From Modestobacter lapidis (GTDB lineage Bacteria > Actinomycetota > Actinomycetes > Mycobacteriales > Geodermatophilaceae), in NCBI GenBank assembly GCA_019779905.1, contig JABAKE010000005.1:62001-126000 (forward strand): DNA of 64,000 bases, written 5' to 3'. Below the pieces are notes generated by a model. That model saw only the letters and a program-made list of their open reading frames with translations. It had not been told where the DNA came from and did no database searches. Shown here piece after piece: positions 1 through 64,000 of the stretch; position 1 is the first letter of the stretch; the number at the start of each line of letters is the position of its first letter. The position numbers were made by a program, and so were the translations under genes.

Positions 1-1310
1 ATGTCGACGACCCAGTCGGCCCGGCGGACGACGTCCATGTCGTGCTCGACGACGAAGAGGGAGTTGCCCGACGCCTTGAGCCGGTCGAGCACGTCCAGCA
101 ACGGCTCCGCGTCCGCGGGGTGCAGGCCCGCGGAGGGCTCGTCGAGGACGTAGACGACGCCGAACAACCCGGACCGCAACTGGGTGGCGATCCGCAGGCG
201 TTGGGCCTCACCCGGCGACAGGGTGGTCGAGGACCGTCCGAGGCCGAGGTAGCCCAGGCCGAGGTCGAGCAGCACGTCGACCCGGGTGACCAGGTCGGCG
301 CTGATCCGCACCGCGACCTCGGTCGACTCCCCGGACTGCGCCGTAGGCGTAGCGGCGCCGGGTTCGGCGAGGAGCGCCACGGGTCGCAGCCACGCCGCGA
401 CCTCGGCGAGCGGCATGGCGTTGACCTCGGCGATCGAGCGGCCGGCGAAGGTCACCGCGAGCGCCTCCGGCCGCAGGCGGCTGCCGTGGCACTCGGGGCA
501 GGGGATGCTCTGGACGAACCGCAGCGCCCGGTCGCGCATCCGCTGGCTCTGGGAGTTGGCGAGCACGTGCATGACGTGCTTGCGGGCGCTCCAGAACTTC
601 CCGTAGTAACCGTGGTCGATGCGGCCGGGTTCGGGGGCCACCAGCACGGACGGTTGCTCGTCGGTGAACAGCAGCCAGTCCCGGTCGCGCCGCGCGAGCT
701 CGCGCCACGGCTTGTCGACGTCGATGCCGAGCCCGGTCACGATGCTGCGCAGGTTGGCGCCCTGCCAGGCGCCCGGCCACGCCGCGATGGCTCCGTCGCG
801 GATGCTCAGCGACGGGTCTGGCACCAGGAGGTCCTCGGTGACGTCATGCACCACACCGAGCCCCTGGCAGCGAGGGCAGGCGCCCGCTGCGGTGTTGGGG
901 GAGAACGCGTCGGCGTCCAGGCGCCGGGCTCCCGGCGGATAGGTGCCTGCGCGCGAGTAGAGCATCCGGAGCAGGTTGGACAGCGTGGTCAGGGTGCCCA
1001 CAGTCGACCGTGAGCTCGGGGCTCCGCGACGCTGCTGGAGGGCCACAGCCGGGGGGAGACCGGTGATCTCCCGTACGTGCGGTGAGCCCACCTGCTGCAA
1101 GAGCCGGCGGGCGTAGGGCGCGACCGACTCGAAGTACCGTCGCTGCGCCTCGGCGTAGAGCGTGCCGAACGCGAGCGAGGACTTCCCGGAACCGGAGACG
1201 CCGGTGAAGGCGACCATCGCGTCGCGCGGAATGTCCACGTCGACGTTGCGCAGATTGTGCTCGCTGGCACCGCGGACACGCACGAAGTGATCGGTAGCCG
1301 CGTCTCCCAC
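1..1310 (-). CDS. UvrA-like ABC excinuclease paralogue, 3' end outside window
   Basis: ABC ATPase of the UvrA family, the damage-recognition subunit of nucleotide excision repair, or a drug-resistance paralogue of it. About 436 N-terminal residues are visible and the C-terminal half runs off the left edge. Walker A GVSGSGKSS is at residues 37-45, a CPRC zinc-finger half near 145, CPECHGS further on, then the ABC signature LSPGEAQRL near 365 and Walker B YVLDEPSAGLHP. The spacing from the Walker A block to the zinc finger is short, so the UvrB-binding domain of canonical UvrA appears to be missing, as in UvrA2-type paralogues. The GTG at 1310 was chosen because an in-frame TAG lies nine bases upstream. 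The domain reading is secure; the cellular role is inferred. Confidence 0.9.
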   Translation of the reverse strand, partial: MGDAATDHFVRVRGASEHNLRNVDVDIPRDAMVAFTGVSGSGKSSLAFGTLYAEAQRRYFESVAPYARRLLQQVGSPHVREITGLPPAVALQQRRGAPSSRSTVGTLTTLSNLLRMLYSRAGTYPPGARRLDADAFSPNTAAGACPRCQGLGVVHDVTEDLLVPDPSLSIRDGAIAAWPGAWQGANLRSIVTGLGIDVDKPWRELARRDRDWLLFTDEQPSVLVAPEPGRIDHGYYGKFWSARKHVMHVLANSQSQRMRDRALRFVQSIPCPECHGSRLRPEALAVTFAGRSIAEVNAMPLAEVAAWLRPVALLAEPGAATPTAQSGESTEVAVRISADLVTRVDVLLDLGLGYLGLGRSSTTLSPGEAQRLRIATQLRSGLFGVVYVLDEPSAGLHPADAEPLLDVLDRLKASGNSLFVVEHDMDVVRRADWVVD

Positions 1311-1362
1311 CTTCGCAGGCTAGCCACGGTCGGCGACACAGCGCGCCGGCGATGCCCTCGTG

Positions 1363-1635
1363 CTAGGCGTCGATCTTGTCGGTCTCGTCGCGGATCTCCG
1401 CACCGACAGCGGCGAGGGCAGCCTCGTGGTCGCGCCCGTGGTGGGCGCAGAAAATCAGGTCGCTACCGCTCGGCAACACAGCGCGGATGAACGCCTGCGC
1501 ACCGCAAGAGCCACGGTCGGTCCTGCCGTTCGAGCCACCCACCACCGCGGGGGCATCGCAGCGGTCGGCCAGCGTCAAGGGAGCGATGACGCGTGCAGCA
1601 GACCGGACGTCGTGGTCGAGAGTGGAGTTGGACAT
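1363..1635 (-). CDS. DUF7455-like small zinc-binding protein with an insertion
   Basis: A 90-residue protein whose second half matches the short actinobacterial DUF7455 family: ADRC, then CGAQAFIRAVL, then a FCAHH metal-ligand motif and an acidic helical tail. Family members as I know them read ADRCDRCGAQA, so the first CxxC pair is contiguous. Here the two cysteines are separated by 17 residues of low-complexity Gly/Ser/Arg sequence, as if about 15 residues had been inserted in frame. A good ribosome site GGAGGAG precedes the ATG. Function is unknown; zinc binding is inferred from the Cys/His spacing. It lies between the UvrA-like gene and the nitroreductase, all on the same strand. Confidence 0.72.
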   Translation of the reverse strand: MSNSTLDHDVRSAARVIAPLTLADRCDAPAVVGGSNGRTDRGSCGAQAFIRAVLPSGSDLIFCAHHGRDHEAALAAVGAEIRDETDKIDA

Positions 1636-1704
1636 CTCTGGCTCCTCCGAATGGTCGCGACCGATTGCTTCGATGGTGGGTGACGCTGACTCGTTCGACG
1701 GGGC

Positions 1705-2328
1705 TCAGTGGATGCTGAGCACATCGTCGAAGGGAAGCCGCGGCAGCCGATCCATCCACGCGTTCTCCGCGGGCTTGCCCATGTTGATGGCGACGAGCAC
1801 GTGGTGTCGGCCATCGGGAAAGAACTCGCGGGCGATCGCGTCGGCGTCGAAGCCGGTCATCGGCCCGGCGGCGAGGCCGGCAGCCCGGATGCCGATGATC
1901 GCGTAGCCCACCTGGAGGCCGGCGTTCAGCTCCGCCGTGCGGGCCCGCGCCTCCTCGTCACCGGCGAACAAGTCCTTCGCGCCGGGGAAGTGCGGAAAGA
2001 TGCGCGGCAGCTCCTCGTGAAAGTCGAGGTCCGCGGCCAGTACGGCGGTGGCCGGCGCCGCGGCCGTCTTCGCCCGGTTGCCCTCGGAGAGATGGGGGAG
2101 AAGGCGTGCCTTCGCATCCGTGGAGCGGACCACGACGACGCGTAGCGGCTGGGTGTTCATGGACGTGGGCGCCCACTTGACGAGCTCGAAGATCGCGGCG
2201 ATCTGCTCATCGGTGACGGGCTCGTCCGTGAATGCGTTGGCCGTGCGGGCCTGGCGGAAGAGGAGATCCTGCGCATCCGCGTCGAGGAGCAGCCCGTCCG
2301 AGATCGGGAGGTCAGCGGTTGCGGTCAT
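1705..2328 (-). CDS. Malonic semialdehyde reductase (RutE/HadB-type nitroreductase)
   Basis: A 207-residue FMN-dependent nitroreductase-fold enzyme. Its sequence fits the RutE subgroup, which reduces malonic semialdehyde to 3-hydroxypropionate in pyrimidine degradation. The N-terminal FRQARTANAFTDEPV block and the KWAPTSMNTQPLRVVVV segment carry the FMN-phosphate contacts, and the GLAAGPMTGFDADAI stretch is the subgroup hallmark. Length is normal for the family. No other rut genes are nearby, so it may serve as a general aldehyde or nitro reductase; the subgroup call is firmer than the substrate. It is followed downstream on the same strand by the DUF7455 gene. Confidence 0.85.
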   Translation of the reverse strand: MTATADLPISDGLLLDADAQDLLFRQARTANAFTDEPVTDEQIAAIFELVKWAPTSMNTQPLRVVVVRSTDAKARLLPHLSEGNRAKTAAAPATAVLAADLDFHEELPRIFPHFPGAKDLFAGDEEARARTAELNAGLQVGYAIIGIRAAGLAAGPMTGFDADAIAREFFPDGRHHVLVAINMGKPAENAWMDRLPRLPFDDVLSIH

Positions 2329-2421
2329 GACTAGTTGAACGCGAAAGCAACGCGGAGCCTTCCTCGTCGGAAGCGGTTCCGATCACAGCCTCCGCTCGGG
2401 GTGCGCCCGGGGGCAGTGAGG

Positions 2422-3705
2422 TCAGACCCGTTCGTAGCCCTCCAGCGGCGCTAGTGAGCTCCATCGTTCCGGGAGCCGCACGACCGCCTGCTCGGACAGG
2501 GGTAGAACGTGGTCCGGGTCGAGCAGCGCCACCTCGGCGCCGTCCAGCTGCAGGCGGCGGACAATCTCTGCGAGCATCCGTCGAGCGACGTCGTTCACCG
2601 ACGACACCCGCCGAAGATCCAGGACGAACAGCGCGATGGGAAGGCCGTCGGTCACCGTCCGCACCACCCGTTCCACGCTGCTGAACTGCATCGAGCCCTG
2701 CAGGCTGCACACGCGTGCGAGGGAGCCGTCCGGCCCACGGAGCGTCCGGTCCCGTCGAACCGTCGACCGTGCCGGCTCGGGGGCCTGCATGATGTGGAGC
2801 CCCATGTCGGCAGACATGCGGGTGCAGATCCGGACCCCTCGCGTGCTGTTGCCGTGGGAGTCCAGCCTCGGTGAGAAGACGGCCATCCCGAGCTGCCCGG
2901 GCAGTGCCCCCAGGATGCCTCCGGAGACGCCGCTCTTCGCCGGAAAGCCGACCGTGGTCATCCAGTCCCCGGCGGCGTCGTACATGCCGCAGGTCATCAT
3001 CACGCTCAGCACCTGTCGGGCCACTTTCTCCGGCACGACCTGCTTGCCGGTGGTCGGCTGCACACCACCCGTGGCCAGCGTGGCCGCCATGGTCGCCAGA
3101 TCACTCGAAGTCACCGAGATCGCGCACTGCTGGGTGTATCCGCGGACCACGTCCCGCGGATCCTGGCCGATCACGCCGTAGCTGCGGAGCATGTTGGCGA
3201 TGGCCAGATTGCGGTAGGCCTGCGACATCTCCGACTCGTAGATCCTCCGGTCCACGTGCAGTTCACGGCCGGCGAAGTCCGACATCAGTCGCCGGACCCG
3301 CTCCACTCGGGTGTCGACGTCGTCCCCAGGGTCGCCGACCAACGCGTGTGCCGTGAGCGCCCCGGCGTTGATCATGGGATTCCGGGGCCGCCTCGAGTCC
3401 CGTTCCAACGAGAGCTCGTTGAACGCCTCGCCGCTGGGTTCCACGCCGATCCGCTCCAGGACGTCGTCCAGCCCGTGGTCGGCCAGGGCCAAGGCGTAGA
3501 CGAACGGTTTCGAGATCGACTGGATGGAAAACTCAGTGCCGCTGTCGCCGGCGCGGTAGAGCTTCCCGTCGATCGTCGACAGGCACACGGCAAGCCGGTC
3601 CGGGTCGGCCGACGCCAGCTCGGGGATGTAGCCCGCCAGGGCGCCCGCGTCGCCGCCGCAGGCGTCCAGGATCTCCGTCAGATAGTCGGGCACCGGGGAT
3701 TTCAC
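2422..3705 (-). CDS. glsA: Glutaminase A with C-terminal STAS domain
   Basis: Hydrolyses L-glutamine to glutamate and ammonia in the cytosol. Residues 1 to about 300 form the serine beta-lactamase-like glutaminase domain. The catalytic SxxK appears as SISK within FSIQSISKPF, followed by NPMINAGAL and the CAISVTSSDLA block. Residues from about 310 to 427 form a STAS-like domain with LFVLDLRRVSSVND, giving 427 residues against roughly 310 for single-domain GlsA. The GTG start at 3705 follows a GGAGG ribosome site. The STAS domain may respond to a nucleotide or a partner protein, but nothing in the sequence shows which. The gene ends a minus-strand run and abuts the accessory region. Confidence 0.93.
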   Translation of the reverse strand: MKSPVPDYLTEILDACGGDAGALAGYIPELASADPDRLAVCLSTIDGKLYRAGDSGTEFSIQSISKPFVYALALADHGLDDVLERIGVEPSGEAFNELSLERDSRRPRNPMINAGALTAHALVGDPGDDVDTRVERVRRLMSDFAGRELHVDRRIYESEMSQAYRNLAIANMLRSYGVIGQDPRDVVRGYTQQCAISVTSSDLATMAATLATGGVQPTTGKQVVPEKVARQVLSVMMTCGMYDAAGDWMTTVGFPAKSGVSGGILGALPGQLGMAVFSPRLDSHGNSTRGVRICTRMSADMGLHIMQAPEPARSTVRRDRTLRGPDGSLARVCSLQGSMQFSSVERVVRTVTDGLPIALFVLDLRRVSSVNDVARRMLAEIVRRLQLDGAEVALLDPDHVLPLSEQAVVRLPERWSSLAPLEGYERV

Positions 3706-4116
3706 TGATTCCGCCTCCTATCGCCGGCACAATGGGAACCATTCCACGTGATGCTCCGCGGACGCGAGCGGGTGACCGGGGACAGGGCCCGTGGCCCGTG
3801 GCCCGTGCAGTGTCAGCCGCCCAGTCAGGCCAGCGCTGCGACGACGAGTGCCTGCGTTCCGGTGTCGCAGGTCGGCTGGATGACCGGGCGCGAAGGCGGG
3901 TGAGTGGCTGCCCGGGATGTCCCGGGCCACTCGGTCGGCGGCCGCGGCTTGCTGGGGCATCGCGCCGCCGGCGTGGTTGTCGTGCGGGCCGACCCCCTCT
4001 GGGGCCGACACAGAACGAGGGAACCCCACCGGCCAGGAAGCCGTAGGGGGTTCAACTCGGTATCCGAGGGGCGACGGTACTTCCCGCACACGCCTGCGTC
4101 GGCCATGACCTGGTGA
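3706..4116. other. Intergenic stretch without a gene
   Basis: This 410-base gap between relE and glsA has no convincing coding sequence. Frames that stay open show arginine- and proline-rich shadow composition. The only structure seen is the hairpin and tRNA-like repeat in its left-to-middle part, listed separately. It marks the left boundary of the accessory island. Confidence 0.5.
4021..4093. repeat. Hairpin plus tRNA-end-like repeat, copy 1
   Basis: Inverted arms GAACCCC (4021-4027) and GGGGTTC (4047-4053) are followed by GGTATCCGAGGGGCGAC and a CGCACACGC tail. The same layout recurs at 5248-5321, and its second half recurs at 13988-14026. The block TCCGAGGGG is shared with the 3' end of the tRNA-Leu gene at 16724. 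The hairpin could terminate relE transcription; the shared core may be an old attachment site. Confidence 0.55.
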
Positions 4117-4392
4117 TCAGCGGTAGGCATCCGTGCGGTGCGAGATGCGCACGACCGGGACCAGGATCTCGACATCGTGGATGGAGTGGATGACGCGGTA
4201 CTGACCTCGGCTCGCGGACCAGTAGCCGTCGAGCTCGAACCGCAGCGGCTTGCCGACACGATGCGGGTCCGCGGCGAGCGGTCCGTAGAGGAAGTCGACG
4301 ACCGCGACCGCAACTGGCTCGGGCAGGTCTCGCTCGATGGCCCGCCTGGCGGCTGCAGACAGGACGACGGTGTAGGTGCGGGGACCGGTCAC
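4117..4392 (-). CDS. RelE/ParE-family toxin
   Basis: A 91-residue protein of the RelE/ParE superfamily, whose RelE-type members are ribosome-dependent mRNA interferases. The N-terminal YTVVLSAAARRAIERDLPE helix, the central PHRVGKPLRFELDGYWSAS segment and the QYRVIHSIHD strand with its YR pair are the usual family layout, and the C-terminal arginine and tyrosine residues are where catalytic residues sit. Its start ATG overlaps the stop of the antitoxin gene by four bases (ATGA), giving the usual antitoxin-first coupled operon. The order and the pairing make the toxin call strong. RNase and gyrase-poison mechanisms cannot be separated from sequence alone. Confidence 0.9.
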   Translation of the reverse strand: MTGPRTYTVVLSAAARRAIERDLPEPVAVAVVDFLYGPLAADPHRVGKPLRFELDGYWSASRGQYRVIHSIHDVEILVPVVRISHRTDAYR

Positions 4393-4664
4393 CGGCGGCG
4401 GGCTGCCAGCGCGGCCCGCACCTGGGCCTCGTCGTAGACCTCGCCACCGGCCATCTCGGTCTCGGCCTGCCGGATGTCGGACCTGGCCTGTGGATCCGAC
4501 AGGATTTCAAGGGTCTCGATCAGTGACTCGTAGTCCTCGACCGCGAGGATGACGGCGACCGGACTGCCGTTCTTCGTGACCGTGATTCGCTCGTGGGTAC
4601 CGGAGACCTCATCGATGACCTGGCTGAAGTGCGCCTTCACCATCGCGAGCGACTGCGTTGTCAT
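4389..4664 (-). CDS. RelB/YefM/Phd-family antitoxin
   Basis: A 91-residue antitoxin with a Phd/YefM DNA-binding N-terminus (ERITVTKNGSPVAVILAVED) and a variable acidic C-terminus that would wrap the toxin. It probably represses its own operon as a complex with the toxin. An earlier ATG exists at 4682, but starting there would overlap the upstream gene; the ATG at 4664 gives the standard MTTQSLAMVKAHFSQ family beginning and sits four bases after that gene's stop. The toxin gene follows with a four-base overlap. Confidence 0.88.
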   Translation of the reverse strand: MTTQSLAMVKAHFSQVIDEVSGTHERITVTKNGSPVAVILAVEDYESLIETLEILSDPQARSDIRQAETEMAGGEVYDEAQVRAALAARRR

Positions 4665-4668
4665 GACC

Positions 4669-5163
4669 CTAGTTCTGGTCAACTAACCAGTCGCGGTCAA
4701 GGAGGATCGATGGCGGGCGACGAGCGATCCGGCGTGCGTCGAACTTCTCCGCCGGCGGCTCGACGACGGTGGTGATCCACCGGTCGGTCGCCACGTGGAG
4801 GCTCCAACTCACCTGATCGTCCGCGTCGAACGCCGCCTTCAGCACCGTTGCCCACTCGCGGTCCGACCTCGTGGCCGAAGACCGGCCCGATCGGGAGAGC
4901 GCGAGGGCCAGGTGCGCCGGGGTGCCGGACTCGCTGACCATCATGTCGCGCAACTGGCGGACGAAGCCGATGACCCCGGGGTCCGGCTGCGCCGTGATCC
5001 CGGAGATCGAGAGCACGCGACCGATCCGGCAGCCGGCGGAGTCGAGCCACTGCAGCGACAGCGCGCGACCGGGTGCATCGGGCTCGGAGAGCACTTCGGC
5101 CCACCAGACGCTGAGCTCAGCGGCGGACGTGATCGGTACGGGAGAACGGAGAGCGAGCGACAT
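4669..5163 (-). CDS. Unknown protein A, upstream of the RelBE module
   Basis: A 164-residue soluble protein that I cannot assign to a named family. It is distantly related to the protein at 6068-6508: both share an SxAEL...W segment near the start, a GR(A/S)L.L.WL block, a P-D-x-x-V segment, an HLA(L/M) motif, a D..W helix and an LHV or VHV strand. No signal peptide or membrane segment is seen. The ATG at 5163 was preferred because the longer open frame upstream reads through the repeat at 5248-5321. The stop lies four bases from the antitoxin start, so it is almost certainly co-transcribed with relBE. The related protein sits just upstream of the MazEF-type pair in the same way. Confidence 0.75.
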   Translation of the reverse strand: MSLALRSPVPITSAAELSVWWAEVLSEPDAPGRALSLQWLDSAGCRIGRVLSISGITAQPDPGVIGFVRQLRDMMVSESGTPAHLALALSRSGRSSATRSDREWATVLKAAFDADDQVSWSLHVATDRWITTVVEPPAEKFDARRIARRPPSILLDRDWLVDQN

Positions 5164-5247
5164 GCCCGGCAGAGTCGCAGCTGGATCCGACGCCGATCCG
5201 CGTTGTCCACAGGTCGCGGGACGCTGCGATCCGCGACTCGAACGGCA

Positions 5248-5321
5248 GAACCCCCACCGCCCAGAGGCCTGTGAGGGTTCGACTCGGTGTCCGAGGGGTG
5301 ACACGCTACATACGCACACGC
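5248..5321. repeat. Hairpin plus tRNA-end-like repeat, copy 2
   Basis: Arms GAACCC (5248-5253) and GGGTTC (5275-5280) are followed by CGGTGTCCGAGGGGTGACAC and TACATACGCACACG. It lies in the gene-free stretch 5164-5470, which otherwise shows nothing. The overall match to the copy at 4021-4093 is clear by eye over about 75 bases. Confidence 0.6.
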
Positions 5322-5470
5322 TTTCCGGCGGTGGGGCGAGGAAGAGCCGTCCTACAGCGGCGTGCCCGTTGATGTACAGGCCGGCGCTGAACCATTTTTG
5401 TCGAGGTGGCGACCGTGGTCACCCAAGCGGCAGGGTTCGCATCACCTGTGACGGCGCCGGGTGCACGAGC

Positions 5471-5788
5471 TCAGCGGGGTGGCGGCAGGTCGTCCAGGTC
5501 GAAGGCGGCGTGCAGGGCTGCGGTGAGCGCCACCTCCTGCTCGGGCAGCAGTCGGCCGATCTGTCGGCCGAGTGCCGATGTCGGCACGGTGACGACGTTG
5601 TCGCAGCTGACCACGCTCGGATGGTCGAGTCCGTTGTTCGGTCCTACCCGCACCTCCGTCGACAGGCCCCGGATGGTGCTGGTGATCGGTGCGACCGTCA
5701 CCCGGGACAGATGCGGACGCACCAACTCCCGGGTCAGCACCAGCACGGGCCTAGGCTTGTCCAGCTGTGCGAGGTGGATCGGGCGCAT
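5471..5788 (-). CDS. MazF/PemK-type endoribonuclease toxin
   Basis: A 105-residue PemK/MazF-fold protein. The N-terminus IHLAQLDKPRPVLVLTRE gives the first strands with the conserved RPVLVL, followed by VTVAPITSTIRGL, the family T-S-T/R-G active-site region, and then EVRVGPNNGLDHPSVVSCDN with the conserved nucleotide-contact strand. Members cleave mRNA or tRNA at short sequence motifs. The start ATG overlaps the antitoxin stop by one base (TGATG), so translation is coupled. The length is normal. The target sequence cannot be read from the protein. Confidence 0.9.
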   Translation of the reverse strand: MRPIHLAQLDKPRPVLVLTRELVRPHLSRVTVAPITSTIRGLSTEVRVGPNNGLDHPSVVSCDNVVTVPTSALGRQIGRLLPEQEVALTAALHAAFDLDDLPPPR

Positions 5789-6027
5789 CAGTCGAGGTCG
5801 TCGAGCGGCGTGCGGACAGCGTGCTCAGCCAGGGCGTCGAGGTCATCGTCGTCGTCCCCGGCGGCGGCCAGGATGGCCGCATCGCGGGCCGCGAGCTCAC
5901 GACGTCGTTCTCGTTGCAGTGCCTGGCCCACAACCGCAGCGCGGGACGACGCCCGGCCCTCGGCCACCAACCGGTCGATGAAGTGGACGAGTTCCTCGGG
6001 CAGCCGGACGGCGATCTGAGTACTCAT
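5788..6027 (-). CDS. Ribbon-helix-helix antitoxin partner of the MazF-type toxin
   Basis: A 79-residue protein with an RHH N-terminus (MSTQIAVRLPEELVHFIDRL) for operator binding and a charged C-terminal tail with an aspartate run, typical of mycobacterial MazE-type antitoxins. The ATG at 6027 fits both the family N-terminus and a -10-like TACCGT that ends seven bases earlier, with no ribosome site, so the mRNA may be leaderless. It overlaps the toxin gene by one base. Autorepression is expected from the family. Confidence 0.87.
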   Translation of the reverse strand: MSTQIAVRLPEELVHFIDRLVAEGRASSRAAVVGQALQRERRRELAARDAAILAAAGDDDDDLDALAEHAVRTPLDDLD

Positions 6028-6034
6028 GAGATTC

Positions 6035-6040
6035 ACGGTA
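6035..6040 (-). promoter_or_regulatory. Leaderless -10 hexamer for the RHH antitoxin
   Basis: On the minus strand TACCGT ends seven bases before the antitoxin ATG and no ribosome site is present between them. This suggests that the TA pair has its own promoter even though unknown protein B lies only 40 bases upstream. Confidence 0.45.
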
Positions 6041-6067
6041 CCGCCGCGGGATGCGAACTGGTACCGT

Positions 6068-6508
6068 TCAGGCCGCCGGCCATGCTCGCCGGGGGAGGAC
6101 GGGGACCGCGGTGCGCCCGTTTCCCACGTGCACGCTGCAGTCGACGCCGTTGTGGTCGCCGACGATGGCCTCGATCGCCGAGCACCAGGCGTGGTCGTCG
6201 GGTGAGAGCCCCGCCGGCCCGCGCCGCTCGAGCAGCATCGCCAGGTGCAGCCCGGCCGGCTCCACGTCCTCGGACTCGGCGACGGTCGCGTGCAGCTCGA
6301 CCAGGTTGGCGAGGACAAGCCGGTCGGGTTCGAGGGGCACGTCCTCGACGGGGATGAGGAGAGGCACCATCGTGCCGTCGGGCCGCAGCCACGCGAGGAA
6401 CAGCGAGCGACCCGACGGTGGGCCGTCGAGATGGAGGAGGGCGCGCCACCGTTCGGTGAGCTCGGCGTCGCTGCGAACCGGCATGTCCGGGTGCGATCGG
6501 GTCGTCAT
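6068..6508 (-). CDS. Unknown protein B, upstream of the MazEF-type module
   Basis: A 146-residue protein related to the one at 4669-5163 (shared SDAEL...W start, GRSLFLAWL block, GLHLAML motif, D..W helix and SVHV strand). No known domain is recognised. It has no signal peptide or transmembrane segment. The ATG at 6508 gives the start that aligns with its relative. It lies 40 bases upstream of the antitoxin on the same strand and diverges from jetA across a 153-base gap. The repeated pairing of this family with different toxin-antitoxin modules suggests a functional tie, for example as an accessory or regulatory component. That is inference only. Confidence 0.75.
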   Translation of the reverse strand: MTTRSHPDMPVRSDAELTERWRALLHLDGPPSGRSLFLAWLRPDGTMVPLLIPVEDVPLEPDRLVLANLVELHATVAESEDVEPAGLHLAMLLERRGPAGLSPDDHAWCSAIEAIVGDHNGVDCSVHVGNGRTAVPVLPRRAWPAA

Positions 6509-6661
6509 GGCGGGGGACTCTGACGCATGCTGGCGGCTACGTGCCGGCCTTGTCCACAGGCCTCGAGCGGCCGGTGTGCGCCGATATCGGAATTGTCCGA
6601 TCCGGCTGCTTGACTGGTCCCCGCCATCGGAACGACGACCGCGCCAAGGGGGGGAGGAGCG

Positions 6662-8158
6662 GTGGACGTGCTCCGCAGTCACGACGAGATTGACGAACTG
6701 CAGCGCCGGCACTCCGCATGGCAGCTGCTGCGCGCCCGCACCGCCCCGCTGGCGCTGGCGTTCCTCGGCGGGGTCTTCGTCGAGGAGAACGTCCGTTCCG
6801 TCTCGCGCACCGACCTGATCACCCAGCTCGACGAGCTGCTGCACGCCCTGAACAGCCGGACCGACGACGGCGACCAGTACGCGCGCACCGCTGCGCAGTA
6901 CGTCGACGAGTGGGCCGATCCCGCAACCGGCTGGCTGCGGGCGTACTACCCGCCGGGTGCCGACGAGCCCGCTTACGACGCGACCCCGGCGGTCGAGACC
7001 GCGCTCTCCTGGCTGCGGTCGCTCCGCCCGGCACCCTTCGTGGGCACCGAGTCGCGGCTGAACACTGTCATCGAGCTGCTCCGCCAGATGGCCTTCGGCG
7101 CCGAGTCCGATCCGGAGGTCCGGCTGGAGGAGCTGCACCGCCGCCGCCGGGAGATTCAGGAGGAGATCGACCGGGTGAGCTCGGGGCAGGTCGACGTCCT
7201 CGACCCGGCAGCGCAGCGCGACCGCTACCAGCAGTTCGCCACCACGGCGCGCGAGCTGCTCGCCGACTTCCGCCAGGTCGAGGAGAATTTCCGCACCCTC
7301 GATCGTGCGCTGCGCGAGAAGATCGCCACCTGGTCCGGCGGCAAGGGTGAGCTGCTGGAGGAGGTGCTCGGCGACCGGCGGGGGATTGCCGACTCCGACC
7401 AGGGCCGCTCGTTCCACGCCTTCTACGACTTCCTGCTCTCCGTCCCGCGGCAGGAGGAGTTCGCCGACCTGCTGCTCCGCGTGCAGCGGCTGCCTGACGT
7501 CACGCAGACGCTGCCCGATACCCGGCTGCGGCACATCCACCACGACTGGCTTGACGCCGCCGAGCGCACCCAGAGCACCGTGCGGCAGCTCTCCGACCAG
7601 CTCCGTCGCTTCCTCGACGACCAGGTGTGGCTGGAGAACCGGCGGGTGATGGAGATCCTCCGCGGTATCGAGGCCACCGCACTGGCCGTGCGCGACGTCC
7701 CGGGCAGGCCGCCGGGCATGGACGTCGGAGCCACCGAGATCGACGTCGTGCTGCCCACCGAGCGGCCGCTGTACCGGCAGCGACGGCGCCTGGCGCTCGA
7801 CAGCGACGGCGTCACCGACGCCACCGACCGCGCCGACCCGACCGCCCTCTACGAGCAGGTCTACCTCGACCCCACCCGGCTGGCCGCGGCCGTCGCCGAC
7901 GGCCTGGCCCGGCGGCCGGTCGCCGCGCTGCCCGACATCCTGCGCGAGCACCCGCTCCAGCAGGGCCTGGCCGAGCTGGTCGGCTACCTCGCCTTGCGCG
8001 ACGGCGTCGAGAGCACCATCGACGGCGACCGCCACGACGAGGTCACCTGGACCGGCGAGGACGACGTCGACCGCGCAGCGCGTGTCCCGCACGTCGTCTA
8101 CTCCCGCGCCGGCGCACCCCGACCGACGACGAGCTCGGAGAGCGGGAACAGCCGATGA
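6662..8158 (+). CDS. jetA: Wadjet component JetA (DUF3375, MksF-like kleisin)
   Basis: First gene of a complete type I Wadjet operon, which recognises and cuts small circular DNA and so blocks plasmid establishment. This 498-residue DUF3375 protein is the kleisin-like subunit that bridges the SMC-like ATPase. It is mostly helical, with charged helices around residues 150-260 (EELHRRRREIQEEIDR, ATTARELLADFRQVEENF) and an RRLALD segment near 375. The GTG start follows a strong GGAGGAG ribosome site. Its stop overlaps the next start (ATGA), so the operon is translationally coupled. The family call rests on the protein's character plus the diagnostic four-gene order. Confidence 0.9.
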   Translation: MDVLRSHDEIDELQRRHSAWQLLRARTAPLALAFLGGVFVEENVRSVSRTDLITQLDELLHALNSRTDDGDQYARTAAQYVDEWADPATGWLRAYYPPGADEPAYDATPAVETALSWLRSLRPAPFVGTESRLNTVIELLRQMAFGAESDPEVRLEELHRRRREIQEEIDRVSSGQVDVLDPAAQRDRYQQFATTARELLADFRQVEENFRTLDRALREKIATWSGGKGELLEEVLGDRRGIADSDQGRSFHAFYDFLLSVPRQEEFADLLLRVQRLPDVTQTLPDTRLRHIHHDWLDAAERTQSTVRQLSDQLRRFLDDQVWLENRRVMEILRGIEATALAVRDVPGRPPGMDVGATEIDVVLPTERPLYRQRRRLALDSDGVTDATDRADPTALYEQVYLDPTRLAAAVADGLARRPVAALPDILREHPLQQGLAELVGYLALRDGVESTIDGDRHDEVTWTGEDDVDRAARVPHVVYSRAGAPRPTTSSESGNSR

Positions 8159-8808
8159 CCGCGCCGCCCCGGCACTCCGACCTCGACCTGCCGCTGGTGC
8201 TCACCTCCCTGGTCCGCGGCGTCGTCGAGCAGGACAGCCACCCGCAGGTCTGGCGGCACCTGCTTGGCCTCACCAGCCAGGTGCGCGACCACGTCTCGCT
8301 CCTCGGCCTGACCCTCGTGCTGGACGAGGTCGAGGGCTACGCGTTCTTGCGCGCGCTGCCCGACGAGCAGCTCGCCGAGCTGCGCGTCGGCAAGCCGGCG
8401 CTGCCGCGGCTGGTCCGGCGACACGCGCTCACCTATCCGGTCAGCCTGCTGCTCGCCCTGCTGCGCAAGCGGATGGCCGAGTTCGACGCCACCAGCGGCG
8501 ACGTGCGCCTCGTGCTCACCCGCGACCAGATCAACGAGATGGTCGGCATCTTCCTGGCCACCGGCAGCAACGAGGCCCGCGTCGTCGAGCAGCTGGACGG
8601 CGCCATCGCCAAGGCCGTGGAACTCGGGTTCCTGCGCCGGCTGCCCGCCGACCAAAGCCGCTACGAGGTGCGCCGGATCCTCAAGGCGTTCGTCGACGGG
8701 CAGTGGCTCGCCGACTTCGACGCCCGGCTCAGGGCGTACGCCTACGGACCCGACGGACCGCCCGACGACGCCGGTGGCCCCGACCCGATGCCGGAGGGCG
8801 ACCGGTGA
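8155..8808 (+). CDS. jetB: Wadjet component JetB (DUF4194, MksE-like)
   Basis: A 217-residue DUF4194 protein, the KITE/MksE-like subunit with winged-helix domains that binds JetA. The N-terminus DLDLPLVLTSLVRGVV and the segment SLLGLTLVLDEVEGYAFLR, where an activity-linked EGYAFLR run is typical, fit the family. The tail YEVRRILKAFVDGQWL also fits. It overlaps jetA by four bases and jetC by four bases (GTGA), so the three are made in a fixed ratio. Length is normal for JetB. Confidence 0.9.
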   Translation: MTAPPRHSDLDLPLVLTSLVRGVVEQDSHPQVWRHLLGLTSQVRDHVSLLGLTLVLDEVEGYAFLRALPDEQLAELRVGKPALPRLVRRHALTYPVSLLLALLRKRMAEFDATSGDVRLVLTRDQINEMVGIFLATGSNEARVVEQLDGAIAKAVELGFLRRLPADQSRYEVRRILKAFVDGQWLADFDARLRAYAYGPDGPPDDAGGPDPMPEGDR

Positions 8809-11800
8809 CCACCCTGTTCAACGCCGCCGACGTCGCGGAGGCGGTTCGTTCCGGTTCCGCTGGCCGGGCGCGCGTCGGCCACCGGCTGCACCGGCTCGAG
8901 CTGCTTAACTGGGGCACCTTCGACCAGCGGGTCTGGACTTTCACCCCCGGTGGCGACGACAGCCTGCTCACCGGCGACATCGGCTCCGGCAAGTCGACCG
9001 TCGTCGACGCGCTCACCACCCTGCTGGTGCCGCCGCAGCGGATCACGTTCAACCGTGCGGCCGGAGCCGAGACGCGGGAGCGCGACCTGCGCTCCTACGT
9101 TCTCGGGCACTACAAGGCCGAGCGCAGCGAGACGACCGGGGGCTCCGCTCCGGTGGGCCTGCGCCGCGGGCCCACCTTCACCGTGCTGCTCGCCGTCTTC
9201 GCCAACGAGGGGTACGGCACGACGACGAGCCTCGCCGTCGTCCTGTGGCTCGCCGACGGCCAGACCGGCCAACCCGACCGGTTCTACGTCACCGCCGACC
9301 GCGAGCTCACCATCGCCGGCGACCTCACCAGCTTCGGCGGTGACCCGGCGGCACTGCGCAAGCGGCTGACCGCCTCCGGCACCGGCGTCCACGACGGCTA
9401 TCCCGCCTACGCCCAGCGGCTGCGACGGCTGCTCGACATCCCGTCGGCGCAGGCCATCGAGCTGTTCGCGCAGACCGTGTCGATGAAGGCCGTCGGCGAC
9501 CTCACCGGGTTCGTCCGCCAGCACATGCTCGAGCCGTTCGACGCGCAGACGTGGGTCGACAAGCTCGTCACCCACTTCGAGTCGCTGACCCGGGCGCACG
9601 ACGCCGTGGTCGCCGCCCGCACCCAGCTCGAACAGCTCGACCCGCTGCTGGCCGCCGCGGTCGGCTACGAGACCCTCAGCGAACGCATTGCCGCGCTCGC
9701 CGCGCAGCGGGCGGCGCTGCCGGCGTTCGCCGCCGATCGGACCGTCGCCCTGCTGGAGACCGAGTCGCGCGCCGCCGCGGAACGTCTCGCCGCGCTCACC
9801 GAGGAGAAGCAGCGTCTGGACGACGACATCGCTCGCGACGGCGAGGAGGTCAAGGCGCTCGAACGCGAGATGGACGGCCAGGGCGGTGCACGGCTGCGGG
9901 AGATCGACCTCCGAGTGGAGCTGCTGACCCCGCAGAAAGCGCAGCGCCGTGCCCGGGCGAGCGCGTACACCGTCGACCTGGGCGTGCTGGGGCTCCCGCC
10001 GGTCGAGACGGCGGAGGCGTTCGCCGCCCGCCGGCCGCAGATCGCCGAGCTGCACGCCGAGCAGGAGAGCCGCCGAGCCGGGCACCGGGAGCAGGCCGAC
10101 CGGCTCGCCGTCCACGCAGCCTCGCTCAAGGCCGAGGAGGCCGAGCTCAACGCCGAGCTGCTCGAACTGCGGCGTCGCCGGGTCAACATCCCCGCCGCCA
10201 GTCTCGACCTCCGCGCGCGACTGCTGACCGCAACCGGGCTCTCCGAGGGCGAGCTGCCGTTCGCCGGCGAACTGATCCAGGTGCGGCCCGAGCACGCCGA
10301 CTGGGAGGGCGCCGCCGAGCGGGTTCTGCGCGGGCTCGGGCTCTCGCTGCTCGTGCCCGACCGGCACTACGCCGCGGTGAGCGACTGGGTTGAGCACGAG
10401 CACCTGCGCGGCCGGCTCGTCTACTACCGGGTGCCCGCCCGGCCCGAGCCGGCCCGCCCGCCACGCAGCCCGCACCCGCTGGCCGACGTGGTGGAGGTCA
10501 AGGAAGGTCCGCTCGCCTCCTGGCTGCGCGGCGAGGTGCTGGCCCGCGCCGACCTCGAACGCGTCGAGACCACCGCGCAGTTCCGCCGGTCCGAGCGGGC
10601 GGTCACCCGGGCCGGACAGGTCAAGGGCGGTCGCAACCGGCACGAGAAGGACGACCGCTTCCGCATCGACGACCGGCGCAACTACGTCCTCGGCTGGTCA
10701 CCCGAGGCCAAGATCGACGCCCTGCTGGAGGGAGCCGGCGACCTTGGCCGGCGGCGCAAGGAGCTCGGGGCCCGCGGCGAGGAGCTCCGGTCGGACGAGC
10801 AGCAGCTGCGCTCCCGCGGCGCCGCGCTCGACCGGGTGGCCGGCGTGACCGGATTCGAAGAGCTCGACTGGGCCGGGGTGGTCCGCCAGATTGAGGAGCT
10901 CACCGCTGAGCGGGACCGGTTGACCGGGGCATCCGGGGAACTCACCCGGCTGCAGGGGCTGCTCGTCGACGCCGCGCGGCGGGTGACCCGCGCCCAGCAC
11001 CAGCGCGACCAGGTGCTGAGCCGTGCCGGCTCCACGGAGAGCGAGCGGCGCCGCGCACTCGCCGAGGCCGACGTCCGCCGGCAGCGCGCGGCGACGGCCC
11101 GCGACGTCCACCCCGCGGTCCTCGACGCCCTCCACGGGGCTGCTCCGGTGCCCGCACCCACCGGCGTGACCGGGTGGGACGACTGGGAGAAAACCACGCT
11201 GGCCAGGCTCACCGACGAGCACGACCGGGCCACCGTGCGCCGCAGCCAGGCGGCCGGCCGGGTGACCAGTGCCATGCACGATTTTCGGCTGCGTTGGCCG
11301 CTGCTCACCGGTGAGCTCGACGACGCGGTCGAGTCGATCAGCGGCTACCGCGAGCTGCACGGCCGACTGGTCTCCGACGACCTGCCTCGGTTCGAAGCCG
11401 AGTTCCAGGACCTGTTGCGCACCAACGCGATCCGCGACATCGCGATGTTCTCCGCCGAGCTGCGCAAGCAGTCAGAGCTGATCGGCGAGCGCATCGACCG
11501 CATCAACGACTCCCTGCGCGGCATCGACTACAACCCGGGGCGTTACATCAGCCTGGAGACTGCACGTACGCCGAACATGGAGGTGCGCACCTTCCTCGCC
11601 GACCTGCGGGCCTGTACCGACGACGCGCTCGACGGTGGTGACGCAGACGGCGCCTACTCGGAGCGGAAGTTCCACCAGGTGCGCGCTCTGGTCGAGCGGT
11701 TCCGCGGGTGCGACGGCTCCACCGAGGCCGACCGCATCTGGACGCAGCGCGTCACCGACGTGCGCAACTGGGTGGTGTTCACCGCTGTCGAACGGTGGCG

Positions 11801-12224
11801 GGACACCGATGAGGAGCACGAGACCTACACCGACTCCGGCGGCAAGTCCGGCGGGCAGAAAGAGAAGCTGGCCTACACCGTGCTGGCCGCCTCCCTGGCC
11901 TACCAGTTCAAGCTGAGTTGGGGCGCCGACCGGGCCAAAGCCTTCCAGATGGCGGTCATCGACGAGGCGTTCGGTCGCGGCTCCGACGAGTCCACCCGGT
12001 ACGCCCTCGCGCTGTTCCGCCGGCTCGGACTGCAGCTGATCGTCGTCACGCCACTGCAGAAGATCCACGTCATCGAGCACGCGGTCTCGGCCGTCGGCTT
12101 CGTCGACAACCCCACGGGCGCCGGCTCGCGGATGCACACCCTCACCATCCAGGAGTACAGGGCCGGTCGGGCCGCGCACCTGGCCGCCGACCAGCCGGCG
12201 CCGGACAGCGCCCCCGGCGACTGA
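8805..12224 (+). CDS. jetC: Wadjet component JetC (SMC/MukB-like ATPase)
   Basis: A 1139-residue SMC-like motor. The N-terminal head carries Walker A GDIGSGKST at residues 57-65. A long coiled-coil region runs from about 250 to 950, with a central hinge-like section near 480-620. The C-terminal head has the SGGKSGGQKEKLAYT signature near 1010 and Walker B MAVIDEAFGRG near 1050. JetC dimers with JetA and JetB extrude DNA loops; circles that are fully reeled in are cut by JetD. The GTG start at 8805 overlaps the jetB stop, and the upstream extension of the frame lies inside jetB and was discarded. The stop is followed after one base by jetD. Confidence 0.94.
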   Translation: MTTLFNAADVAEAVRSGSAGRARVGHRLHRLELLNWGTFDQRVWTFTPGGDDSLLTGDIGSGKSTVVDALTTLLVPPQRITFNRAAGAETRERDLRSYVLGHYKAERSETTGGSAPVGLRRGPTFTVLLAVFANEGYGTTTSLAVVLWLADGQTGQPDRFYVTADRELTIAGDLTSFGGDPAALRKRLTASGTGVHDGYPAYAQRLRRLLDIPSAQAIELFAQTVSMKAVGDLTGFVRQHMLEPFDAQTWVDKLVTHFESLTRAHDAVVAARTQLEQLDPLLAAAVGYETLSERIAALAAQRAALPAFAADRTVALLETESRAAAERLAALTEEKQRLDDDIARDGEEVKALEREMDGQGGARLREIDLRVELLTPQKAQRRARASAYTVDLGVLGLPPVETAEAFAARRPQIAELHAEQESRRAGHREQADRLAVHAASLKAEEAELNAELLELRRRRVNIPAASLDLRARLLTATGLSEGELPFAGELIQVRPEHADWEGAAERVLRGLGLSLLVPDRHYAAVSDWVEHEHLRGRLVYYRVPARPEPARPPRSPHPLADVVEVKEGPLASWLRGEVLARADLERVETTAQFRRSERAVTRAGQVKGGRNRHEKDDRFRIDDRRNYVLGWSPEAKIDALLEGAGDLGRRRKELGARGEELRSDEQQLRSRGAALDRVAGVTGFEELDWAGVVRQIEELTAERDRLTGASGELTRLQGLLVDAARRVTRAQHQRDQVLSRAGSTESERRRALAEADVRRQRAATARDVHPAVLDALHGAAPVPAPTGVTGWDDWEKTTLARLTDEHDRATVRRSQAAGRVTSAMHDFRLRWPLLTGELDDAVESISGYRELHGRLVSDDLPRFEAEFQDLLRTNAIRDIAMFSAELRKQSELIGERIDRINDSLRGIDYNPGRYISLETARTPNMEVRTFLADLRACTDDALDGGDADGAYSERKFHQVRALVERFRGCDGSTEADRIWTQRVTDVRNWVVFTAVERWRDTDEEHETYTDSGGKSGGQKEKLAYTVLAASLAYQFKLSWGADRAKAFQMAVIDEAFGRGSDESTRYALALFRRLGLQLIVVTPLQKIHVIEHAVSAVGFVDNPTGAGSRMHTLTIQEYRAGRAAHLAADQPAPDSAPGD

Positions 12225-12225
12225 C

Positions 12226-13521
12226 GTGGCCGGTACGCGCCGCGCTTCGGGCTGGACTACCTGGTCCGACGTTCGCGCCACCCTCCGCGCCCGGTGGGAG
12301 TCCGGGGCGTTGTTGCGATCCCGGCTCACCGGCCGGCCGGTCGGGCCGCTCGTGCTGCCACTGCGCGGCCCCACCGTTCGCGAACTCGCCGACCGGTTCG
12401 GCGACGTGCAGGACTGGGTCGCCGGCTGGCGGGCCGCCCGGCTCGGCCCCGCCCGGCTGGAAACCACCGCCTTGGGCGGCCGGCTGATCGGCGTCAACCA
12501 GGTGCCCAAGCGGGTGGTGCTCGACACCGCCGACGACGTCTGGACCGTGCTCGGCGTCACCGCCGACGTCCGCCGGTTCGACGCACTCGTGGCCGCCACG
12601 GAGGAGGCCCTGCCTGGCGCGCTGAGCTGGGTCGCCGCCCGCCCGCACGAGGCCCTCGCGCACGCGACCGACTGGCTGCGCCTGCTCGCCGCGGTCGCGT
12701 GGATCCTGCAACGCGGCGGACCGGCGGTGTACCTGCGCCAGGTCGACGTCCCCGGCATCGACACGAAGTTCCTCGAAGAACGCCGCAGCGTGCTCGACGC
12801 ACTGCTCACCCGCACGCTCCCGGCCGAACGGATCGACCCCGAGGCGCCGCGGACCGACCTGGCCCGCCGATTCGGCCTGCGCGGGAAGTCCGACACCGTG
12901 CGATTCCGCTCCTTCGACCCGGGCGACGGCCCCTACAGCGAACTCGCCGTACGGGTCGAGGAGCTCGCCGAGTTCCCCTTCGCGGCCCGATCCGTGGTCG
13001 TCGTGGAGAACGAGGTCAGCTACCTGGCCTTCCCGCGGGTGCCCGGGGTGGCGGTCGTGCTCGGCGGCGGCTACGCGGTCTCCCGGCTGGCGGCACTGCC
13101 CTGGCTCCTCGGTCGCGACGTCGTCTACTGGGGCGACCTAGATACGCACGGTTTCCGCGCCCTGAACCGGCTACGCCGCTTCGCACCCGCGACCCGCAGC
13201 ATGCTCATGGACCTGCGCACGTTGATGGACCACCGTCCGCATTGGTCGCAGGAGCCCGCTCCCGTCAGAGACCACCTGGCCCTCCTCGACGCCGGCGAGC
13301 AGGCCTGCTACCAGGCGCTGCTGCACGGTAAGCACGGCGAACGAGTGCGCCTGGAGCAGGAGCGCATCCGATTCTCCGTGGTCGAACGCGCCGCTGAGGA
13401 CGCCTTCGTGCTATCGCCCGACAGTGCCCTGACTTCCGAGACCACCCCAGCCTCACCGGCTGTGACGCCGGAATCGTCAAGTACCGGGCTGCACTCGACG
13501 CGGGGGCCGGCCCTGTCTTAA
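12226..13521 (+). CDS. jetD: Wadjet nuclease JetD (DUF3322/DUF2220, Toprim)
   Basis: A 431-residue protein, the DNA-cleaving subunit of Wadjet, related to the topoisomerase VI A subunit. The N-terminal part (WRAARLGPARLETTALGGRLIG and following) is the DUF3322 region. The C-terminal Toprim-like domain shows the glutamate in VVVENEVSYL near residue 260 and the DxD in WGDLDTHGF near 302. These are the metal ligands for strand cleavage. The GTG start lies one base after the jetC stop, and other nearby starts would overlap jetC. The last 35 or so residues are Ser/Thr/Pro-rich and may be a non-conserved tail. All four Jet genes look intact. Confidence 0.93.
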   Translation: MAGTRRASGWTTWSDVRATLRARWESGALLRSRLTGRPVGPLVLPLRGPTVRELADRFGDVQDWVAGWRAARLGPARLETTALGGRLIGVNQVPKRVVLDTADDVWTVLGVTADVRRFDALVAATEEALPGALSWVAARPHEALAHATDWLRLLAAVAWILQRGGPAVYLRQVDVPGIDTKFLEERRSVLDALLTRTLPAERIDPEAPRTDLARRFGLRGKSDTVRFRSFDPGDGPYSELAVRVEELAEFPFAARSVVVVENEVSYLAFPRVPGVAVVLGGGYAVSRLAALPWLLGRDVVYWGDLDTHGFRALNRLRRFAPATRSMLMDLRTLMDHRPHWSQEPAPVRDHLALLDAGEQACYQALLHGKHGERVRLEQERIRFSVVERAAEDAFVLSPDSALTSETTPASPAVTPESSSTGLHSTRGPALS

Positions 13522-13970
13522 TCGCCAAGTGGTGCGGCGGCTGCGAACTTTCGCGCCGCTTGAGTGACAGAGCCGCCGGGTTCTCGGCTTGAGCCGGTGT
13601 CAAATGCTGCCTACATCCAGTCTCGGTATGCGGGTGCACTCCGCATCGAGCCGGCCCGGACGGCGGAGGTGAAGGGCGATGAACGGCTCGTCGAGGTCTC
13701 CCCGTGCCCCCGGTACCAGGTCGGCGCGACCGGCTTCGTCGGACATTCGCCAGCTGCCAGAAGGGTCCTCGGCGTCCCTGCCTCCGCGATCGCAACGGCG
13801 ATCTCCACGGTATGAACCGGCCAGCGTCCGCGACCTCGCGAGGTACCTGAAGGAGGGTGACGATGGCGACGAGCTCCGAGTATGACGAGGCCAGCGCTGC
13901 TCGCGAGGACGGCCAGCGGCTGCGGGGGGAAGAACGGCGCGCGTCCTTACGCGATTCCCCTGGCCGCGGA

Positions 13971-14026
13971 GACGTCGGTGTGCGTCAGCTGGTGTCCGAG
14001 GGGCGACATGCCACATACGCACACGG
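13971..14026. repeat. Putative attachment-site remnant (tRNA-Leu 3'-end copy)
   Basis: Positions 13971-14010 match 16705-16744 in the same orientation at 34 of 40 bases by eye, including an unbroken 17-base run AGCTGGTGTCCGAGGGG. The second copy spans the 3' end of the tRNA-Leu gene. To the right of the core, this copy continues as CATACGCACACG, like the repeat at 5248-5321. It therefore combines a tRNA-flank arm with an island-repeat arm, as expected for a recombined att site. Confidence 0.6.
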
Positions 14027-14039
14027 CTTCCGTCCTGGG

Positions 14040-14275
14040 ACTGAGAGGTCGGTGACCGGGTCGGCCGGTACCGGCTCCCGATGTGCCGACCAGTGGCCCT
14101 CGAGCTGTATGCGAAGGGCTTGCCTACCCGGTACGGATCCTCGGCGAGTGGGCCGTACGGGACGTCGACCACGGCGAAGGCAACGGCCTCGGGAACGTCC
14201 CGTTCGATTGCGCGTTTGACGCGAAGTGGGGAGAACGACCCCATTCGTCGTCGGCCTGACCGGGGGCGCAGTCGC
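14040..14275 (-). pseudogene. relE-like toxin relic
   Basis: Read on the minus strand, the pieces RAIERDVPEAVAFAVVDVPYG and EDPYRVGKP match the intact toxin at 4117-4392 (RAIERDLPEPVAVAVVDFLYG, ADPHRVGKP). The next part, LRIQLEGHWSAHRE, lies in another frame, and the YR end is lost. At least two indels separate the pieces and no antitoxin is visible. As at the intact gene, the shared hairpin or tRNA-like repeat follows immediately downstream. Confidence 0.7.
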
Positions 14276-14457
14276 CGTCGCGGGACAGAAGCCGAGCCAG
14301 GTGACGCGAGGCTTCAGGTCCGAGATGTACTCGGTCATCAGGCTGATGCCAGGCGGCTGAACTCCGGCGGTGCCCCGGAGGTCACTCCGGGGATCGCAGC
14401 TACCGTGCAGCCAGCCGGGCGTCTCGAGACCGTGTCGCCGAGGCGCTGACCCGGGGG

Positions 14458-15285
14458 ATGCCGATGCTGACGTTCAACGACCTGCTGTGCCTCGAGGGTG
14501 TCGACCCGGCGCAGGTCCGCCTGGTCCGACACCAGGACAACCGGGTGAAGGCCGGCCGGCTCTACGAGGCCTGGCGCAACGACCGATCCACGTTCGAGCG
14601 GTATCAGAGTGCCCAGAAGCGCGACGTGTTCGACGTGGGCGATCTGCTCGCCAGCTTCATCGTGACCGAGGCCCGCAACACCGTTTTCGTCGGCCTCTAC
14701 CAGGTCGCCGGCATCGGCCCCTGCCCGGCCGGCACCGTCGACGCCCTGACCGGCGTCGACCTGTCCGGCCACCAGAGCTACGACCTGCGGCTGCTAGAGC
14801 AACTCGGCGACTACACCGACAAGATCGTCATCGACTGGGGCCCAGGCACTCGGAGCTGGGTCCAGCGTGCCGCCAACCAGCCCAAGCCGGTCCTCGAAAT
14901 CGCCGAGCAGTACGAACCTCGCTTCCCCGGGTTCCGCGAGTTCGTCCGGCCGGTCGACGACATCCCCACCCTCCCGCACGGCTGGCAGCAGGTTCTGCGC
15001 GCCGTGAAGGGCGTGTACCTGCTGGTCGACGTCGAGTCCGGACAGCAGTACGTCGGCTCGGCGAAAGGTGCCGACAGCCTGCTCGGCCGCTGGCTGGAGT
15101 ACGCCAACGGCGGTGACGGCGGCGACGTCCGTCTCAAGGCCGTCGCCCGCCACGGCCGCCGGCACTACCAGGTGTCCGTGCTGGAAGTCGTCGACGGCAA
15201 CACCCCCGACGACACCATCGAGCAGATCGAGTCGTACTGGAAGTCCAAGTTGCTCACCCGGCGGTTTGGCCTCAACGCCAACTAG
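14458..15285 (+). CDS. GIY-YIG nuclease-family protein
   Basis: A 275-residue protein. Residues about 1-175 are an N-terminal region without a family I recognise. Residues 180-275 form a GIY-YIG-type domain: GVYLLVDVESGQQYVGSA corresponds to the GIY...YIG core, followed by an arginine-containing helix (LLGRWLEYA) and a late glutamate in IEQIESYWKSKLL. Such domains make single-metal DNA cleavage centres in homing, repair and defence nucleases. The start ATG at 14458 has a weak ribosome site, and 14464 is an alternative. It lies between the tRNA-like repeat and the IS element, whose left end falls at its stop codon. A role as a defence or mobile nuclease is inferred from context. Confidence 0.8.
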   Translation: MPMLTFNDLLCLEGVDPAQVRLVRHQDNRVKAGRLYEAWRNDRSTFERYQSAQKRDVFDVGDLLASFIVTEARNTVFVGLYQVAGIGPCPAGTVDALTGVDLSGHQSYDLRLLEQLGDYTDKIVIDWGPGTRSWVQRAANQPKPVLEIAEQYEPRFPGFREFVRPVDDIPTLPHGWQQVLRAVKGVYLLVDVESGQQYVGSAKGADSLLGRWLEYANGGDGGDVRLKAVARHGRRHYQVSVLEVVDGNTPDDTIEQIESYWKSKLLTRRFGLNAN

Positions 15286-16538
15286 TGCCGCGGCCGTGAA
15301 GGTTGGCCCTGGTGGTCCTGGGTCGTGGTGGTGAACCCTCGTCTCGTTCAATCCTGTATTCCCCGCAGGAGATGCGAGATGGTTCATCGGGTGCAGGTCC
15401 GCACGATCAGCAACGACGAAGGCAACCAGCTGCTGCGCATCGTGCGCCGCAGCAGCGGTTCGGTGGTGACGTGGCGAAGAGCGCAGATGGTGCTGCTCTC
15501 GGCCCAGGGCATGGCCGTGCCGCAGATCGCCGAGGTGACGTTCACCAGCCCGGATCGGGTGCGCGACGTGATCCACAACTTCAACGCCGACGGCTTCGAC
15601 TCGCTGAAACCGAAGTACGCCGGCGGAAGGCCACCGAAGTTCGACCTCACTCAACGAGCAGAGATCAAGAAGATCGCGCTGGCCCGACCTGCCGATCACC
15701 GGCTGCCGTTCTCCACCTGGAGCCTGTCGAAGCTGGCTGACTTCCTGGTCGCCGAGGGGGTGGTCGACGACATCTCCCACGAGGGCCTGCGAGTGCTGCT
15801 GCGCGAGGAGGGCGTCTCCTTTCCAAGCCGTCAAGACCTGGAAGACCAGCACCGATCCTGACTACGAGGCCAAAAAGACCGGGTGCTTCAGCTCTACGCC
15901 ATCGCTGATGGCAAGGCTGCTGCCGGTCCGGGAGATCCCACCGTCGTCATCTGCATGGACGAGTTCGGCCCGTTGAACCTGCAGCCCCACCCGGGCAAGC
16001 AGTGGGCACCGGCCGCGGTCGGCAAAGGAGAGCAGGACCGGCCGCGGCGACGTCGCCGGCGGGCGACCTACAAGCGGCCGCACGGCGTGCGGCACCTGCT
16101 GGCCGGCTACGACCTGGCCACCGACCGGCTCTACGGCCACGTCAAGGTCCGCAAGGGCCGAACCGAGTTCCTGGCCTTCTGCCGCTACCTGCGCTCGCTC
16201 TACCCGCCCGGAGTGCGGATCGCGATCGTGCTGGACAACTTCAGCCCGCACCTGCCCACCAAGACCGACGACCGAGTCGGGCAGTGGGCCGCGGCGAACA
16301 ACGTCGAACTGGCCTACGTGCCGTTCTACGGCTCGTGGCTGAACCGGATCGAAGCGCAGTTCACCGCGCTGCGCTACTTCGCTCTCGACGGCACCGACCA
16401 CGAGACCCACCGGGAGCAGGCCAGCATGATCCGCCGCTACATCGCCTGGCGGAACCGGCACGTCACCGATCCCACGCTCCGCAAGGTCATCCGCCGAGCC
16501 GAAACCATCAAGAGGGCGAAGGTTGCCTGACCCGGCAC
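15285..16538 (+). mobile_element. IS630-family insertion sequence
   Basis: A 1254-base element flanked by TA (15283-15284 and 16539-16540), the target dinucleotide duplicated by IS630/Tc1 elements. The outer ends GTGCCG...CGGCAC are inverted, and a looser inverted match with AAGGTT/AACCTT follows inside. It contains one transposase gene split by indels. Removing the element and one TA would leave AAC TAG in the left gene, so the insertion hit the TA of the GIY-YIG stop codon without altering that protein. Confidence 0.85.
15379..16530 (+). pseudogene. IS630-family transposase, two compensating frameshifts
   Basis: The first part (15379-15861) gives the helix-turn-helix region (TWRRAQMVLLSAQGM, IAEVTFTSPDRVRDVI). 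The last part (from about 15883) gives the DDE catalytic core: the first D in VVICMDEFGPL, the second in IAIVLDNFSPHL and E in NRIEAQF. Between about 15820 and 15882 the true protein (FQAVKTWKTSTDPDYEAKK) lies in another frame. An extra T in the TTT at 15820-15822 and a missing base near 15880 would restore one reading of about 380 residues. Programmed frameshifting is known in IS630 elements, but two opposite shifts fit decay better. Confidence 0.82.
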
Positions 16539-16704
16539 TAGCTAGTCAGCAGCGAGGTGCACCCCTGGGCACCGGGAAGCACTGACACCGCTGTTCGGCT
16601 GGCCGTTTGTGTGCCGATACGGGTTTGCCCTTGCCGGTTTGCTGTGTCTTGCTGGCCGCGCAAGATGAGGCTCGCCGCTCTGCGCGCTCGACGTGCACGT
16701 ACGA

Positions 16705-16744
16705 GATGACGGTGTGCATGAGCTGGTGTCCGAGGGGGGACTTG
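16705..16744. repeat. Putative attachment site at tRNA-Leu 3' end
   Basis: This 40-base block covers the encoded CCA, discriminator and 3' acceptor strand of the tRNA-Leu gene plus about 19 bases beyond it. It is repeated at 13971-14010 (34 of 40 identical). No integrase gene is present between the two copies or elsewhere in the window. Confidence 0.55.
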
Positions 16745-16811
16745 AACCCCCACGCCCGATAAAGGGCACTAGCACCTCAAGCTAGCGCGTCTGCCATTCC
16801 GCCACCCGGAC
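16724..16811 (-). tRNA. tRNA-Leu, anticodon GAG
   Basis: An 88-base class II tRNA on the minus strand. The acceptor stem GTCCGGG pairs with CTCGGAC. The anticodon arm is CTAGC-TTGAGGT-GCTAG with anticodon GAG, reading CUC and CUU leucine codons. A long variable arm and the T-arm GGGGGTTCAAGTCCCCC follow. The 3' CCA is encoded (16724-16726). Its 3' end faces the accessory island. Confidence 0.95.
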
Positions 16812-16903
16812 AAGGTGGGCCCCCTCCGCGGAGGAAGCCAGGGACCGAGCATAACGGAGGCCGACCCCGGCCCGGCACAGCCCCCGGTGGCAGGATCATG
16901 GAC

Positions 16904-18232
16904 ATGTCGCAGCCCTCGGTCACGCTCCTCGCCGGCGCCCAGCAGGAGGTCGCGGAACTGCTGTCCGACCTCATCCGGATCGACACCACCAACACCGGTG
17001 ACACCGCCACCAGCGCGGGGGAGCGGAAGGCCGCCGAGTGGGTCGCGGCCAAGCTCGACGAGGTGGGTATCAGCAGCGTCATCCACGAGTCCGAGCCGGG
17101 CCGGGCGAGCCTGGTCGCCCGGATCGAGGGCGCCAACCGCGACCGCCCCGCGCTGCTGGTGCACGGCCACCTCGACGTCGTCCCCGCCGACCCCACCGAG
17201 TGGAGCGTCCACCCCTTCAGCGGCGAGGAGCGCGACGGTTACGTCTGGGGCCGGGGCGCGGTCGACATGAAGGACATGGATGCCATGACGCTGGCGCTGG
17301 TCCGCGACTGGGCCCGCACCGGCGTCCAGCCCGACCGCGACATCGTGCTCGCCTTCGTCGCCGACGAGGAGGCCGGCGGCCGCAAGGGCGCCCACTACAT
17401 GGTCGACTCGCACGCCGACCTCTTCGAGGGCTGCACCGAGGCGATCAGCGAGGTCGGCGGCTTCAGCATCACCGTCCGCGACGACCTGCGGCTGTACCTC
17501 GTCCAGACCGCCGAGAAGGGCCTGGCGTGGATGAAGCTCACCGCCGACGGCCGGCCCGGCCACGGCTCCTTCGTCCACGACGACAACGCCGTCACCCGGC
17601 TCGCCCAGGCCGTCTCCCGGATCGGCTCCACCCGGCTGCCCACCGTCCTCACGCCGCCGATGCGCGAGTTCCTGGACGGCGTCAGCGACGCCTACGGCAT
17701 CGAGATCGACCCGAACGAGCCCGAGGAGGCTCTCGCCCGGCTCGGCAGCATCAGCCGGATGATCGGCGCCGCGCTCCGCAACACCGCCAACCCCACGATG
17801 CTGGACGCCGGGTACAAGACCAACGTCATCCCCGGTACCGCCAGCGCCACCATCGACGGCCGCTTCCTCTACGGCCAGGAGGAGGCGTTCGAGAAGCAGC
17901 TCGACGAACTGATCGGTGAAGGCGTCCAGCGCGAGTGGCTCGTCTACGACCAGGCCGTGGAGACGACGTTCGACGGCCCGACCGTCGACCTCATGGTGGA
18001 GGCCCTCAAGGCCGAGGACGACGGTGCCCGCCCCGTTCCGTTCACCATGAGCGGCGGCACCGACGCGAAGAGCTTCGAGACCCTCGGGATGCGCTGCTTC
18101 GGCTTCTCCCCGCTGAAGCTCCCCGCCGACCTCGACTTCGCCTCGCTTTTCCACGGCATCGACGAGCGCATCGCCGTCGACTCGCTGCAGTTCGGCATCC
18201 GGGTGCTCGACCGGTTCCTGCGGAAGGCGTGA
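16904..18232 (+). CDS. M20/M25/M40-family metallopeptidase
   Basis: A 442-residue cytosolic zinc peptidase or deacylase of the ArgE/DapE/dipeptidase group. Zinc-ligand motifs are HGHLDVVP, the GRGAVDMKDM aspartate, the catalytic DEEAGG and a C-terminal EGCTEAISE-type lid, with the late SGGTDAKSF and a final histidine in SLFHGIDERI. An ATG also lies at 16898, but CAGGAT followed by seven bases points to 16904 as a leaderless start. The substrate cannot be told from sequence; actinobacterial relatives are annotated as dipeptidases. Its stop overlaps the start of the SDR gene (GTGA). Confidence 0.9.
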   Translation: MSQPSVTLLAGAQQEVAELLSDLIRIDTTNTGDTATSAGERKAAEWVAAKLDEVGISSVIHESEPGRASLVARIEGANRDRPALLVHGHLDVVPADPTEWSVHPFSGEERDGYVWGRGAVDMKDMDAMTLALVRDWARTGVQPDRDIVLAFVADEEAGGRKGAHYMVDSHADLFEGCTEAISEVGGFSITVRDDLRLYLVQTAEKGLAWMKLTADGRPGHGSFVHDDNAVTRLAQAVSRIGSTRLPTVLTPPMREFLDGVSDAYGIEIDPNEPEEALARLGSISRMIGAALRNTANPTMLDAGYKTNVIPGTASATIDGRFLYGQEEAFEKQLDELIGEGVQREWLVYDQAVETTFDGPTVDLMVEALKAEDDGARPVPFTMSGGTDAKSFETLGMRCFGFSPLKLPADLDFASLFHGIDERIAVDSLQFGIRVLDRFLRKA

Positions 18233-19029
18233 GCGTGACCGCTCCGGCCGCGGGCAGCGTCGCCCTGATCACCGGCGGGAGCGGTGGCTTCGGCCGTGCC
18301 CTCGCCGGCCTGCTCCGGGAGCGCGACGTCACCGTCGTCCTCGCCGACCTGGACCGCGAGTCGAATAGGCAGGCCGCGAGCGACCTCGGTGCGTACTTCG
18401 TCGCCCTCGACGTCACCGACCGGGCCGCCAACGCCGCCGCCGTCGCGCAGGTCGAGGCCGAGCACGGCCGGCTGGACGCCGCCTTCCTCAACGCCGGCAT
18501 CGCCGGGCGGTCCCGCGACGCCCTCGACGTCGATGAGTTCCTGCGCGTGGTCGACGTCGACCTGTTCGGCGTCGTCTACGGCACCGAGGCCGCGCTGCCG
18601 GCACTGCGCCGGGCCGGGGGCGGGTCGATCGTGGTGACGGCCTCGCTGGCCGGGCTCGCGCCGATGGCCACCGACCCCGGCTACAGCGTGGCCAAGAGCG
18701 GGGCGGTGGCGTTCGTCCGGGTGATGGCGCCGCGACTGGTCGGCGAGCAGATCACGATCTCTGCGATCTGCCCCGGATTCGCCGACACCGCGATCATCGA
18801 CCCGCTGCGCGCGGAGTTCGACGCCGCTGGTTTCCCGGTGCTCACCGCGGGCGAGGTCGCCGAGGCGATGGCCGCGGCCTGGATGGGCGCCGAGCCGGGT
18901 GCGGCCTACGTCGTCCAGCCCGGGGTCGGCGCGGTGCCCTACGCGTTCAAGGGCGTGCCGGCGGCCCGGACGGCGACGGGGGAGACCGTCGCCGTCCCCG
19001 ACGCGCTGCGGCCGCCCTCCATGCGCTGA
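18229..19029 (+). CDS. Short-chain dehydrogenase/reductase
   Basis: A 266-residue Rossmann oxidoreductase. TGGSGGFGRALA is the TGxxxGxG dinucleotide site and ALDVTD the adenine contact. The N-A-G motif is in FLNAGIAG, and the catalytic Ser/Tyr/Lys set is S in IVVTASLAG plus YSVAK. PGFADTAI follows. The GTG at 18229 overlaps the preceding stop as GTGA; a GTG at 18235 is also possible. Co-translation with the M20 peptidase is likely, but no shared pathway is evident. The substrate is unknown. Confidence 0.88.
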   Translation: MSVTAPAAGSVALITGGSGGFGRALAGLLRERDVTVVLADLDRESNRQAASDLGAYFVALDVTDRAANAAAVAQVEAEHGRLDAAFLNAGIAGRSRDALDVDEFLRVVDVDLFGVVYGTEAALPALRRAGGGSIVVTASLAGLAPMATDPGYSVAKSGAVAFVRVMAPRLVGEQITISAICPGFADTAIIDPLRAEFDAAGFPVLTAGEVAEAMAAAWMGAEPGAAYVVQPGVGAVPYAFKGVPAARTATGETVAVPDALRPPSMR

Positions 19030-19155
19030 GCGAGCGACCCGGCCTCACCCGGGACGACCCTGGCTCGCCTCGCACCGTGAGCCGGGAGTCGCCACGACAG
19101 CCCGGCCTGATCCCCGGGTGATCCGGGTCACCGGTGTTCTGGCAGGGTCGCCGGC

Positions 19156-20112
19156 ATGCGTGCTTGGCGAGTCCACGCCCTCGGGAACCCGGCCGAGGTG
19201 ATGTCGTTCGACGAGGTCGACCAGCCCGTTCCCAGCGACGGGCAGCTGCTGGTCAGGGTGCTCGCGGCCGGGCTCAACTTCCCCGACGTGCTGATGGCCA
19301 AGGGTGAGTACCAGGAACGTCCGCCGCTGCCGTTCACCCCCGGGGTCGAGCTGTGCGGCGAGGTCGTCGGCACCGGCCAGCGGGTGCTCGGGTCACCCGC
19401 GGGCGGGCCCGGCGCCTTCGCCGAGTACGCGCTGATGGACGCCGCCGCGGCCTGGCCGGTACCCGACGACATGACCGACGAGCAGGCCGCCGCCCTGTAC
19501 CTCACGTACCAGACCGGCCACGTCGGCCTGCACCGTCGCGCCGGCCTGCGGGCAGGGGAGTGGCTGCTCGTGCACGCCGGCGCCGGAGGCGTCGGCACGG
19601 CGGCCATCCAGCTGGGCAAGGCGGCCGGCGCCAAGGTGATCGCCACCGCCGGCGGCCAGCGCAAGACCGAGGTCTGCCGCTCGCTGGGCGCCGACCACGT
19701 CATCGACTACACGGGCGAGGACTTCGTGCCGATCGTCAAGGAGGTCACCGGCGGGCACGGCGCCGACGTGGTCTACGACCCGGTCGGCGGTGACGTGTTC
19801 GACGCCTCCCGCAGGTGCATCGCGTTCGAGGGCCGGCTCGTCGTGGTGGGCTTCACCAGCGGCCGGATCCCGGCGGCGCCGGCCAACCACGTGCTGGTGA
19901 AGAACTACAGCGTCGTGGGGCTGCACTGGGGGCTCTACCGCGCCCACGACCCGGCGGCGATCGGGATGGTGCACGAGGAGCTGTGCCGGCTGTTCGCCGA
20001 CGGCGCGATCGAGCCGATGGTCGGCCAGGTGCTGCCGCTGGACGCCGCACCGCGGGCGATGGCCGCGATCGCCGACCGGAGCACGGTCGGCAAGGTGGTG
20101 CTCAGACCCTGA
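19156..20112 (+). CDS. NADPH:quinone oxidoreductase-family protein
   Basis: A 318-residue medium-chain reductase of the zinc-free quinone oxidoreductase type. The N-terminal GroES-like half contains AAGLNFPDVLMAKGEY and TPGVELCGEVVG. The Rossmann half has LLVHAGAGGVGTAAIQLGKAAGA for NADPH. It reduces quinones or enoyl substrates using NADPH, judging by the family. The ATG is preceded at seven bases by CAGGGT and has no ribosome site, as for two other genes here that begin after a CANNNT hexamer. The 126 bases before it show nothing else. Confidence 0.9.
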   Translation: MRAWRVHALGNPAEVMSFDEVDQPVPSDGQLLVRVLAAGLNFPDVLMAKGEYQERPPLPFTPGVELCGEVVGTGQRVLGSPAGGPGAFAEYALMDAAAAWPVPDDMTDEQAAALYLTYQTGHVGLHRRAGLRAGEWLLVHAGAGGVGTAAIQLGKAAGAKVIATAGGQRKTEVCRSLGADHVIDYTGEDFVPIVKEVTGGHGADVVYDPVGGDVFDASRRCIAFEGRLVVVGFTSGRIPAAPANHVLVKNYSVVGLHWGLYRAHDPAAIGMVHEELCRLFADGAIEPMVGQVLPLDAAPRAMAAIADRSTVGKVVLRP

Positions 20113-20113
20113 T

Positions 20114-20174
20114 CGGCCTCCTCCAGGGCCCCGCCGCGAGCTTGCGAGTGGTGGGCGGGAGGAGGTCCTTCTTC
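20114..20174. repeat. GC-rich palindromic intergenic repeat, copy
   Basis: Opposed arms (GGCCTCCTCCAGGGCCCC and GGCGGGAGGAGGTCCTT) surround a CGCGAGCTTGCGAG centre. It lies between convergent genes and runs a few bases into the DUF5703 stop, so it could also work as a terminator. It belongs to the family seen at 43410, 49255, 51388 and 61419. Confidence 0.65.
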
Positions 20175-20376
20175 AGGTGACCATCCCGGGTAGGTAGGAC
20201 AGCCGCATCCGGCGCCGCATGATCACCTTGCGGGTGCCGTCGGCGTGCAGCTGGAGGCGGGCGAGCTCCCAGCCGCCGGTGTCGGACTGCATGCTCATCA
20301 GCTGCGCGGCCGCCGAGCGGGACGTGCCGGGCGGGATGCGCAGCGGGACGTACTCGTACTCACCGGCTGAGGACAC
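20173..20376 (-). CDS. DUF5703-family small protein
   Basis: A 67-residue basic protein matching the actinobacterial DUF5703 pattern: EYEYVPLRIPPGTSR, then a GGWELARLQLHADGTRKV block and an Arg-rich end. The GTG at 20376 gives the usual short N-terminus; the longer frame upstream would be unlike the family. The function is unknown. It is isolated, with the quinone oxidoreductase converging on it and an unrelated small gene diverging. Confidence 0.8.
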   Translation of the reverse strand: MSSAGEYEYVPLRIPPGTSRSAAAQLMSMQSDTGGWELARLQLHADGTRKVIMRRRMRLSYLPGMVT

Positions 20377-20524
20377 CCGCCCGATTGTGCCTGCCGGACG
20401 CAGTCCGGTCACGTGGTGGTCACCACCATGTGACCGGCGGTGTGTCACCGTCGGACCGGACGGGCAGGGCAGCACTACGCGCGCCGGCAGCGGGCCGGCG
20501 CTCCCGACGGGCAGGAGATCCCCG

Positions 20525-20779
20525 ATGACCGAGCCGGAAGCCAACGACGCCGACCGCCAGGAGCAGGCCGCCACCGTTGCCCCGGGCGGTCCGGAGCTGG
20601 CCGACGAGGTGATCCCGCCGGGTGACGGGGTCCCCGAGGCCGACGCCATCGAGCAGCAGCTCAGCGCCGCGCCCGGGAGGTCGGCCTCGGTCCGGGCCGG
20701 GGCGCCGGAGGCCGACGAGTACGACGTGCTGGAGCAGCAGACCGACGTCCCCGCCGACGAGGACGACGTCCGCGACTAG
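20525..20779 (+). CDS. Small acidic protein of unknown function
   Basis: An 84-residue protein rich in Asp, Glu, Ala and Pro with no hydrophobic core, probably disordered. An AGGAGA ribosome site sits properly before the ATG, and the acidic composition is unlike an antisense shadow. The end (DEYDVLEQQTDVP) resembles tails of other small actinobacterial acidic proteins, with the same DVLEQQ phrase. No function can be given. Confidence 0.6.
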   Translation: MTEPEANDADRQEQAATVAPGGPELADEVIPPGDGVPEADAIEQQLSAAPGRSASVRAGAPEADEYDVLEQQTDVPADEDDVRD

Positions 20780-20865
20780 CCCGGCGACCACCGGGCGCGC
20801 CAGGCCGACCTGCCCTCCGCCGGGCCGGGACCGGCCGGGAGCGCTGCCGCCCGCGGCCCGACGGG

Positions 20866-21468
20866 TCAGCGGGAGTAGTACTCCACGACCAGCTGCTCCT
20901 CGCAGACCACCGGGACCTCCTCGCGCCGTGGCCGGCGGGCCACCGTGCAGCGCAGGTCACCGAGGGACACCTCGAGGTAGGCCGGCGCCGTGGCGTGGGC
21001 GCCGGACGCGGCCACCTGGAACGGTGGCTTGGCCCTGCTCCGCTCGGCGATGGCCACCACGTCGTAGGGCTGCACCGAGTAGCTGGGGCGGTCGACCCGC
21101 CGCCCGTTCACCGTCACGTGCTGGTGGGTGACGGTCTGGCGGGCCTGGTAGATGGTCCGGGCGAAGCCGGCGCGCAGCACCGTGGCGTCCAGCCGGGACT
21201 CCAGGTCGGTGATCAGCGCCTCGCCGGTCTTGCCGCCGGTGCGCTTGGCCCGGTCGAAGGCCCGCCGCAGCTGTGTCTCGCTGATGTCGTACTGCGCGCG
21301 CAGCCGCTGCTTCTCCAGCAACCGGGTCTTGTAGTCGCTGGTGTTCTTGCGCTTGCGGCCGTGCTCGCCCGGCGGGTAGGGCCGGCGCTCGAAGTAGCTC
21401 ACGCACTTGGGAGTGAGGGGGATGCCGAGCGCGCGACTGCGGCGCACCTTGGGACGAGACGTGTTCAC
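20866..21468 (-). CDS. rpsD: 30S ribosomal protein S4
   Basis: A 200-residue S4, the primary 16S rRNA-binding protein that nucleates 30S assembly. It shows KSRALGIPLTPK-like N-terminal sequence, RPYPPGEHGRKRK, the S4 RNA-binding domain (ARQTVTHQHVTVNGRRVDRPSY) and the invariant end EEQLVVEYYSR. It lacks the four-cysteine zinc knuckle, as in the Streptomyces-type S4. The GTG start has GGAGG at the right distance. The gene stands alone rather than in the rpsM-rpsK-rpoA operon, and its start lies 14 bases from an iron-box-like palindrome. Whether another S4 gene exists elsewhere cannot be seen. Confidence 0.95.
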   Translation of the reverse strand: MNTSRPKVRRSRALGIPLTPKCVSYFERRPYPPGEHGRKRKNTSDYKTRLLEKQRLRAQYDISETQLRRAFDRAKRTGGKTGEALITDLESRLDATVLRAGFARTIYQARQTVTHQHVTVNGRRVDRPSYSVQPYDVVAIAERSRAKPPFQVAASGAHATAPAYLEVSLGDLRCTVARRPRREEVPVVCEEQLVVEYYSR

Positions 21469-21481
21469 AGGAACCTCCGGG

Positions 21482-21500
21482 TTCGGTTAGGCTCACCTTA
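21482..21500. promoter_or_regulatory. Iron box (DtxR/IdeR-type operator)
   Basis: TTCGGTTAGGCTCACCTTA matches the 19-base consensus TTAGGTTAGGCTAACCTAA at 16 positions. It lies between the divergent rpsD and DUF2470 genes, 14 bases from the rpsD start, where a bound regulator would block transcription or initiation. Iron-dependent control of both genes is predicted, not shown. Confidence 0.65.
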
Positions 21501-21535
21501 CTCCGACGACGAGTCGGCCGGCCCCGGAGGAACAC

Positions 21536-22330
21536 ATGGCTCGATCGACCCGTCCCGCCGTCCCGGGACCCGTTCCCGACGCGCTCCGCCCGTCGGCCGC
21601 CGAGCGGGCCCGCACCGTCGCCGGCCGGCCCGGGGCCGCGGTCTGCGCCCCCGGCATCGACGGCAGCCGGGTGCTGGCGCACGCCACGACCGACTGTGGC
21701 CGGGTGCTGGTCGTGGTGCCCACCGACGGGGAGGTGTGCGCCGCCGTCTCGAGCGCCCCCGACGGCGACCTTGCCGCCTTGGTGCTGGTCACCGACCATG
21801 CGCCGGTCCCGCTGCGCGACCCGGTCCGGGCCCAGGTATGGCTGTCCGGGTGGCTCACCCCGGTCCGGCCGGCCGACCAGCGCGCGGCCACCCTCGCCTT
21901 CGCCGACGTCGCACCCGTTGCCGAGCTGCTGGACGTCGGGAGGGGGAACTCGCTGTTGCGCCTCGACCTCGCCGAGGTGGTCCTGGGCGAGGGGGGCGTG
22001 GTGGTGGAGGTGGCGCCCGAGGCCTACCTGGAGGCGGAGCCCGACCCGCTGGCCGGCATCGAGGCCACCGCGCTGCGGCACCTGGTCAGCGCGCACCCGG
22101 ACGAGCTCTCGGCACTCCGCTCGTGGGTGCCGCCCTGCTGGCGGGGCGAGGACGCCGTGGTGCAGCCGCTCGGCCTGGACCGCTTCGGCTTCCGGCTGCG
22201 GATCGAGCACCGGCACGGTACCCGCGACCTGCGGGTGCCCTTCGGCGCCCCGGTGACGAGCCCGGACGCGCTGGGGCCTGCGGTGCACCGGTTGCTGTGC
22301 GCCGCGCAGCGCAACTGCCCGGGGCACTGA
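21536..22330 (+). CDS. DUF2470-domain protein
   Basis: A 264-residue protein. The N-terminal two-thirds resemble the split-barrel flavin or heme-binding fold region of HugZ-type proteins (VLVVVPTDGEVCAAVSS...LVLVTDHAPVPLRDPVRAQVWLSGWL, read as separate segments). The C-terminal part, from about residue 180, is the DUF2470 domain with ALRHLVSAHPDELSAL and FGFRLRIEHRHGTRDLRV. DUF2470 is found at the end of heme-degrading HugZ enzymes, so a heme or iron role fits the operator upstream. A GGAGG ribosome site precedes the ATG. Catalysis is not established by the sequence. Confidence 0.75.
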   Translation: MARSTRPAVPGPVPDALRPSAAERARTVAGRPGAAVCAPGIDGSRVLAHATTDCGRVLVVVPTDGEVCAAVSSAPDGDLAALVLVTDHAPVPLRDPVRAQVWLSGWLTPVRPADQRAATLAFADVAPVAELLDVGRGNSLLRLDLAEVVLGEGGVVVEVAPEAYLEAEPDPLAGIEATALRHLVSAHPDELSALRSWVPPCWRGEDAVVQPLGLDRFGFRLRIEHRHGTRDLRVPFGAPVTSPDALGPAVHRLLCAAQRNCPGH

Positions 22331-22352
22331 CGCGGAGTCAGTGTCCCGGGCA
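22316..22352. terminator. Strong bidirectional hairpin terminator
   Basis: A 16-base stem (TGCCCGGGGCACTGAC with GTCAGTGTCCCGGGCA, one G-U pair) closes a five-base loop. It overlaps the stop of the DUF2470 gene and faces the converging GlsB gene. No U-tract is present, which is usual for actinobacterial terminators. Confidence 0.8.
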
Positions 22353-22369
22353 GGCGAATGCGGTGTGCG

Positions 22370-22648
22370 TCAGTGCACGGAGCGCTTCTTGCCGCCGCTG
22401 ACGCCCTCGGCGACGCCGATCAGCAGTACCGCGGCGATGATCGCCACGATGCCACCGATGATGTTGAGCTCGCCGAAGTCGCCGGTGCCCAGCGCGCTGG
22501 CGACCAGCCCACCGATGAGGGCGCCGACGACGCCGAGCGCGAGGGTGGCCAGGATGCTGAGGTTCTGCTTGCCGGGCTTGATGAGGCGCGCGAGCGCACC
22601 GACGATCAGGCCGAACACGAGGAACCCGATGATGCCGCTGATGCTCAT
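22370..22648 (-). CDS. GlsB/YeaQ/YmgE-family membrane protein
   Basis: A 92-residue integral membrane protein with three hydrophobic helices: IIGFLVFGLIVGALARL, the LATLALGVVGALIGGLVAS segment and GGIVAIIAAVLLIGVA. Glycine-rich turns and the conserved LARLIKPGKQ after helix 1 mark the transglycosylase-associated or stress-response family. The biochemical role is unclear. A duplicated 13-base motif lies just upstream and may be part of its control region. Confidence 0.9.
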   Translation of the reverse strand: MSISGIIGFLVFGLIVGALARLIKPGKQNLSILATLALGVVGALIGGLVASALGTGDFGELNIIGGIVAIIAAVLLIGVAEGVSGGKKRSVH

Positions 22649-22662
22649 GGCCCCTCTGTGCC

Positions 22663-22698
22663 CCGGATGATCATGCGGCTAAACACCGGATGATCATG
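22663..22698 (-). promoter_or_regulatory. Direct repeat with SigB/SigF-like promoter elements
   Basis: CATGATCATCCGG occurs twice (22663-22675 and 22686-22698), offset by 23 bases, upstream of the GlsB-type gene. On the minus strand GTTT is followed after 16 bases by GGGGCA, close to the actinobacterial stress-sigma pattern GTTT-N15/16-GGGTAT. Either an operator pair or a stress promoter is possible. Confidence 0.4.
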
Positions 22699-22727
22699 TC
22701 CTCGGTCACAAAGCGTCACCGGGCCCG

Positions 22728-24755
22728 TCACTCGGCGAGGTCGGCCAGCAGGGTCGCCAGCCGGGTGCGCCGGGGCCGGATGTCGACCTCGCGCACCGCC
22801 CGGGCCAGTGCCGCACCGCTGGCGTGGACGATCGAGAGATGTCGCTGTGCCCGGGTCAGCGCGGTGTAGACCAGCGGCCGGGACAGCATCCCGCCGGCCT
22901 CCGGCGGCAGGACGACGACCACGCCCGGCCACTCGGAGCCCTGCGCGCGGTGCACGGTGATCGCCCAACCGTGCCGTAGGTCCGACAGCGCGTTCGTGGG
23001 CACGGTGACCGGGCCCGAGGCGAAGGCCACGTCCAGCGAGCCTTCCCCGGTGCCGGTCACCACGCCGACCTCACCGTTGGCGAAGCCGATCGGCTCCAGG
23101 TCCAGGTGGTTGGCGGTGGCCACCACGCGGTCACCGACGTCGAAGCCGAACAGCGTCCCGTCGCCGGGGTTGAGCTGGGCCTTGAGGGCCTTGTTCAGCT
23201 CGATCGTCCCGGCCGGACCACGGTGCACCGGTGTCACCACCTGGACCGAACCCGGGTCGATGCCCAGCGCGCGGGGGATGGAGTCGGTGACCAGCTGCAC
23301 CACCCGCCGGGCCGCCTCGGCGCTGCCGGTCGCCGGCACGATCACCACCTCCCGGTCGGGGGAGTCGACCTGCGGTAGGTCGCCGGCGCGCACGCCGGTG
23401 GCCAGCCGGGCGATCGCGCCACCGGCGGCCTGCCGGTGCAGGGTGGTCAGCTCGGTCACCGGCACCACCCCGGAGTCGATCAGGTCGCCGAGCACGTGCC
23501 CGGGTCCGATCGAGGGCAGCTGGGCCGGGTCGCCCACGAGCAGCAGGTGGGTGCAGTCGGCGCAGGCCTCCAGCAGTGCGGCGGTCAGCTCGACGTCGAG
23601 CATCGAGGCCTCGTCCACCACCACGACGTCGGCGTCCAGCGGCCACTCCTCGGTGCGGGCGAACCCACCGGTGGTGCCCTGCGCGCCCAGCAGCCGGTGC
23701 ACCGTGACCGCCGGGTGGTCGGTGAGCTCCTCCAGCCGCTTGGCCGCCCGGCCGGTCGGGGCGGCCAGCGCCACCTCGGTGCCCTTGGCCTCCAGCAGCT
23801 TCACCAGGCTCGCGACCGTCCGGCTCTTGCCGGTACCCGGCCCGCCGGTGAGCAGCGAGACCCCGGCGCCCAGCACCTGGGCCACCGCGGCCTGCTGGGC
23901 GGGGTCCAGCCCCGTGGCCACCGACCGCACCGACGCCGGGTCGGCGATCCGCTCACCGGTGGCCACCAGCCGGTGCACGTTCTCGGCGACGGCCTCCTCG
24001 GCCATGCCGTAGCGGGCCAGTGACAGGGTGCGTACGGCCTCGGTCCGGGTTCCCTCGTGAGCTTGCGAGTGGAGGGGAGAACGAGGTCCTTCTGCCGGCT
24101 GGGACAGCTCGCCGTCGTCCGAACCGTCCTCGTCCGGCTCGAGGAACGGGGGCTCATGCTCCAGCACGTCCCCCGACTCCACGGCGGCGACCACCGCGGC
24201 CACCGGGTCGGCGATGGCCTCCGCCCGCAGCGCGGCGACCACCAGGTCGGCCGGTAGCACGGTGTGCCCGTCCCGGGTCGCGGTGCGCAGGGTCAGCGAC
24301 ACGATCGCCCGGCCACGGCGGGTGTCCTGCCGGTCGGCGCCGTTCAGCACGGCGATCGCCAGCCGGTCGGCGTCGGCCAGCGTCACCGCCGCCAACGACA
24401 GCAGCGCCCAGGGGTCGTCCCGGAGCCGGCGGGCGGCGTCGGGGCCCAGCGCGTCGGCGGCGTTCGCGGCCAGCCGGGCGTTGAGGCCGGCGCCGACCAG
24501 CAGGTCCACGACCTCGTAGGTGGGTGCCGCGGCGAGGAAGGAGGAGAACAGCCGCTCGGCGCGCTGCCGGCCGACCCGCGGCAGCTTGCGCAGCCGGTCG
24601 GCGGTGACGTCGTCGGGCCGGGCGATGCCGGCGGCGGGCAGGTCGGCCGCCGTCCGTTTGCCCAGGCCGGGCCACAGGCCCGCGGCAGTGAACGCGGCGA
24701 AGACCGGATCCCCGGCAGGGGATCCGGTCGAGGGGGCGACGGGGGAGGAGCTCAC
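22728..24755 (-). CDS. RecD2-like helicase
   Basis: A 675-residue SF1B DNA helicase of the RecD2 type, which acts 5'-3' without RecBC. The N-terminal helix-hairpin-helix region is KLPRVGRQRAERLF. Walker A TGGPGTGKSRTVASL is near residue 305, motif II VVVVDEASMLD, motif III LLLVGDPAQLPSIGPG and motif VI AITVHRAQGSEWPG. The GTG start at 24755 lies ten bases after the aldo/keto reductase stop. A linker around residues 220-235 (EGPRSPLHSQAHEGTR) is encoded by a copy of the palindromic intergenic repeat inserted in frame. It is shorter at the N-terminus than Deinococcus RecD2. Confidence 0.85.
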   Translation of the reverse strand: MSSSPVAPSTGSPAGDPVFAAFTAAGLWPGLGKRTAADLPAAGIARPDDVTADRLRKLPRVGRQRAERLFSSFLAAAPTYEVVDLLVGAGLNARLAANAADALGPDAARRLRDDPWALLSLAAVTLADADRLAIAVLNGADRQDTRRGRAIVSLTLRTATRDGHTVLPADLVVAALRAEAIADPVAAVVAAVESGDVLEHEPPFLEPDEDGSDDGELSQPAEGPRSPLHSQAHEGTRTEAVRTLSLARYGMAEEAVAENVHRLVATGERIADPASVRSVATGLDPAQQAAVAQVLGAGVSLLTGGPGTGKSRTVASLVKLLEAKGTEVALAAPTGRAAKRLEELTDHPAVTVHRLLGAQGTTGGFARTEEWPLDADVVVVDEASMLDVELTAALLEACADCTHLLLVGDPAQLPSIGPGHVLGDLIDSGVVPVTELTTLHRQAAGGAIARLATGVRAGDLPQVDSPDREVVIVPATGSAEAARRVVQLVTDSIPRALGIDPGSVQVVTPVHRGPAGTIELNKALKAQLNPGDGTLFGFDVGDRVVATANHLDLEPIGFANGEVGVVTGTGEGSLDVAFASGPVTVPTNALSDLRHGWAITVHRAQGSEWPGVVVVLPPEAGGMLSRPLVYTALTRAQRHLSIVHASGAALARAVREVDIRPRRTRLATLLADLAE
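24050..24093. repeat. Palindromic repeat inside the recD2-like coding sequence
   Basis: TCCCTCGTGAGCTTGCGAGT followed by GGAGGGGAGAACGAGGTCCTT shows the same centre and arm end as the intergenic copy at 20114-20174. The copy keeps the reading frame and falls between helicase subdomains. Confidence 0.6.
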
Positions 24756-24765
24756 GACCGGCCGT

Positions 24766-25746
24766 TCAAGAGTCGGGCCGGTGTTCGGGATAACCGGCCG
24801 GGGGCAGGGAGACGTCGTCCAGTGCGGTGCAGATCGCCGGCGGCAGACGGACCTCCTCGGCGTCCAGGGAGGCTTGCAGCTGCTGCGCGGTGCGGGCACC
24901 GACGATCGGGGCGACCACGCCGGGCTGGTCTCGCACCCAGGCCAATGCGACGGCGAGCGGGGTGGTGCCCAGGCCGTCGGCGGCGGTGCAGACGGCCTCG
25001 ACGACGCGGTCGGTGGTGGACGAGCGGAGCGAGTCGATGAACCGGCCCCACTGGGGTGAGGCGCCGCGGGAATCACCCGGGGTGCTGTACCGGTACTTCC
25101 CGGTGAGCAGCCCGCGGCCCAGCGGTGACCACGGCAGCACGCCCAGGTCCAGTGCCTCGGCGGCCGGTATGACCTCGCGCTCGATCCCGCGCTGCAGCAG
25201 CGAGTACTCCATCTGCGTGCTGACCAACGGCACCCGCCCGGGCCAGGCCCGTTGCCAGGTGGCGGCCTGCGCGGTCTGCCAGCCGGTGAAGTTGCTGACG
25301 CCCACGTAGCGGGTCCGCCCGGAGGTCACCGCGGCGTCGCACGCGGCCAGGGTCTCCTCCAGGGGGGTGGCGTCGTCCCAGGCGTGCAGCTGCCACAGGT
25401 CGACGTGATCGAGGCCCAGTCGCCGCAGCGAGGCGTCGAGGGCGGCGAGCAGGTGCCCGCGGGAGGCGCCGCGGCCCATCGGACCCCGCCCGGTCCGGCC
25501 GACGGCCTTGGTGGCGACCAGCACGTCGGCGCGGGGGACGACGTCGGCCAGCAGCCGGCCGAGGGTCCGCTCGCTCGCGCCGTCGGCGTAGACGTCGGCG
25601 GTGTCCACCAGCGTGCCCCCGGCATCGACGAAGGCGGTGAGCTGCATCGCCGCCTCGTCCTCGTCGGTGTCGCGACCCCAGGTCATGGTGCCCAACCCGA
25701 GCCGGGAGACGACCAGGCCGCTGCGTCCGAGCGCCCGCTGTTCCAC
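24766..25746 (-). CDS. Aldo/keto reductase
   Basis: A 326-residue NADPH-dependent TIM-barrel oxidoreductase. It shows [16 protein letters not shown], the catalytic D-Y-K-H set in [17 protein letters not shown] and LWQLHAWDD, and the C-terminal coenzyme block [12 protein letters not shown]. The catalytic histidine position is inferred by family spacing. The substrate is unknown. The GTG start follows TAGGTT by eight bases with no ribosome site. It is the first gene of a two-gene unit with the RecD2-like helicase, though a functional link is not obvious. Confidence 0.9.
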
Positions 25747-25754
25747 GACGGGTC

Positions 25755-25760
25755 AACCTA
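25755..25760 (-). promoter_or_regulatory. Leaderless -10 hexamer for the aldo/keto reductase
   Basis: TAGGTT on the minus strand, eight bases before the GTG. Confidence 0.4.
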
Positions 25761-25835
25761 CCGGCGCCAGGCCGCGCGACCCCGGGCAACGCGGCGAGGT
25801 CGGTCACGTTCCCGGGCGTCCGCCGCCTGCCGCCC

Positions 25836-25841
25836 TAGGCT
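25836..25841 (+). promoter_or_regulatory. -10 hexamer upstream of uppP
   Basis: TAGGCT ends eight bases before a GTG at 25850 that opens an 18-codon reading frame rather than uppP itself. The uppP start lies 67 bases downstream of the hexamer. Confidence 0.5.
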
Positions 25842-25849
25842 GACCTCCC

Positions 25850-25906
25850 GTGTCCCGCCTCTCCGACGCCCGCCCACCCGCCGCGCCGTCCGCCGGGAGG
25901 AGCTGA
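25850..25906 (+). CDS. Putative leaderless upstream peptide of uppP
   Basis: An 18-residue frame (Ser, Arg, Ala and Pro-rich) starts at the GTG placed by the TAGGCT hexamer and stops with TGA two bases before the uppP GTG. The uppP ribosome site GGGAGGAG lies within its last codons. Translation of the peptide could therefore couple to uppP. It is too short to judge by homology. Confidence 0.4.
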
Positions 25907-25908
25907 CC

Positions 25909-26742
25909 GTGGGCTGGATCGAGGCCATCGTCCTGGGCCTGGTGCAGGGCCTGACGGAGTTCCTGCCCATCTCCTCCAGCGCCCACCTGCGCGTGGTGGG
26001 GGAGGCCCTCGGCTGGGGCGACCCCGGCGCGGCGTTCACCGCGATCACCCAGATCGGCACCGAGATCGCGGTGCTGCTCTACTTCCGCCACGACATCTGG
26101 CGGATCACGAAGGCGTGGGTGCGCGCGCTGCACGACCGCGAGGCCCGCGGGGACCACGACGCCCGGATGGGCTGGCTGATCATCGTCGGCAGCATCCCGA
26201 TCGTGGTGCTGGGCCTGCTGTTCCAGGACTCGATCGAGACCACCTTCCGCGACCTGCGGGTCATCGCCATCGCCCTGGTGGCGTTCTCCCTCGTGCTCTA
26301 CGTGGCCGACCGGGTCGGCAGCACCCAGCGGGAGATGAGCGACCTCACCGTCAAGCACGGCCTGGTCTACGGCTTCGCCCAGGCCATGGCGCTCGTGCCC
26401 GGCGTCTCCCGGTCCGGCGGCACGATCACCGCCGGCCGCTTCCTGGGCTACTCCCGGGCCGCCGCCGCCCGCTACTCCTTCCTGCTCGCCGTGCCGGCGG
26501 TCCTGGGCGCCGGCTTCTACCAGAGCTACGAGGCCTTCAGCGGGGGCACGGAGGGGCCGCCGCTGGCGTGGGGGCCGACCCTGCTGGCCACCGTGATCGC
26601 CTTCGGCGTGGGGCTGGCGGTCATCGCCTGGCTGCTGCGCTACCTGGCCCGGGGCAGCTTCACCCCGTTCGTGGTCTACCGCATCGTGCTCGGCCTGCTG
26701 GTGCTCGCGCTGGTCGGCGCGGGGGTGCTCGACCCGACATGA
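25909..26742 (+). CDS. uppP: Undecaprenyl-diphosphate phosphatase
   Basis: A 277-residue polytopic membrane enzyme (BacA family) that dephosphorylates undecaprenyl diphosphate so the lipid carrier can be reused in peptidoglycan synthesis; it gives bacitracin tolerance. The two catalytic motifs are visible: [11 protein letters not shown] near residue 20 and [10 protein letters not shown] near 165. Seven or eight hydrophobic helices follow the family pattern. The GTG at 25909 has GGGAGGAG before it; the long frame upstream overlaps the aldo/keto reductase and was rejected. It begins the conserved run leading to mshC. Confidence 0.95.
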
Positions 26743-26743
26743 G

Positions 26744-26800
26744 GGAGGACCCCGTCCTCCTCATCTCTCACCAGCTCGGGCTGAGCCTCCGGACGGGGCC
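26744..26800. terminator. Palindromic repeat acting as a likely uppP terminator
   Basis: AGGACCCCGTCC and GGACGGGGCCTT form a 12-base inverted pair about 30 bases apart, with a CAGCTCGGGCTGAG inner part. It lies directly after the uppP stop and before the next promoter. The arrangement resembles the palindromic repeat family seen elsewhere in the window. Confidence 0.55.
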
Positions 26801-26801
26801 T

Positions 26802-26807
26802 TAGGCT
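26802..26807 (+). promoter_or_regulatory. Leaderless -10 hexamer
   Basis: TAGGCT ends seven bases before the GTG of the phosphomutase-like gene at 26815 and no ribosome site lies between. Confidence 0.5.
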
Positions 26808-26814
26808 CGACGAT

Positions 26815-27516
26815 GTGACCACCCTCATCCTGCTGCGCCACGGCCGCACGACGGCGAACGCCTCGGGCGTGCTGGCCGGCTGGACCCCCGGCGTCCGGCT
26901 CGACGAGTCCGGCGAGGCCCAGGTCCGCGCGGTCGCCGAGCGGCTCGCCGGTGTTCCACTGGCCGCCGTCGTCAGCAGCCCGCTGGAACGCTGCCAGCAG
27001 ACCGCCGGCGCGGTCGTCGGGGACCGCGCGCTGGAGCTGCAGACCGATGACCGGCTGGGGGAGGCCCGCTACGGCGACTGGACCGGCCGCCCCATCAAGG
27101 AACTGGTCAAGGACCCGATGTGGAAGGTCGTGCAGCAGCACCCCTCTGCCGCGGTCTTCCCCGGCCCGGAGGGTGAGGGGCTGGCGCAGACCCAGGCCCG
27201 CGCGGTGGCCGCCGTCCGGGAGTGGAACGCCACGCTCGGCCCGGACGCCGTCTGGCTGGCCTGCAGCCACGGCGACGTGATCAAGGCCGTGCTCGCCGAC
27301 GCGCTCGGGGTGCACCTGGACCAGTTCCAGCGCATCGTGGTCGATCCGGCGTCCCTGTCGGTGATCACCTACACCGACACCCGCCCCTTCGTGACGCGCA
27401 TCAACGACACCGGCGGCGACGTCTCCGCGCTCATCCCACCGAAGAAGAAGCGCCGTGCACGGCGGGCGCCCAGTTCCGACGCCGTCGTCGGCGGCGGCGC
27501 GGGCGGGCCGGCCTGA
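26815..27516 (+). CDS. MSMEG_4193-type histidine phosphatase
   Basis: A 233-residue phosphoglycerate-mutase-fold protein. The catalytic histidine is in LLRHGRTTAN at the N-terminus, with the second arginine in SSPLERCQQTA, glutamate in EARYGDWTG and the second histidine in ACSHGDVIKAV. The C-terminus (from about 205) is a Lys/Arg-rich tail. Its place at the head of the run with DUF3090, the SCO1664-like gene and mshC is widely kept in actinobacteria, which suggests a link to mycothiol or to a shared pathway. The substrate is not known. Confidence 0.9.
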   Translation: MTTLILLRHGRTTANASGVLAGWTPGVRLDESGEAQVRAVAERLAGVPLAAVVSSPLERCQQTAGAVVGDRALELQTDDRLGEARYGDWTGRPIKELVKDPMWKVVQQHPSAAVFPGPEGEGLAQTQARAVAAVREWNATLGPDAVWLACSHGDVIKAVLADALGVHLDQFQRIVVDPASLSVITYTDTRPFVTRINDTGGDVSALIPPKKKRRARRAPSSDAVVGGGAGGPA

Positions 27517-27593
27517 GCCCTGCCCATCGGGCCCCGGTCGCGCCGCGCCGGTGACCTGCCCGCTCGTCGCGCGGGATGACCGGCGGACCCGCG

Positions 27594-27599
27594 TAACCT
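27594..27599 (+). promoter_or_regulatory. Leaderless -10 hexamer for the DUF3090 gene
   Basis: TAACCT followed by six bases and GTG. Confidence 0.45.
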
Positions 27600-27605
27600 G
27601 ATCGC

Positions 27606-28157
27606 GTGCCCCGTCAGGTCTTCCATTTCGACCGTCCCGCCCGGTTCGTCGCCGGGACCGTCGGCCAGCCCGGCGACCGCACCTTCTACCTGCAGGCCTC
27701 CGACGAGGCCGGCCGCACGGTCAGCGTGGCGCTGGAGAAGTCCCAGGTGCAGGTCCTGGCCGAGCGGATGGACGAGCTGCTCGACGAGATCGCCAACCGC
27801 GCGACGGTCGTCGTCCCGCCCGAGGCCGACGTCGACGACCTGGAGCCGCTCACCGCCCCGGTCGATGAGGAGTTCCGGGTCGCCGCCATGGGCCTGGCCT
27901 GGGACGGCGACGAGGACGCCGTGGTTGTCGAGGCCGTGGCCGCCGGCGAGGAGCCGGTCGAGGAGGACGCCATCCTCTCCGACAGCGACGACGGCCCGGA
28001 CGCGCTCCGGGTGGTCATCACCCCGGCCGCCGCCCGTGCCTTCGTGGCCCGTGCCCGCCGCGTCGTGGCCGCCGGCCGGCCGGCGTGTCCGCTGTGCTCG
28101 CTGCCGCTGGACCCGGCGGGCCACGTGTGCCCCCGGCAGAACGGGTACCGCCGCTGA
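27606..28157 (+). CDS. DUF3090-family protein
   Basis: A 183-residue protein of the conserved actinobacterial DUF3090 family. The beginning (RQVFHFDRPARFVAGTVG, then RTFYLQA) and the central strand EFRVAAMGLAWD are family hallmarks. The C-terminus holds a zinc-ribbon-like set: CPLC, then H and C in GHVCPRQNG. A run of acidic residues links the halves. The function is unknown; it always travels with the phosphomutase-like and SCO1664-like genes. The next gene starts 20 bases after its stop. Confidence 0.9.
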   Translation: MPRQVFHFDRPARFVAGTVGQPGDRTFYLQASDEAGRTVSVALEKSQVQVLAERMDELLDEIANRATVVVPPEADVDDLEPLTAPVDEEFRVAAMGLAWDGDEDAVVVEAVAAGEEPVEEDAILSDSDDGPDALRVVITPAAARAFVARARRVVAAGRPACPLCSLPLDPAGHVCPRQNGYRR

Positions 28158-28177
28158 ACCCCGGGGACGGTCGGACG

Positions 28178-29041
28178 GTGAGCGAGCAGCCGGACGCCGG
28201 GCTGGATCCCGCGCTCGCCGACGAGTGGGTCGAGGAGTTCGACGACGCCGACGACGAGTCCGACGGCGAGGAGGGTGAGGTCGTGGAGCTGGACCTCGGC
28301 GTCTTCGACCACGGCGACCGCCGCCCGCCGGCGACCGAGGCGGAGGAGCGGACCCTCCTCACCGAGGGCGTGCTCGACCTCGAGGGCCGGCTCATGGACG
28401 CCAGCAACGTCACCCTGATCGGCGCGATCCGCACCGACACGCTGGCGGGCGAGTGCGTCTACAAGCCGGTGGCGGGCGAGCGCCCGCTGTGGGACTTCCC
28501 CGACGGCACGCTCGCGGGCCGGGAGATCGGCGCGTTCCTGGTGTCCGAGGCGACCGGCTGGCGGGTGGTGCCGCCGACCGTGCTGCGGGACGGCCCGTTC
28601 GGCACCGGCATGGTCCAGCTCTGGATGGACGCCGACCCCACGATCGACCTGGCCGAGTTCGTCCGGCGGGACGTGCCCGGGCTGCGGCGGATGGCGATCT
28701 TCGACGCGGTGGTGAACAACGCCGACCGCAAGGGCGGCCACATCATCCCGATGGCCGACGGCCACGTGTACGGCGTCGACCACGGCATCTGCTTCTCCGC
28801 CGACCCCAAGCTGCGCACCCTGCTGTGGCGCTGGGCCGGCAAGCCGCTGCCGCTCGACGCGCTCGCGGTGCTGGAGGAGCTCGCCGACGACCTGCGCGGC
28901 GACCTCGGGGAGCAGCTGCACGAGCACCTCACCCGGCGCGAGGTCCGGCGCACCGAGCAGCGGGTGGCCGAGCTGCTCCGGACCCAGCTGCACCCGGAGC
29001 CCAGCGGCGAGTGGCCGGCGCTGCCCTGGCCGCCGTTCTGA
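28178..29041 (+). CDS. SCO1664-family protein
   Basis: A 287-residue protein. Residues 1-60 are a strongly acidic, probably disordered leader. The remainder has a PI3/4-kinase-like or HipA-like fold: ECVYKPVAGERPLWDFPDGTLAGRE contains the nucleotide-binding lysine (read in two parts), IFDAVVNNADRKGGH the catalytic loop and VYGVDHGICF the metal-binding D. Activity on a substrate has not been inferred here. The GTG at 28178 was chosen because the longer frame overlaps the DUF3090 gene. It forms a conserved trio upstream of mshC. Confidence 0.85.
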   Translation: MSEQPDAGLDPALADEWVEEFDDADDESDGEEGEVVELDLGVFDHGDRRPPATEAEERTLLTEGVLDLEGRLMDASNVTLIGAIRTDTLAGECVYKPVAGERPLWDFPDGTLAGREIGAFLVSEATGWRVVPPTVLRDGPFGTGMVQLWMDADPTIDLAEFVRRDVPGLRRMAIFDAVVNNADRKGGHIIPMADGHVYGVDHGICFSADPKLRTLLWRWAGKPLPLDALAVLEELADDLRGDLGEQLHEHLTRREVRRTEQRVAELLRTQLHPEPSGEWPALPWPPF

Positions 29042-29137
29042 AGCTGGCGCGGCGCGGTCTGCGCGTTCCGGTCACCTGGCCCTGGCCCTGAGGCGGGCGT
29101 CCCGGGTGCCGTGCGCCGGTCCGTCGGGAGCCCGATC

Positions 29138-29143
29138 TAGGCT
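29138..29143 (+). promoter_or_regulatory. Leaderless -10 hexamer for mshC
   Basis: TAGGCT, six bases, then the GTG of mshC. It indicates that mshC and the dGTPase gene can be transcribed independently of the genes upstream. Confidence 0.5.
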
Positions 29144-29149
29144 CGACCC

Positions 29150-30427
29150 GTGCTCAGCTGGCCCGCCCCACTCCTGCCGACCCTCCCCGGGGCCGGTCCC
29201 GCACTGCGCCTGTACGACACCGCCCGGCAGGAGGTCGTCGAGACCCGGCCGGACCGCACGGCCCGGATGTACGTCTGCGGCATCACCCCCTACGACGCCA
29301 CCCACCTCGGCCACGCCGCCACCTACCTGGCCTTCGACCTCGTCAACCGGGTGTGGCGGGACGCCGGGCACGCCGTCCACTACGTGCAGAACGTCACCGA
29401 CGTCGACGACCCGCTGTTCGAGCGCGCCGACCGGGACGGCGAGGACTGGATCGTCCTGGGCATGCGGGAGACCGCGCTGTTCCGGGAGGACATGACGGCG
29501 CTGCGGGTGCTGCCACCGGAGGACTACGTCGGGGCCGTCGAGGCCATCCCGCGGATCGTCGGGCACGTCGAGACGCTCTGGGACGCCGGTCTGGCCTACC
29601 AGCTCGAGGACGGGACCGGCGACGTCTACCACGACGTCTCGCAGGCCCCCGGGTTCGGCAGCGAGTCCGGCTACGACGAGGAGACGATGCTCCGGCTGTC
29701 CGCCGAGCGCGGGGGAGACCCCGACCGCGCGGGCAAGCGGTCCGCGCTCGACCCGCTGCTCTGGCGCGGTGTCCGCGACGGCGAGCCGTCCTGGCCGGGG
29801 CCGCGAGGCGTCGCCGGCCGGCCCGGCTGGCACGTCGAGTGCGCCGCGATCGCGCTGGACACCATCGGCATGGGCTTCGACGTGCAGGGCGGCGGCAGCG
29901 ACCTGGTGTTCCCGCACCACGAGTACTCCGCGGTGCACGCCGAGGGGCTCACCGGCACCAAGCCGTTCGCGCAGGCCTACGTGCACGCGGCGATGATCGG
30001 CCTGGACGGCGAGAAGATGAGCAAGAGCCGGGGCAACCTGGTGTTCGTCTCCCGGCTGCGCGGCGACGGCGTCGACTCGATGGCCGTGCGGCTGGCCCTG
30101 CTGGCCGGGCACTACCGCACCGACCGCGCCTGGACCCCCGACCTGCTCGCGGCTGCGGAGGAGCGGCTGGCCACCTGGCGGCGCGCCGTGGCGCTGCCGA
30201 TCGGGGCACCGGCCGGGCCGGTGCTGACCGGAGTGCGCGAGCGGTTGGCCGATGACCTGGACTCGCCCGGGGCGATCGCCCTGGTCGACACCTGGGCGGC
30301 GGCCAGCCTGGCCGAGGCGGGTTCGGGCAGCAGCGCGCCCGCCGCCGAGGCGGTGGACGACTGGGACCCGCAGTCCCCGACGGTCGTCCGGGACATCGTC
30401 GACGCGCTGCTCGGGATCGATCTCTAG
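29150..30427 (+). CDS. mshC: Cysteine:GlcN-Ins ligase of mycothiol synthesis
   Basis: A 425-residue enzyme that joins L-cysteine to 1-D-myo-inositol-2-amino-2-deoxy-glucopyranoside with ATP, the third dedicated step of mycothiol biosynthesis. It is a class I aaRS fold related to CysRS. Present are the zinc-site [19 protein letters not shown] with the HIGH-like HLGH, the zinc ligands in [14 protein letters not shown] and [10 protein letters not shown], and KMSKSRGN near residue 289. The N-terminal [10 protein letters not shown] leader distinguishes MshC from CysS. The dGTPase gene begins two bases after its stop, so the two are co-transcribed. Confidence 0.95.
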
Positions 30428-30429
30428 CC

Positions 30430-31479
30430 GTGGCAGAGCCGCTGCCGCCGTTCCGGCTGGCCGCCCGGGCCGCCCGGGAGCGGGCCGAGGAGTCGCTGGC
30501 CCCGGCAGCCGCACGGTCGGCATCCACCCGGGGGCGGGTGCGGCCGGAGGCCGAGGACGAACTGCGCACCGCGTACGAGCGCGACCGCGACCGGATCCTG
30601 CACGCCAAGGCCTTCCGCCGGCTGAAACACAAGACGCAGGTCTTCCTGCACCCCGACGGTGACCACTTCGTCACCCGGCTCACCCACACCCTCCAGGTCA
30701 CCCAGGTGGCCCGGGCGCTGGCCGCGGCGCTGAGCCTCAACGAGACGTTGGCCGAGGCGATCGCGCTGGCCCACGACGTCGGTCACTCCCCGTTCGGCCA
30801 CATCGGCGAAGAGGCGCTCGATCCCTACGTCGAGGGTGGCTGGCACCACGCGGCCCAGGGCGTCCGGATCGTCGAGGTGCTCGAGGACCTCAACCTCACG
30901 TGGGAGGTCCGCGACGGGGTGCGGGCGCACAGCTGGAAGATCACCCCGCCGCCGTCCACCCGCGAGGGCGAGTGCGTGCGGTACGCCGACCGGATCGGCT
31001 ATCTCTCCCACGACGCGCTGGATGCCGTCCGGGCCGGCGTGCTGCAGCCCGGCGACCTGCCCGCGCGCACCCGGGCGGTGTTCGGTGACCCGGGCAGCGA
31101 GATGGTCGGCGCGATGATCGCCGCGGTCGTCGAGGGCAGCCTGTCGCCGGACAACACCGGTGGCGCGGTGGTCATGCGGGCCGACGCGCTCGAGGCGATG
31201 CACGAACTCCGCACGTTCATGTTCGAGCGGGTGTACGAGTCCGACACCGCGGCGGGGCAGAAGCACGTGGCCATCGACGTCATCCGCCGGCTGGTCGACC
31301 ACCACCTCACGCACCCGGAACTGCTGCCGGCCAGCTACCGCGACACCGAGGCCGACCCGGTCACCCAGGTCGTCGACTACGTCACCGGGATGACCGACCG
31401 GTTCGCCCTCGCGACGCACGACCGGCTCTTCGACGACACGGCCGGCACGCGGATGCGCCCGTTGCTGGTGACGTCCTGA
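30430..31479 (+). CDS. dgt: Deoxyguanosinetriphosphate triphosphohydrolase-like HD protein
   Basis: A 349-residue HD-domain phosphohydrolase that splits dNTPs, chiefly dGTP, to the nucleoside and triphosphate. The metal set is H in RLTHTLQVTQVAR, HD in ALAHDVGHSPFGHIGE, and the late D in RYADRIGYLSHD. The length is at the short end for the bacterial Dgt-like group found before dnaG in many actinobacteria. The GTG start lies two bases after mshC. Nucleotide-pool control is the family role. Confidence 0.9.
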   Translation: MAEPLPPFRLAARAARERAEESLAPAAARSASTRGRVRPEAEDELRTAYERDRDRILHAKAFRRLKHKTQVFLHPDGDHFVTRLTHTLQVTQVARALAAALSLNETLAEAIALAHDVGHSPFGHIGEEALDPYVEGGWHHAAQGVRIVEVLEDLNLTWEVRDGVRAHSWKITPPPSTREGECVRYADRIGYLSHDALDAVRAGVLQPGDLPARTRAVFGDPGSEMVGAMIAAVVEGSLSPDNTGGAVVMRADALEAMHELRTFMFERVYESDTAAGQKHVAIDVIRRLVDHHLTHPELLPASYRDTEADPVTQVVDYVTGMTDRFALATHDRLFDDTAGTRMRPLLVTS

Positions 31480-31481
31480 GC

Positions 31482-31529
31482 CGACAGATCGCCGTGTCGA
31501 TCTGTCGACGAACGCCCGTGTCGACACGG
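31482..31529. terminator. Tandem hairpin terminator between convergent genes
   Basis: CGACAGATCG (31482-31491) pairs with CGATCTGTCG (31498-31507) around a six-base loop, and a second palindrome CCGTGTCGACACGG follows at 31516-31529. It separates the dGTPase gene from the convergent regulator gene. Confidence 0.75.
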
Positions 31530-31537
31530 CGGTGGGC

Positions 31538-33337
31538 TCAGCCCGCCACCGGGCAGGCCTGGATCCGGGCCTGCAGGGCCGGGTCGTCGATCTGCCCGGC
31601 GATGGCGGTGGCGGCCGCCAGCGCCGTGCGGGACCCGGCCCGGGCGCGGTGCAGGTGCACGCGCACCAGGAGGTCACGCATGCTGCCGCGCGAGGCGAGG
31701 TCGGCCAGCCGGTCGACCGGACCGGCTGCTGCGGCCGGGGCGGTGTCCAGCGTGATCGTGCAGACGACGTCGAGCAGGCGGGCGTAGGGCCACAGGTACC
31801 ACGGCGCCGGGGTCAGGCCCTGGTCGCACCAGCGCCGTGCCCGCTCCGGGCTGCCCTCCGCTAGTGACAGGGTGGCCTGCCCGTGCGCGACCGTCGCCAT
31901 CCAGCAGTGGTCATCGCTCTCGGTCGCGAGCACCCAGGCGTGGTCGAGCAGCTCGCGGGCAACGTTCAGGTCGCCCAGTCCGACCGCCGCCTCAGCCCGG
32001 AACGCCGTCGGCCACGGCTGGAAAGCCGTCCAGTCCTGCCGCGCCACCTTCTCGAGCGCGCCGTCGAGGACGGCCGCTGCGAGTGCGTACTCGCCGCGCA
32101 GGGCGTGGCGGCGTCCGATCATGGACAGCGACCACGCCTCCTGCCGGGAGTCGCCCACCTGCCGGGCCAGGGCAGCGGACCTGTCCAGGGCGGCGAGGGC
32201 GCCGGGGTAGTCGGCACCATCGGTGAGGCACATGCCGCGCACCCCGAGCAGCCGGGCGATCTCGGCGTCGTCGCCGGTGGACCGGCGGCCCTCGTCCAGC
32301 CAGAGCAATGCCCGATCCTGCTGACCGCGCTGCAGGGCCAGGAAGCCCAGCTCGCGGCAGGCGGCGGCGACGATGTCACCTGCCTGGACCCCGCGGGCCA
32401 GGGCGGCCGCCTCCTGGAGGAGACCCCGGACCGCGGTGCCCCGCTCTCCGGCGGCGTGCACCCGTGCACCGGCCAGCGCGACATAGGCGGTCGCGCGCAG
32501 GGCAGGTTCGCCGACCTCCACCGCCATGCCCGCCGCCCGGCGCAGCTGCTCGAGCGCGCGCTCCACGGCCCCGGCCATCAGCGACGCGCGGCCGGCGTCG
32601 AGGTAGGAGCGCACCGCGGCGGCGCTCGCGGGAAGCGGCGGCTGACGAGGGACCGGGTCCGTCGCGGCGGCGAGTACTTCAGCGGGTGGTGCGCAGCCGA
32701 GTTCGCGGCGGAACAGGTCGGTGCAGCGCAGGGCCTGCCGGCGAGCACCGGGCCGGTCCCCGGCCGCGGTCAGACTTCGAACCAGCACCGCGTGGTGGTC
32801 GGGGTCCAGCGGGTTCATCGCCACCGCCCGGGCGGCCAGCCGGGCCGCAGCCGCGGCGGAGCCCGCGGCGAGCAGGTCGAGCGCTGCCTCGACGAGGACC
32901 GTCTCGGTGCAGGACGTGATCCGGCACCGTTCCGCCGCCAGCCACGCCTCGAACCCAGGCGCGTCGGGGAGTGCCACCCCCTCCAGGAGCTCCGCGCCGA
33001 AGTCGGCGAGAGCCAGTGCCTGGGCGGATGTGCCGTCGGTGAGCTGGCGGACGTCGACGCCGCAGGCGGGGGAGAGGGTCAGCGCTAACCCGCCGCCGTC
33101 GAGGACGGCGATCCCGGCCAGCGCACGCCGCAGCTCGCTCAGGTTCCAGCGTAGGGCGCCCAAGGGGTCGAGCGCGTCGCCGAACAGCAGGGATGCCAGG
33201 TGCTGTCGGCTCGGCGGACACCCGGCCAGCACGAGGTAGGTCAGCAGGGCCCAGGCCTTGTTGCCCCGCGGGGCAACGGCCGGTGCCCCGTCCCGCTCGA
33301 TGCGGGGTCGGCCGAGCAGTCTGATGGTGGCGGTCAC
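31538..33337 (-). CDS. BTAD-domain transcriptional regulator
   Basis: A 599-residue regulator. Residues 1-95 are an OmpR-like winged-helix region (RLLGRPRIERDG, KAWALLTYLVLAG, WNLSELRRAL). Residues about 100-240 are the bacterial transcriptional activation domain with paired TPR helices (DPDHHAVLVRSLTAAGDRPGAR). The rest is TPR-like repeats rich in Ala and Leu. No ATPase domain is present, unlike AfsR. The GTG at 33337 was chosen for its GGAGGAGG ribosome site and because the domain starts there. The target genes are unknown; the neighbouring tautomerase gene follows the same strand upstream. Confidence 0.85.
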   Translation of the reverse strand: MTATIRLLGRPRIERDGAPAVAPRGNKAWALLTYLVLAGCPPSRQHLASLLFGDALDPLGALRWNLSELRRALAGIAVLDGGGLALTLSPACGVDVRQLTDGTSAQALALADFGAELLEGVALPDAPGFEAWLAAERCRITSCTETVLVEAALDLLAAGSAAAAARLAARAVAMNPLDPDHHAVLVRSLTAAGDRPGARRQALRCTDLFRRELGCAPPAEVLAAATDPVPRQPPLPASAAAVRSYLDAGRASLMAGAVERALEQLRRAAGMAVEVGEPALRATAYVALAGARVHAAGERGTAVRGLLQEAAALARGVQAGDIVAAACRELGFLALQRGQQDRALLWLDEGRRSTGDDAEIARLLGVRGMCLTDGADYPGALAALDRSAALARQVGDSRQEAWSLSMIGRRHALRGEYALAAAVLDGALEKVARQDWTAFQPWPTAFRAEAAVGLGDLNVARELLDHAWVLATESDDHCWMATVAHGQATLSLAEGSPERARRWCDQGLTPAPWYLWPYARLLDVVCTITLDTAPAAAAGPVDRLADLASRGSMRDLLVRVHLHRARAGSRTALAAATAIAGQIDDPALQARIQACPVAG

Positions 33338-33437
33338 GGCGTCGCCTCCTCCGCCGGAGCGACGGTAGCTGCATCGGGCCGCGCGTGGCGGTGGCGGGGT
33401 GGCGGCACCGTGTCCCGCCGGTACCGCCACCCGCTGG

Positions 33438-33662
33438 TCACCCGGCGGCAGTGCCGGCCAGCGCCCTCACGTCAGCGGTGGTCAGGCACTTCCCACCGAT
33501 GCCCCACTCGCCGCTGGCCACCTCTTCCACGACCACCCAGGTCACGCCGCGCATGGCCTCGCCCTCGATGGCGACCATCGCATCGGTCAGTCGCTCCACG
33601 ATGGCCTGCTTCTGGCCGGAAGTGAACACGCCCTCGATGACCTTCACGTTGACGAACGGCAT
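33438..33662 (-). CDS. 4-Oxalocrotonate tautomerase-family protein
   Basis: A 74-residue tautomerase-superfamily protein. The catalytic proline becomes the N-terminus after removal of Met in MPFVNVKVIEG. The middle shows the family arginine/lysine and TDAMVAIEGEAMRG region, and the WVVVEEVASGEWGIGG strand precedes the C-terminal loop. AGAGGAG before the ATG at 33662 decides the start against a longer frame. It probably acts as a hexamer on enol or keto acids. No catabolic genes lie nearby. Confidence 0.88.
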   Translation of the reverse strand: MPFVNVKVIEGVFTSGQKQAIVERLTDAMVAIEGEAMRGVTWVVVEEVASGEWGIGGKCLTTADVRALAGTAAG

Positions 33663-33789
33663 GGCTGCTCCTCTGCTCGGCCGACACCGGATGTGCGGCT
33701 GGGAGGACCGTCCACGACCGGGGTGTGACCACGCGTGTGATCGCAACGTGCCACCGGCTCCGCGCGGGGCGGCGCGCCAGGGGAGGGGA

Positions 33790-34653
33790 TCAGCTGCCGG
33801 ACGGGCCCCGGCGGCGCAGGTAGCGCTCGAACTCGCGGGCGATCGAGTCGCCGCTGGTCTGGGACAGGTCGGTGGCGGTGGCCCGCTCCTCCAGGGACCG
33901 GACGTACTCGACGACCTCGTCGTCCTCCTGGGCCATCTCGTCGACGGTGGTGACCCACTCCTCGGCCTGCTGGGGCAGGGCGCCGAGCGGCACCGCCACC
34001 TCCAGCACCTCCTCCACCCGCTGGAGCAGCGCCATGGTCGCCCGCGGCGCCGGCGGCTGCGACACGTAGTGCGGCACCGCGGCCCAGAAGCTCACCGCCG
34101 GTAGCCCGGCCTGCACGCAGGCGTCCTGGAAGACGCCGAGGATGCCGGTCGGGCCCGTGTAGCGGGAGGTCTCCAGACCCCACTTCGTGGCGGACTCGTC
34201 GTCGTAGGCGGAGCCGGTGACCGGGGTGGGCCGGGTGTGCGGGGTGTCGGCCAGCAGGGCACCGAGGGCCACGACGGTGTGCGCGCCGAGCTCCTGGCAG
34301 ATCTCGATCAGCTCCGCGCAGAAGCCCCGCCAGCGCATGTTGGGCTCGATGCCGCGGATGAGCACGACGTGCCGGTCGCCGTCCGGCGGGCGGGCGACCG
34401 AGATGCGGGTGGTCGGCCACTCCAGCCGGCGGCTGATGCCGTCGATCAGGGCGACGGTCGGCCGGTTGACCTGGAAGTCGTAGTAGTCCTCGGGGTCCAG
34501 CGCGGCCAGCGGGGTGGCGTCCCAGATGAGCTCGAGGTGCTCGAGCGCCCCGGTGGCGGCGTCCCCGGCGTCGTTCCAACCCTCGAACGCGACCACCACG
34601 ACGGGGTCGTCCAGCTGGGGCAGGTCGTCTGCTGCGGACTTCGGATCACTCAC
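33790..34653 (-). CDS. PAC2-family protein
   Basis: A 287-residue member of the PAC2 (proteasome assembly chaperone 2) fold family that is widespread in actinobacteria. It shows VVVVAFEGWNDAGDAATGALEHL (read in two parts), EDYYDFQVNRPTV, LIRGIEPNMRWRGF and the GALLADTPHTRP loop. Two GTG codons lie close together at 34659 and 34653; a TAGGCT ends seven bases before 34653, so that one was taken as a leaderless start. Although proteasome genes are in the same window, a chaperone role in bacteria is not established. Confidence 0.88.
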   Translation of the reverse strand: MSDPKSAADDLPQLDDPVVVVAFEGWNDAGDAATGALEHLELIWDATPLAALDPEDYYDFQVNRPTVALIDGISRRLEWPTTRISVARPPDGDRHVVLIRGIEPNMRWRGFCAELIEICQELGAHTVVALGALLADTPHTRPTPVTGSAYDDESATKWGLETSRYTGPTGILGVFQDACVQAGLPAVSFWAAVPHYVSQPPAPRATMALLQRVEEVLEVAVPLGALPQQAEEWVTTVDEMAQEDDEVVEYVRSLEERATATDLSQTSGDSIAREFERYLRRRGPSGS

Positions 34654-34660
34654 CTTCACG

Positions 34661-34666
34661 AGCCTA
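34661..34666 (-). promoter_or_regulatory. Leaderless -10 hexamer that sets the PAC2 start
   Basis: On the minus strand TAGGCT is followed by seven bases and the GTG at 34653. The other candidate GTG would sit one base after the hexamer, which is too close. Confidence 0.5.
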
Positions 34667-34853
34667 CGTCGATCCCGCCGCCCGGCCCCCGGTGACCGCG
34701 CGGGGAGGCACCGCGGTGCACGCAGGACGGTGCGGAGTGCGACCATGGTCGGGTTGTTCGAGGACGACGAGGGGCTCGCCCCCGTCGGAGTTGCCAGGGC
34801 CCTGGCGCCGGACGTCTCCGTGATCGTGCCCGATCGACGCCCGAGGATCGCCT

Positions 34854-38650
<3,797 letters not shown>

Positions 38651-38654
<4 letters not shown>

Positions 38655-39418
38655 ACTCGAAGGGCCCCGGATCCCCGCATCCCTCGCCCGCGCACGGTGG
38701 GCTCCTGCCGCAGGGCCATCTACAGCCGCTGCAAGCAGTGCTGTTCGACATGGACGGCACGCTGGTGGAGACCGAGCAGTACTGGGGTGAGGCGATGTGC
38801 GACCTGGCCCGGGAGCTCGGCGGGAGCATGTCGCCGGCGGCCCGGGAGCGCACCGTCGGGACGTCGATGCGGGTCGCCATGGGCGTCCTGTACGCCGACC
38901 TCGGGGTACGGCGCGACGAGGTCGACCTGCAGGGGGACGTCCGCTGGGTAGAGGACCGGACGGCGGAGCTGATGGCCGCCGGTGGGATCGATTGGCGCCC
39001 GGGCGCGCGCGCACTGCTGGCCGCGGTCCGAGACGCGGGCGTGGCGACGGCGCTGGTGACGACGACGCCGCGCCGACTGGCCGCCCCGGTGCTGCAGCGG
39101 ATCACCGGCGACCTGGGCGGGAACCCGTTCGACGTCACCGTCTGCGGCGACGAGGCGCCGGCCCGCAAGCCCGACCCGGCGCCCTACCTCCAGGCGATGG
39201 CCGCCCTCGGCGTCGAGGCCGGCGGGTGCCTGGTGATCGAGGACTCCCAGGTCGGCATCGCCGCGGGGCTGGCCGCGGGCGCAACCGTACTGGGCGTGCC
39301 GTCGTTACAGCGGATGCAACCACTTCCCGGACTGGTTGTCCGCCACGGGCTGGTGGGCCTGACCGCCGGCCAGCTCGGCGACCTGCTCAGGGTCGAGGCC
39401 GGCGGCGCCGGCCAGTGA
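38651..39418 (+). CDS. HAD-superfamily phosphatase
   Basis: A 255-residue HAD hydrolase of the beta-phosphoglucomutase-like subgroup. Motif [14 protein letters not shown], motif II VTTTP, motif III lysine in [13 protein letters not shown] and motif [14 protein letters not shown] are all present. The first 28 residues (Gly/Pro/His-rich) lack homology to the fold and are encoded by sequence resembling the palindromic repeat family at 38658-38717. The ATG overlaps the metH stop by four bases and was kept for coupling. The substrate is unknown. Confidence 0.88.
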
Positions 39419-41482
<2,064 letters not shown>

Positions 41483-41623
41483 CCGCTCGCCGGAGTCGGC
41501 CGGGTGGCGCCCGGACGACGTCCTGGCCGGGCGCGCGCGCCGGTCGCGTGGGCTGCGGCGCTGTCACCTCCCGCGTGTATAGATTGGCGTCCTGGCTCCC
41601 CCCGATGGCTGTGGAGGTGCGCG

Positions 41624-43402
41624 ATGACCCTGGATCCCGACGAGTTCCGAGCGCGACGTGAGCGTGACGTCGCCTCACTGGTGAGCCAGATCTCCTACCT
41701 CGAGGAGGAGATCGGCCTCCTGCGGCGCAAGGTGTCCGACGGCCCGCGCCAGGTGCGCGCGCTGGAGGAGCGCCTCGCCGAGGCGGAGGGCCGGGCGGCC
41801 TTCCTGTCCGAGCGCAACGACAAGCTGGCCACCACGCTCCGCGAGGCGCGCGACCAGCTGGTCACGCTCAAGGAGGAGGTCGAGCGTCTGGGCCAGCCCC
41901 CGTCCGGGTACGGCGTCTTCCTCGCCAGGTTCGAGGACGGCACCGTCGACGTCTTCACCGGTGGCCGGAAGCTGCGGGTGTCGGTGTCCCCGGCCCTGGC
42001 GGTCGACGACCTCCGGCACGGCCAGGAGGTCATGCTCAACGAGGCGATGAACGTCGTCGAGGCGCGTGGCTTCGAGCGGGCCGGCGACGTCGTCATGCTC
42101 AAGGAGCTGCTCGAGCCGGTCGAGGGCATTCCGCGCCGGGCGCTGGTCATCGGGCACACCGACGAGGAGCGGGTCGTCTACCTCGCCGATTCCCTCGCCG
42201 ACCAGCCGGTGCGTGTGGGCGACTCGCTGCTGCTGGAGTCCCGCTCCGGGTACGTCTACGAGCGGATCCCGAAGAGCGAGGTCGAGGAGCTGATCCTCGA
42301 AGAGGTCCCCGACATCGACTACGCCGACATCGGTGGGCTGTCCCGGCAGATCGAGCAGATCCGGGACGCCGTCGAGCTGCCGTTCCTGCACGCCGACCTG
42401 TTCCGCGAGTACGAGCTGCGCCCGCCGAAGGGCATCCTGCTGTACGGCCCGCCCGGCTGCGGGAAGACGCTCATCGCCAAGGCGGTGGCCAACTCGCTGG
42501 CCAAGAAGGTCGCGGCGCTCAACGGCGACTCCGACCGGAGCCAGGGGAAGTCGTTCTTCCTCAACATCAAGGGCCCGGAGCTGCTGAACAAGTACGTGGG
42601 GGAGACCGAGCGGCACATCCGGCTGGTCTTCCAGCGGGCCCGGGAGAAGGCCAGCGAGGGCACGCCGGTCATCGTCTTCTTCGACGAGATGGACTCGATC
42701 TTCCGCACCCGCGGATCCGGGGTGTCCTCCGACGTGGAGAGCACGATCGTGCCGCAGCTGCTCAGCGAGATCGACGGCGTCGAGGGGCTGGAGAACGTGA
42801 TCGTCATCGGCGCCTCCAACCGCGAGGACATGATCGACCCGGCGATCCTGCGGCCCGGCCGCCTGGACGTAAAGATCAAGATCGAGCGGCCGGACGCCGA
42901 GGCCGCGCGCGACATCTTCAGCAAGTACCTGACCACCACGCTGCCGATCAACGCCGACGACCTGGCCGAGCACGGCGGAAGCCGCGAGGCGACCATCGCC
43001 GGGATGATCCAGAGCACCGTCGAGCGGATGTACACCGAGACCGAGGACAACCGCTTCCTCGAGGTGACGTACGCCAACGGTGACAAGGAGGTCCTGTACT
43101 TCAAGGACTTCAACTCCGGCGCGATGCTGCAGAACATCGTCGACCGGGCCAAGAAGATGGCGATCAAGGACCGGCTGGAGACCGGCGTCGGGGGGCTGCG
43201 GGTCGGCCACCTGATGGCGGCCTGCGTCGACGAGTTCAAGGAGAACGAGGACCTGCCCAACACGACCAACCCCGACGACTGGGCGCGGATCTCGGGCAAG
43301 AAGGGCGAGCGGATCGTCTACATCCGCACGCTCATCTCCGGCAAGGGCAGCGAGAGCGGGCGCGCGATCGACACCGCGACGAACACCGGCCAGTACCTGT
43401 GA
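41624..43402 (+). CDS. arc: Proteasome-associated AAA ATPase Mpa/ARC
   Basis: A 592-residue hexameric unfoldase that recognises pupylated proteins and feeds them to the 20S proteasome. Residues about 20-90 are the N-terminal coiled coil that binds Pup ([30 protein letters not shown]). Tandem OB folds follow ([18 protein letters not shown]). The AAA module has Walker A GPPGCGKT near 277 and Walker [11 protein letters not shown] near 352. The C-terminus ends GQYL, the penultimate-tyrosine tail that docks into the PrcA rings. GGAGGTG precedes the ATG, so it has a leader. It opens the proteasome cluster. Confidence 0.97.
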
Positions 43403-43409
43403 GCTCGAC

Positions 43410-43470
43410 GGCCCTGCTGCAGGGGCCCGCGCCGAGCTCGCGAGGCGTGGGGGGCAGCAGGGTCCCTTCT
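43410..43470. repeat. Palindromic intergenic repeat between arc and dop
   Basis: GGCCCTGCTGCAGGGGCCCG and GGGGGGCAGCAGGGTCCCTT flank a GAGCTCGCGAGGCGTG centre. The arms CCCTGCTGC/GCAGCAGGG pair perfectly. The copy lies between the arc stop and the dop -10 hexamer and may end arc transcription. Confidence 0.7.
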
Positions 43471-43471
43471 C

Positions 43472-43477
43472 TAACCT
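43472..43477 (+). promoter_or_regulatory. Leaderless -10 hexamer for dop
   Basis: TAACCT, seven bases, then the ATG of dop; no ribosome site lies between. Confidence 0.5.
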
Positions 43478-43484
43478 GGCGACC

Positions 43485-44990
43485 ATGAGCGTGCGACGGG
43501 TGATGGGCACCGAGCTCGAGTACGGGATCTCCGTGCCGGGCCAGCCGGGGGCGAACCCGACGACGTTGTCGAGCCAGGTGGTCAACGCCTGGTCGGTGGC
43601 CGAGGCGCCGACCAGGCGGCGGCCGCGGTGGGACTTCGAGGAGGAGTCGCCGCTGCGCGACGCCCGCGGGTTTGACCTGTCGCCCGCCACCGCGCTGGAT
43701 CACAACGACGCCGACGAGGACGCCGGGATGGCCAACGTCATCCTCACCAACGGCGCCCGGCTGTACGTCGACCACGCCCACCCGGAGTACTCGACGCCGG
43801 AGGTGACCAGCCCCCGCGACATCGTGCTGTGGGACAAGGCCGGCGAGCTGGTGATGGCCGAGGCGTCCCGCCGGGCCGCGCGCATCCCGGGCACCCGGCC
43901 CATCCAGCTCTACAAGAACAACACCGACGGCAAGGGCGCCTCCTACGGCGCGCACGAGAACTACCTGATGGACCGCCGGACACCGTTCATCGACATCATC
44001 CGCGGCCTCGTCCCGTTCTTCGTCACCCGGCAGGTGTTCGCCGGCGCCGGCCGCGTCGGCATCGGCCCGGAGGGCCGCCGGCAGGGCTTCCAGATCTCCC
44101 AGCGGGCCGACTTCTTCGAGGTCGAGGTGGGCCTGGAGACGACGCTCAAGCGGCCGATCATCAACACCCGGGACGAGCCGCACGCCGACGCGGACAAGTA
44201 CCGCCGGCTGCACGTGATCATCGGCGACGCCAACCTCGCCGAGCTGTCCACGTACCTCAAGGTCGGGACGACGTCGCTCGTCCTGGCCATGATCGAGGCC
44301 CGGGCGCTGGGCAAGGATCTCACCATCGAGGACCCGGTCGCCGAACTGCAGGCGATCAGCCACGATCCGACGCTGACCCACCGGGTGCGGATGCGCGACG
44401 GGCGACGGCTCACCGGGCTGGAGGTGCAGCGGGAGTACCTCGCCCGGGCCGAACGGTTCGTCGCGGACACCGGCGACACCGACGAGCAGACCCACGACGT
44501 GCTGCGCCGCTGGGCCGAGGTGCTCGAGGACCTCTCGATCGACCCGATGCGCTGTGCCGACCGGCTGGACTGGCCGGCGAAGCTGCGGCTGCTGGAGGGC
44601 TACCGCACGCGCGACGGGCTGGGCTGGGGCGATTCCCGGCTGCACCTGGTCGACCTGCAGTACTCCGACGTCCGCCAGGACAAGGGGCTGTACCACCGGC
44701 TGGTGGCCCGCGGGTCGATGCAGCGGCTGCTCACCGACGAGGAGGTCACCCGGGCGATGACCTCCCCACCGTCGGACACCCGCGCCTACTTCCGCGGCGA
44801 GTGCCTGCGCCGGTACCCCGCCCAGGTCGCCGCCGCCTCCTGGGACTCCGTGGTGTTCGACCTCGGCCGGGAGAACCTGGTGCGGATCCCGACGATGGAG
44901 CCGCTGCGCGGTACCCGGGAGCACGTCGGCATGCTGTTCGAGTCGACGTCGACGGCGCAGGAGCTGGTGGACACCATCACCGGAGGGTGA
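43485..44990 (+). CDS. dop: Pup deamidase/depupylase
   Basis: A 501-residue carboxylate-amine-ligase-like enzyme that deamidates the C-terminal Gln of Pup to Glu and removes Pup from substrates. The N-terminal [11 protein letters not shown] holds the metal-binding glutamate. Residues about 50-78 contain the Dop-specific loop ([17 protein letters not shown]), absent from PafA. The catalytic aspartate equivalent is D96 in [33 protein letters not shown] and [13 protein letters not shown] are nucleotide-site strands. The gene precedes pup by about 90 bases; activation of this Pup is needed since it ends in Gln. Confidence 0.97.
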
Positions 44991-45022
44991 CGCGGAGGCC
45001 CACTCCTGTCGCACCCCGCGGG

Positions 45023-45028
45023 TAGCTT
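45023..45028 (+). promoter_or_regulatory. Possible pup promoter -10
   Basis: TAGCTT about 55 bases before the pup ATG. Unlike the leaderless cases a leader with a GGAGGGTGAG ribosome site follows. No convincing -35 was seen. Confidence 0.3.
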
Positions 45029-45083
45029 GCTGATCAGCAGGACCCACACCAGACAGCCCCAGCACCGAGCAGCGGAGGGTGAG

Positions 45084-45293
45084 ATGGCCACGAGGGACAC
45101 CGGCGGGCAGCAGAAGGCCACGCGCACGCGCGAGGAGACCGACGAGGTCGAGGCGTCGGTCGACGCCGACGTCGCCGAGCGCCACCAGGAGATGAGCGAC
45201 GACGTCGACTCCATCCTTGATGAAATTGATGGCGTTCTTGAGGAGAACTCGGAAGAATTTGTTCGCCAGTACGTACAAAAAGGGGGACAATAG
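45084..45293 (+). CDS. pup: Prokaryotic ubiquitin-like protein Pup
   Basis: A 69-residue, largely disordered tag that is attached to substrate lysines by PafA. The N-terminal half is Thr/Arg/Glu-rich; the C-terminal half (DDVDSILDEIDGVLEENSE, FVRQYVQKGGQ) forms the helix that binds the ATPase coiled coil. It ends GGQ, so Dop must convert Gln to Glu before ligation. The ATG at 45084 follows a GGAGGGTGAG ribosome site. The last 60 bases use A/T-ending codons that are rare in the rest of the window. It lies between dop and an endonuclease-VII-like gene. Confidence 0.97.
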   Translation: MATRDTGGQQKATRTREETDEVEASVDADVAERHQEMSDDVDSILDEIDGVLEENSEEFVRQYVQKGGQ

Positions 45294-45294
45294 A

Positions 45295-45300
45295 TAACAT
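45295..45300 (+). promoter_or_regulatory. Leaderless -10 hexamer for the endonuclease-VII-like gene
   Basis: TAACAT just after the pup stop, eight bases before the ATG at 45309, in an unusually AT-rich patch. No ribosome site is visible. Confidence 0.45.
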
Positions 45301-45308
45301 CGGACAAA

Positions 45309-45974
45309 ATGGCGATGGACGTGAAATTCTGCAGGGATTGTTGCGGTTACAAGCCATTGTCCGAGTTCTCCAAGAACGCACGTTCTCGGGACGGGATGGC
45401 CTTCTACTGTCGGGTTCACCTGGCCGAGAGAGCCTTGCGAAGCCGTGAGGCGCGGCGGACACAACCGCGAGTGCAGCGTCGACCACCGGCGGAGTTGGTG
45501 GTGCCAGATGGTCACAAGTGGTGCCCCGAGTGCGAGCAGGTCCTCGTCATCGAGAACTTCGTCAGGACCGTGCAGTCGGCCAGTGGCTACTCCGCCTACT
45601 GCAAGCCCTGCCACAATAAACGGTCTCGGGCGTCTCGCGAGAAGGTTGGTGGCTCACGTACGTACCACCTGACTCGCCGGTACGGCATCACTGCTGACGA
45701 GGCAGATCATCTCCTCGAGGCCCAGGGCGGGTTGTGCGCCATCTGCCGGACGGCGGCCGCCGGACACGTCGATCACGATCATGTGACGGGCAGGGTTCGC
45801 CAGCTGCTCTGCTTCAACTGCAACGGCGGGCTCGGCCAGTTCCGGGACGACCCGGTCGTGCTCCGCGCCGCGGCGGACTACGTCGAGCGGCACCGCGCCC
45901 GCCAGGCGGCGGAGGGGGAGGGAGCGCCGGCTCCCGGCCCGGCACGCCGGGCCGCCCGGGCAGCCCACCGATAG
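45309..45974 (+). CDS. Recombination endonuclease VII-like protein
   Basis: A 221-residue protein with three zinc-ribbon-like modules: [13 protein letters not shown]...FYC near residues 8-34, [14 protein letters not shown]...YCKPC near 70-100, and an HNH/endonuclease VII site [23 protein letters not shown] near 143-175. The histidines and asparagine fit an HNH nuclease that resolves branched DNA in the phage T4 relative. The C-terminal 35 residues are Ala/Pro/Arg-rich. Many actinobacteria keep such a gene between pup and prcB, but no role in the proteasome pathway is established. Confidence 0.88.
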
Positions 45975-46059
45975 GGTCGCCGGGACGTCCCAGCGCCTCC
46001 CGGCGCACGGGACGGAGCAGCACGAACAGCCGTCGGCAGGCGGCACGAGAGGTGGATGG

Positions 46060-46902
46060 GTGACAGACCAGTCGGCTGGCCGGAGCGGGTTCCCGCCCGC
46101 GTACCTGGACCGGGTGGGCTCCTCGTTCACCGATTTCCTGGGCATCACCGCCCCCGACCTGCTGCCCGGCCGTCGCCCGTTGCCGGCGATGCCGCTCGGT
46201 GAGGTCGGCCCGCACGCCACCACGATCGTCGCGGTCACGTACGGCGACGGTGTGCTCATGGGCGGCGACCGCCGGGCCACCATGGGCAACCTCATCTCCT
46301 CCCGCGACATCGAGAAGGTCTACGCCGCCGACTCCTGGTCGGTGATCGGCATCGCCGGGGCCGCGGGCATCGCGATCGAGATGGTCCGGCTCTACCAGGT
46401 GGAGCTGGAGCACTACGAGAAGATCGAGGGGATGACGATGTCCCTCGACGGCAAGGCCAACCGCCTCGCCGCGATGATCCGGGGCAACCTCGGTGCCGCG
46501 ATGCAGGGCCTGGCCGTCGTCCCGCTGTTCGCCGGCTACGACCTCGACGCCGCCGAGGGCACCAGCCCGGGCCGCGTATTCAGCTACGACGTCACCGGCG
46601 GCAACTACGAGGAGAACGGCTACACCGCGGTGGGTTCCGGTTCCCTCTTCGCCAAGAGCTCGCTGAAGAAGACCTGGCGGCCGGGTCTGTCCGCCGATGC
46701 CGCCACCCGCACCGTCGTCGAGTCGCTCTACGACGCCGCCGACGACGATTCCGCCACCGGCGGCCCCGACATGGTCCGCAAGCTCTACCCGATCGTCTAC
46801 CGGGTCGACGCCGAGGGCGCCGTCCGGCTCTCCGACGACCAGGTCTCCTCCGTGGCGGCCACCATCGTCGCGGAGCGCACCGCCGCGGACGGGCAGGGCT
46901 GA
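46060..46902 (+). CDS. prcB: Proteasome beta subunit
   Basis: A 280-residue precursor of the catalytic subunit of the 20S proteasome. The propeptide of 53 residues ends GPHA and is removed autocatalytically to expose the nucleophile Thr54 in [21 protein letters not shown] and SRDIEKVY supply the catalytic Asp/Lys region, and the [12 protein letters not shown] segment the later Ser/Asp set. AGAGGTGGAT serves as ribosome site for the GTG. The gene is followed four bases later by prcA, so both subunits are co-translated. Confidence 0.97.
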
Positions 46903-46905
46903 GCC

Positions 46906-47835
46906 ATGACCATGCCGTACTACGCCTCCGCCGAGCAGGTCATGCGCGACCGCTCGGAGTACGCCCGCAAGGGCATCTCCCGCGGCCGCAGCGTCGCCGT
47001 CGTCACCTACTCCGACGGCGTCCTCTTCATCGCCGAGAACCCCAGCTCCACCCTGCACAAGGTCGGTGAGCTCTACGACCGGATCGGCTTCGCCGCCGTG
47101 GGCCGGTACTCGGAGTTCGAGAGCCTGCGGGTCGCCGGTGTGCGCCTGGCCGACGTCCGCGGCTACTCCTACAACCGCCGCGACGTCACCGGCCGGGTCA
47201 TCGCCAACGCCTACGCGCAGACCCTCGGCGCGATCTTCACCGAGCAGATGAAGCCCTACGAGGTCGAGCTCTGCGTCGCCGAGGTCGGGGAGACCCCCGA
47301 GCACGATCAGCTGTACCGGCTCACCTTCGACGGATCGGTCGTCGACGAACCGGATTTCGTGGTGATGGGCGGGCAGGCCGAAGCGGTCAGCGGCCACCTG
47401 CGCGAGCACTTCCTCCCCGGCATGGGCCTCGCTGAGGCGCTCCGGGTCGGCGTCCGGGCGCTGTCCGCGGTCAGCCCGGCGACGGCGGCCAACGGCGGGG
47501 GCCACGACCAGCTCCCCGCCGAACAGCTCGAGGTCGCCGTCCTCGACCGGCGGCGTCCCAAGCGCGCCTTCCGGCGGGTCGTCGGCGTCGCCCTGCGCAG
47601 CCTGCTCGGTGACGAGTCCGCGGCAGCCGCCGAGGACGAGCCGGCCGCCGAGGCCGCGCACGTCCACGCGCCCAGCACCCCCGCACCGGGCACCCCACCC
47701 GGCCTCGGCGACCCCGGGGCGGTCGACACCGCCGGCGGCACCGAACACGCCGCGGGACAGCCGGCCGTGACCGACGGTGCCGGTGGCGAGACCGACGGCA
47801 AGGGTGACACCACCTCCGTCACCGAGGACCGGTGA
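46906..47835 (+). CDS. prcA: Proteasome alpha subunit
   Basis: A 309-residue gate-forming subunit of the 20S proteasome. The N-terminal [20 protein letters not shown] forms the gate and H0 helix. The core runs through [20 protein letters not shown] and the C-terminal strand [16 protein letters not shown] near residue 215. After residue 230 an extra tail of about 80 residues, rich in Ala, Glu, Gly, Pro and Thr, is predicted to be disordered; alpha subunits in mycobacteria are shorter. The tail may sit near the docking face for Mpa. No catalytic Thr is expected in this subunit. Confidence 0.96.
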
Positions 47836-47881
47836 GCGGCGCGGCGCGCTCGGGACACGAGCCGAGCGCGCCGCGGACGCC

Positions 47882-47887
47882 TAGGCT
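47882..47887 (+). promoter_or_regulatory. Leaderless -10 hexamer that sets the pafA start
   Basis: TAGGCT followed by seven bases and the GTG at 47895, which also opens the family-typical [13 protein letters not shown]-terminus. The hexamer lies only 47 bases after the prcA stop. Confidence 0.55.
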
Positions 47888-47894
47888 CGGGCAG

Positions 47895-49253
47895 GTGGAA
47901 CGACGGATCTTCGGCATCGAGACCGAGTACGGCGTCACGTGCACCTTCAAGGGCCAACGCCGGCTGTCCCCGGACGAGGTGGCCCGCTACCTGTTCCGCC
48001 GGGTGGTGTCCTGGGGGCGCAGCTCCAACGTCTTCCTGCGCAACGGCTCCCGGCTGTACCTCGACGTGGGGTCACACCCCGAGTACGCCACCGCCGAGTG
48101 CGACGACGTCAGCGAACTGGTCGTCCACGACAAGGCCGGCGAGCGAATTCTCGAAGGGCTGATGGTCGACGCCGAGCAGCGCCTCAACGAAGAGGGCGTC
48201 ACCGGCGACATCTATCTGTTCAAGAACAACACCGACTCCGCCGGCAACAGCTACGGCTGCCACGAGAACTACCTCGTCGGCCGGCACGGCGAGTTCAGCC
48301 GCCTCGCCGACGTGCTCATCCCGTTCCTGGTCAGCCGACAGATGGTCGTCGGTGCCGGCAAGGTGCTGCAGACCCCGCGGGGCGCGGTGTACTGCGTCAG
48401 TCAGCGCGCCGAACACATCTGGGAGGGCGTCTCCAGCGCCACCACCCGGTCCCGGCCGATCATCAACACCCGCGACGAGCCGCACGCCGACGCGGAGAAG
48501 TACCGCCGGCTGCACGTCATCGTCGGCGACTCCAACATGAACGAGACGACGACGCTGCTCAAGGTCACCATCACCGACCTGGTGCTGCGGATGATCGAGC
48601 AGGGCGTGGTTCTGCGCGACATGACCCTGGAGAACCCGATCCGGGCGATCCGGGAGATCAGCCACGACATGACCGGGCGGCGCAAGGTGCGCCTGGCCAA
48701 CGGCCGGGAGATGTCGGCGCTGGAGATCCAGACCGAGTACCACGACCGGGCCGCCGAGTTCGTCGACCGCGAGGGCTACGGCCCGGTGCACCGGCAGATG
48801 CTCGAGCTGTGGGGCCGCACGCTCAAGGCCGTCGACTCCGGTGACCTCTCGTTGATCGAGCGGGAGATCGACTGGGCCACCAAGTTCCAGCTCATCGAGC
48901 GGTACCGCGCCAAGCGTGATCTCCCGCTGTCCAGTTCGCGGGTGGCCCAGATGGACCTCGCCTACCACGACATCCGCCGTGATCGGGGCCTGTACTACCT
49001 GCTCGAGCGGGCCGGCCAGGTCGACCGGGTGGCCCACGAGCCCCGGGTGTTCGAGGCCAAGAACGTGCCGCCGCAGACCACCCGGGCCAAGCTCCGGGGC
49101 GAGTTCATCCGCCGCGCCCAGGAGAAGCGCCGCGACTTCACCGTCGACTGGGTGCACCTCAAGCTCAACGACCAGGCCCAGCGCACCGTGCTGTGCAAGG
49201 ACCCGTTCAAGGCCGTCGACGAGCGGGTGGAGAAGCTGATCGCCAGCATGTGA
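47895..49253 (+). CDS. pafA: Pup--protein ligase
   Basis: A 452-residue ATP-dependent ligase that joins the C-terminal Glu of Pup to substrate lysines through a phosphorylated Pup intermediate. [13 protein letters not shown] carries the metal-site glutamate. The catalytic aspartate equivalent is D57 in [35 protein letters not shown] and [13 protein letters not shown] align with Dop, its paralogue at 43485. It lacks the Dop loop, consistent with ligation rather than depupylation. The GTG at 47895 was chosen for the hexamer and N-terminus, against a frame starting at 47832. Confidence 0.97.
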
Positions 49254-49254
49254 G

Positions 49255-49313
49255 AAAGGACCCCTCGGCCCCCCACGCCTCGCGAGCTCGGCGCGGGACC
49301 CTGCCGAGGGGCC
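49255..49313. repeat. Palindromic intergenic repeat after pafA
   Basis: AAAGGACCCCTCGGCCCCCC and GGGACCCTGCCGAGGGGCC flank CCTCGCGAGCTCGG. The outer arms GGACCCCTCGG/CCGAGGGGCC nearly pair. It begins two bases after the pafA stop and is a likely terminator as well. Confidence 0.7.
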
Positions 49314-49364
49314 GGTCAGCTCGGCGGCAGGTGCCTCGGCGGGTCGGCAGCGCAGACTGCTGGC

Positions 49365-50108
49365 ATGGCCACCGCACTCGTCACCGGGGTCAGCCGGCGG
49401 GCCGGCATCGGCTTCGCCATCGCCCGTCGGCTGCTCGACCGTGGCGACCGCGTCGTCGTCCACTCCTGGGCAGCGCACGACGCGCAGCAGCCGTGGGGGA
49501 GCGACGACCTGACCGCCGTCCTCGCCGAGCTCGGCCATCCGCCGCACGTCAGCGCCGACCTCGCCGATCCACGTGCGCCGGCCGCCGTCGTCGCGCAGGC
49601 CCGGGCCGCGGCCGGACCGCTCACCACGCTGGTCGCCAACCACGCGCGCAGCGCCACCGGCGGGCTCGCCGAGGTGACCGCGGCCGAGCTCGACCTCTGC
49701 TTCGCGGCGAACGCCCGGGGGAGCGTGCTGCTCACCCAGGCCTTCGCGGCCCAGTACGAACCGGCCGCCGGCCCGGGGCGGGTCGTGCTGTTCACCTCCG
49801 GCCAGCACCGCGGCCCGATGGCCGGGGAGCTGGCGTACGCGCTCAGCAAGGGCGCGATCCAGTCGATCACCCTCAGCCTGGCCGACGGACTGGCCGAGCA
49901 GGGCATCACGGTGAACTGCCTCAACCCCGGCCCGACCGACACCGGCTGGGCCGATCCCGGCACCCGCGAACAGGTGGCGGCGGCGATGCCGGGCGGGCGG
50001 TGGAACAACCCGGACGACGCCGCGGCCGTGGTTGCCTGGCTGACCGGCCCGGACGCCGGCTCGGTCACCGGTCAGACTCTGGACGCCGAGGGCGGCTTCC
50101 GGCGCTGA
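49365..50108 (+). CDS. Short-chain dehydrogenase/reductase
   Basis: A 247-residue Rossmann protein of the classical SDR type. TGVSRRAGIGFAIARRL is the cofactor site with an extra residue, as in FabG-like relatives; VANHARSATGG replaces the usual NNAG. The catalytic set is S in VLFTSGQHRG and YALSK, and NPGPTDTGW precedes the C-terminal TGQTLDAEGGF that marks FabG-like reductases. The ATG follows CAGACT by six bases with no ribosome site. The substrate is unknown; no link to the proteasome genes is evident. Confidence 0.87.
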   Translation: MATALVTGVSRRAGIGFAIARRLLDRGDRVVVHSWAAHDAQQPWGSDDLTAVLAELGHPPHVSADLADPRAPAAVVAQARAAAGPLTTLVANHARSATGGLAEVTAAELDLCFAANARGSVLLTQAFAAQYEPAAGPGRVVLFTSGQHRGPMAGELAYALSKGAIQSITLSLADGLAEQGITVNCLNPGPTDTGWADPGTREQVAAAMPGGRWNNPDDAAAVVAWLTGPDAGSVTGQTLDAEGGFRR

Positions 50109-50251
50109 GGCAGCGGGACCCGGTTGGGACCGATGGACGCGCGCCCGGCCTACAACCGTTATCCCCAACACCGCGGCGAAATCACAACCCGGCCGGCGGG
50201 GGAGGAGCATGCCACGCCCTACGGGCGCACACCGCGCAGCAACGAACCCGG

Positions 50252-51373
50252 TCAGACCGCGACGAGCTCGGCGGCGTACCGGCCGGCAGCCGCGGCGGCG
50301 AGGAAGTACGCGTGGTCCTCGGCCAGGCCGCGGCCCATCGTCGACAGCCGCACCGGCAACGCGGCCAGCGCCTCGTCCAGCCCGTCGGTGCGCACGGAGA
50401 CGACGGGGTTGCGGTCCGGCTGCCCGGCGAGGTCCTCCTCGACCTGGCCGGCGAGCTCCGGCGGCAGCCCCTCGGGGACCACGAGGGTGACCCCGGCCAG
50501 CGCGACGCGGCCGAAGGCGGTCAGCGAGTGGTGGGAGACGCCGCGGTGCCGGGGGCGGGGGTCGGCGTCGGACAGCCGCAGCGCACCGACCGCCCGCCCG
50601 CCCAGCACGGCGACGGCGTTGCACGCCTCGCCGGCCGCCACGCCGGAGAACCCCCACGGCGTGCCGGTGCCCAGGTTCCCGGGCCCCTGGGCGACCACGG
50701 TGACGTCGGCGTGCAGCACGTGCCGGGCGGCGAGCAACCCGGTGTGCACGGTAACCGCCTCCAGGTCGCCACCGAAGGACTGCCCGACGGTGACCACCCC
50801 GGCCAGCGTGCCGGCCAGCGCGTCCAGGGTGCGGGAGAAGGCCGCCGGCAGCGCGCCGCCGTCGGTCATCACGTACGCCACCCGCAGCGCCGGGTCGGTC
50901 GCCCGCGCCCCGGCCAGCACGGCGGGCAGGGCGGAGTGCAGGTCGGCGACGACGACGGGCATGCCGCCGACGTCCTCGGCGTCGGCGATCACCCGGTGGT
51001 GCTCGGTGTCCTGCTCGTCCACGCCCTGCACGGTGACCTGCAGCGGCGTGTAACGGCCCTTCACCAGGTGACCGGGGCCGGCCGGGTCGGCGGGCAGCCG
51101 GTCCGGGACGGCGACCACCAGCGCGTACCCGCCGGTGCCCAGCCGCTGCGCCCAGGCCGTGGTGTTGAGCAGCACGTCGTCACCCACCTCGGGGCTGCCG
51201 ACGACGGAGGGGTGCGCCAGCGCCCGCAGCGTGCCGTCGCCGGGCACCTCGACGGTCAGCTCGAGGGCATCGCGCCAGGCGCGGCCGAGCGCGGCGACCC
51301 GGCCGCGACGCCAGCGGATCCGGGATCCGGGGACGGGCGCGGACGGGGACGGCGGGGTCTCCGGGGACGTCAC
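50252..51373 (-). CDS. DUF3866-family protein
   Basis: A 373-residue protein of the actinobacterial DUF3866 family. RWRRGRVAALGRAW is followed by the GDDVLLNTTAW block, KGRYTPLQVTVQGVDEQ, and MPVVVADLHSALPAV; a central AYVMTDGGALPAAFSRTL and a C-terminal HHSLTAFGRVALAG fit the family. The biochemical role is unknown. The GTG start is placed by TAGCCT, six bases before it. It diverges from pafB over a 103-base region that also contains a palindromic repeat. Confidence 0.88.
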   Translation of the reverse strand: MTSPETPPSPSAPVPGSRIRWRRGRVAALGRAWRDALELTVEVPGDGTLRALAHPSVVGSPEVGDDVLLNTTAWAQRLGTGGYALVVAVPDRLPADPAGPGHLVKGRYTPLQVTVQGVDEQDTEHHRVIADAEDVGGMPVVVADLHSALPAVLAGARATDPALRVAYVMTDGGALPAAFSRTLDALAGTLAGVVTVGQSFGGDLEAVTVHTGLLAARHVLHADVTVVAQGPGNLGTGTPWGFSGVAAGEACNAVAVLGGRAVGALRLSDADPRPRHRGVSHHSLTAFGRVALAGVTLVVPEGLPPELAGQVEEDLAGQPDRNPVVSVRTDGLDEALAALPVRLSTMGRGLAEDHAYFLAAAAAGRYAAELVAV

Positions 51374-51379
51374 CCCGGC

Positions 51380-51385
51380 AGGCTA
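51380..51385 (-). promoter_or_regulatory. Leaderless -10 hexamer for DUF3866
   Basis: TAGCCT on the minus strand, six bases before the GTG at 51373. Confidence 0.45.
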
Positions 51386-51387
51386 GA

Positions 51388-51445
51388 TGAAGGGCCCCCT
51401 GCCCCCCACCGCTCGCAGAGCTCGCAGCGGAACCCTGCAGGCGGC
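51388..51445. repeat. Palindromic intergenic repeat between DUF3866 and pafB
   Basis: AAGGGCCCCCTGCCCCCCAC and GGAACCCTGCAGGCGGCC flank CGCTCGCAGAGCTCGCAG. It lies between two divergent -10 hexamers, so here it cannot be a terminator. Confidence 0.65.
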
Positions 51446-51464
51446 CACCGGCGACCCGGCTGAC

Positions 51465-51470
51465 TAGCCT
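51465..51470 (+). promoter_or_regulatory. Leaderless -10 hexamer for pafB
   Basis: TAGCCT, six bases, then the GTG at 51477. Confidence 0.5.
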
Positions 51471-51476
51471 GGGTCC

Positions 51477-52454
51477 GTGGCAGCCAAGCGCGCGGAGCGA
51501 CTGGTGAACCTGGTGATCGCGCTGCTCGGCACCCGGCAGTTCGTCTCGGCCGCCAAGATCCGGTCGACGGTCCCCGGGTACGAGCACGACGACGGCACCG
51601 ACCGGGCCGACGAGGCCTTCAAGCGGATGTTCGAGCGGGACAAGGCCGAGCTCCGCGAGATCGGCGTCCCGCTGGAGACCGGCCGGAACAGCTTCTTCGA
51701 CACCGAGGACGGCTACCGGATCGCCCGCAGCGACTACGAGCTGCCCGACGTCACCCTCGAACCCGAGGAGGCCGCGGCCGTCGGGCTGGCGCTGCGGCTG
51801 TGGCAGTCCGCCCAGCTGGCCGGCGCCGCGCAGAGCGCGCTGGGAAAGCTGCGGGCCGCCGGCGTCGAGGTCGACCAGAGCCGCGGCATCCCGCTGCGCC
51901 CCCGGCTGGACGCCGGTGAGCCGGCCTTCGAGCCGTGCTACCTCGCCGCCCGCGACCGCCGCGAGCTCACCTTCGACTACCGCCGTCCCGACGAGGACAC
52001 CCCCGTCCGGCGGCGCGTCCAGCCGTGGGGCGTCGTCGCCTGGCACGGCCGCTGGTACCTCGTCGGGCACGACCGCGACCGGCAGGCCCCGCGGGTGTTC
52101 CGGCTGTCCCGGGTCACCGGCATGCCGAAGCCCCTGGGGCCCGCCGGTGCGTTCCAGCCGCCGCCCGACCTCGACCTCGCCGCCGTGGTGGCCGGGCAGG
52201 AGCGCCGGGAGGAGCAGCTGGTCGTCGTCCGGGTCCGGCCGGGCACCGCCAACGGGCTGCGCCGCACCGGCACCTCGCTGGGCCCCGCCGAGGACGGCGA
52301 CGACCGGCTGCAGCTGCGCACCACCGAGCCGTGGGCGCTCGCCGACGAGCTGGCCGCCTACGGCCCCGACGTGCTGGTCGAGGCGCCGCAGCCGATTCGG
52401 GAGGCGGTCGTCGAGCGGCTGACCCGGCTGGCCGCCCTGGGAGGCACCCCGTGA
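51477..52454 (+). CDS. pafB: WYL-domain regulator PafB
   Basis: A 325-residue transcription factor that, with PafC, activates the RecA/LexA-independent DNA-damage response in actinobacteria. The N-terminal winged helix (ERLVNLVIALLGTRQFVSAAKI, in two parts; EAFKRMFERDKAELREIGV) binds the promoter. The WYL domain near 160-240 shows LTFDYRRPDEDTP and WGVVAWHGRWYLVGHD, and the WCX extension closes the protein. It would bind single-stranded DNA through the WYL domain. The gap to pafC is 73 bases and contains a weak GAGCTTGCGGGCTC palindrome. Confidence 0.95.
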   Translation: MAAKRAERLVNLVIALLGTRQFVSAAKIRSTVPGYEHDDGTDRADEAFKRMFERDKAELREIGVPLETGRNSFFDTEDGYRIARSDYELPDVTLEPEEAAAVGLALRLWQSAQLAGAAQSALGKLRAAGVEVDQSRGIPLRPRLDAGEPAFEPCYLAARDRRELTFDYRRPDEDTPVRRRVQPWGVVAWHGRWYLVGHDRDRQAPRVFRLSRVTGMPKPLGPAGAFQPPPDLDLAAVVAGQERREEQLVVVRVRPGTANGLRRTGTSLGPAEDGDDRLQLRTTEPWALADELAAYGPDVLVEAPQPIREAVVERLTRLAALGGTP

Positions 52455-52527
52455 GCGAGCTTGCGGGCTCACGCCGGAGGAGAGCACCACAGGGCCTGCG
52501 GCCGCCGAGCGCCGGCGAGGAGACCGC

Positions 52528-53499
52528 ATGACCAGCCCGAGCACCGCGGACCGGATGACCCGGTTGCTCACCCTGGTGCCCTACCTGCAGGCCCATCCGG
52601 ACGGGGTCCGGATGGCCGACGCCGCGGCCGACTTCGGCATCACCGAGGTCCAGCTGCGCCGTGACCTGGACCTGCTGTGGGTGTGCGGCCTGCCCGGGCA
52701 CGGGCCCGGCGACCTGATCGACCTGTCGTTCGAGGGCGACCGGGTACGGGTCACGTTCACCGCGGGGATGGTCCGGCCGCTACGGCTGACCACCGACGAG
52801 GCCGTGGCGCTCACCGTCGCGCTCCGCACGCTGCTGGAGCTGCCCGGGCTGGCCGAGGGCGAGGCGGTGAGCCGCGCGCTGGCCAAGGTGTCCGCGGCCG
52901 CCGGGCACGCCGCCGAGCAGTCCGCCCCGGTCGCGGTCAGCGTCGACGCCCGGGAGCAGGCCTTGGCCGTCGTCCGCGCCGCCCTGGAACCGGACCGGCA
53001 CCGGGCGCTGCACCTGCACTACTACGTGCCCAGCCGGGACGAGCGGACCGAGCGCACCGTCGACCCGATGCGGCTGCTGCTGGTCGACGGTCACTGGTAC
53101 CTGGAGGCCTGGTGCCGAGGGGCCGAGGGCGTGCGGCTGTTCCGGCTGGACCGGATCGACGACGTCGTCGTCCTCGACGAGCCGGCCGCGCCGCCGCCGC
53201 AGGCCTCCGAGCGCGACGTCGACTCCGGGCTGTACCAGCCCGACGAGGAGTCGCCGCTGGTCCGGCTGCGGCTGGCCCGGACCGCCCGCTGGGTGGCCGA
53301 CTACTACCCGGTCGAGGGCGTCGCGCCGGTCGAGGACCCGCCCGGGGGGCTGGCCGTGTCGGTGCGCACCGCGGACCTGGCCTGGGCCCGCCGGCTGGTC
53401 GCCTCCCTGGGCGGGGCAGCGGTGGTCGACGAGCCGGCGGAGCTGGGGGAGCAGGTCGCGGCCGAGGCCAGGGCAGCGCTCGCCCGCTACGCGGACTGA
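52528..53499 (+). CDS. pafC: WYL-domain regulator PafC
   Basis: A 323-residue partner of PafB. The N-terminal HTH reads RLLTLVPYLQAHPDGVRM then FGITEVQLRRDLDLLWVCGLPG. The middle WYL domain has LHLHYYVPSRDERTERTVDP and LLVDGHWYLEAWC, and the WCX part is near 240-320 with DLAWARRLVASLGG. It forms a heterodimer with PafB; the two genes are adjacent and same-strand. GGCGAGGAGACC serves as ribosome site. The Arg-rich segment before WYL fits the family. Confidence 0.95.
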   Translation: MTSPSTADRMTRLLTLVPYLQAHPDGVRMADAAADFGITEVQLRRDLDLLWVCGLPGHGPGDLIDLSFEGDRVRVTFTAGMVRPLRLTTDEAVALTVALRTLLELPGLAEGEAVSRALAKVSAAAGHAAEQSAPVAVSVDAREQALAVVRAALEPDRHRALHLHYYVPSRDERTERTVDPMRLLLVDGHWYLEAWCRGAEGVRLFRLDRIDDVVVLDEPAAPPPQASERDVDSGLYQPDEESPLVRLRLARTARWVADYYPVEGVAPVEDPPGGLAVSVRTADLAWARRLVASLGGAAVVDEPAELGEQVAAEARAALARYAD

Positions 53500-53536
53500 C
53501 GGCGACGGACTGATCGGCGGCGGACTGATCGGCGGC

Positions 53537-53542
53537 TAGGGT
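53537..53542 (+). promoter_or_regulatory. Leaderless -10 hexamer that sets a small-protein start
   Basis: TAGGGT ends seven bases before the GTG at 53550; an alternative GTG at 53544 would be only one base away from the hexamer. Confidence 0.45.
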
Positions 53543-53549
53543 CGTGCCT

Positions 53550-53759
53550 GTGCTGCTCTGGGTGTGGATCGTGGTCGCCGTCCTGGCCGTGCTGGTGCTG
53601 GGCATCCTCGCCTTCGGCCTGCTCGGCGCGATGCAGCGGCTGACCAGGGAGCTCCGGGCAACCGACACCGCGCTGCGGCCGGTCCGCGCCGAGGTGCAGC
53701 AGACCCTGGACCGGGCCGCCGCCCAGCGCGCCGGGAACGGGACGGCGACGCCCCGGTGA
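53550..53759 (+). CDS. Small single-pass membrane protein
   Basis: A 69-residue protein with one N-terminal membrane helix (WVWIVVAVLAVLVLGILAF) and a C-terminal cytosolic amphipathic helix (LTRELRATDTALRPVRAEVQ). This architecture resembles TatB- or DUF948-like helpers but no family is assigned. It sits between pafC and tatA on the same strand with a separate promoter. Its position next to the Tat genes is common in actinobacteria. Confidence 0.65.
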   Translation: MLLWVWIVVAVLAVLVLGILAFGLLGAMQRLTRELRATDTALRPVRAEVQQTLDRAAAQRAGNGTATPR

Positions 53760-53867
53760 ACCGCTCCTGACCGCTGGCACGAACAACCGGTGCCGCCCGT
53801 CCGGAGCGGGGACCGGGTCCGGTTCGCCGCGTAGCATCCTGGGCACGCCCACGACTCGGAGGATCCG

Positions 53868-54182
53868 ATGAACCTCGGCCCGATGGAGATCGGCCTCATC
53901 ATCCTGGCCGTCCTGCTGCTCTTCGGTTACAAGAAGCTGCCCGACGCCTCCCGCTCCATGGGGCGCTCGCTGCGCATCTTCAAGAGCGAGATGAAGGGCA
54001 TGAAGGACGACGACGTCCGCGACAAGGAGCCGGCGGCCACCACCCCGGTCCGCGGCGAGATCGTCGCCCCTCCCGCCGGCGGCGACCTGGACGAGGACGC
54101 CCGCGCCGCCGAGCTTCGCGCCGCGGAGCTGCGGGCGCAGGCCGCCCGGGCGCGGTCGGCCGCGGCCGACCGCACCCGCTGA
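53868..54182 (+). CDS. tatA: Sec-independent translocase subunit TatA
   Basis: A 104-residue pore-forming subunit of the twin-arginine translocase. The membrane helix ([20 protein letters not shown]) and amphipathic helix ([18 protein letters not shown]) with the FGYKKLPD hinge are diagnostic. The tail is acidic and Ala/Arg-rich. The ATG has CGGAGGATCC as ribosome site and a TAGCAT hexamer about 30 bases upstream. It is followed by tatC 21 bases later. Confidence 0.95.
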
Positions 54183-54203
54183 CCTTCTCGCACTGACCGG
54201 CTC

Positions 54204-55130
54204 GTGAGCACGCCCGGGCGCCCGCGCGACCGTCGCCCCCGGCGTCCCCTGCGGGACGAGGCGGCGACCATGCCCCTCGTCGGCCACCTGCGCGAGTTGC
54301 GCAACCGGATCGGCATCGCGCTGTTCTTCGTCCTGATCGGCACCGCGGTGTCGTTCTGGTGGTACGAGCACGGCCTCGGGGAGTTCATCCGCGCCCCGTA
54401 CTGCGGCCTGGACACCGATCTCCGCGCGTTGGCCACCGGTGGCACGGGGGACTGCGCGCTGCTGGTCACCGACGTCTTCGGCGGTGCCCTGATCCGGTTG
54501 AAGATCAGCTTCATCGTGGGCGTGGTGCTGGCCGCGCCGTTCTGGCTCCACCAGGTGTGGGCCTTCCTCACCCCGGGGCTGAAGAAGAACGAGAAGCTCT
54601 ACGGCGTGGCCTTCGTCGCCGCCTCCAGCACGCTGTTCGCGCTCGGCGCCGCACTGGCCTACTTCTCGCTGTCCGCCGGCCTGGATCTGCTCCTGGGGCT
54701 GGCCGGGGACGGCGTGGCCATCGCGCTCACCGCCCAGGACTACATCGGCTTCGTCATCTCGTTGCTGGTCGCCTTCGGGGTCAGCTTCGAGCTGCCGCTG
54801 ATCGCCGTCGTGCTGAACCTGGTGGGGGTGCTCAGCCACGCGACGCTGAGCAAGGGCCGGCGGTGGATCTTCTTCCTGACCATCGTCTTCGCCGCCTTCA
54901 TCACACCCACCCAGGACCCGTTCACCATGCTGCTGATGGCCGGGCCGATGATCGTGCTGTTCGAGCTCGCCATCCAGGTCGCCCGGTTCGTCGACAGGCG
55001 CCGGGCCAAGCGGGAGGCCGCGCTCGGTCTCACCGGGCTGGCCGACGACGAGTCATCCCCGCTGGTCGAGGATCCCGCCCGGCTGGACGAGCCCAGCCCC
55101 CTCGACGAGCCGACCACCGCGCCCCGCTGA
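54204..55130 (+). CDS. tatC: Sec-independent translocase subunit TatC
   Basis: A 308-residue polytopic receptor of the Tat system, which recognises twin-arginine signal peptides. Six membrane helices follow MPLVGHLRELRNRI, the conserved N-terminal signal-binding segment. KISFIVGVVLAAPFWLHQVW and FLTPGLKKNEK are family hallmarks, and the cytosolic end from about 255 is a charged tail. The GTG at 54204 lies close to the tatA stop. A first-loop insertion (CGLDTDLRALATGGTGDC) holds two cysteines that might pair outside the membrane. Confidence 0.95.
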   Translation: MSTPGRPRDRRPRRPLRDEAATMPLVGHLRELRNRIGIALFFVLIGTAVSFWWYEHGLGEFIRAPYCGLDTDLRALATGGTGDCALLVTDVFGGALIRLKISFIVGVVLAAPFWLHQVWAFLTPGLKKNEKLYGVAFVAASSTLFALGAALAYFSLSAGLDLLLGLAGDGVAIALTAQDYIGFVISLLVAFGVSFELPLIAVVLNLVGVLSHATLSKGRRWIFFLTIVFAAFITPTQDPFTMLLMAGPMIVLFELAIQVARFVDRRRAKREAALGLTGLADDESSPLVEDPARLDEPSPLDEPTTAPR

Positions 55131-55201
55131 CCGCCGCCGGCGCCGCCCCCGGCTGATCTCCCGGCGGTTCGGTCCGACCCGCGGCGGTCGCACCCGGCGC
55201 A

Positions 55202-55207
55202 TACCGT
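55202..55207 (+). promoter_or_regulatory. Leaderless -10 hexamer for helY
   Basis: TACCGT followed by six bases and the ATG at 55214. Confidence 0.45.
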
Positions 55208-55213
55208 GGGGAC

Positions 55214-58045
55214 ATGTCCAGCCCGGCCGAGCGGTACGCGGCTGCCCGCCGCCGTACCGCGCACCCCACCCTGTCGGAGTTCACCAGCGAGCTCGGCTTC
55301 TCCCTCGACCCGTTCCAGGTCGAGGCCTGCGAGGCGGTGGAGGACGGCGCCGGGGTGCTGGTGTGCGCCCCGACCGGGGCGGGCAAGACCGTGGTCGGCG
55401 AGTTCGCTGTGCACAAGGCGCTCCGCGAGGGCCGCAAGGCGTTCTACACGACACCGATCAAGGCGCTGTCGAACCAGAAGTACAACGACCTGGTCGCGCG
55501 CTACGGCTCGGCCAAGGTCGGCCTGCTCACCGGTGACAACGCCATCAACGGCGACGCTCCGGTGGTCGTGATGACCACCGAGGTGCTGCGCAACATGCTC
55601 TACGTCGACTCCCCGGCGCTCACCGACCTCGGCTACGTGGTGATGGACGAGGTGCACTACCTCGCCGACCGGTTCCGCGGCGCGGTGTGGGAGGAGGTGA
55701 TCATCCACCTGCCCGAGCACGTCGCCCTGGTCTCGCTGTCGGCCACGGTCAGCAACGCGGAGGAGTTCGCCGACTGGCTGGTCACCGTTCGGGGCCACAC
55801 AACGGTGGTGGTCAGCGAGGTGCGTCCGATCCCGCTGTGGCAGCACATGCTGGTCGGCTCCCGGGTCTTCGACCTGTTCGCGCTGCGTCCGGCCGCGCAC
55901 GCCGGGGAGTGGGAGCAGACCCCGCGGGGGCAGTCGACCCGGGAACGGGGGCGCGCCGTCGTCGATCCGGAGCTGGTCCGCTACGTGCACGAGCAGGAGC
56001 GCCGCTACGACTCCTGGTCCGGTGGCGGCGGCTCCCGGGGCGGCTTCAGCCACCGGCCGCGCTACCGGCCGCCGTCCCGCCCGGAGGTCGTCGACCGGCT
56101 GGACCGCGCCGGCCTGCTGCCGGCCATCACGTTCGTCTTCAGCCGCAACGGCTGCGACGCCGCCGTGCAGCAGTGCCGGGCGGCCGGCCTGCGGCTCACC
56201 GACGAGTCCGAGCGGTCGGCGATCGCCGAGGTCATCGACCGGCGCACCGGAGCGCTGCCCGAGGAGGACCTGCACGTCCTGGGCTTCTGGGAGTGGCGCG
56301 AGGGGCTGCTCGCCGGCGTCGCGGCGCACCACGCCGGCTTGGTGCCGGCGTTCAAGGAAACCGTCGAGGAGTGCTTCGTGCGCGGCTTGGTCAAGGCCGT
56401 CTTCGCCACCGAGACCCTCGCCCTGGGCATCAACATGCCGGCCCGGACCGTCGTCCTCGAGCGGCTGGTGAAGTGGAACGGTGAGGCGCACGTCGACGTC
56501 ACGCCGGGGGAGTACACCCAGCTGACCGGCCGGGCCGGGCGCCGCGGGATCGACGTCGAGGGGCACGCGGTGGTGGTGTGGGCGCCGGGCGTCGACCCGG
56601 CCGCGGTGGCCGGGCTGGCCAGCACCCGCACCTATCCGCTGCGGTCATCCTTCCGGCCCAGCTACAACATGGCGGTCAACCTGGTGGGCGCCTTCGGGCG
56701 GGAACGGGCGCGGGAACTGCTGGCCGCCTCGTTCGCCCAGTTCCAGGCCGACCGCTCGGTCGTCGGGCTGGCGCGGTCCGCCGCCCGGCACGAGGCCGAC
56801 GCGCAGCGGCTGGCCGTCGAGATGCACTCCGCTGCCGGCGACGTCCCCGGGTACGCCCGGCTGCGCGTGGAGATCTCCGAGCGGGAGAGGGCGCTGTCCC
56901 GCGATTCTCAGGCCAAGCGCCGGCTCGAGGCCGCCGAGTCGCTGGAGGCGCTGCGCATCGGCGACGTCATCCGGGTGCCCAGCGGCCGGCGGCAGGGGCT
57001 GGCGGTCGTGCTCGACCCGGGCCTGACCGAGCTCACCGAGCCCCGGCCGCTCGTGCTCACCGAGGACAAGTGGGCCGGCCGGCTCGCGGCGGTCGACTTC
57101 CCGTCACCAGTGACGGCGCTGGCCCGGGTCCGGGTGCCCAAGAACTTCAACCACCGCAGCCCGCACGCCCGCCGCGACCTGGCCTCCACGCTGCGCAACG
57201 CCCGGATGGAGAACGACCTGGGGGCCCGGCGCACCAAGGGCCGGTCGGCGGCCGCCGACGACCCGGTGCTGGCCGACCTGCGGCACGCGCTGCGCGCCCA
57301 CCCGGTGCACTCGCTGCCCGACCGCGAGGAGCGGGTCCGGGCCGCCGAGCGCTGGATGCGTGAGCTGCGGGAGGCCGAGGCACTGCGCCGCCGGATGGAC
57401 GAGCGCACCGGCTCGCTGACCCGGCAGTTCGACCGCACCTGCGACGTCCTGGAGGAGCTGGGCTACCTCGTGCCCGAGGACGCCGGCGAGCCGGCGACGG
57501 ACGGCGGGGACGCCGACCCCCGGCCGGTCGTGACCGATGCCGGGCGGCGGCTGGGCCGGATCTGGTCGGAGACCGACCTGCTCACCGCCGAGTGCCTGCG
57601 TGCTGGGGTGTTCCGCGGCCTGACCCCGGCGGAGCTGGCCGCCTGCGTCTCCACGCTGGTGTTCGAGGCCCGCCGGGAGTCGCCGGGCCAGCCGTCGGTA
57701 CCCGCGGGGAAGGTCGCCGCCGCGATCGGCGAGATGCGCCGGGTGCGGGTGCGGCTGGCCGACGTCGAGGTGGAGCACCAGGTGCCGGTGACCCGCGACC
57801 TGGATCTCGGCTTCGTGTGGGCGGCGTTCCGCTGGGCCGACGGGCAGACGCTGGACCGGGTGCTGGCGGGTGCGGAGCAGGCCGGCACGGAGCTGTCCGG
57901 TGGCGACTTCGTGCGGTGGGCCCGGCAGCTCATCGACCTGCTCGACCAGCTGGCCAAGGTCGCCGAGGAGCCGGTGGCGGGAGTGGCCCGGGCGGCGGTC
58001 GGCCGGGTACGGCGCGGCGTGGTCGCGGTGGCGGTCGGCGGCTGA
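55214..58045 (+). CDS. helY: Ski2/Mtr4-like DEAD/DEAH helicase HelY
   Basis: A 943-residue SF2 RNA helicase of the actinobacterial HelY type. Walker A is CAPTGAGKTVVGEF near residue 55, DEVH-box VVMDEVHYLAD near 145, SAT motif LSLSATVSN near 178, and motif VI QLTGRAGRRGIDVEG near 440. A Gly/Arg-rich insertion (GGGGSRGGFSHRPRYRPP) lies near 270. The C-terminal DSHCT-type region from about 760 carries LTAECLRAGVFRGLTPAELAA. It is thought to unwind RNA in turnover, by analogy. The gene follows tatC as in mycobacteria. Confidence 0.93.
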   Translation: MSSPAERYAAARRRTAHPTLSEFTSELGFSLDPFQVEACEAVEDGAGVLVCAPTGAGKTVVGEFAVHKALREGRKAFYTTPIKALSNQKYNDLVARYGSAKVGLLTGDNAINGDAPVVVMTTEVLRNMLYVDSPALTDLGYVVMDEVHYLADRFRGAVWEEVIIHLPEHVALVSLSATVSNAEEFADWLVTVRGHTTVVVSEVRPIPLWQHMLVGSRVFDLFALRPAAHAGEWEQTPRGQSTRERGRAVVDPELVRYVHEQERRYDSWSGGGGSRGGFSHRPRYRPPSRPEVVDRLDRAGLLPAITFVFSRNGCDAAVQQCRAAGLRLTDESERSAIAEVIDRRTGALPEEDLHVLGFWEWREGLLAGVAAHHAGLVPAFKETVEECFVRGLVKAVFATETLALGINMPARTVVLERLVKWNGEAHVDVTPGEYTQLTGRAGRRGIDVEGHAVVVWAPGVDPAAVAGLASTRTYPLRSSFRPSYNMAVNLVGAFGRERARELLAASFAQFQADRSVVGLARSAARHEADAQRLAVEMHSAAGDVPGYARLRVEISERERALSRDSQAKRRLEAAESLEALRIGDVIRVPSGRRQGLAVVLDPGLTELTEPRPLVLTEDKWAGRLAAVDFPSPVTALARVRVPKNFNHRSPHARRDLASTLRNARMENDLGARRTKGRSAAADDPVLADLRHALRAHPVHSLPDREERVRAAERWMRELREAEALRRRMDERTGSLTRQFDRTCDVLEELGYLVPEDAGEPATDGGDADPRPVVTDAGRRLGRIWSETDLLTAECLRAGVFRGLTPAELAACVSTLVFEARRESPGQPSVPAGKVAAAIGEMRRVRVRLADVEVEHQVPVTRDLDLGFVWAAFRWADGQTLDRVLAGAEQAGTELSGGDFVRWARQLIDLLDQLAKVAEEPVAGVARAAVGRVRRGVVAVAVGG

Positions 58046-58165
58046 CCCGGCGAGCCGCTGCGATCCCCGGTCCGCGCGGCCGGGCGTAGGACACAATCGG
58101 CATCCGGTCACGAGCGCCGGTCCGCGGCGGCCGGGCCGGCAGCCAGGCGCGAGCAGGGAGCGACG

Positions 58166-58786
58166 ATGACCCATCCGCCCTACGGCGACGACGAGCGGGA
58201 CGGCGAGCGCGGCGGGCACGCCCAGCCGGCTCCGCCGTGGGGCGGGCAGCAGCCGGCGCGGTCCCAGGGGACGCCGTCGACCGGGCAGTTCGGTCACGGC
58301 CAGCCACCGTTCGGCCCACCCCGGCCCGGGCCGCCGCCGTACGGGTACCCCGCGTCCGGGCAGTCGCCGTACGGGCAGTCGCCGTACGGGCAGTCGGCGT
58401 ACGGACCACCGCCGTACGGGCAGCCCGCGTCCGGGCCACCGCCGTACGGCCAGCCAGGCTGGGAGCAGCTGCCCCCGCCGGGCCGGTCCCGGCGCCCGCT
58501 GCTGCTGCTCCTCGGCCTGCTCGCCGTCGTGGTGGCCGTCGGGGCGGTGCTGCTGCTCACCGCGCTGCAGTCCACCGCGCTGGACCCGACGGCGGTGCAG
58601 CGCGACGTGGCCGAGCAGTTCGAGCAGCGGGAGGGGGTCGCGGTGGAGCTGCAGTGCGGCGACGACATGACCGTCGAGGCCGGCCGCGACTACCGATGCT
58701 CGGGAACCACGGCCGACGGCGAGCCCGTCACCATCACGATCACCGTCACCGACGAGCAGGCGAACTACACCTGGGGCGAAGGCTGA
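58166..58786 (+). CDS. DUF4333-family membrane protein
   Basis: A 206-residue protein. Residues 1-105 are a Pro/Gly/Tyr/Gln-rich cytosolic region with near-repeats of PYGQS and PPYGQP. A membrane helix ([20 protein letters not shown]) lies near 112-131. The extracytoplasmic DUF4333 domain follows: [19 protein letters not shown], a cysteine pair in LQCGDDM and YRCSGTT, and [16 protein letters not shown] disulphide is likely. The function is unknown; the arrangement between helY and the exonuclease is kept in relatives. The next gene converges 13 bases away. Confidence 0.88.
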
Positions 58787-58799
58787 GCGGGCCCGTGGG

Positions 58800-59726
58800 T
58801 CAGCCCAGGACGTCCGCCGGCCAGCCCAGCACCGCGCCCAGCCGCCGCACCGAGTTCTCCAGCCCGTACCCGGCGGCCAGCCCGGCCAGCACGTCCGGGT
58901 CGGCAGGACGCGCTGGCAGCACGCCGTCCACCGGGGGCAGGTCGATGTCGGTGACCACGGCGACGACCCGTGGCGCGGCCGCCAGGTAGTCGGTGGCGGC
59001 GTGCAGCTTCTTCAGCACCGCGGCGGTCAGCGGGGCCTTCGGCACGACGGCACGGGCCGCCGCCTCCTGGATGCCGGCCAGCGAACCGAACGCGTTGATC
59101 AGTGCGGCGGCGGTCTTCGCGCCGACCCCGGCGACGCCGGGCAGGCCGTCGCTGGGGTCGCCGCGCAGCACGGCGAAGTCGGCGTAGGACCGGCCGGGGA
59201 TGCCGTACCTGGCGGCCACGCTCGCCTCGTCGACGTAGTCGAGGTCGGTGATGCCGCGCGCGGTGTAGAGGATCCGTACGCCGCGGGCGTCGTCCACCAG
59301 CTGGAACAGGTCCCGGTCGCCGGTCACGACGTCGACCGCACCGCGGGCGCGGGTGGCCAGCGTCCCGATCACGTCGTCCGCCTCGTAGCCCGGTGCGCCG
59401 ACCCTGGCCAGGCCCGCCGCGGCCAGCACCTCGACCAGCACCGGCACCTGGGGCCCCAGCTCGTCGGGCACCTCCTCGCCGCCTTCGGGAGCCACCCGGT
59501 GCGCCTTGTAGGACGGCAGCGCCGCGACCCGGAAGGCCGGCCGCCAGTCGTCGTCCCAGCAGGCGACCAGCCGCTCCGGCCGGTGCGCGGCGACGAGGCG
59601 GGCGGTCATGTCCAGGAAGCCGCGGACGGCGTTGACCGGCCGGCCATCGGGGGAGGTGACGCTGGTGGGCACCCCGTAGAAGGCGCGGAAGTACAGGCTC
59701 GCCGCGTCCAGCAGCATGGTCGTCAC
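58800..59726 (-). CDS. 5'-3' exonuclease, flap-nuclease type
   Basis: A 308-residue stand-alone homologue of the DNA polymerase I 5'-nuclease domain. Metal-binding acidic sites are visible in LLDAASLYFRAF, ACWDDDW, PGYEADDVIGTLA and VTGDRDLFQLV. The helix-three-turn-helix is GDPSDGLPGVAGVGAKTAAAL. It should process flaps or gapped DNA in replication and repair. The GTG at 59726 was taken as start because TACCGT ends seven bases before it and the preceding frame runs antisense to the peptidase gene. Relatives are found beside DUF4333 genes. Confidence 0.92.
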   Translation of the reverse strand: MTTMLLDAASLYFRAFYGVPTSVTSPDGRPVNAVRGFLDMTARLVAAHRPERLVACWDDDWRPAFRVAALPSYKAHRVAPEGGEEVPDELGPQVPVLVEVLAAAGLARVGAPGYEADDVIGTLATRARGAVDVVTGDRDLFQLVDDARGVRILYTARGITDLDYVDEASVAARYGIPGRSYADFAVLRGDPSDGLPGVAGVGAKTAAALINAFGSLAGIQEAAARAVVPKAPLTAAVLKKLHAATDYLAAAPRVVAVVTDIDLPPVDGVLPARPADPDVLAGLAAGYGLENSVRRLGAVLGWPADVLG

Positions 59727-59733
59727 GACCGCG

Positions 59734-59739
59734 ACGGTA
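59734..59739 (-). promoter_or_regulatory. Leaderless -10 hexamer for the exonuclease
   Basis: TACCGT on the minus strand, seven bases before the GTG. It lies 41 bases from the divergent TAGTCT of the peptidase gene, so their -35 regions must overlap. Confidence 0.45.
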
Positions 59740-59780
59740 ACGGCCCGGTGGCGGCGGTCGGAGCTGTCGTCCCCGCTGGC

Positions 59781-59786
59781 TAGTCT
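59781..59786 (+). promoter_or_regulatory. Leaderless -10 hexamer for the M24 peptidase
   Basis: TAGTCT, six bases, then the GTG at 59793. Confidence 0.5.
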
Positions 59787-59792
59787 GCCGAG

Positions 59793-60944
59793 GTGGTCGC
59801 TGCTGCCCCAACCCCGTCCTCCCTCCTGGTGTCCGTCGACCGGGTGCACGCCGCCCGGGCGGTCGCCGGTGAGCTCGGCGTCGACCTGCTGGTCGTGACG
59901 CCCGGGTCCGACCTGCGCTACCTCTGCGGGTACTCCGCCCACGCGATGGAGCGGCTCACCGCGCTGGCCGTTCCACGCCGCGGCGAGCCGTTCCTGGTGG
60001 TCCCGCGGCTGGAGGCGCCGATGGTCGAGGCCTCCCCGGCGGGCGGCCTGGGTCTGGAGGTGTTGGCCTGGGACGAGACCGACGACCCGTTCGCCCGCCT
60101 CGCCGAGGCGGCCGTTGCCCGGCTGGGCACCCCTCCCGCCCGCGTGGCGGTGGGCGCCCGCACCTGGGCCGAGCACGCGCTGGGCGTGCAGCGTGCCATC
60201 CCCGGTGCGGCGCTGGAGCTGGCGAGCCCGGTCATCGACCGGCTGCGGATGGTCAAGACACCGGCCGAGATCGAGGAGCTCGCGCTGGCCGGTGCGGCGA
60301 TCGACCGGGTGCACGCGGCGATGGGGGAGTGGCTGCGGGTGGGGCGCACCGAGACCGAGGTCGGCGCCGACATCGCGGCGGCGATCCTGGCCGAGGGGCA
60401 CGTGGGCGTCGACTTCACCATCGTCGGCTCCGGGCCCAACGGCGCCAGCCCGCACCACGAGCTGTCCGACCGGGTGGTGCAGGCCGGCGACCTCGTCGTC
60501 GTCGACATCGGCGGCGAGACCGCCACCGGTTACCGCTCCGACTGCACCCGCACCTACGTCGTGGGCGGCGCGGCCGGCCCGCAGGTCACCGAGTGGTACG
60601 CCGTGCTCCAGGGCGCCCAGGGGGCGGCCACGGCCGCGGTGCGGCCGGGGGTGACCTGCGAGCAGGTCGACGCCGTCGCCCGCGACGTCATCACCGCGGC
60701 GGGCTGGGGGGAGCACTTCATCCACCGCACCGGGCACGGCATCGGCCTGGACACCCACGAGGCGCCCTACGTCGTCGCCGGCAACGACCTGCCGCTCGAG
60801 CCGGGCATGGCCTTCTCCGTCGAGCCAGGCATCTACCTGGCCGGTCGCTGCGGCGCCCGGATCGAGGACATCGTGGTCTGCACCGACGACGGCGTCCGCG
60901 TCCTCAACGAGGGTCCCCGTGGGCTCGTCGAACTCCCCGGCTGA
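59793..60944 (+). CDS. M24-family aminopeptidase (Xaa-Pro type)
   Basis: A 383-residue metallopeptidase. The N-terminal creatinase-like domain (DRVHAARAVAGELGVDLLVV, in one stretch; GSDLRYLCGYSA) leads into the pita-bread catalytic domain. Metal ligands are D in VVVDIGGETATGYRSD, D in CTRTYV region, H in TGHGIGLDTHEAPY, E in FSVEPGIYL and E in ARIEDIVV. It would release N-terminal residues before proline or act as a prolidase. The GTG follows TAGTCT. The Lrp-type gene starts inside its 3' end. Confidence 0.92.
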   Translation: MVAAAPTPSSLLVSVDRVHAARAVAGELGVDLLVVTPGSDLRYLCGYSAHAMERLTALAVPRRGEPFLVVPRLEAPMVEASPAGGLGLEVLAWDETDDPFARLAEAAVARLGTPPARVAVGARTWAEHALGVQRAIPGAALELASPVIDRLRMVKTPAEIEELALAGAAIDRVHAAMGEWLRVGRTETEVGADIAAAILAEGHVGVDFTIVGSGPNGASPHHELSDRVVQAGDLVVVDIGGETATGYRSDCTRTYVVGGAAGPQVTEWYAVLQGAQGAATAAVRPGVTCEQVDAVARDVITAAGWGEHFIHRTGHGIGLDTHEAPYVVAGNDLPLEPGMAFSVEPGIYLAGRCGARIEDIVVCTDDGVRVLNEGPRGLVELPG

Positions 60945-61410
60945 GCCGGCGGGCGGGGGTACGCCGCCATCGGCGCCCGACGTCGACCGGACACTGCTGA
61001 GCGCACTGGCCCGGGACGGTCGGGCCAGCTACACCGACCTCGCCGAGCGGGTCGGCCTGTCGGTGTCGGCGGTGCACCAGCGGGTCCGCCGGCTGGAGCA
61101 ACGCGGCCTGATCACCGGGTACTCGGCCAAGGTCGATGCCAGGGCCGTCGGCCTGCCGCTGACCGCCTTCGTGTCGATCACGCCGATCGACGTCTCCCAG
61201 GCCGACGACGCCCCCGCCCGGCTCGCCCACCTGCCGGCCATCGAGGCCTGTCACTCGGTGGCCGGCGTCGAGAGCTACGTGCTCAAGGTCCGGGTGGCCT
61301 CACCCGACGCGCTGGAGGCGCTGCTGGGCGAGATCCGCCGGGTCGCCGACGTGACCACCCGCACGACCGTGGTGCTGTCCACGTTCTACGAGGACCGCCC
61401 GCCGGTCTGA
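60919..61410 (+). CDS. Lrp/AsnC-family regulator
   Basis: A 163-residue DNA-binding protein. The HTH reads SALARDGRASYTDLAERVGL followed by VSAVHQRVRRLEQRGLITGY. The C-terminal RAM ligand-binding domain shows LTAFVSITPI and VAGVESYVLKVRVAS. Members sense amino acids and regulate amino acid metabolism. The GTG start lies 26 bases inside the M24 peptidase gene, which implies coupling; the first 20 residues are disordered. Regulation of the peptidase is plausible but unproven. Confidence 0.9.
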   Translation: MGSSNSPAEPAGGGTPPSAPDVDRTLLSALARDGRASYTDLAERVGLSVSAVHQRVRRLEQRGLITGYSAKVDARAVGLPLTAFVSITPIDVSQADDAPARLAHLPAIEACHSVAGVESYVLKVRVASPDALEALLGEIRRVADVTTRTTVVLSTFYEDRPPV

Positions 61411-61418
61411 GGAAGGTG

Positions 61419-61523
61419 GAAGGACCCCGCTGCCTCCCACGCTTCGCAGGCTCAGCGCGGGCCCCTGCAGCAGGGCCTGACCCCACCACTCGCGAGCTCG
61501 CGGTGGGACCCTGCGAGGGGGCC
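61419..61523. repeat. Tandem palindromic intergenic repeats
   Basis: One full copy (61419-61474, AAGGACCCCGCTGCCTCCCA to GGGCCCCTGCAGCAGGGCC) is followed directly by a shorter one (61475-61523, centre CACTCGCGAGCTCGCGGTG). It begins a few bases after the Lrp stop and fills most of the gap to the radical SAM gene. Confidence 0.7.
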
Positions 61524-61560
61524 ACTGGACTCCTGCTCGAACGTGTGTTCGGATGAGGGC

Positions 61561-62463
61561 ATGCGGTGGGGCGCGCAGCGGCTGGACTTCGAGGAGCCGT
61601 CGACGCTGCCCGGGGTGCCCGATGTCCGCGGGCTGCTGCGCAGCGTGCAGGTGCCCGAGTTCCCCGGCCTGACCCTGCACGAGGTGCGCTGCAAGAGCGC
61701 GCTGAACGCCGTCCCGAAGAGCTCGGCGATGCCGTTCGGCCACACGATCAACACGTTCCGGGGCTGCAGTCATACGTGCGTGTATTGCGTAGGAGGAGAC
61801 ACCAACGTCCTGACGGCGGATGGCCGTCAGGTGTGGATCGCCGACCTGCGCGTCGGCGACCGGATCATCGGCACCGAGAGACGGGGCAGATACCGGTACT
61901 ACGTCGAGACCGAGGTGCTGGCGCACTGGTCAACGGTCAAACCGGCGCACCGTTTGCGGCTGGCCGACGGCACCGCGATCGTGGCCAGCGGCGACCACCG
62001 CTTCCTGACCGGCCGTGGGTGGAAGCACGTGATGGGAACGGGCTCCGGGGCCGGGCAGCGCCCGCACCTGACGCTGCACGACGAGCTGCTGGGGTTCGGC
62101 CGCTCCTCGTCCACGCCGGCGGCCTGCGCCGACTACCGCCGCGGCTACCTGACGGGCATGGTGCGCGGTGATGGTCACCTGGCGACCTACCGGTACGCCC
62201 GGGCCGGCCGGGCGCACGGCGATGTGCACCGGCGATGGAGGACCGGCGCCGGGCGAACGGCCTCGCCACGGTCCGGCTGCGCGGCGGGCTGGTCGAGCAC
62301 CTCCGCTTCATCCACCTGGTCGACCCGGCGATCCGCCGGAAGTGTGGAGTGCAGGGAACCGCCATCAAGTCCTCGGCGGACCTCCGCGTCACTGCGGTCG
62401 AGGACATCGGGACCGAGATGCCCATGTTCGACATCGCCACCGGTACCGGCGACTTCATCGTGA
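61561..62463 (+). pseudogene. Rv2578c-type radical SAM protein, N-terminal part with intein start
   Basis: Residues 1-75 (RWGAQRLDFEEPSTLPG...NTFRGCSHTCVY) are the N-terminal part of a Rv2578c-type radical SAM protein. At Cys76 an intein begins: CVGGDTNVLTADGRQVW is splicing block A, GDHRFLTGRGW block B with the conserved His, and GYLTGMVRGDGH a LAGLIDADG-type endonuclease motif. Near 62235 the reading shifts to another frame, so the last part of this translation (Ser/Arg-rich to 62463) is spurious. The ATG at 61561 is the family start. See the C-terminal part at 62235. The gene is either broken or made as two chains. Confidence 0.8.
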
Positions 62464-62483
62464 ACGGCGTGGTCAGCCACAAC
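61786..62483 (+). other. Intein coding region, frameshifted
   Basis: The intein spans from Cys1 (61786-61788) to Asn (62481-62483), followed by Cys+1 (62484). Its 698 bases are not a multiple of three, so it crosses two frames. The C-terminal blocks F and G are MFDIATGTGDFIV and NGVVSHN. The second LAGLIDADG motif and most of the endonuclease are absent, so it looks like an intein that lost its homing domain by an out-of-frame deletion near 62235. Confidence 0.8.
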
Positions 62484-63425
62484 TGCTTCGCCCGGGGCAC
62501 GCACGAGTGGCTGGAGCTCGACAGCGGCGCCGAATTCGACCAGCAGATCGTGGTCAAGACCAACCTCGTCGAGGTGCTGCGCCGCGAGCTGGGCCGTCCG
62601 TCCTGGAAGCGCGAGCACGTCGCGCCGGGCACCAACACCGACCCGTACCAGCGGGCCGAGGGTAGGTACCGGCTGATGCCCGGGGTCATCGACGCGCTGG
62701 CCCGGTCGGGCACGCGGTTCTCCATCCTCACCAAGGGCACGCTGGCCCGCCGCGATCTGCCCCTGCTGACCGCGGCGGCCCTGGACGTGCCGATCGGCAT
62801 GGGCGTCTCGATGGCCATCGGGGACGACGGCCTGCACGCCGCGCTGGACCCCGGCGCCCCCACCCCCCGCGCCCGGCTGGAGCTGGTCCGCGCCATCACC
62901 GACGCCGGGCTGCCCTGCGGGGTGTTCCTCGCCCCGGTGCTGCCCGGGCTGACCGACCGCCTCGACCACCTGGAGGCGGCGATCGACGCGATCGCCGAGG
63001 CCGGCGCCACCGGGGTCACCGTGCTGGCGCTGCACCTGCGCCCCGGCGCCCGCGAGTGGTTCACCAGCTGGCTGGTCCGCGAGCACCCTGCGCTGGTCAG
63101 CCGGTACCGGGCGCTCTACGGGCGCGACGCGTACGTGCCGGCCGAGCACCGCAGCTGGCTGGCCCGCCGGGTCGCCCCGATCCTGGCCCGGCACGGGCTG
63201 GACCGGCAACGGGGCGGTACCGCCCGGGGCATGACCGGGAGCAGTGCAGCCGGGAGCAGTGCAGCCGGGAGCAGTGCAGCCGGGAACGGCCAGGTCGCGG
63301 CAGGGGCGGCGACCGGGCTGCCCGGGGGCGAATCGGCCGGCCTCCCGCCGGGCAGCCTGCCCGGCATCCGTCCGGCCCCGGCCGGCTCACGAGCCTGCTC
63401 GGCCGAGCAGCTCACCCTCTGCTGA
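62235..63425 (+). pseudogene. Rv2578c-type radical SAM protein, C-terminal part with intein end
   Basis: In the second frame, residues from EDRRRANGLATVRLRGG to NGVVSHN are the C-terminal intein half (about 83 residues). From Cys the host protein resumes: CFARGTHEWLELDSG, then the radical SAM body with GTNTDPYQRAEG and SILTKGTLARRDL. Joining VY and CFARGTH would rebuild the CxxxCxxC cluster site, so the intein sits at its third cysteine. An ATG at 62235 could start this part, though no ribosome site is seen. The end carries three 15-base tandem repeats. Without splicing this protein lacks two of its three cluster cysteines. Confidence 0.8.
63235..63286 (+). repeat. 15-base tandem repeat in the radical SAM gene
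   Basis: CCGGGAGCAGTGCAG occurs three times without change from 63235 to 63279, followed by a partial unit. It encodes Ala/Gly/Ser repeats (GSSAA) in a non-conserved linker near the end of the protein. Copy number is likely variable between strains. Confidence 0.85.
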
Positions 63426-63429
63426 GCGG

Positions 63430-64000
63430 TCAACCCGCCAGCCTGGCCGCGCGGCTGACGCTGCGCAGCGCCCGGGTGGCCCCCCGGGCGGCGACCGGGG
63501 CGGCGCCGCCGGCCAACGCCAGCCGGCGGTAGGAGTCGTAGGAGAGGGCGAGGTACCCGGCGGCCACCGCCTCGGCGGAGCTCCGCCGGCGCTCCGGGGT
63601 GGTGGCCCTGAGGTTCAGCGCCGTCCGGACGGCATGCTTGGCGAAGGTCACCTGCAGCGCCTGCGGGGACAGTTGCCCGCCGACATGGGAGGCAAGTCCG
63701 GGGCCCCGGCGCAACGCGGGCAGCACCCAGGGGCTGGCGGCCAGGGCCGGGAACCTGTTGCGCAGCGACTCCCAGGCATGCCACGCGGTCAGCGCACCGG
63801 GCACCTGCCACTCGCCGTCGTCGGTGCTGACGACCAGCCGGCGGGTGGTGGCCCGGACCTGGTCGCGGCGCAGATCGCGGAACTGGGCGATCGGCGCCGG
63901 CCAGCTCAGCGCGATGGCGCACCAGCACACGGCGCGCAGGTGCTCGGCCTCCCCGCCGCGGACCTGGATCAGCGGCCGCAGGTCGAGCGTCGGCGGATCC
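63430..64000 (-). CDS. Unrecognised protein, 5' end outside window
   Basis: The frame is open from the right edge to a stop at 63430, giving at least 190 residues. Visible segments include IQVRGGEAEHLRAVCWCAIA, FRDLRRDQVRATTRRLVVST and GALTAWHAWESLRNRFPAL; the last 30 residues are Ala/Arg-rich. The pattern faintly recalls the core-binding and strand region of tyrosine recombinases, but the catalytic H-x-x-R box is not seen, so that is not claimed. No membrane segment is visible. It converges on the radical SAM gene four bases away. Confidence 0.6.
   Translation of the reverse strand, partial: DPPTLDLRPLIQVRGGEAEHLRAVCWCAIALSWPAPIAQFRDLRRDQVRATTRRLVVSTDDGEWQVPGALTAWHAWESLRNRFPALAASPWVLPALRRGPGLASHVGGQLSPQALQVTFAKHAVRTALNLRATTPERRRSSAEAVAAGYLALSYDSYRRLALAGGAAPVAARGATRALRSVSRAARLAG

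Follow-up and report, generated by a model that had tools for sequence, protein, structure and literature searches.

The window analysed here, a stretch of 64,000 nucleotides from Modestobacter lapidis, covers bases 62001-126000 of a contig of 258,853 bases, which is part of a draft genome of 4.78 Mb in 383 contigs. It contains an Rv2578c-type radical SAM gene (61561-63425) with an intein inserted directly before its third cluster cysteine. The intein comprises 698 bases (61786-62483), from the C1 codon at 61786 to the terminal Asn at 62481-62483, and is followed by Cys+1 at 62484-62486. Its two halves belong to different open reading frames, with the following features:

61543-62463, forward strand: N-half open reading frame from the ORF list, with an ATG at 61561 and an alternative GTG start at 61543
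62235-63425, forward strand: C-half open reading frame from the ORF list
61561-61785, forward strand: 75 codons, starting with the ATG at 61561, that encode the N-extein of the radical SAM protein (Rv2578c type), including the first two cysteines of CxxxCxxC
61786-62232, forward strand: 149 codons of the intein read in the N frame, comprising its N part with C1, blocks A and B and the first LAGLIDADG-like motif
62232-62236, forward strand: deletion junction, at which 337 bases of the relatives' endonuclease region are absent
62233-62463, forward strand: out-of-frame tail of the N-half reading frame, 76 codons and a stop
62235-62483, forward strand: 83 codons of the intein read in the C frame, comprising its C part with blocks F and G and the terminal His-Asn, and opened by an ATG on the junction
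62484-63425, forward strand: C-extein in the C frame, from Cys+1 (the third cluster cysteine) to the stop

The identity of the gene is reflected in the match of both reading frames to opposite ends of the NCBIfam profile NF038136, of which they cover positions 1-216 and 262-574 of 574, with scores of 283.6 bits for the N half and 508.6 bits for the C half. Each half on its own scores below the curated cut-off of 700 bits, which applies to the whole protein, and the exteins and the intein do not share a single frame, as the halves are read in different frames. With respect to the intein, we take C1, the block B histidine, the final His-Asn and Cys+1 to be the features of class 1, and by sequence they are present as CVGGDT, SGDH and SHN followed by Cys; the names of splicing blocks A, B, F and G and the term LAGLIDADG for motifs of the endonuclease region are likewise our assignments. 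An intein-free relative (P0028) reads straight through CIYCFAR at the insertion site, and excision would thus restore CxxxCxxC. The C frame is open from 62172 (417 amino acids) and the N frame extends to 62463, resulting in an overlap of 292 bases, and the third-position GC content amounts to 0.91 for the N frame upstream of the break and to 0.94 for the C frame downstream of it. These properties bear out the anatomy described in the original prediction, which had placed the intein of 698 bases at the cluster cysteine of a radical SAM gene, with an end at Asn before Cys+1, an excision that rebuilds the cluster motif, halves in frames overlapping at 62172-62463 and an ATG at 62235 opening the C half. 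A 15-base tandem repeat with 3.4 perfect copies, located at 63235-63285 of the window, codes for repeats of GSSAA close to the C-terminal end of the C half.

The cause of the frame break, which had been missed in the original prediction, is one 337-bp deletion at about 62232-62236, by which most of the homing-endonuclease region is gone. When the window is aligned to the DNA of four relatives (G014, G008, G021 and G009), the alignment is interrupted at a single point, where each relative has exactly 337 extra bases, and the aligned parts to the left and right of it have no net gap. The distance between the two cysteines that flank the intein is 1,032 bases for full-length inteins of the family (1,029 in one) compared to 695 here, and as 337 cannot be divided by three, the deletion places the C half out of frame. 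In relatives, the lost part holds a second LAGLIDADG-like motif (RGFLAGIVDAEGS in L009); the break is within the endonuclease region, and blocks A, B, F and G are all kept. In an alignment of the junction with 14 relatives, agreement on the left ends at 62231 or 62232 and resumes on the right at 62236 or 62238; the bases at 62233 and 62235 fit neither flank in any of the 14, and the base at 62234 fits the right side in five. In net terms, 337 bases were lost, and the deletion was perhaps slightly larger and accompanied by a few filler bases. The ATG at 62235 is on the junction, at a place where the 14 relatives have a CTG, CTC or CG codon, and was created by the junction itself.

At a threshold of E <= 1e-10, a search for the C-half protein was positive for 102 of the 112 family genomes; among the 96 genomes with a completeness of at least 90% and a contamination of at most 5%, the number is 93. 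Within the genus it is present in 20 of 23 genomes, with the three misses being at most 80% complete and two of them showing a weak partial match, and a search of the M. lapidis genome found no second copy of the gene. The intein is carried by 12 of the 20 genus genomes with the gene. It is absent in G003, G015 and G011, which are closest to the window by the neighbouring peptidase gene, and its presence thus does not track kinship in the genus.

Our comparison set comprises 48 inteins of the family, including that of the window, and one from outside the family. A 49th family intein (G074) is cut by contig ends, and the counts leave out L009-L015, which come from the same genomes as seven of the G entries, and the incomplete L102. 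Within the 48, 31 are of full length, corresponding to 345 residues with a LAGLIDADG-type endonuclease region, one is broken and contains 1,055 bases (G105) and 16 have partly lost the endonuclease region. Fourteen of these 16 are open throughout, and in a fifteenth (G110, L096) the endonuclease deletion is in frame, and the gene is split in the N part of the intein by another frame change, located at about residue 40 of the intein, with the C-side reading frame corresponding to P0026, a protein named Geodermatophilus sabuli. The frame was therefore kept by 15 of 16 endonuclease deletions and broken solely by that of the window, which, against an expectation of one in three, corresponds to p = 8e-7 if the deletions are independent. 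Judged by these sequences, the reading frame of this gene is evidently under selection, with the window as the exception. Across the loci L023-L113, at least a dozen partial endonuclease losses at one intein site, with 411-816 bases left between the cysteines, constitute a good natural series of mini-inteins.

Broken genes are found for three of the 48 inteins (the window, G105 and G110) and for one intein-free copy (G080, L115), which has a frame change in the C-extein. In the Geodermatophilus obscurus copy (G105, L114, P0135), an in-frame duplication of 21 bases in the endonuclease part is accompanied by two frame changes, one near block F and the other in the C-extein. These other broken copies indicate that the gene is lost now and then. 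The original prediction had suggested looking for the same break in relatives; it was encountered in none of the 47 other family inteins and was not recognised in two protein searches (best 120 of 7,890 and best 120 of 918, with 20 sequences inspected). A look-alike C half, P0056, was rejected as its gene (apparently that of G074) runs across two contig ends; further look-alikes are P0021, which is on a contig of 3,238 bp, and P0066.

The tendency of the family to keep the frame, the draft state of the genome with its 383 contigs and the junction bases that fit neither flank would be in line with an assembly or sequencing error, such that the strain would have an in-frame endonuclease deletion and a working mini-intein whose junction was misread. 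We consider such an error unlikely, since the position of the frame change coincides exactly with the deletion junction and there is no net gap elsewhere, and the junction is far from the contig ends and contains no run of four identical bases. A scan of the window for frame breaks flagged 23 match pairs, six of which concern this gene (three sense and three antisense), whereas of the remaining 17, several reflect gene boundaries or frames on the antisense strand, according to third-position GC and the ORF lists. Within the 42.8 kb of the window that were matched, and with the flagged pairs resolved in part, the lesion is the sole break on the sense strand that was found at one and the same place in the comparisons with all three relatives. 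An error would also leave unexpected the excess of changes at invariant sites described below, which should not accumulate in a working gene. The same halves are found in the database proteins P0001, which is the C half itself and stands for two member sequences, and P0121 on a contig of 578,507 bp; this contig probably represents a scaffold of the same genome and thus does not independently confirm the break.

The state of selection on the gene was investigated at sites that are invariant in 15 other genomes of the genus. At such sites the exteins have changed in 12 of 245 cases, compared to 18 of 1,347 in three neighbouring control genes (pooled p = 0.0009), distributed as 2/264 in the peptidase gene, 7/393 in the gene at 43485 and 9/690 in the helicase gene. 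When applied to the exteins of 15 genus relatives, the same test gave a mean of 0.5% and at most 2.1% (5/238). The excess is found on both sides of the intein (3/56 and 9/189), and in the control genes two relatives are sometimes above the window (as in the helicase gene of G003 with 20/701). Within the intein, the last 35 residues are changed at 4 of 28 genus-invariant sites, compared to 0-1 in nine relatives, whereas the first 100 residues show no excess (3/58, relatives 0-7). On the scale of the family, the N part of the intein is unchanged at all 19 sites that are conserved in at least 95% of family inteins, blocks F and G are changed at 2 of 19, as in two other loci, and the count over 195 conserved sites is 7 for the window and 6 for the intact relative L101, in a comparison that also left out L114 and L115.

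The pairwise mean of dN/dS is 0.216 for the window gene, whereas 19 genus members have values of 0.117-0.177, and the corresponding figures for dN to 12 other members of the family are 0.153 and 0.125-0.138. When dN to the rest of the genus is expressed as a ratio to that of the nearest relatives, the exteins give 1.12, compared to 1.06 and 1.09 for two control genes, and against three relatives the ratio is 1.39-1.40 compared to 1.05-1.34 in five control genes, after three of eight control reading frames with dN/dS >1 had been set aside as wrong-frame. Because this lineage evolves somewhat fast in general, as seen in the control genes, relaxed selection as a conclusion from mean rates was given up in favour of the invariant-site test. 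With whole-gene rates barely above these controls, either the break is young or its effect is small. Both frames are still free of stops and retain a normal codon GC, and the pattern at invariant sites, as far as it can be read from the DNA, fits a gene that was released from selection rather recently.

The 292 bases shared by the two frames would in principle allow a single -1 slip, either ribosomal or transcriptional, to generate some one-chain precursor that splices in cis. Such recoding appears highly improbable, as there is neither an X-XXY-YYZ heptamer in the N frame nor a run of four in the overlap between 62172 and 62463, and the overlap itself arose by deletion.

Trans-splicing would, by contrast, not require the frames to be joined. 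The chains encoded by 61561-62463 and 62235-63425 might be made from one mRNA and associate to splice into an active enzyme, which is in line with the retention of every splicing block, a break that is confined to the endonuclease region, a start codon made by the junction and exteins that both still look largely constrained. According to a review (PMC7765530), a break in the coding region of a mini-intein may give rise to a split intein. Despite these features, we regard a nascent split intein as doubtful and no better placed than a sequencing error. The predicted anti-Shine-Dalgarno energy of the ATG at 62235 (-4.7 kcal/mol) is about the mean of 420 window ATGs (-4.46), although the computed value for the helicase gene's own start is only -2.9 kcal/mol, which makes the test of starts a weak one. 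Two further starts of the C frame, GTG 62349 (-6.8 kcal/mol) and ATG 62418 (-6.3 kcal/mol), are above average, and the database gene call begins the C half at 62418 (P0001), but a chain from this position would retain just 22 intein residues. In addition, the N chain would carry 76 junk residues, blocks F and G are affected by the changes at 4 of 28 genus-invariant sites, and no such split exists among the 47 other family inteins. A search of 61400-62500 revealed no sigma-70-like promoter or terminator, which carries little weight in this GC-rich group. The stricter version, in which the single deletion would in one step have turned a cis-splicing into a split intein by removing the endonuclease, parting the frames and creating the start of the C half, with the overlapping reading frames now splicing in trans, is if anything slightly more doubtful still. 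If the two chains do splice, the locus would have caught the one-step origin of a split intein in the act.

We thus favour, with good though not full confidence, the interpretation of the locus as a fairly young pseudogene that was made by loss of the intein's homing endonuclease. The gene has a frame-interrupting lesion here and intact copies in relatives. In relatives, this radical SAM gene contains an intein of 345 residues with a LAGLIDADG-type endonuclease region; in the window, the 337-bp deletion has taken the larger part of that region, including the second motif, and spared the splicing blocks. Translation from the gene's own start would now yield the N-extein, 149 intein residues and 76 junk residues before a stop, and the C half is presumably not usefully made, which would account for the loss of function. 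As the N piece contains two cluster cysteines and the C piece one, neither alone would build the 4Fe-4S site and the enzyme would be lost, and as no piece has all three, any activity would need ligation. We regard the frame-breaking deletion as real and probably recent; it has most likely killed the host gene, and the gene is probably dead. Of the two outcomes that the original prediction had left side by side, a split intein and a dead enzyme, the latter is therefore favoured and trans-splicing has found no support; this leaning is based on the sole frame-breaking deletion among 16, the excess of changes at invariant sites, the missing recoding site and the average start context at 62235.

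Collectively, the comparison shows how endonuclease loss from inteins is filtered in one gene family, where nearly every deletion compared is in frame, and the recent deletion of the window constitutes an exception that was most likely fatal to its host gene. The event is of an ordinary kind, with a slight possibility that it represents something much more remarkable. Searches of the open-licence literature returned no report on this intein, on Rv2578c with an intein or on inteins in Geodermatophil taxa; those combining split intein, frameshift, homing endonuclease and deletion returned a phage study only, and those on inteins with radical SAM or with pseudogene and frameshift contained no title on this gene among the matches listed. 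A Streptomyces paper assigns an ortholog of the host gene to the Rv2578c family, notes its annotation as putative SplB in several strains and describes it as a phage integrase target (PMC12924846).

The relation of the locus to known systems is one of partial likeness. Natural split inteins, such as cyanobacterial DnaE and NEQ528 of Nanoarchaeum, are encoded by separate genes with their own expression. The locus resembles them in having its break in the endonuclease region, with blocks A and B on one side and F and G on the other, but differs in consisting of two overlapping reading frames, the second of which shows no sign of being made; the C part matches NEQ528 weakly and without significance (E = 0.89). 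With the intein-containing Rv2578c radical SAM proteins of NF038136, it shares the host gene, the intein site and the extein and intein sequence at both ends, whereas profile positions 217-261 are absent and the two ends are in different frames. The Geodermatophilus obscurus copy likewise has an intein-bearing gene with its C-extein out of frame, but it keeps the endonuclease region, and its frame changes near block F and in the C-extein. Closest in kind to the lesion itself are the in-frame mini-inteins of Modestobacter excelsi (L012/L034) and L036, which occupy the same site of the same gene and have also partly lost the endonuclease region, but in which, unlike in the window, the deletions keep the frame and leave the gene open throughout.
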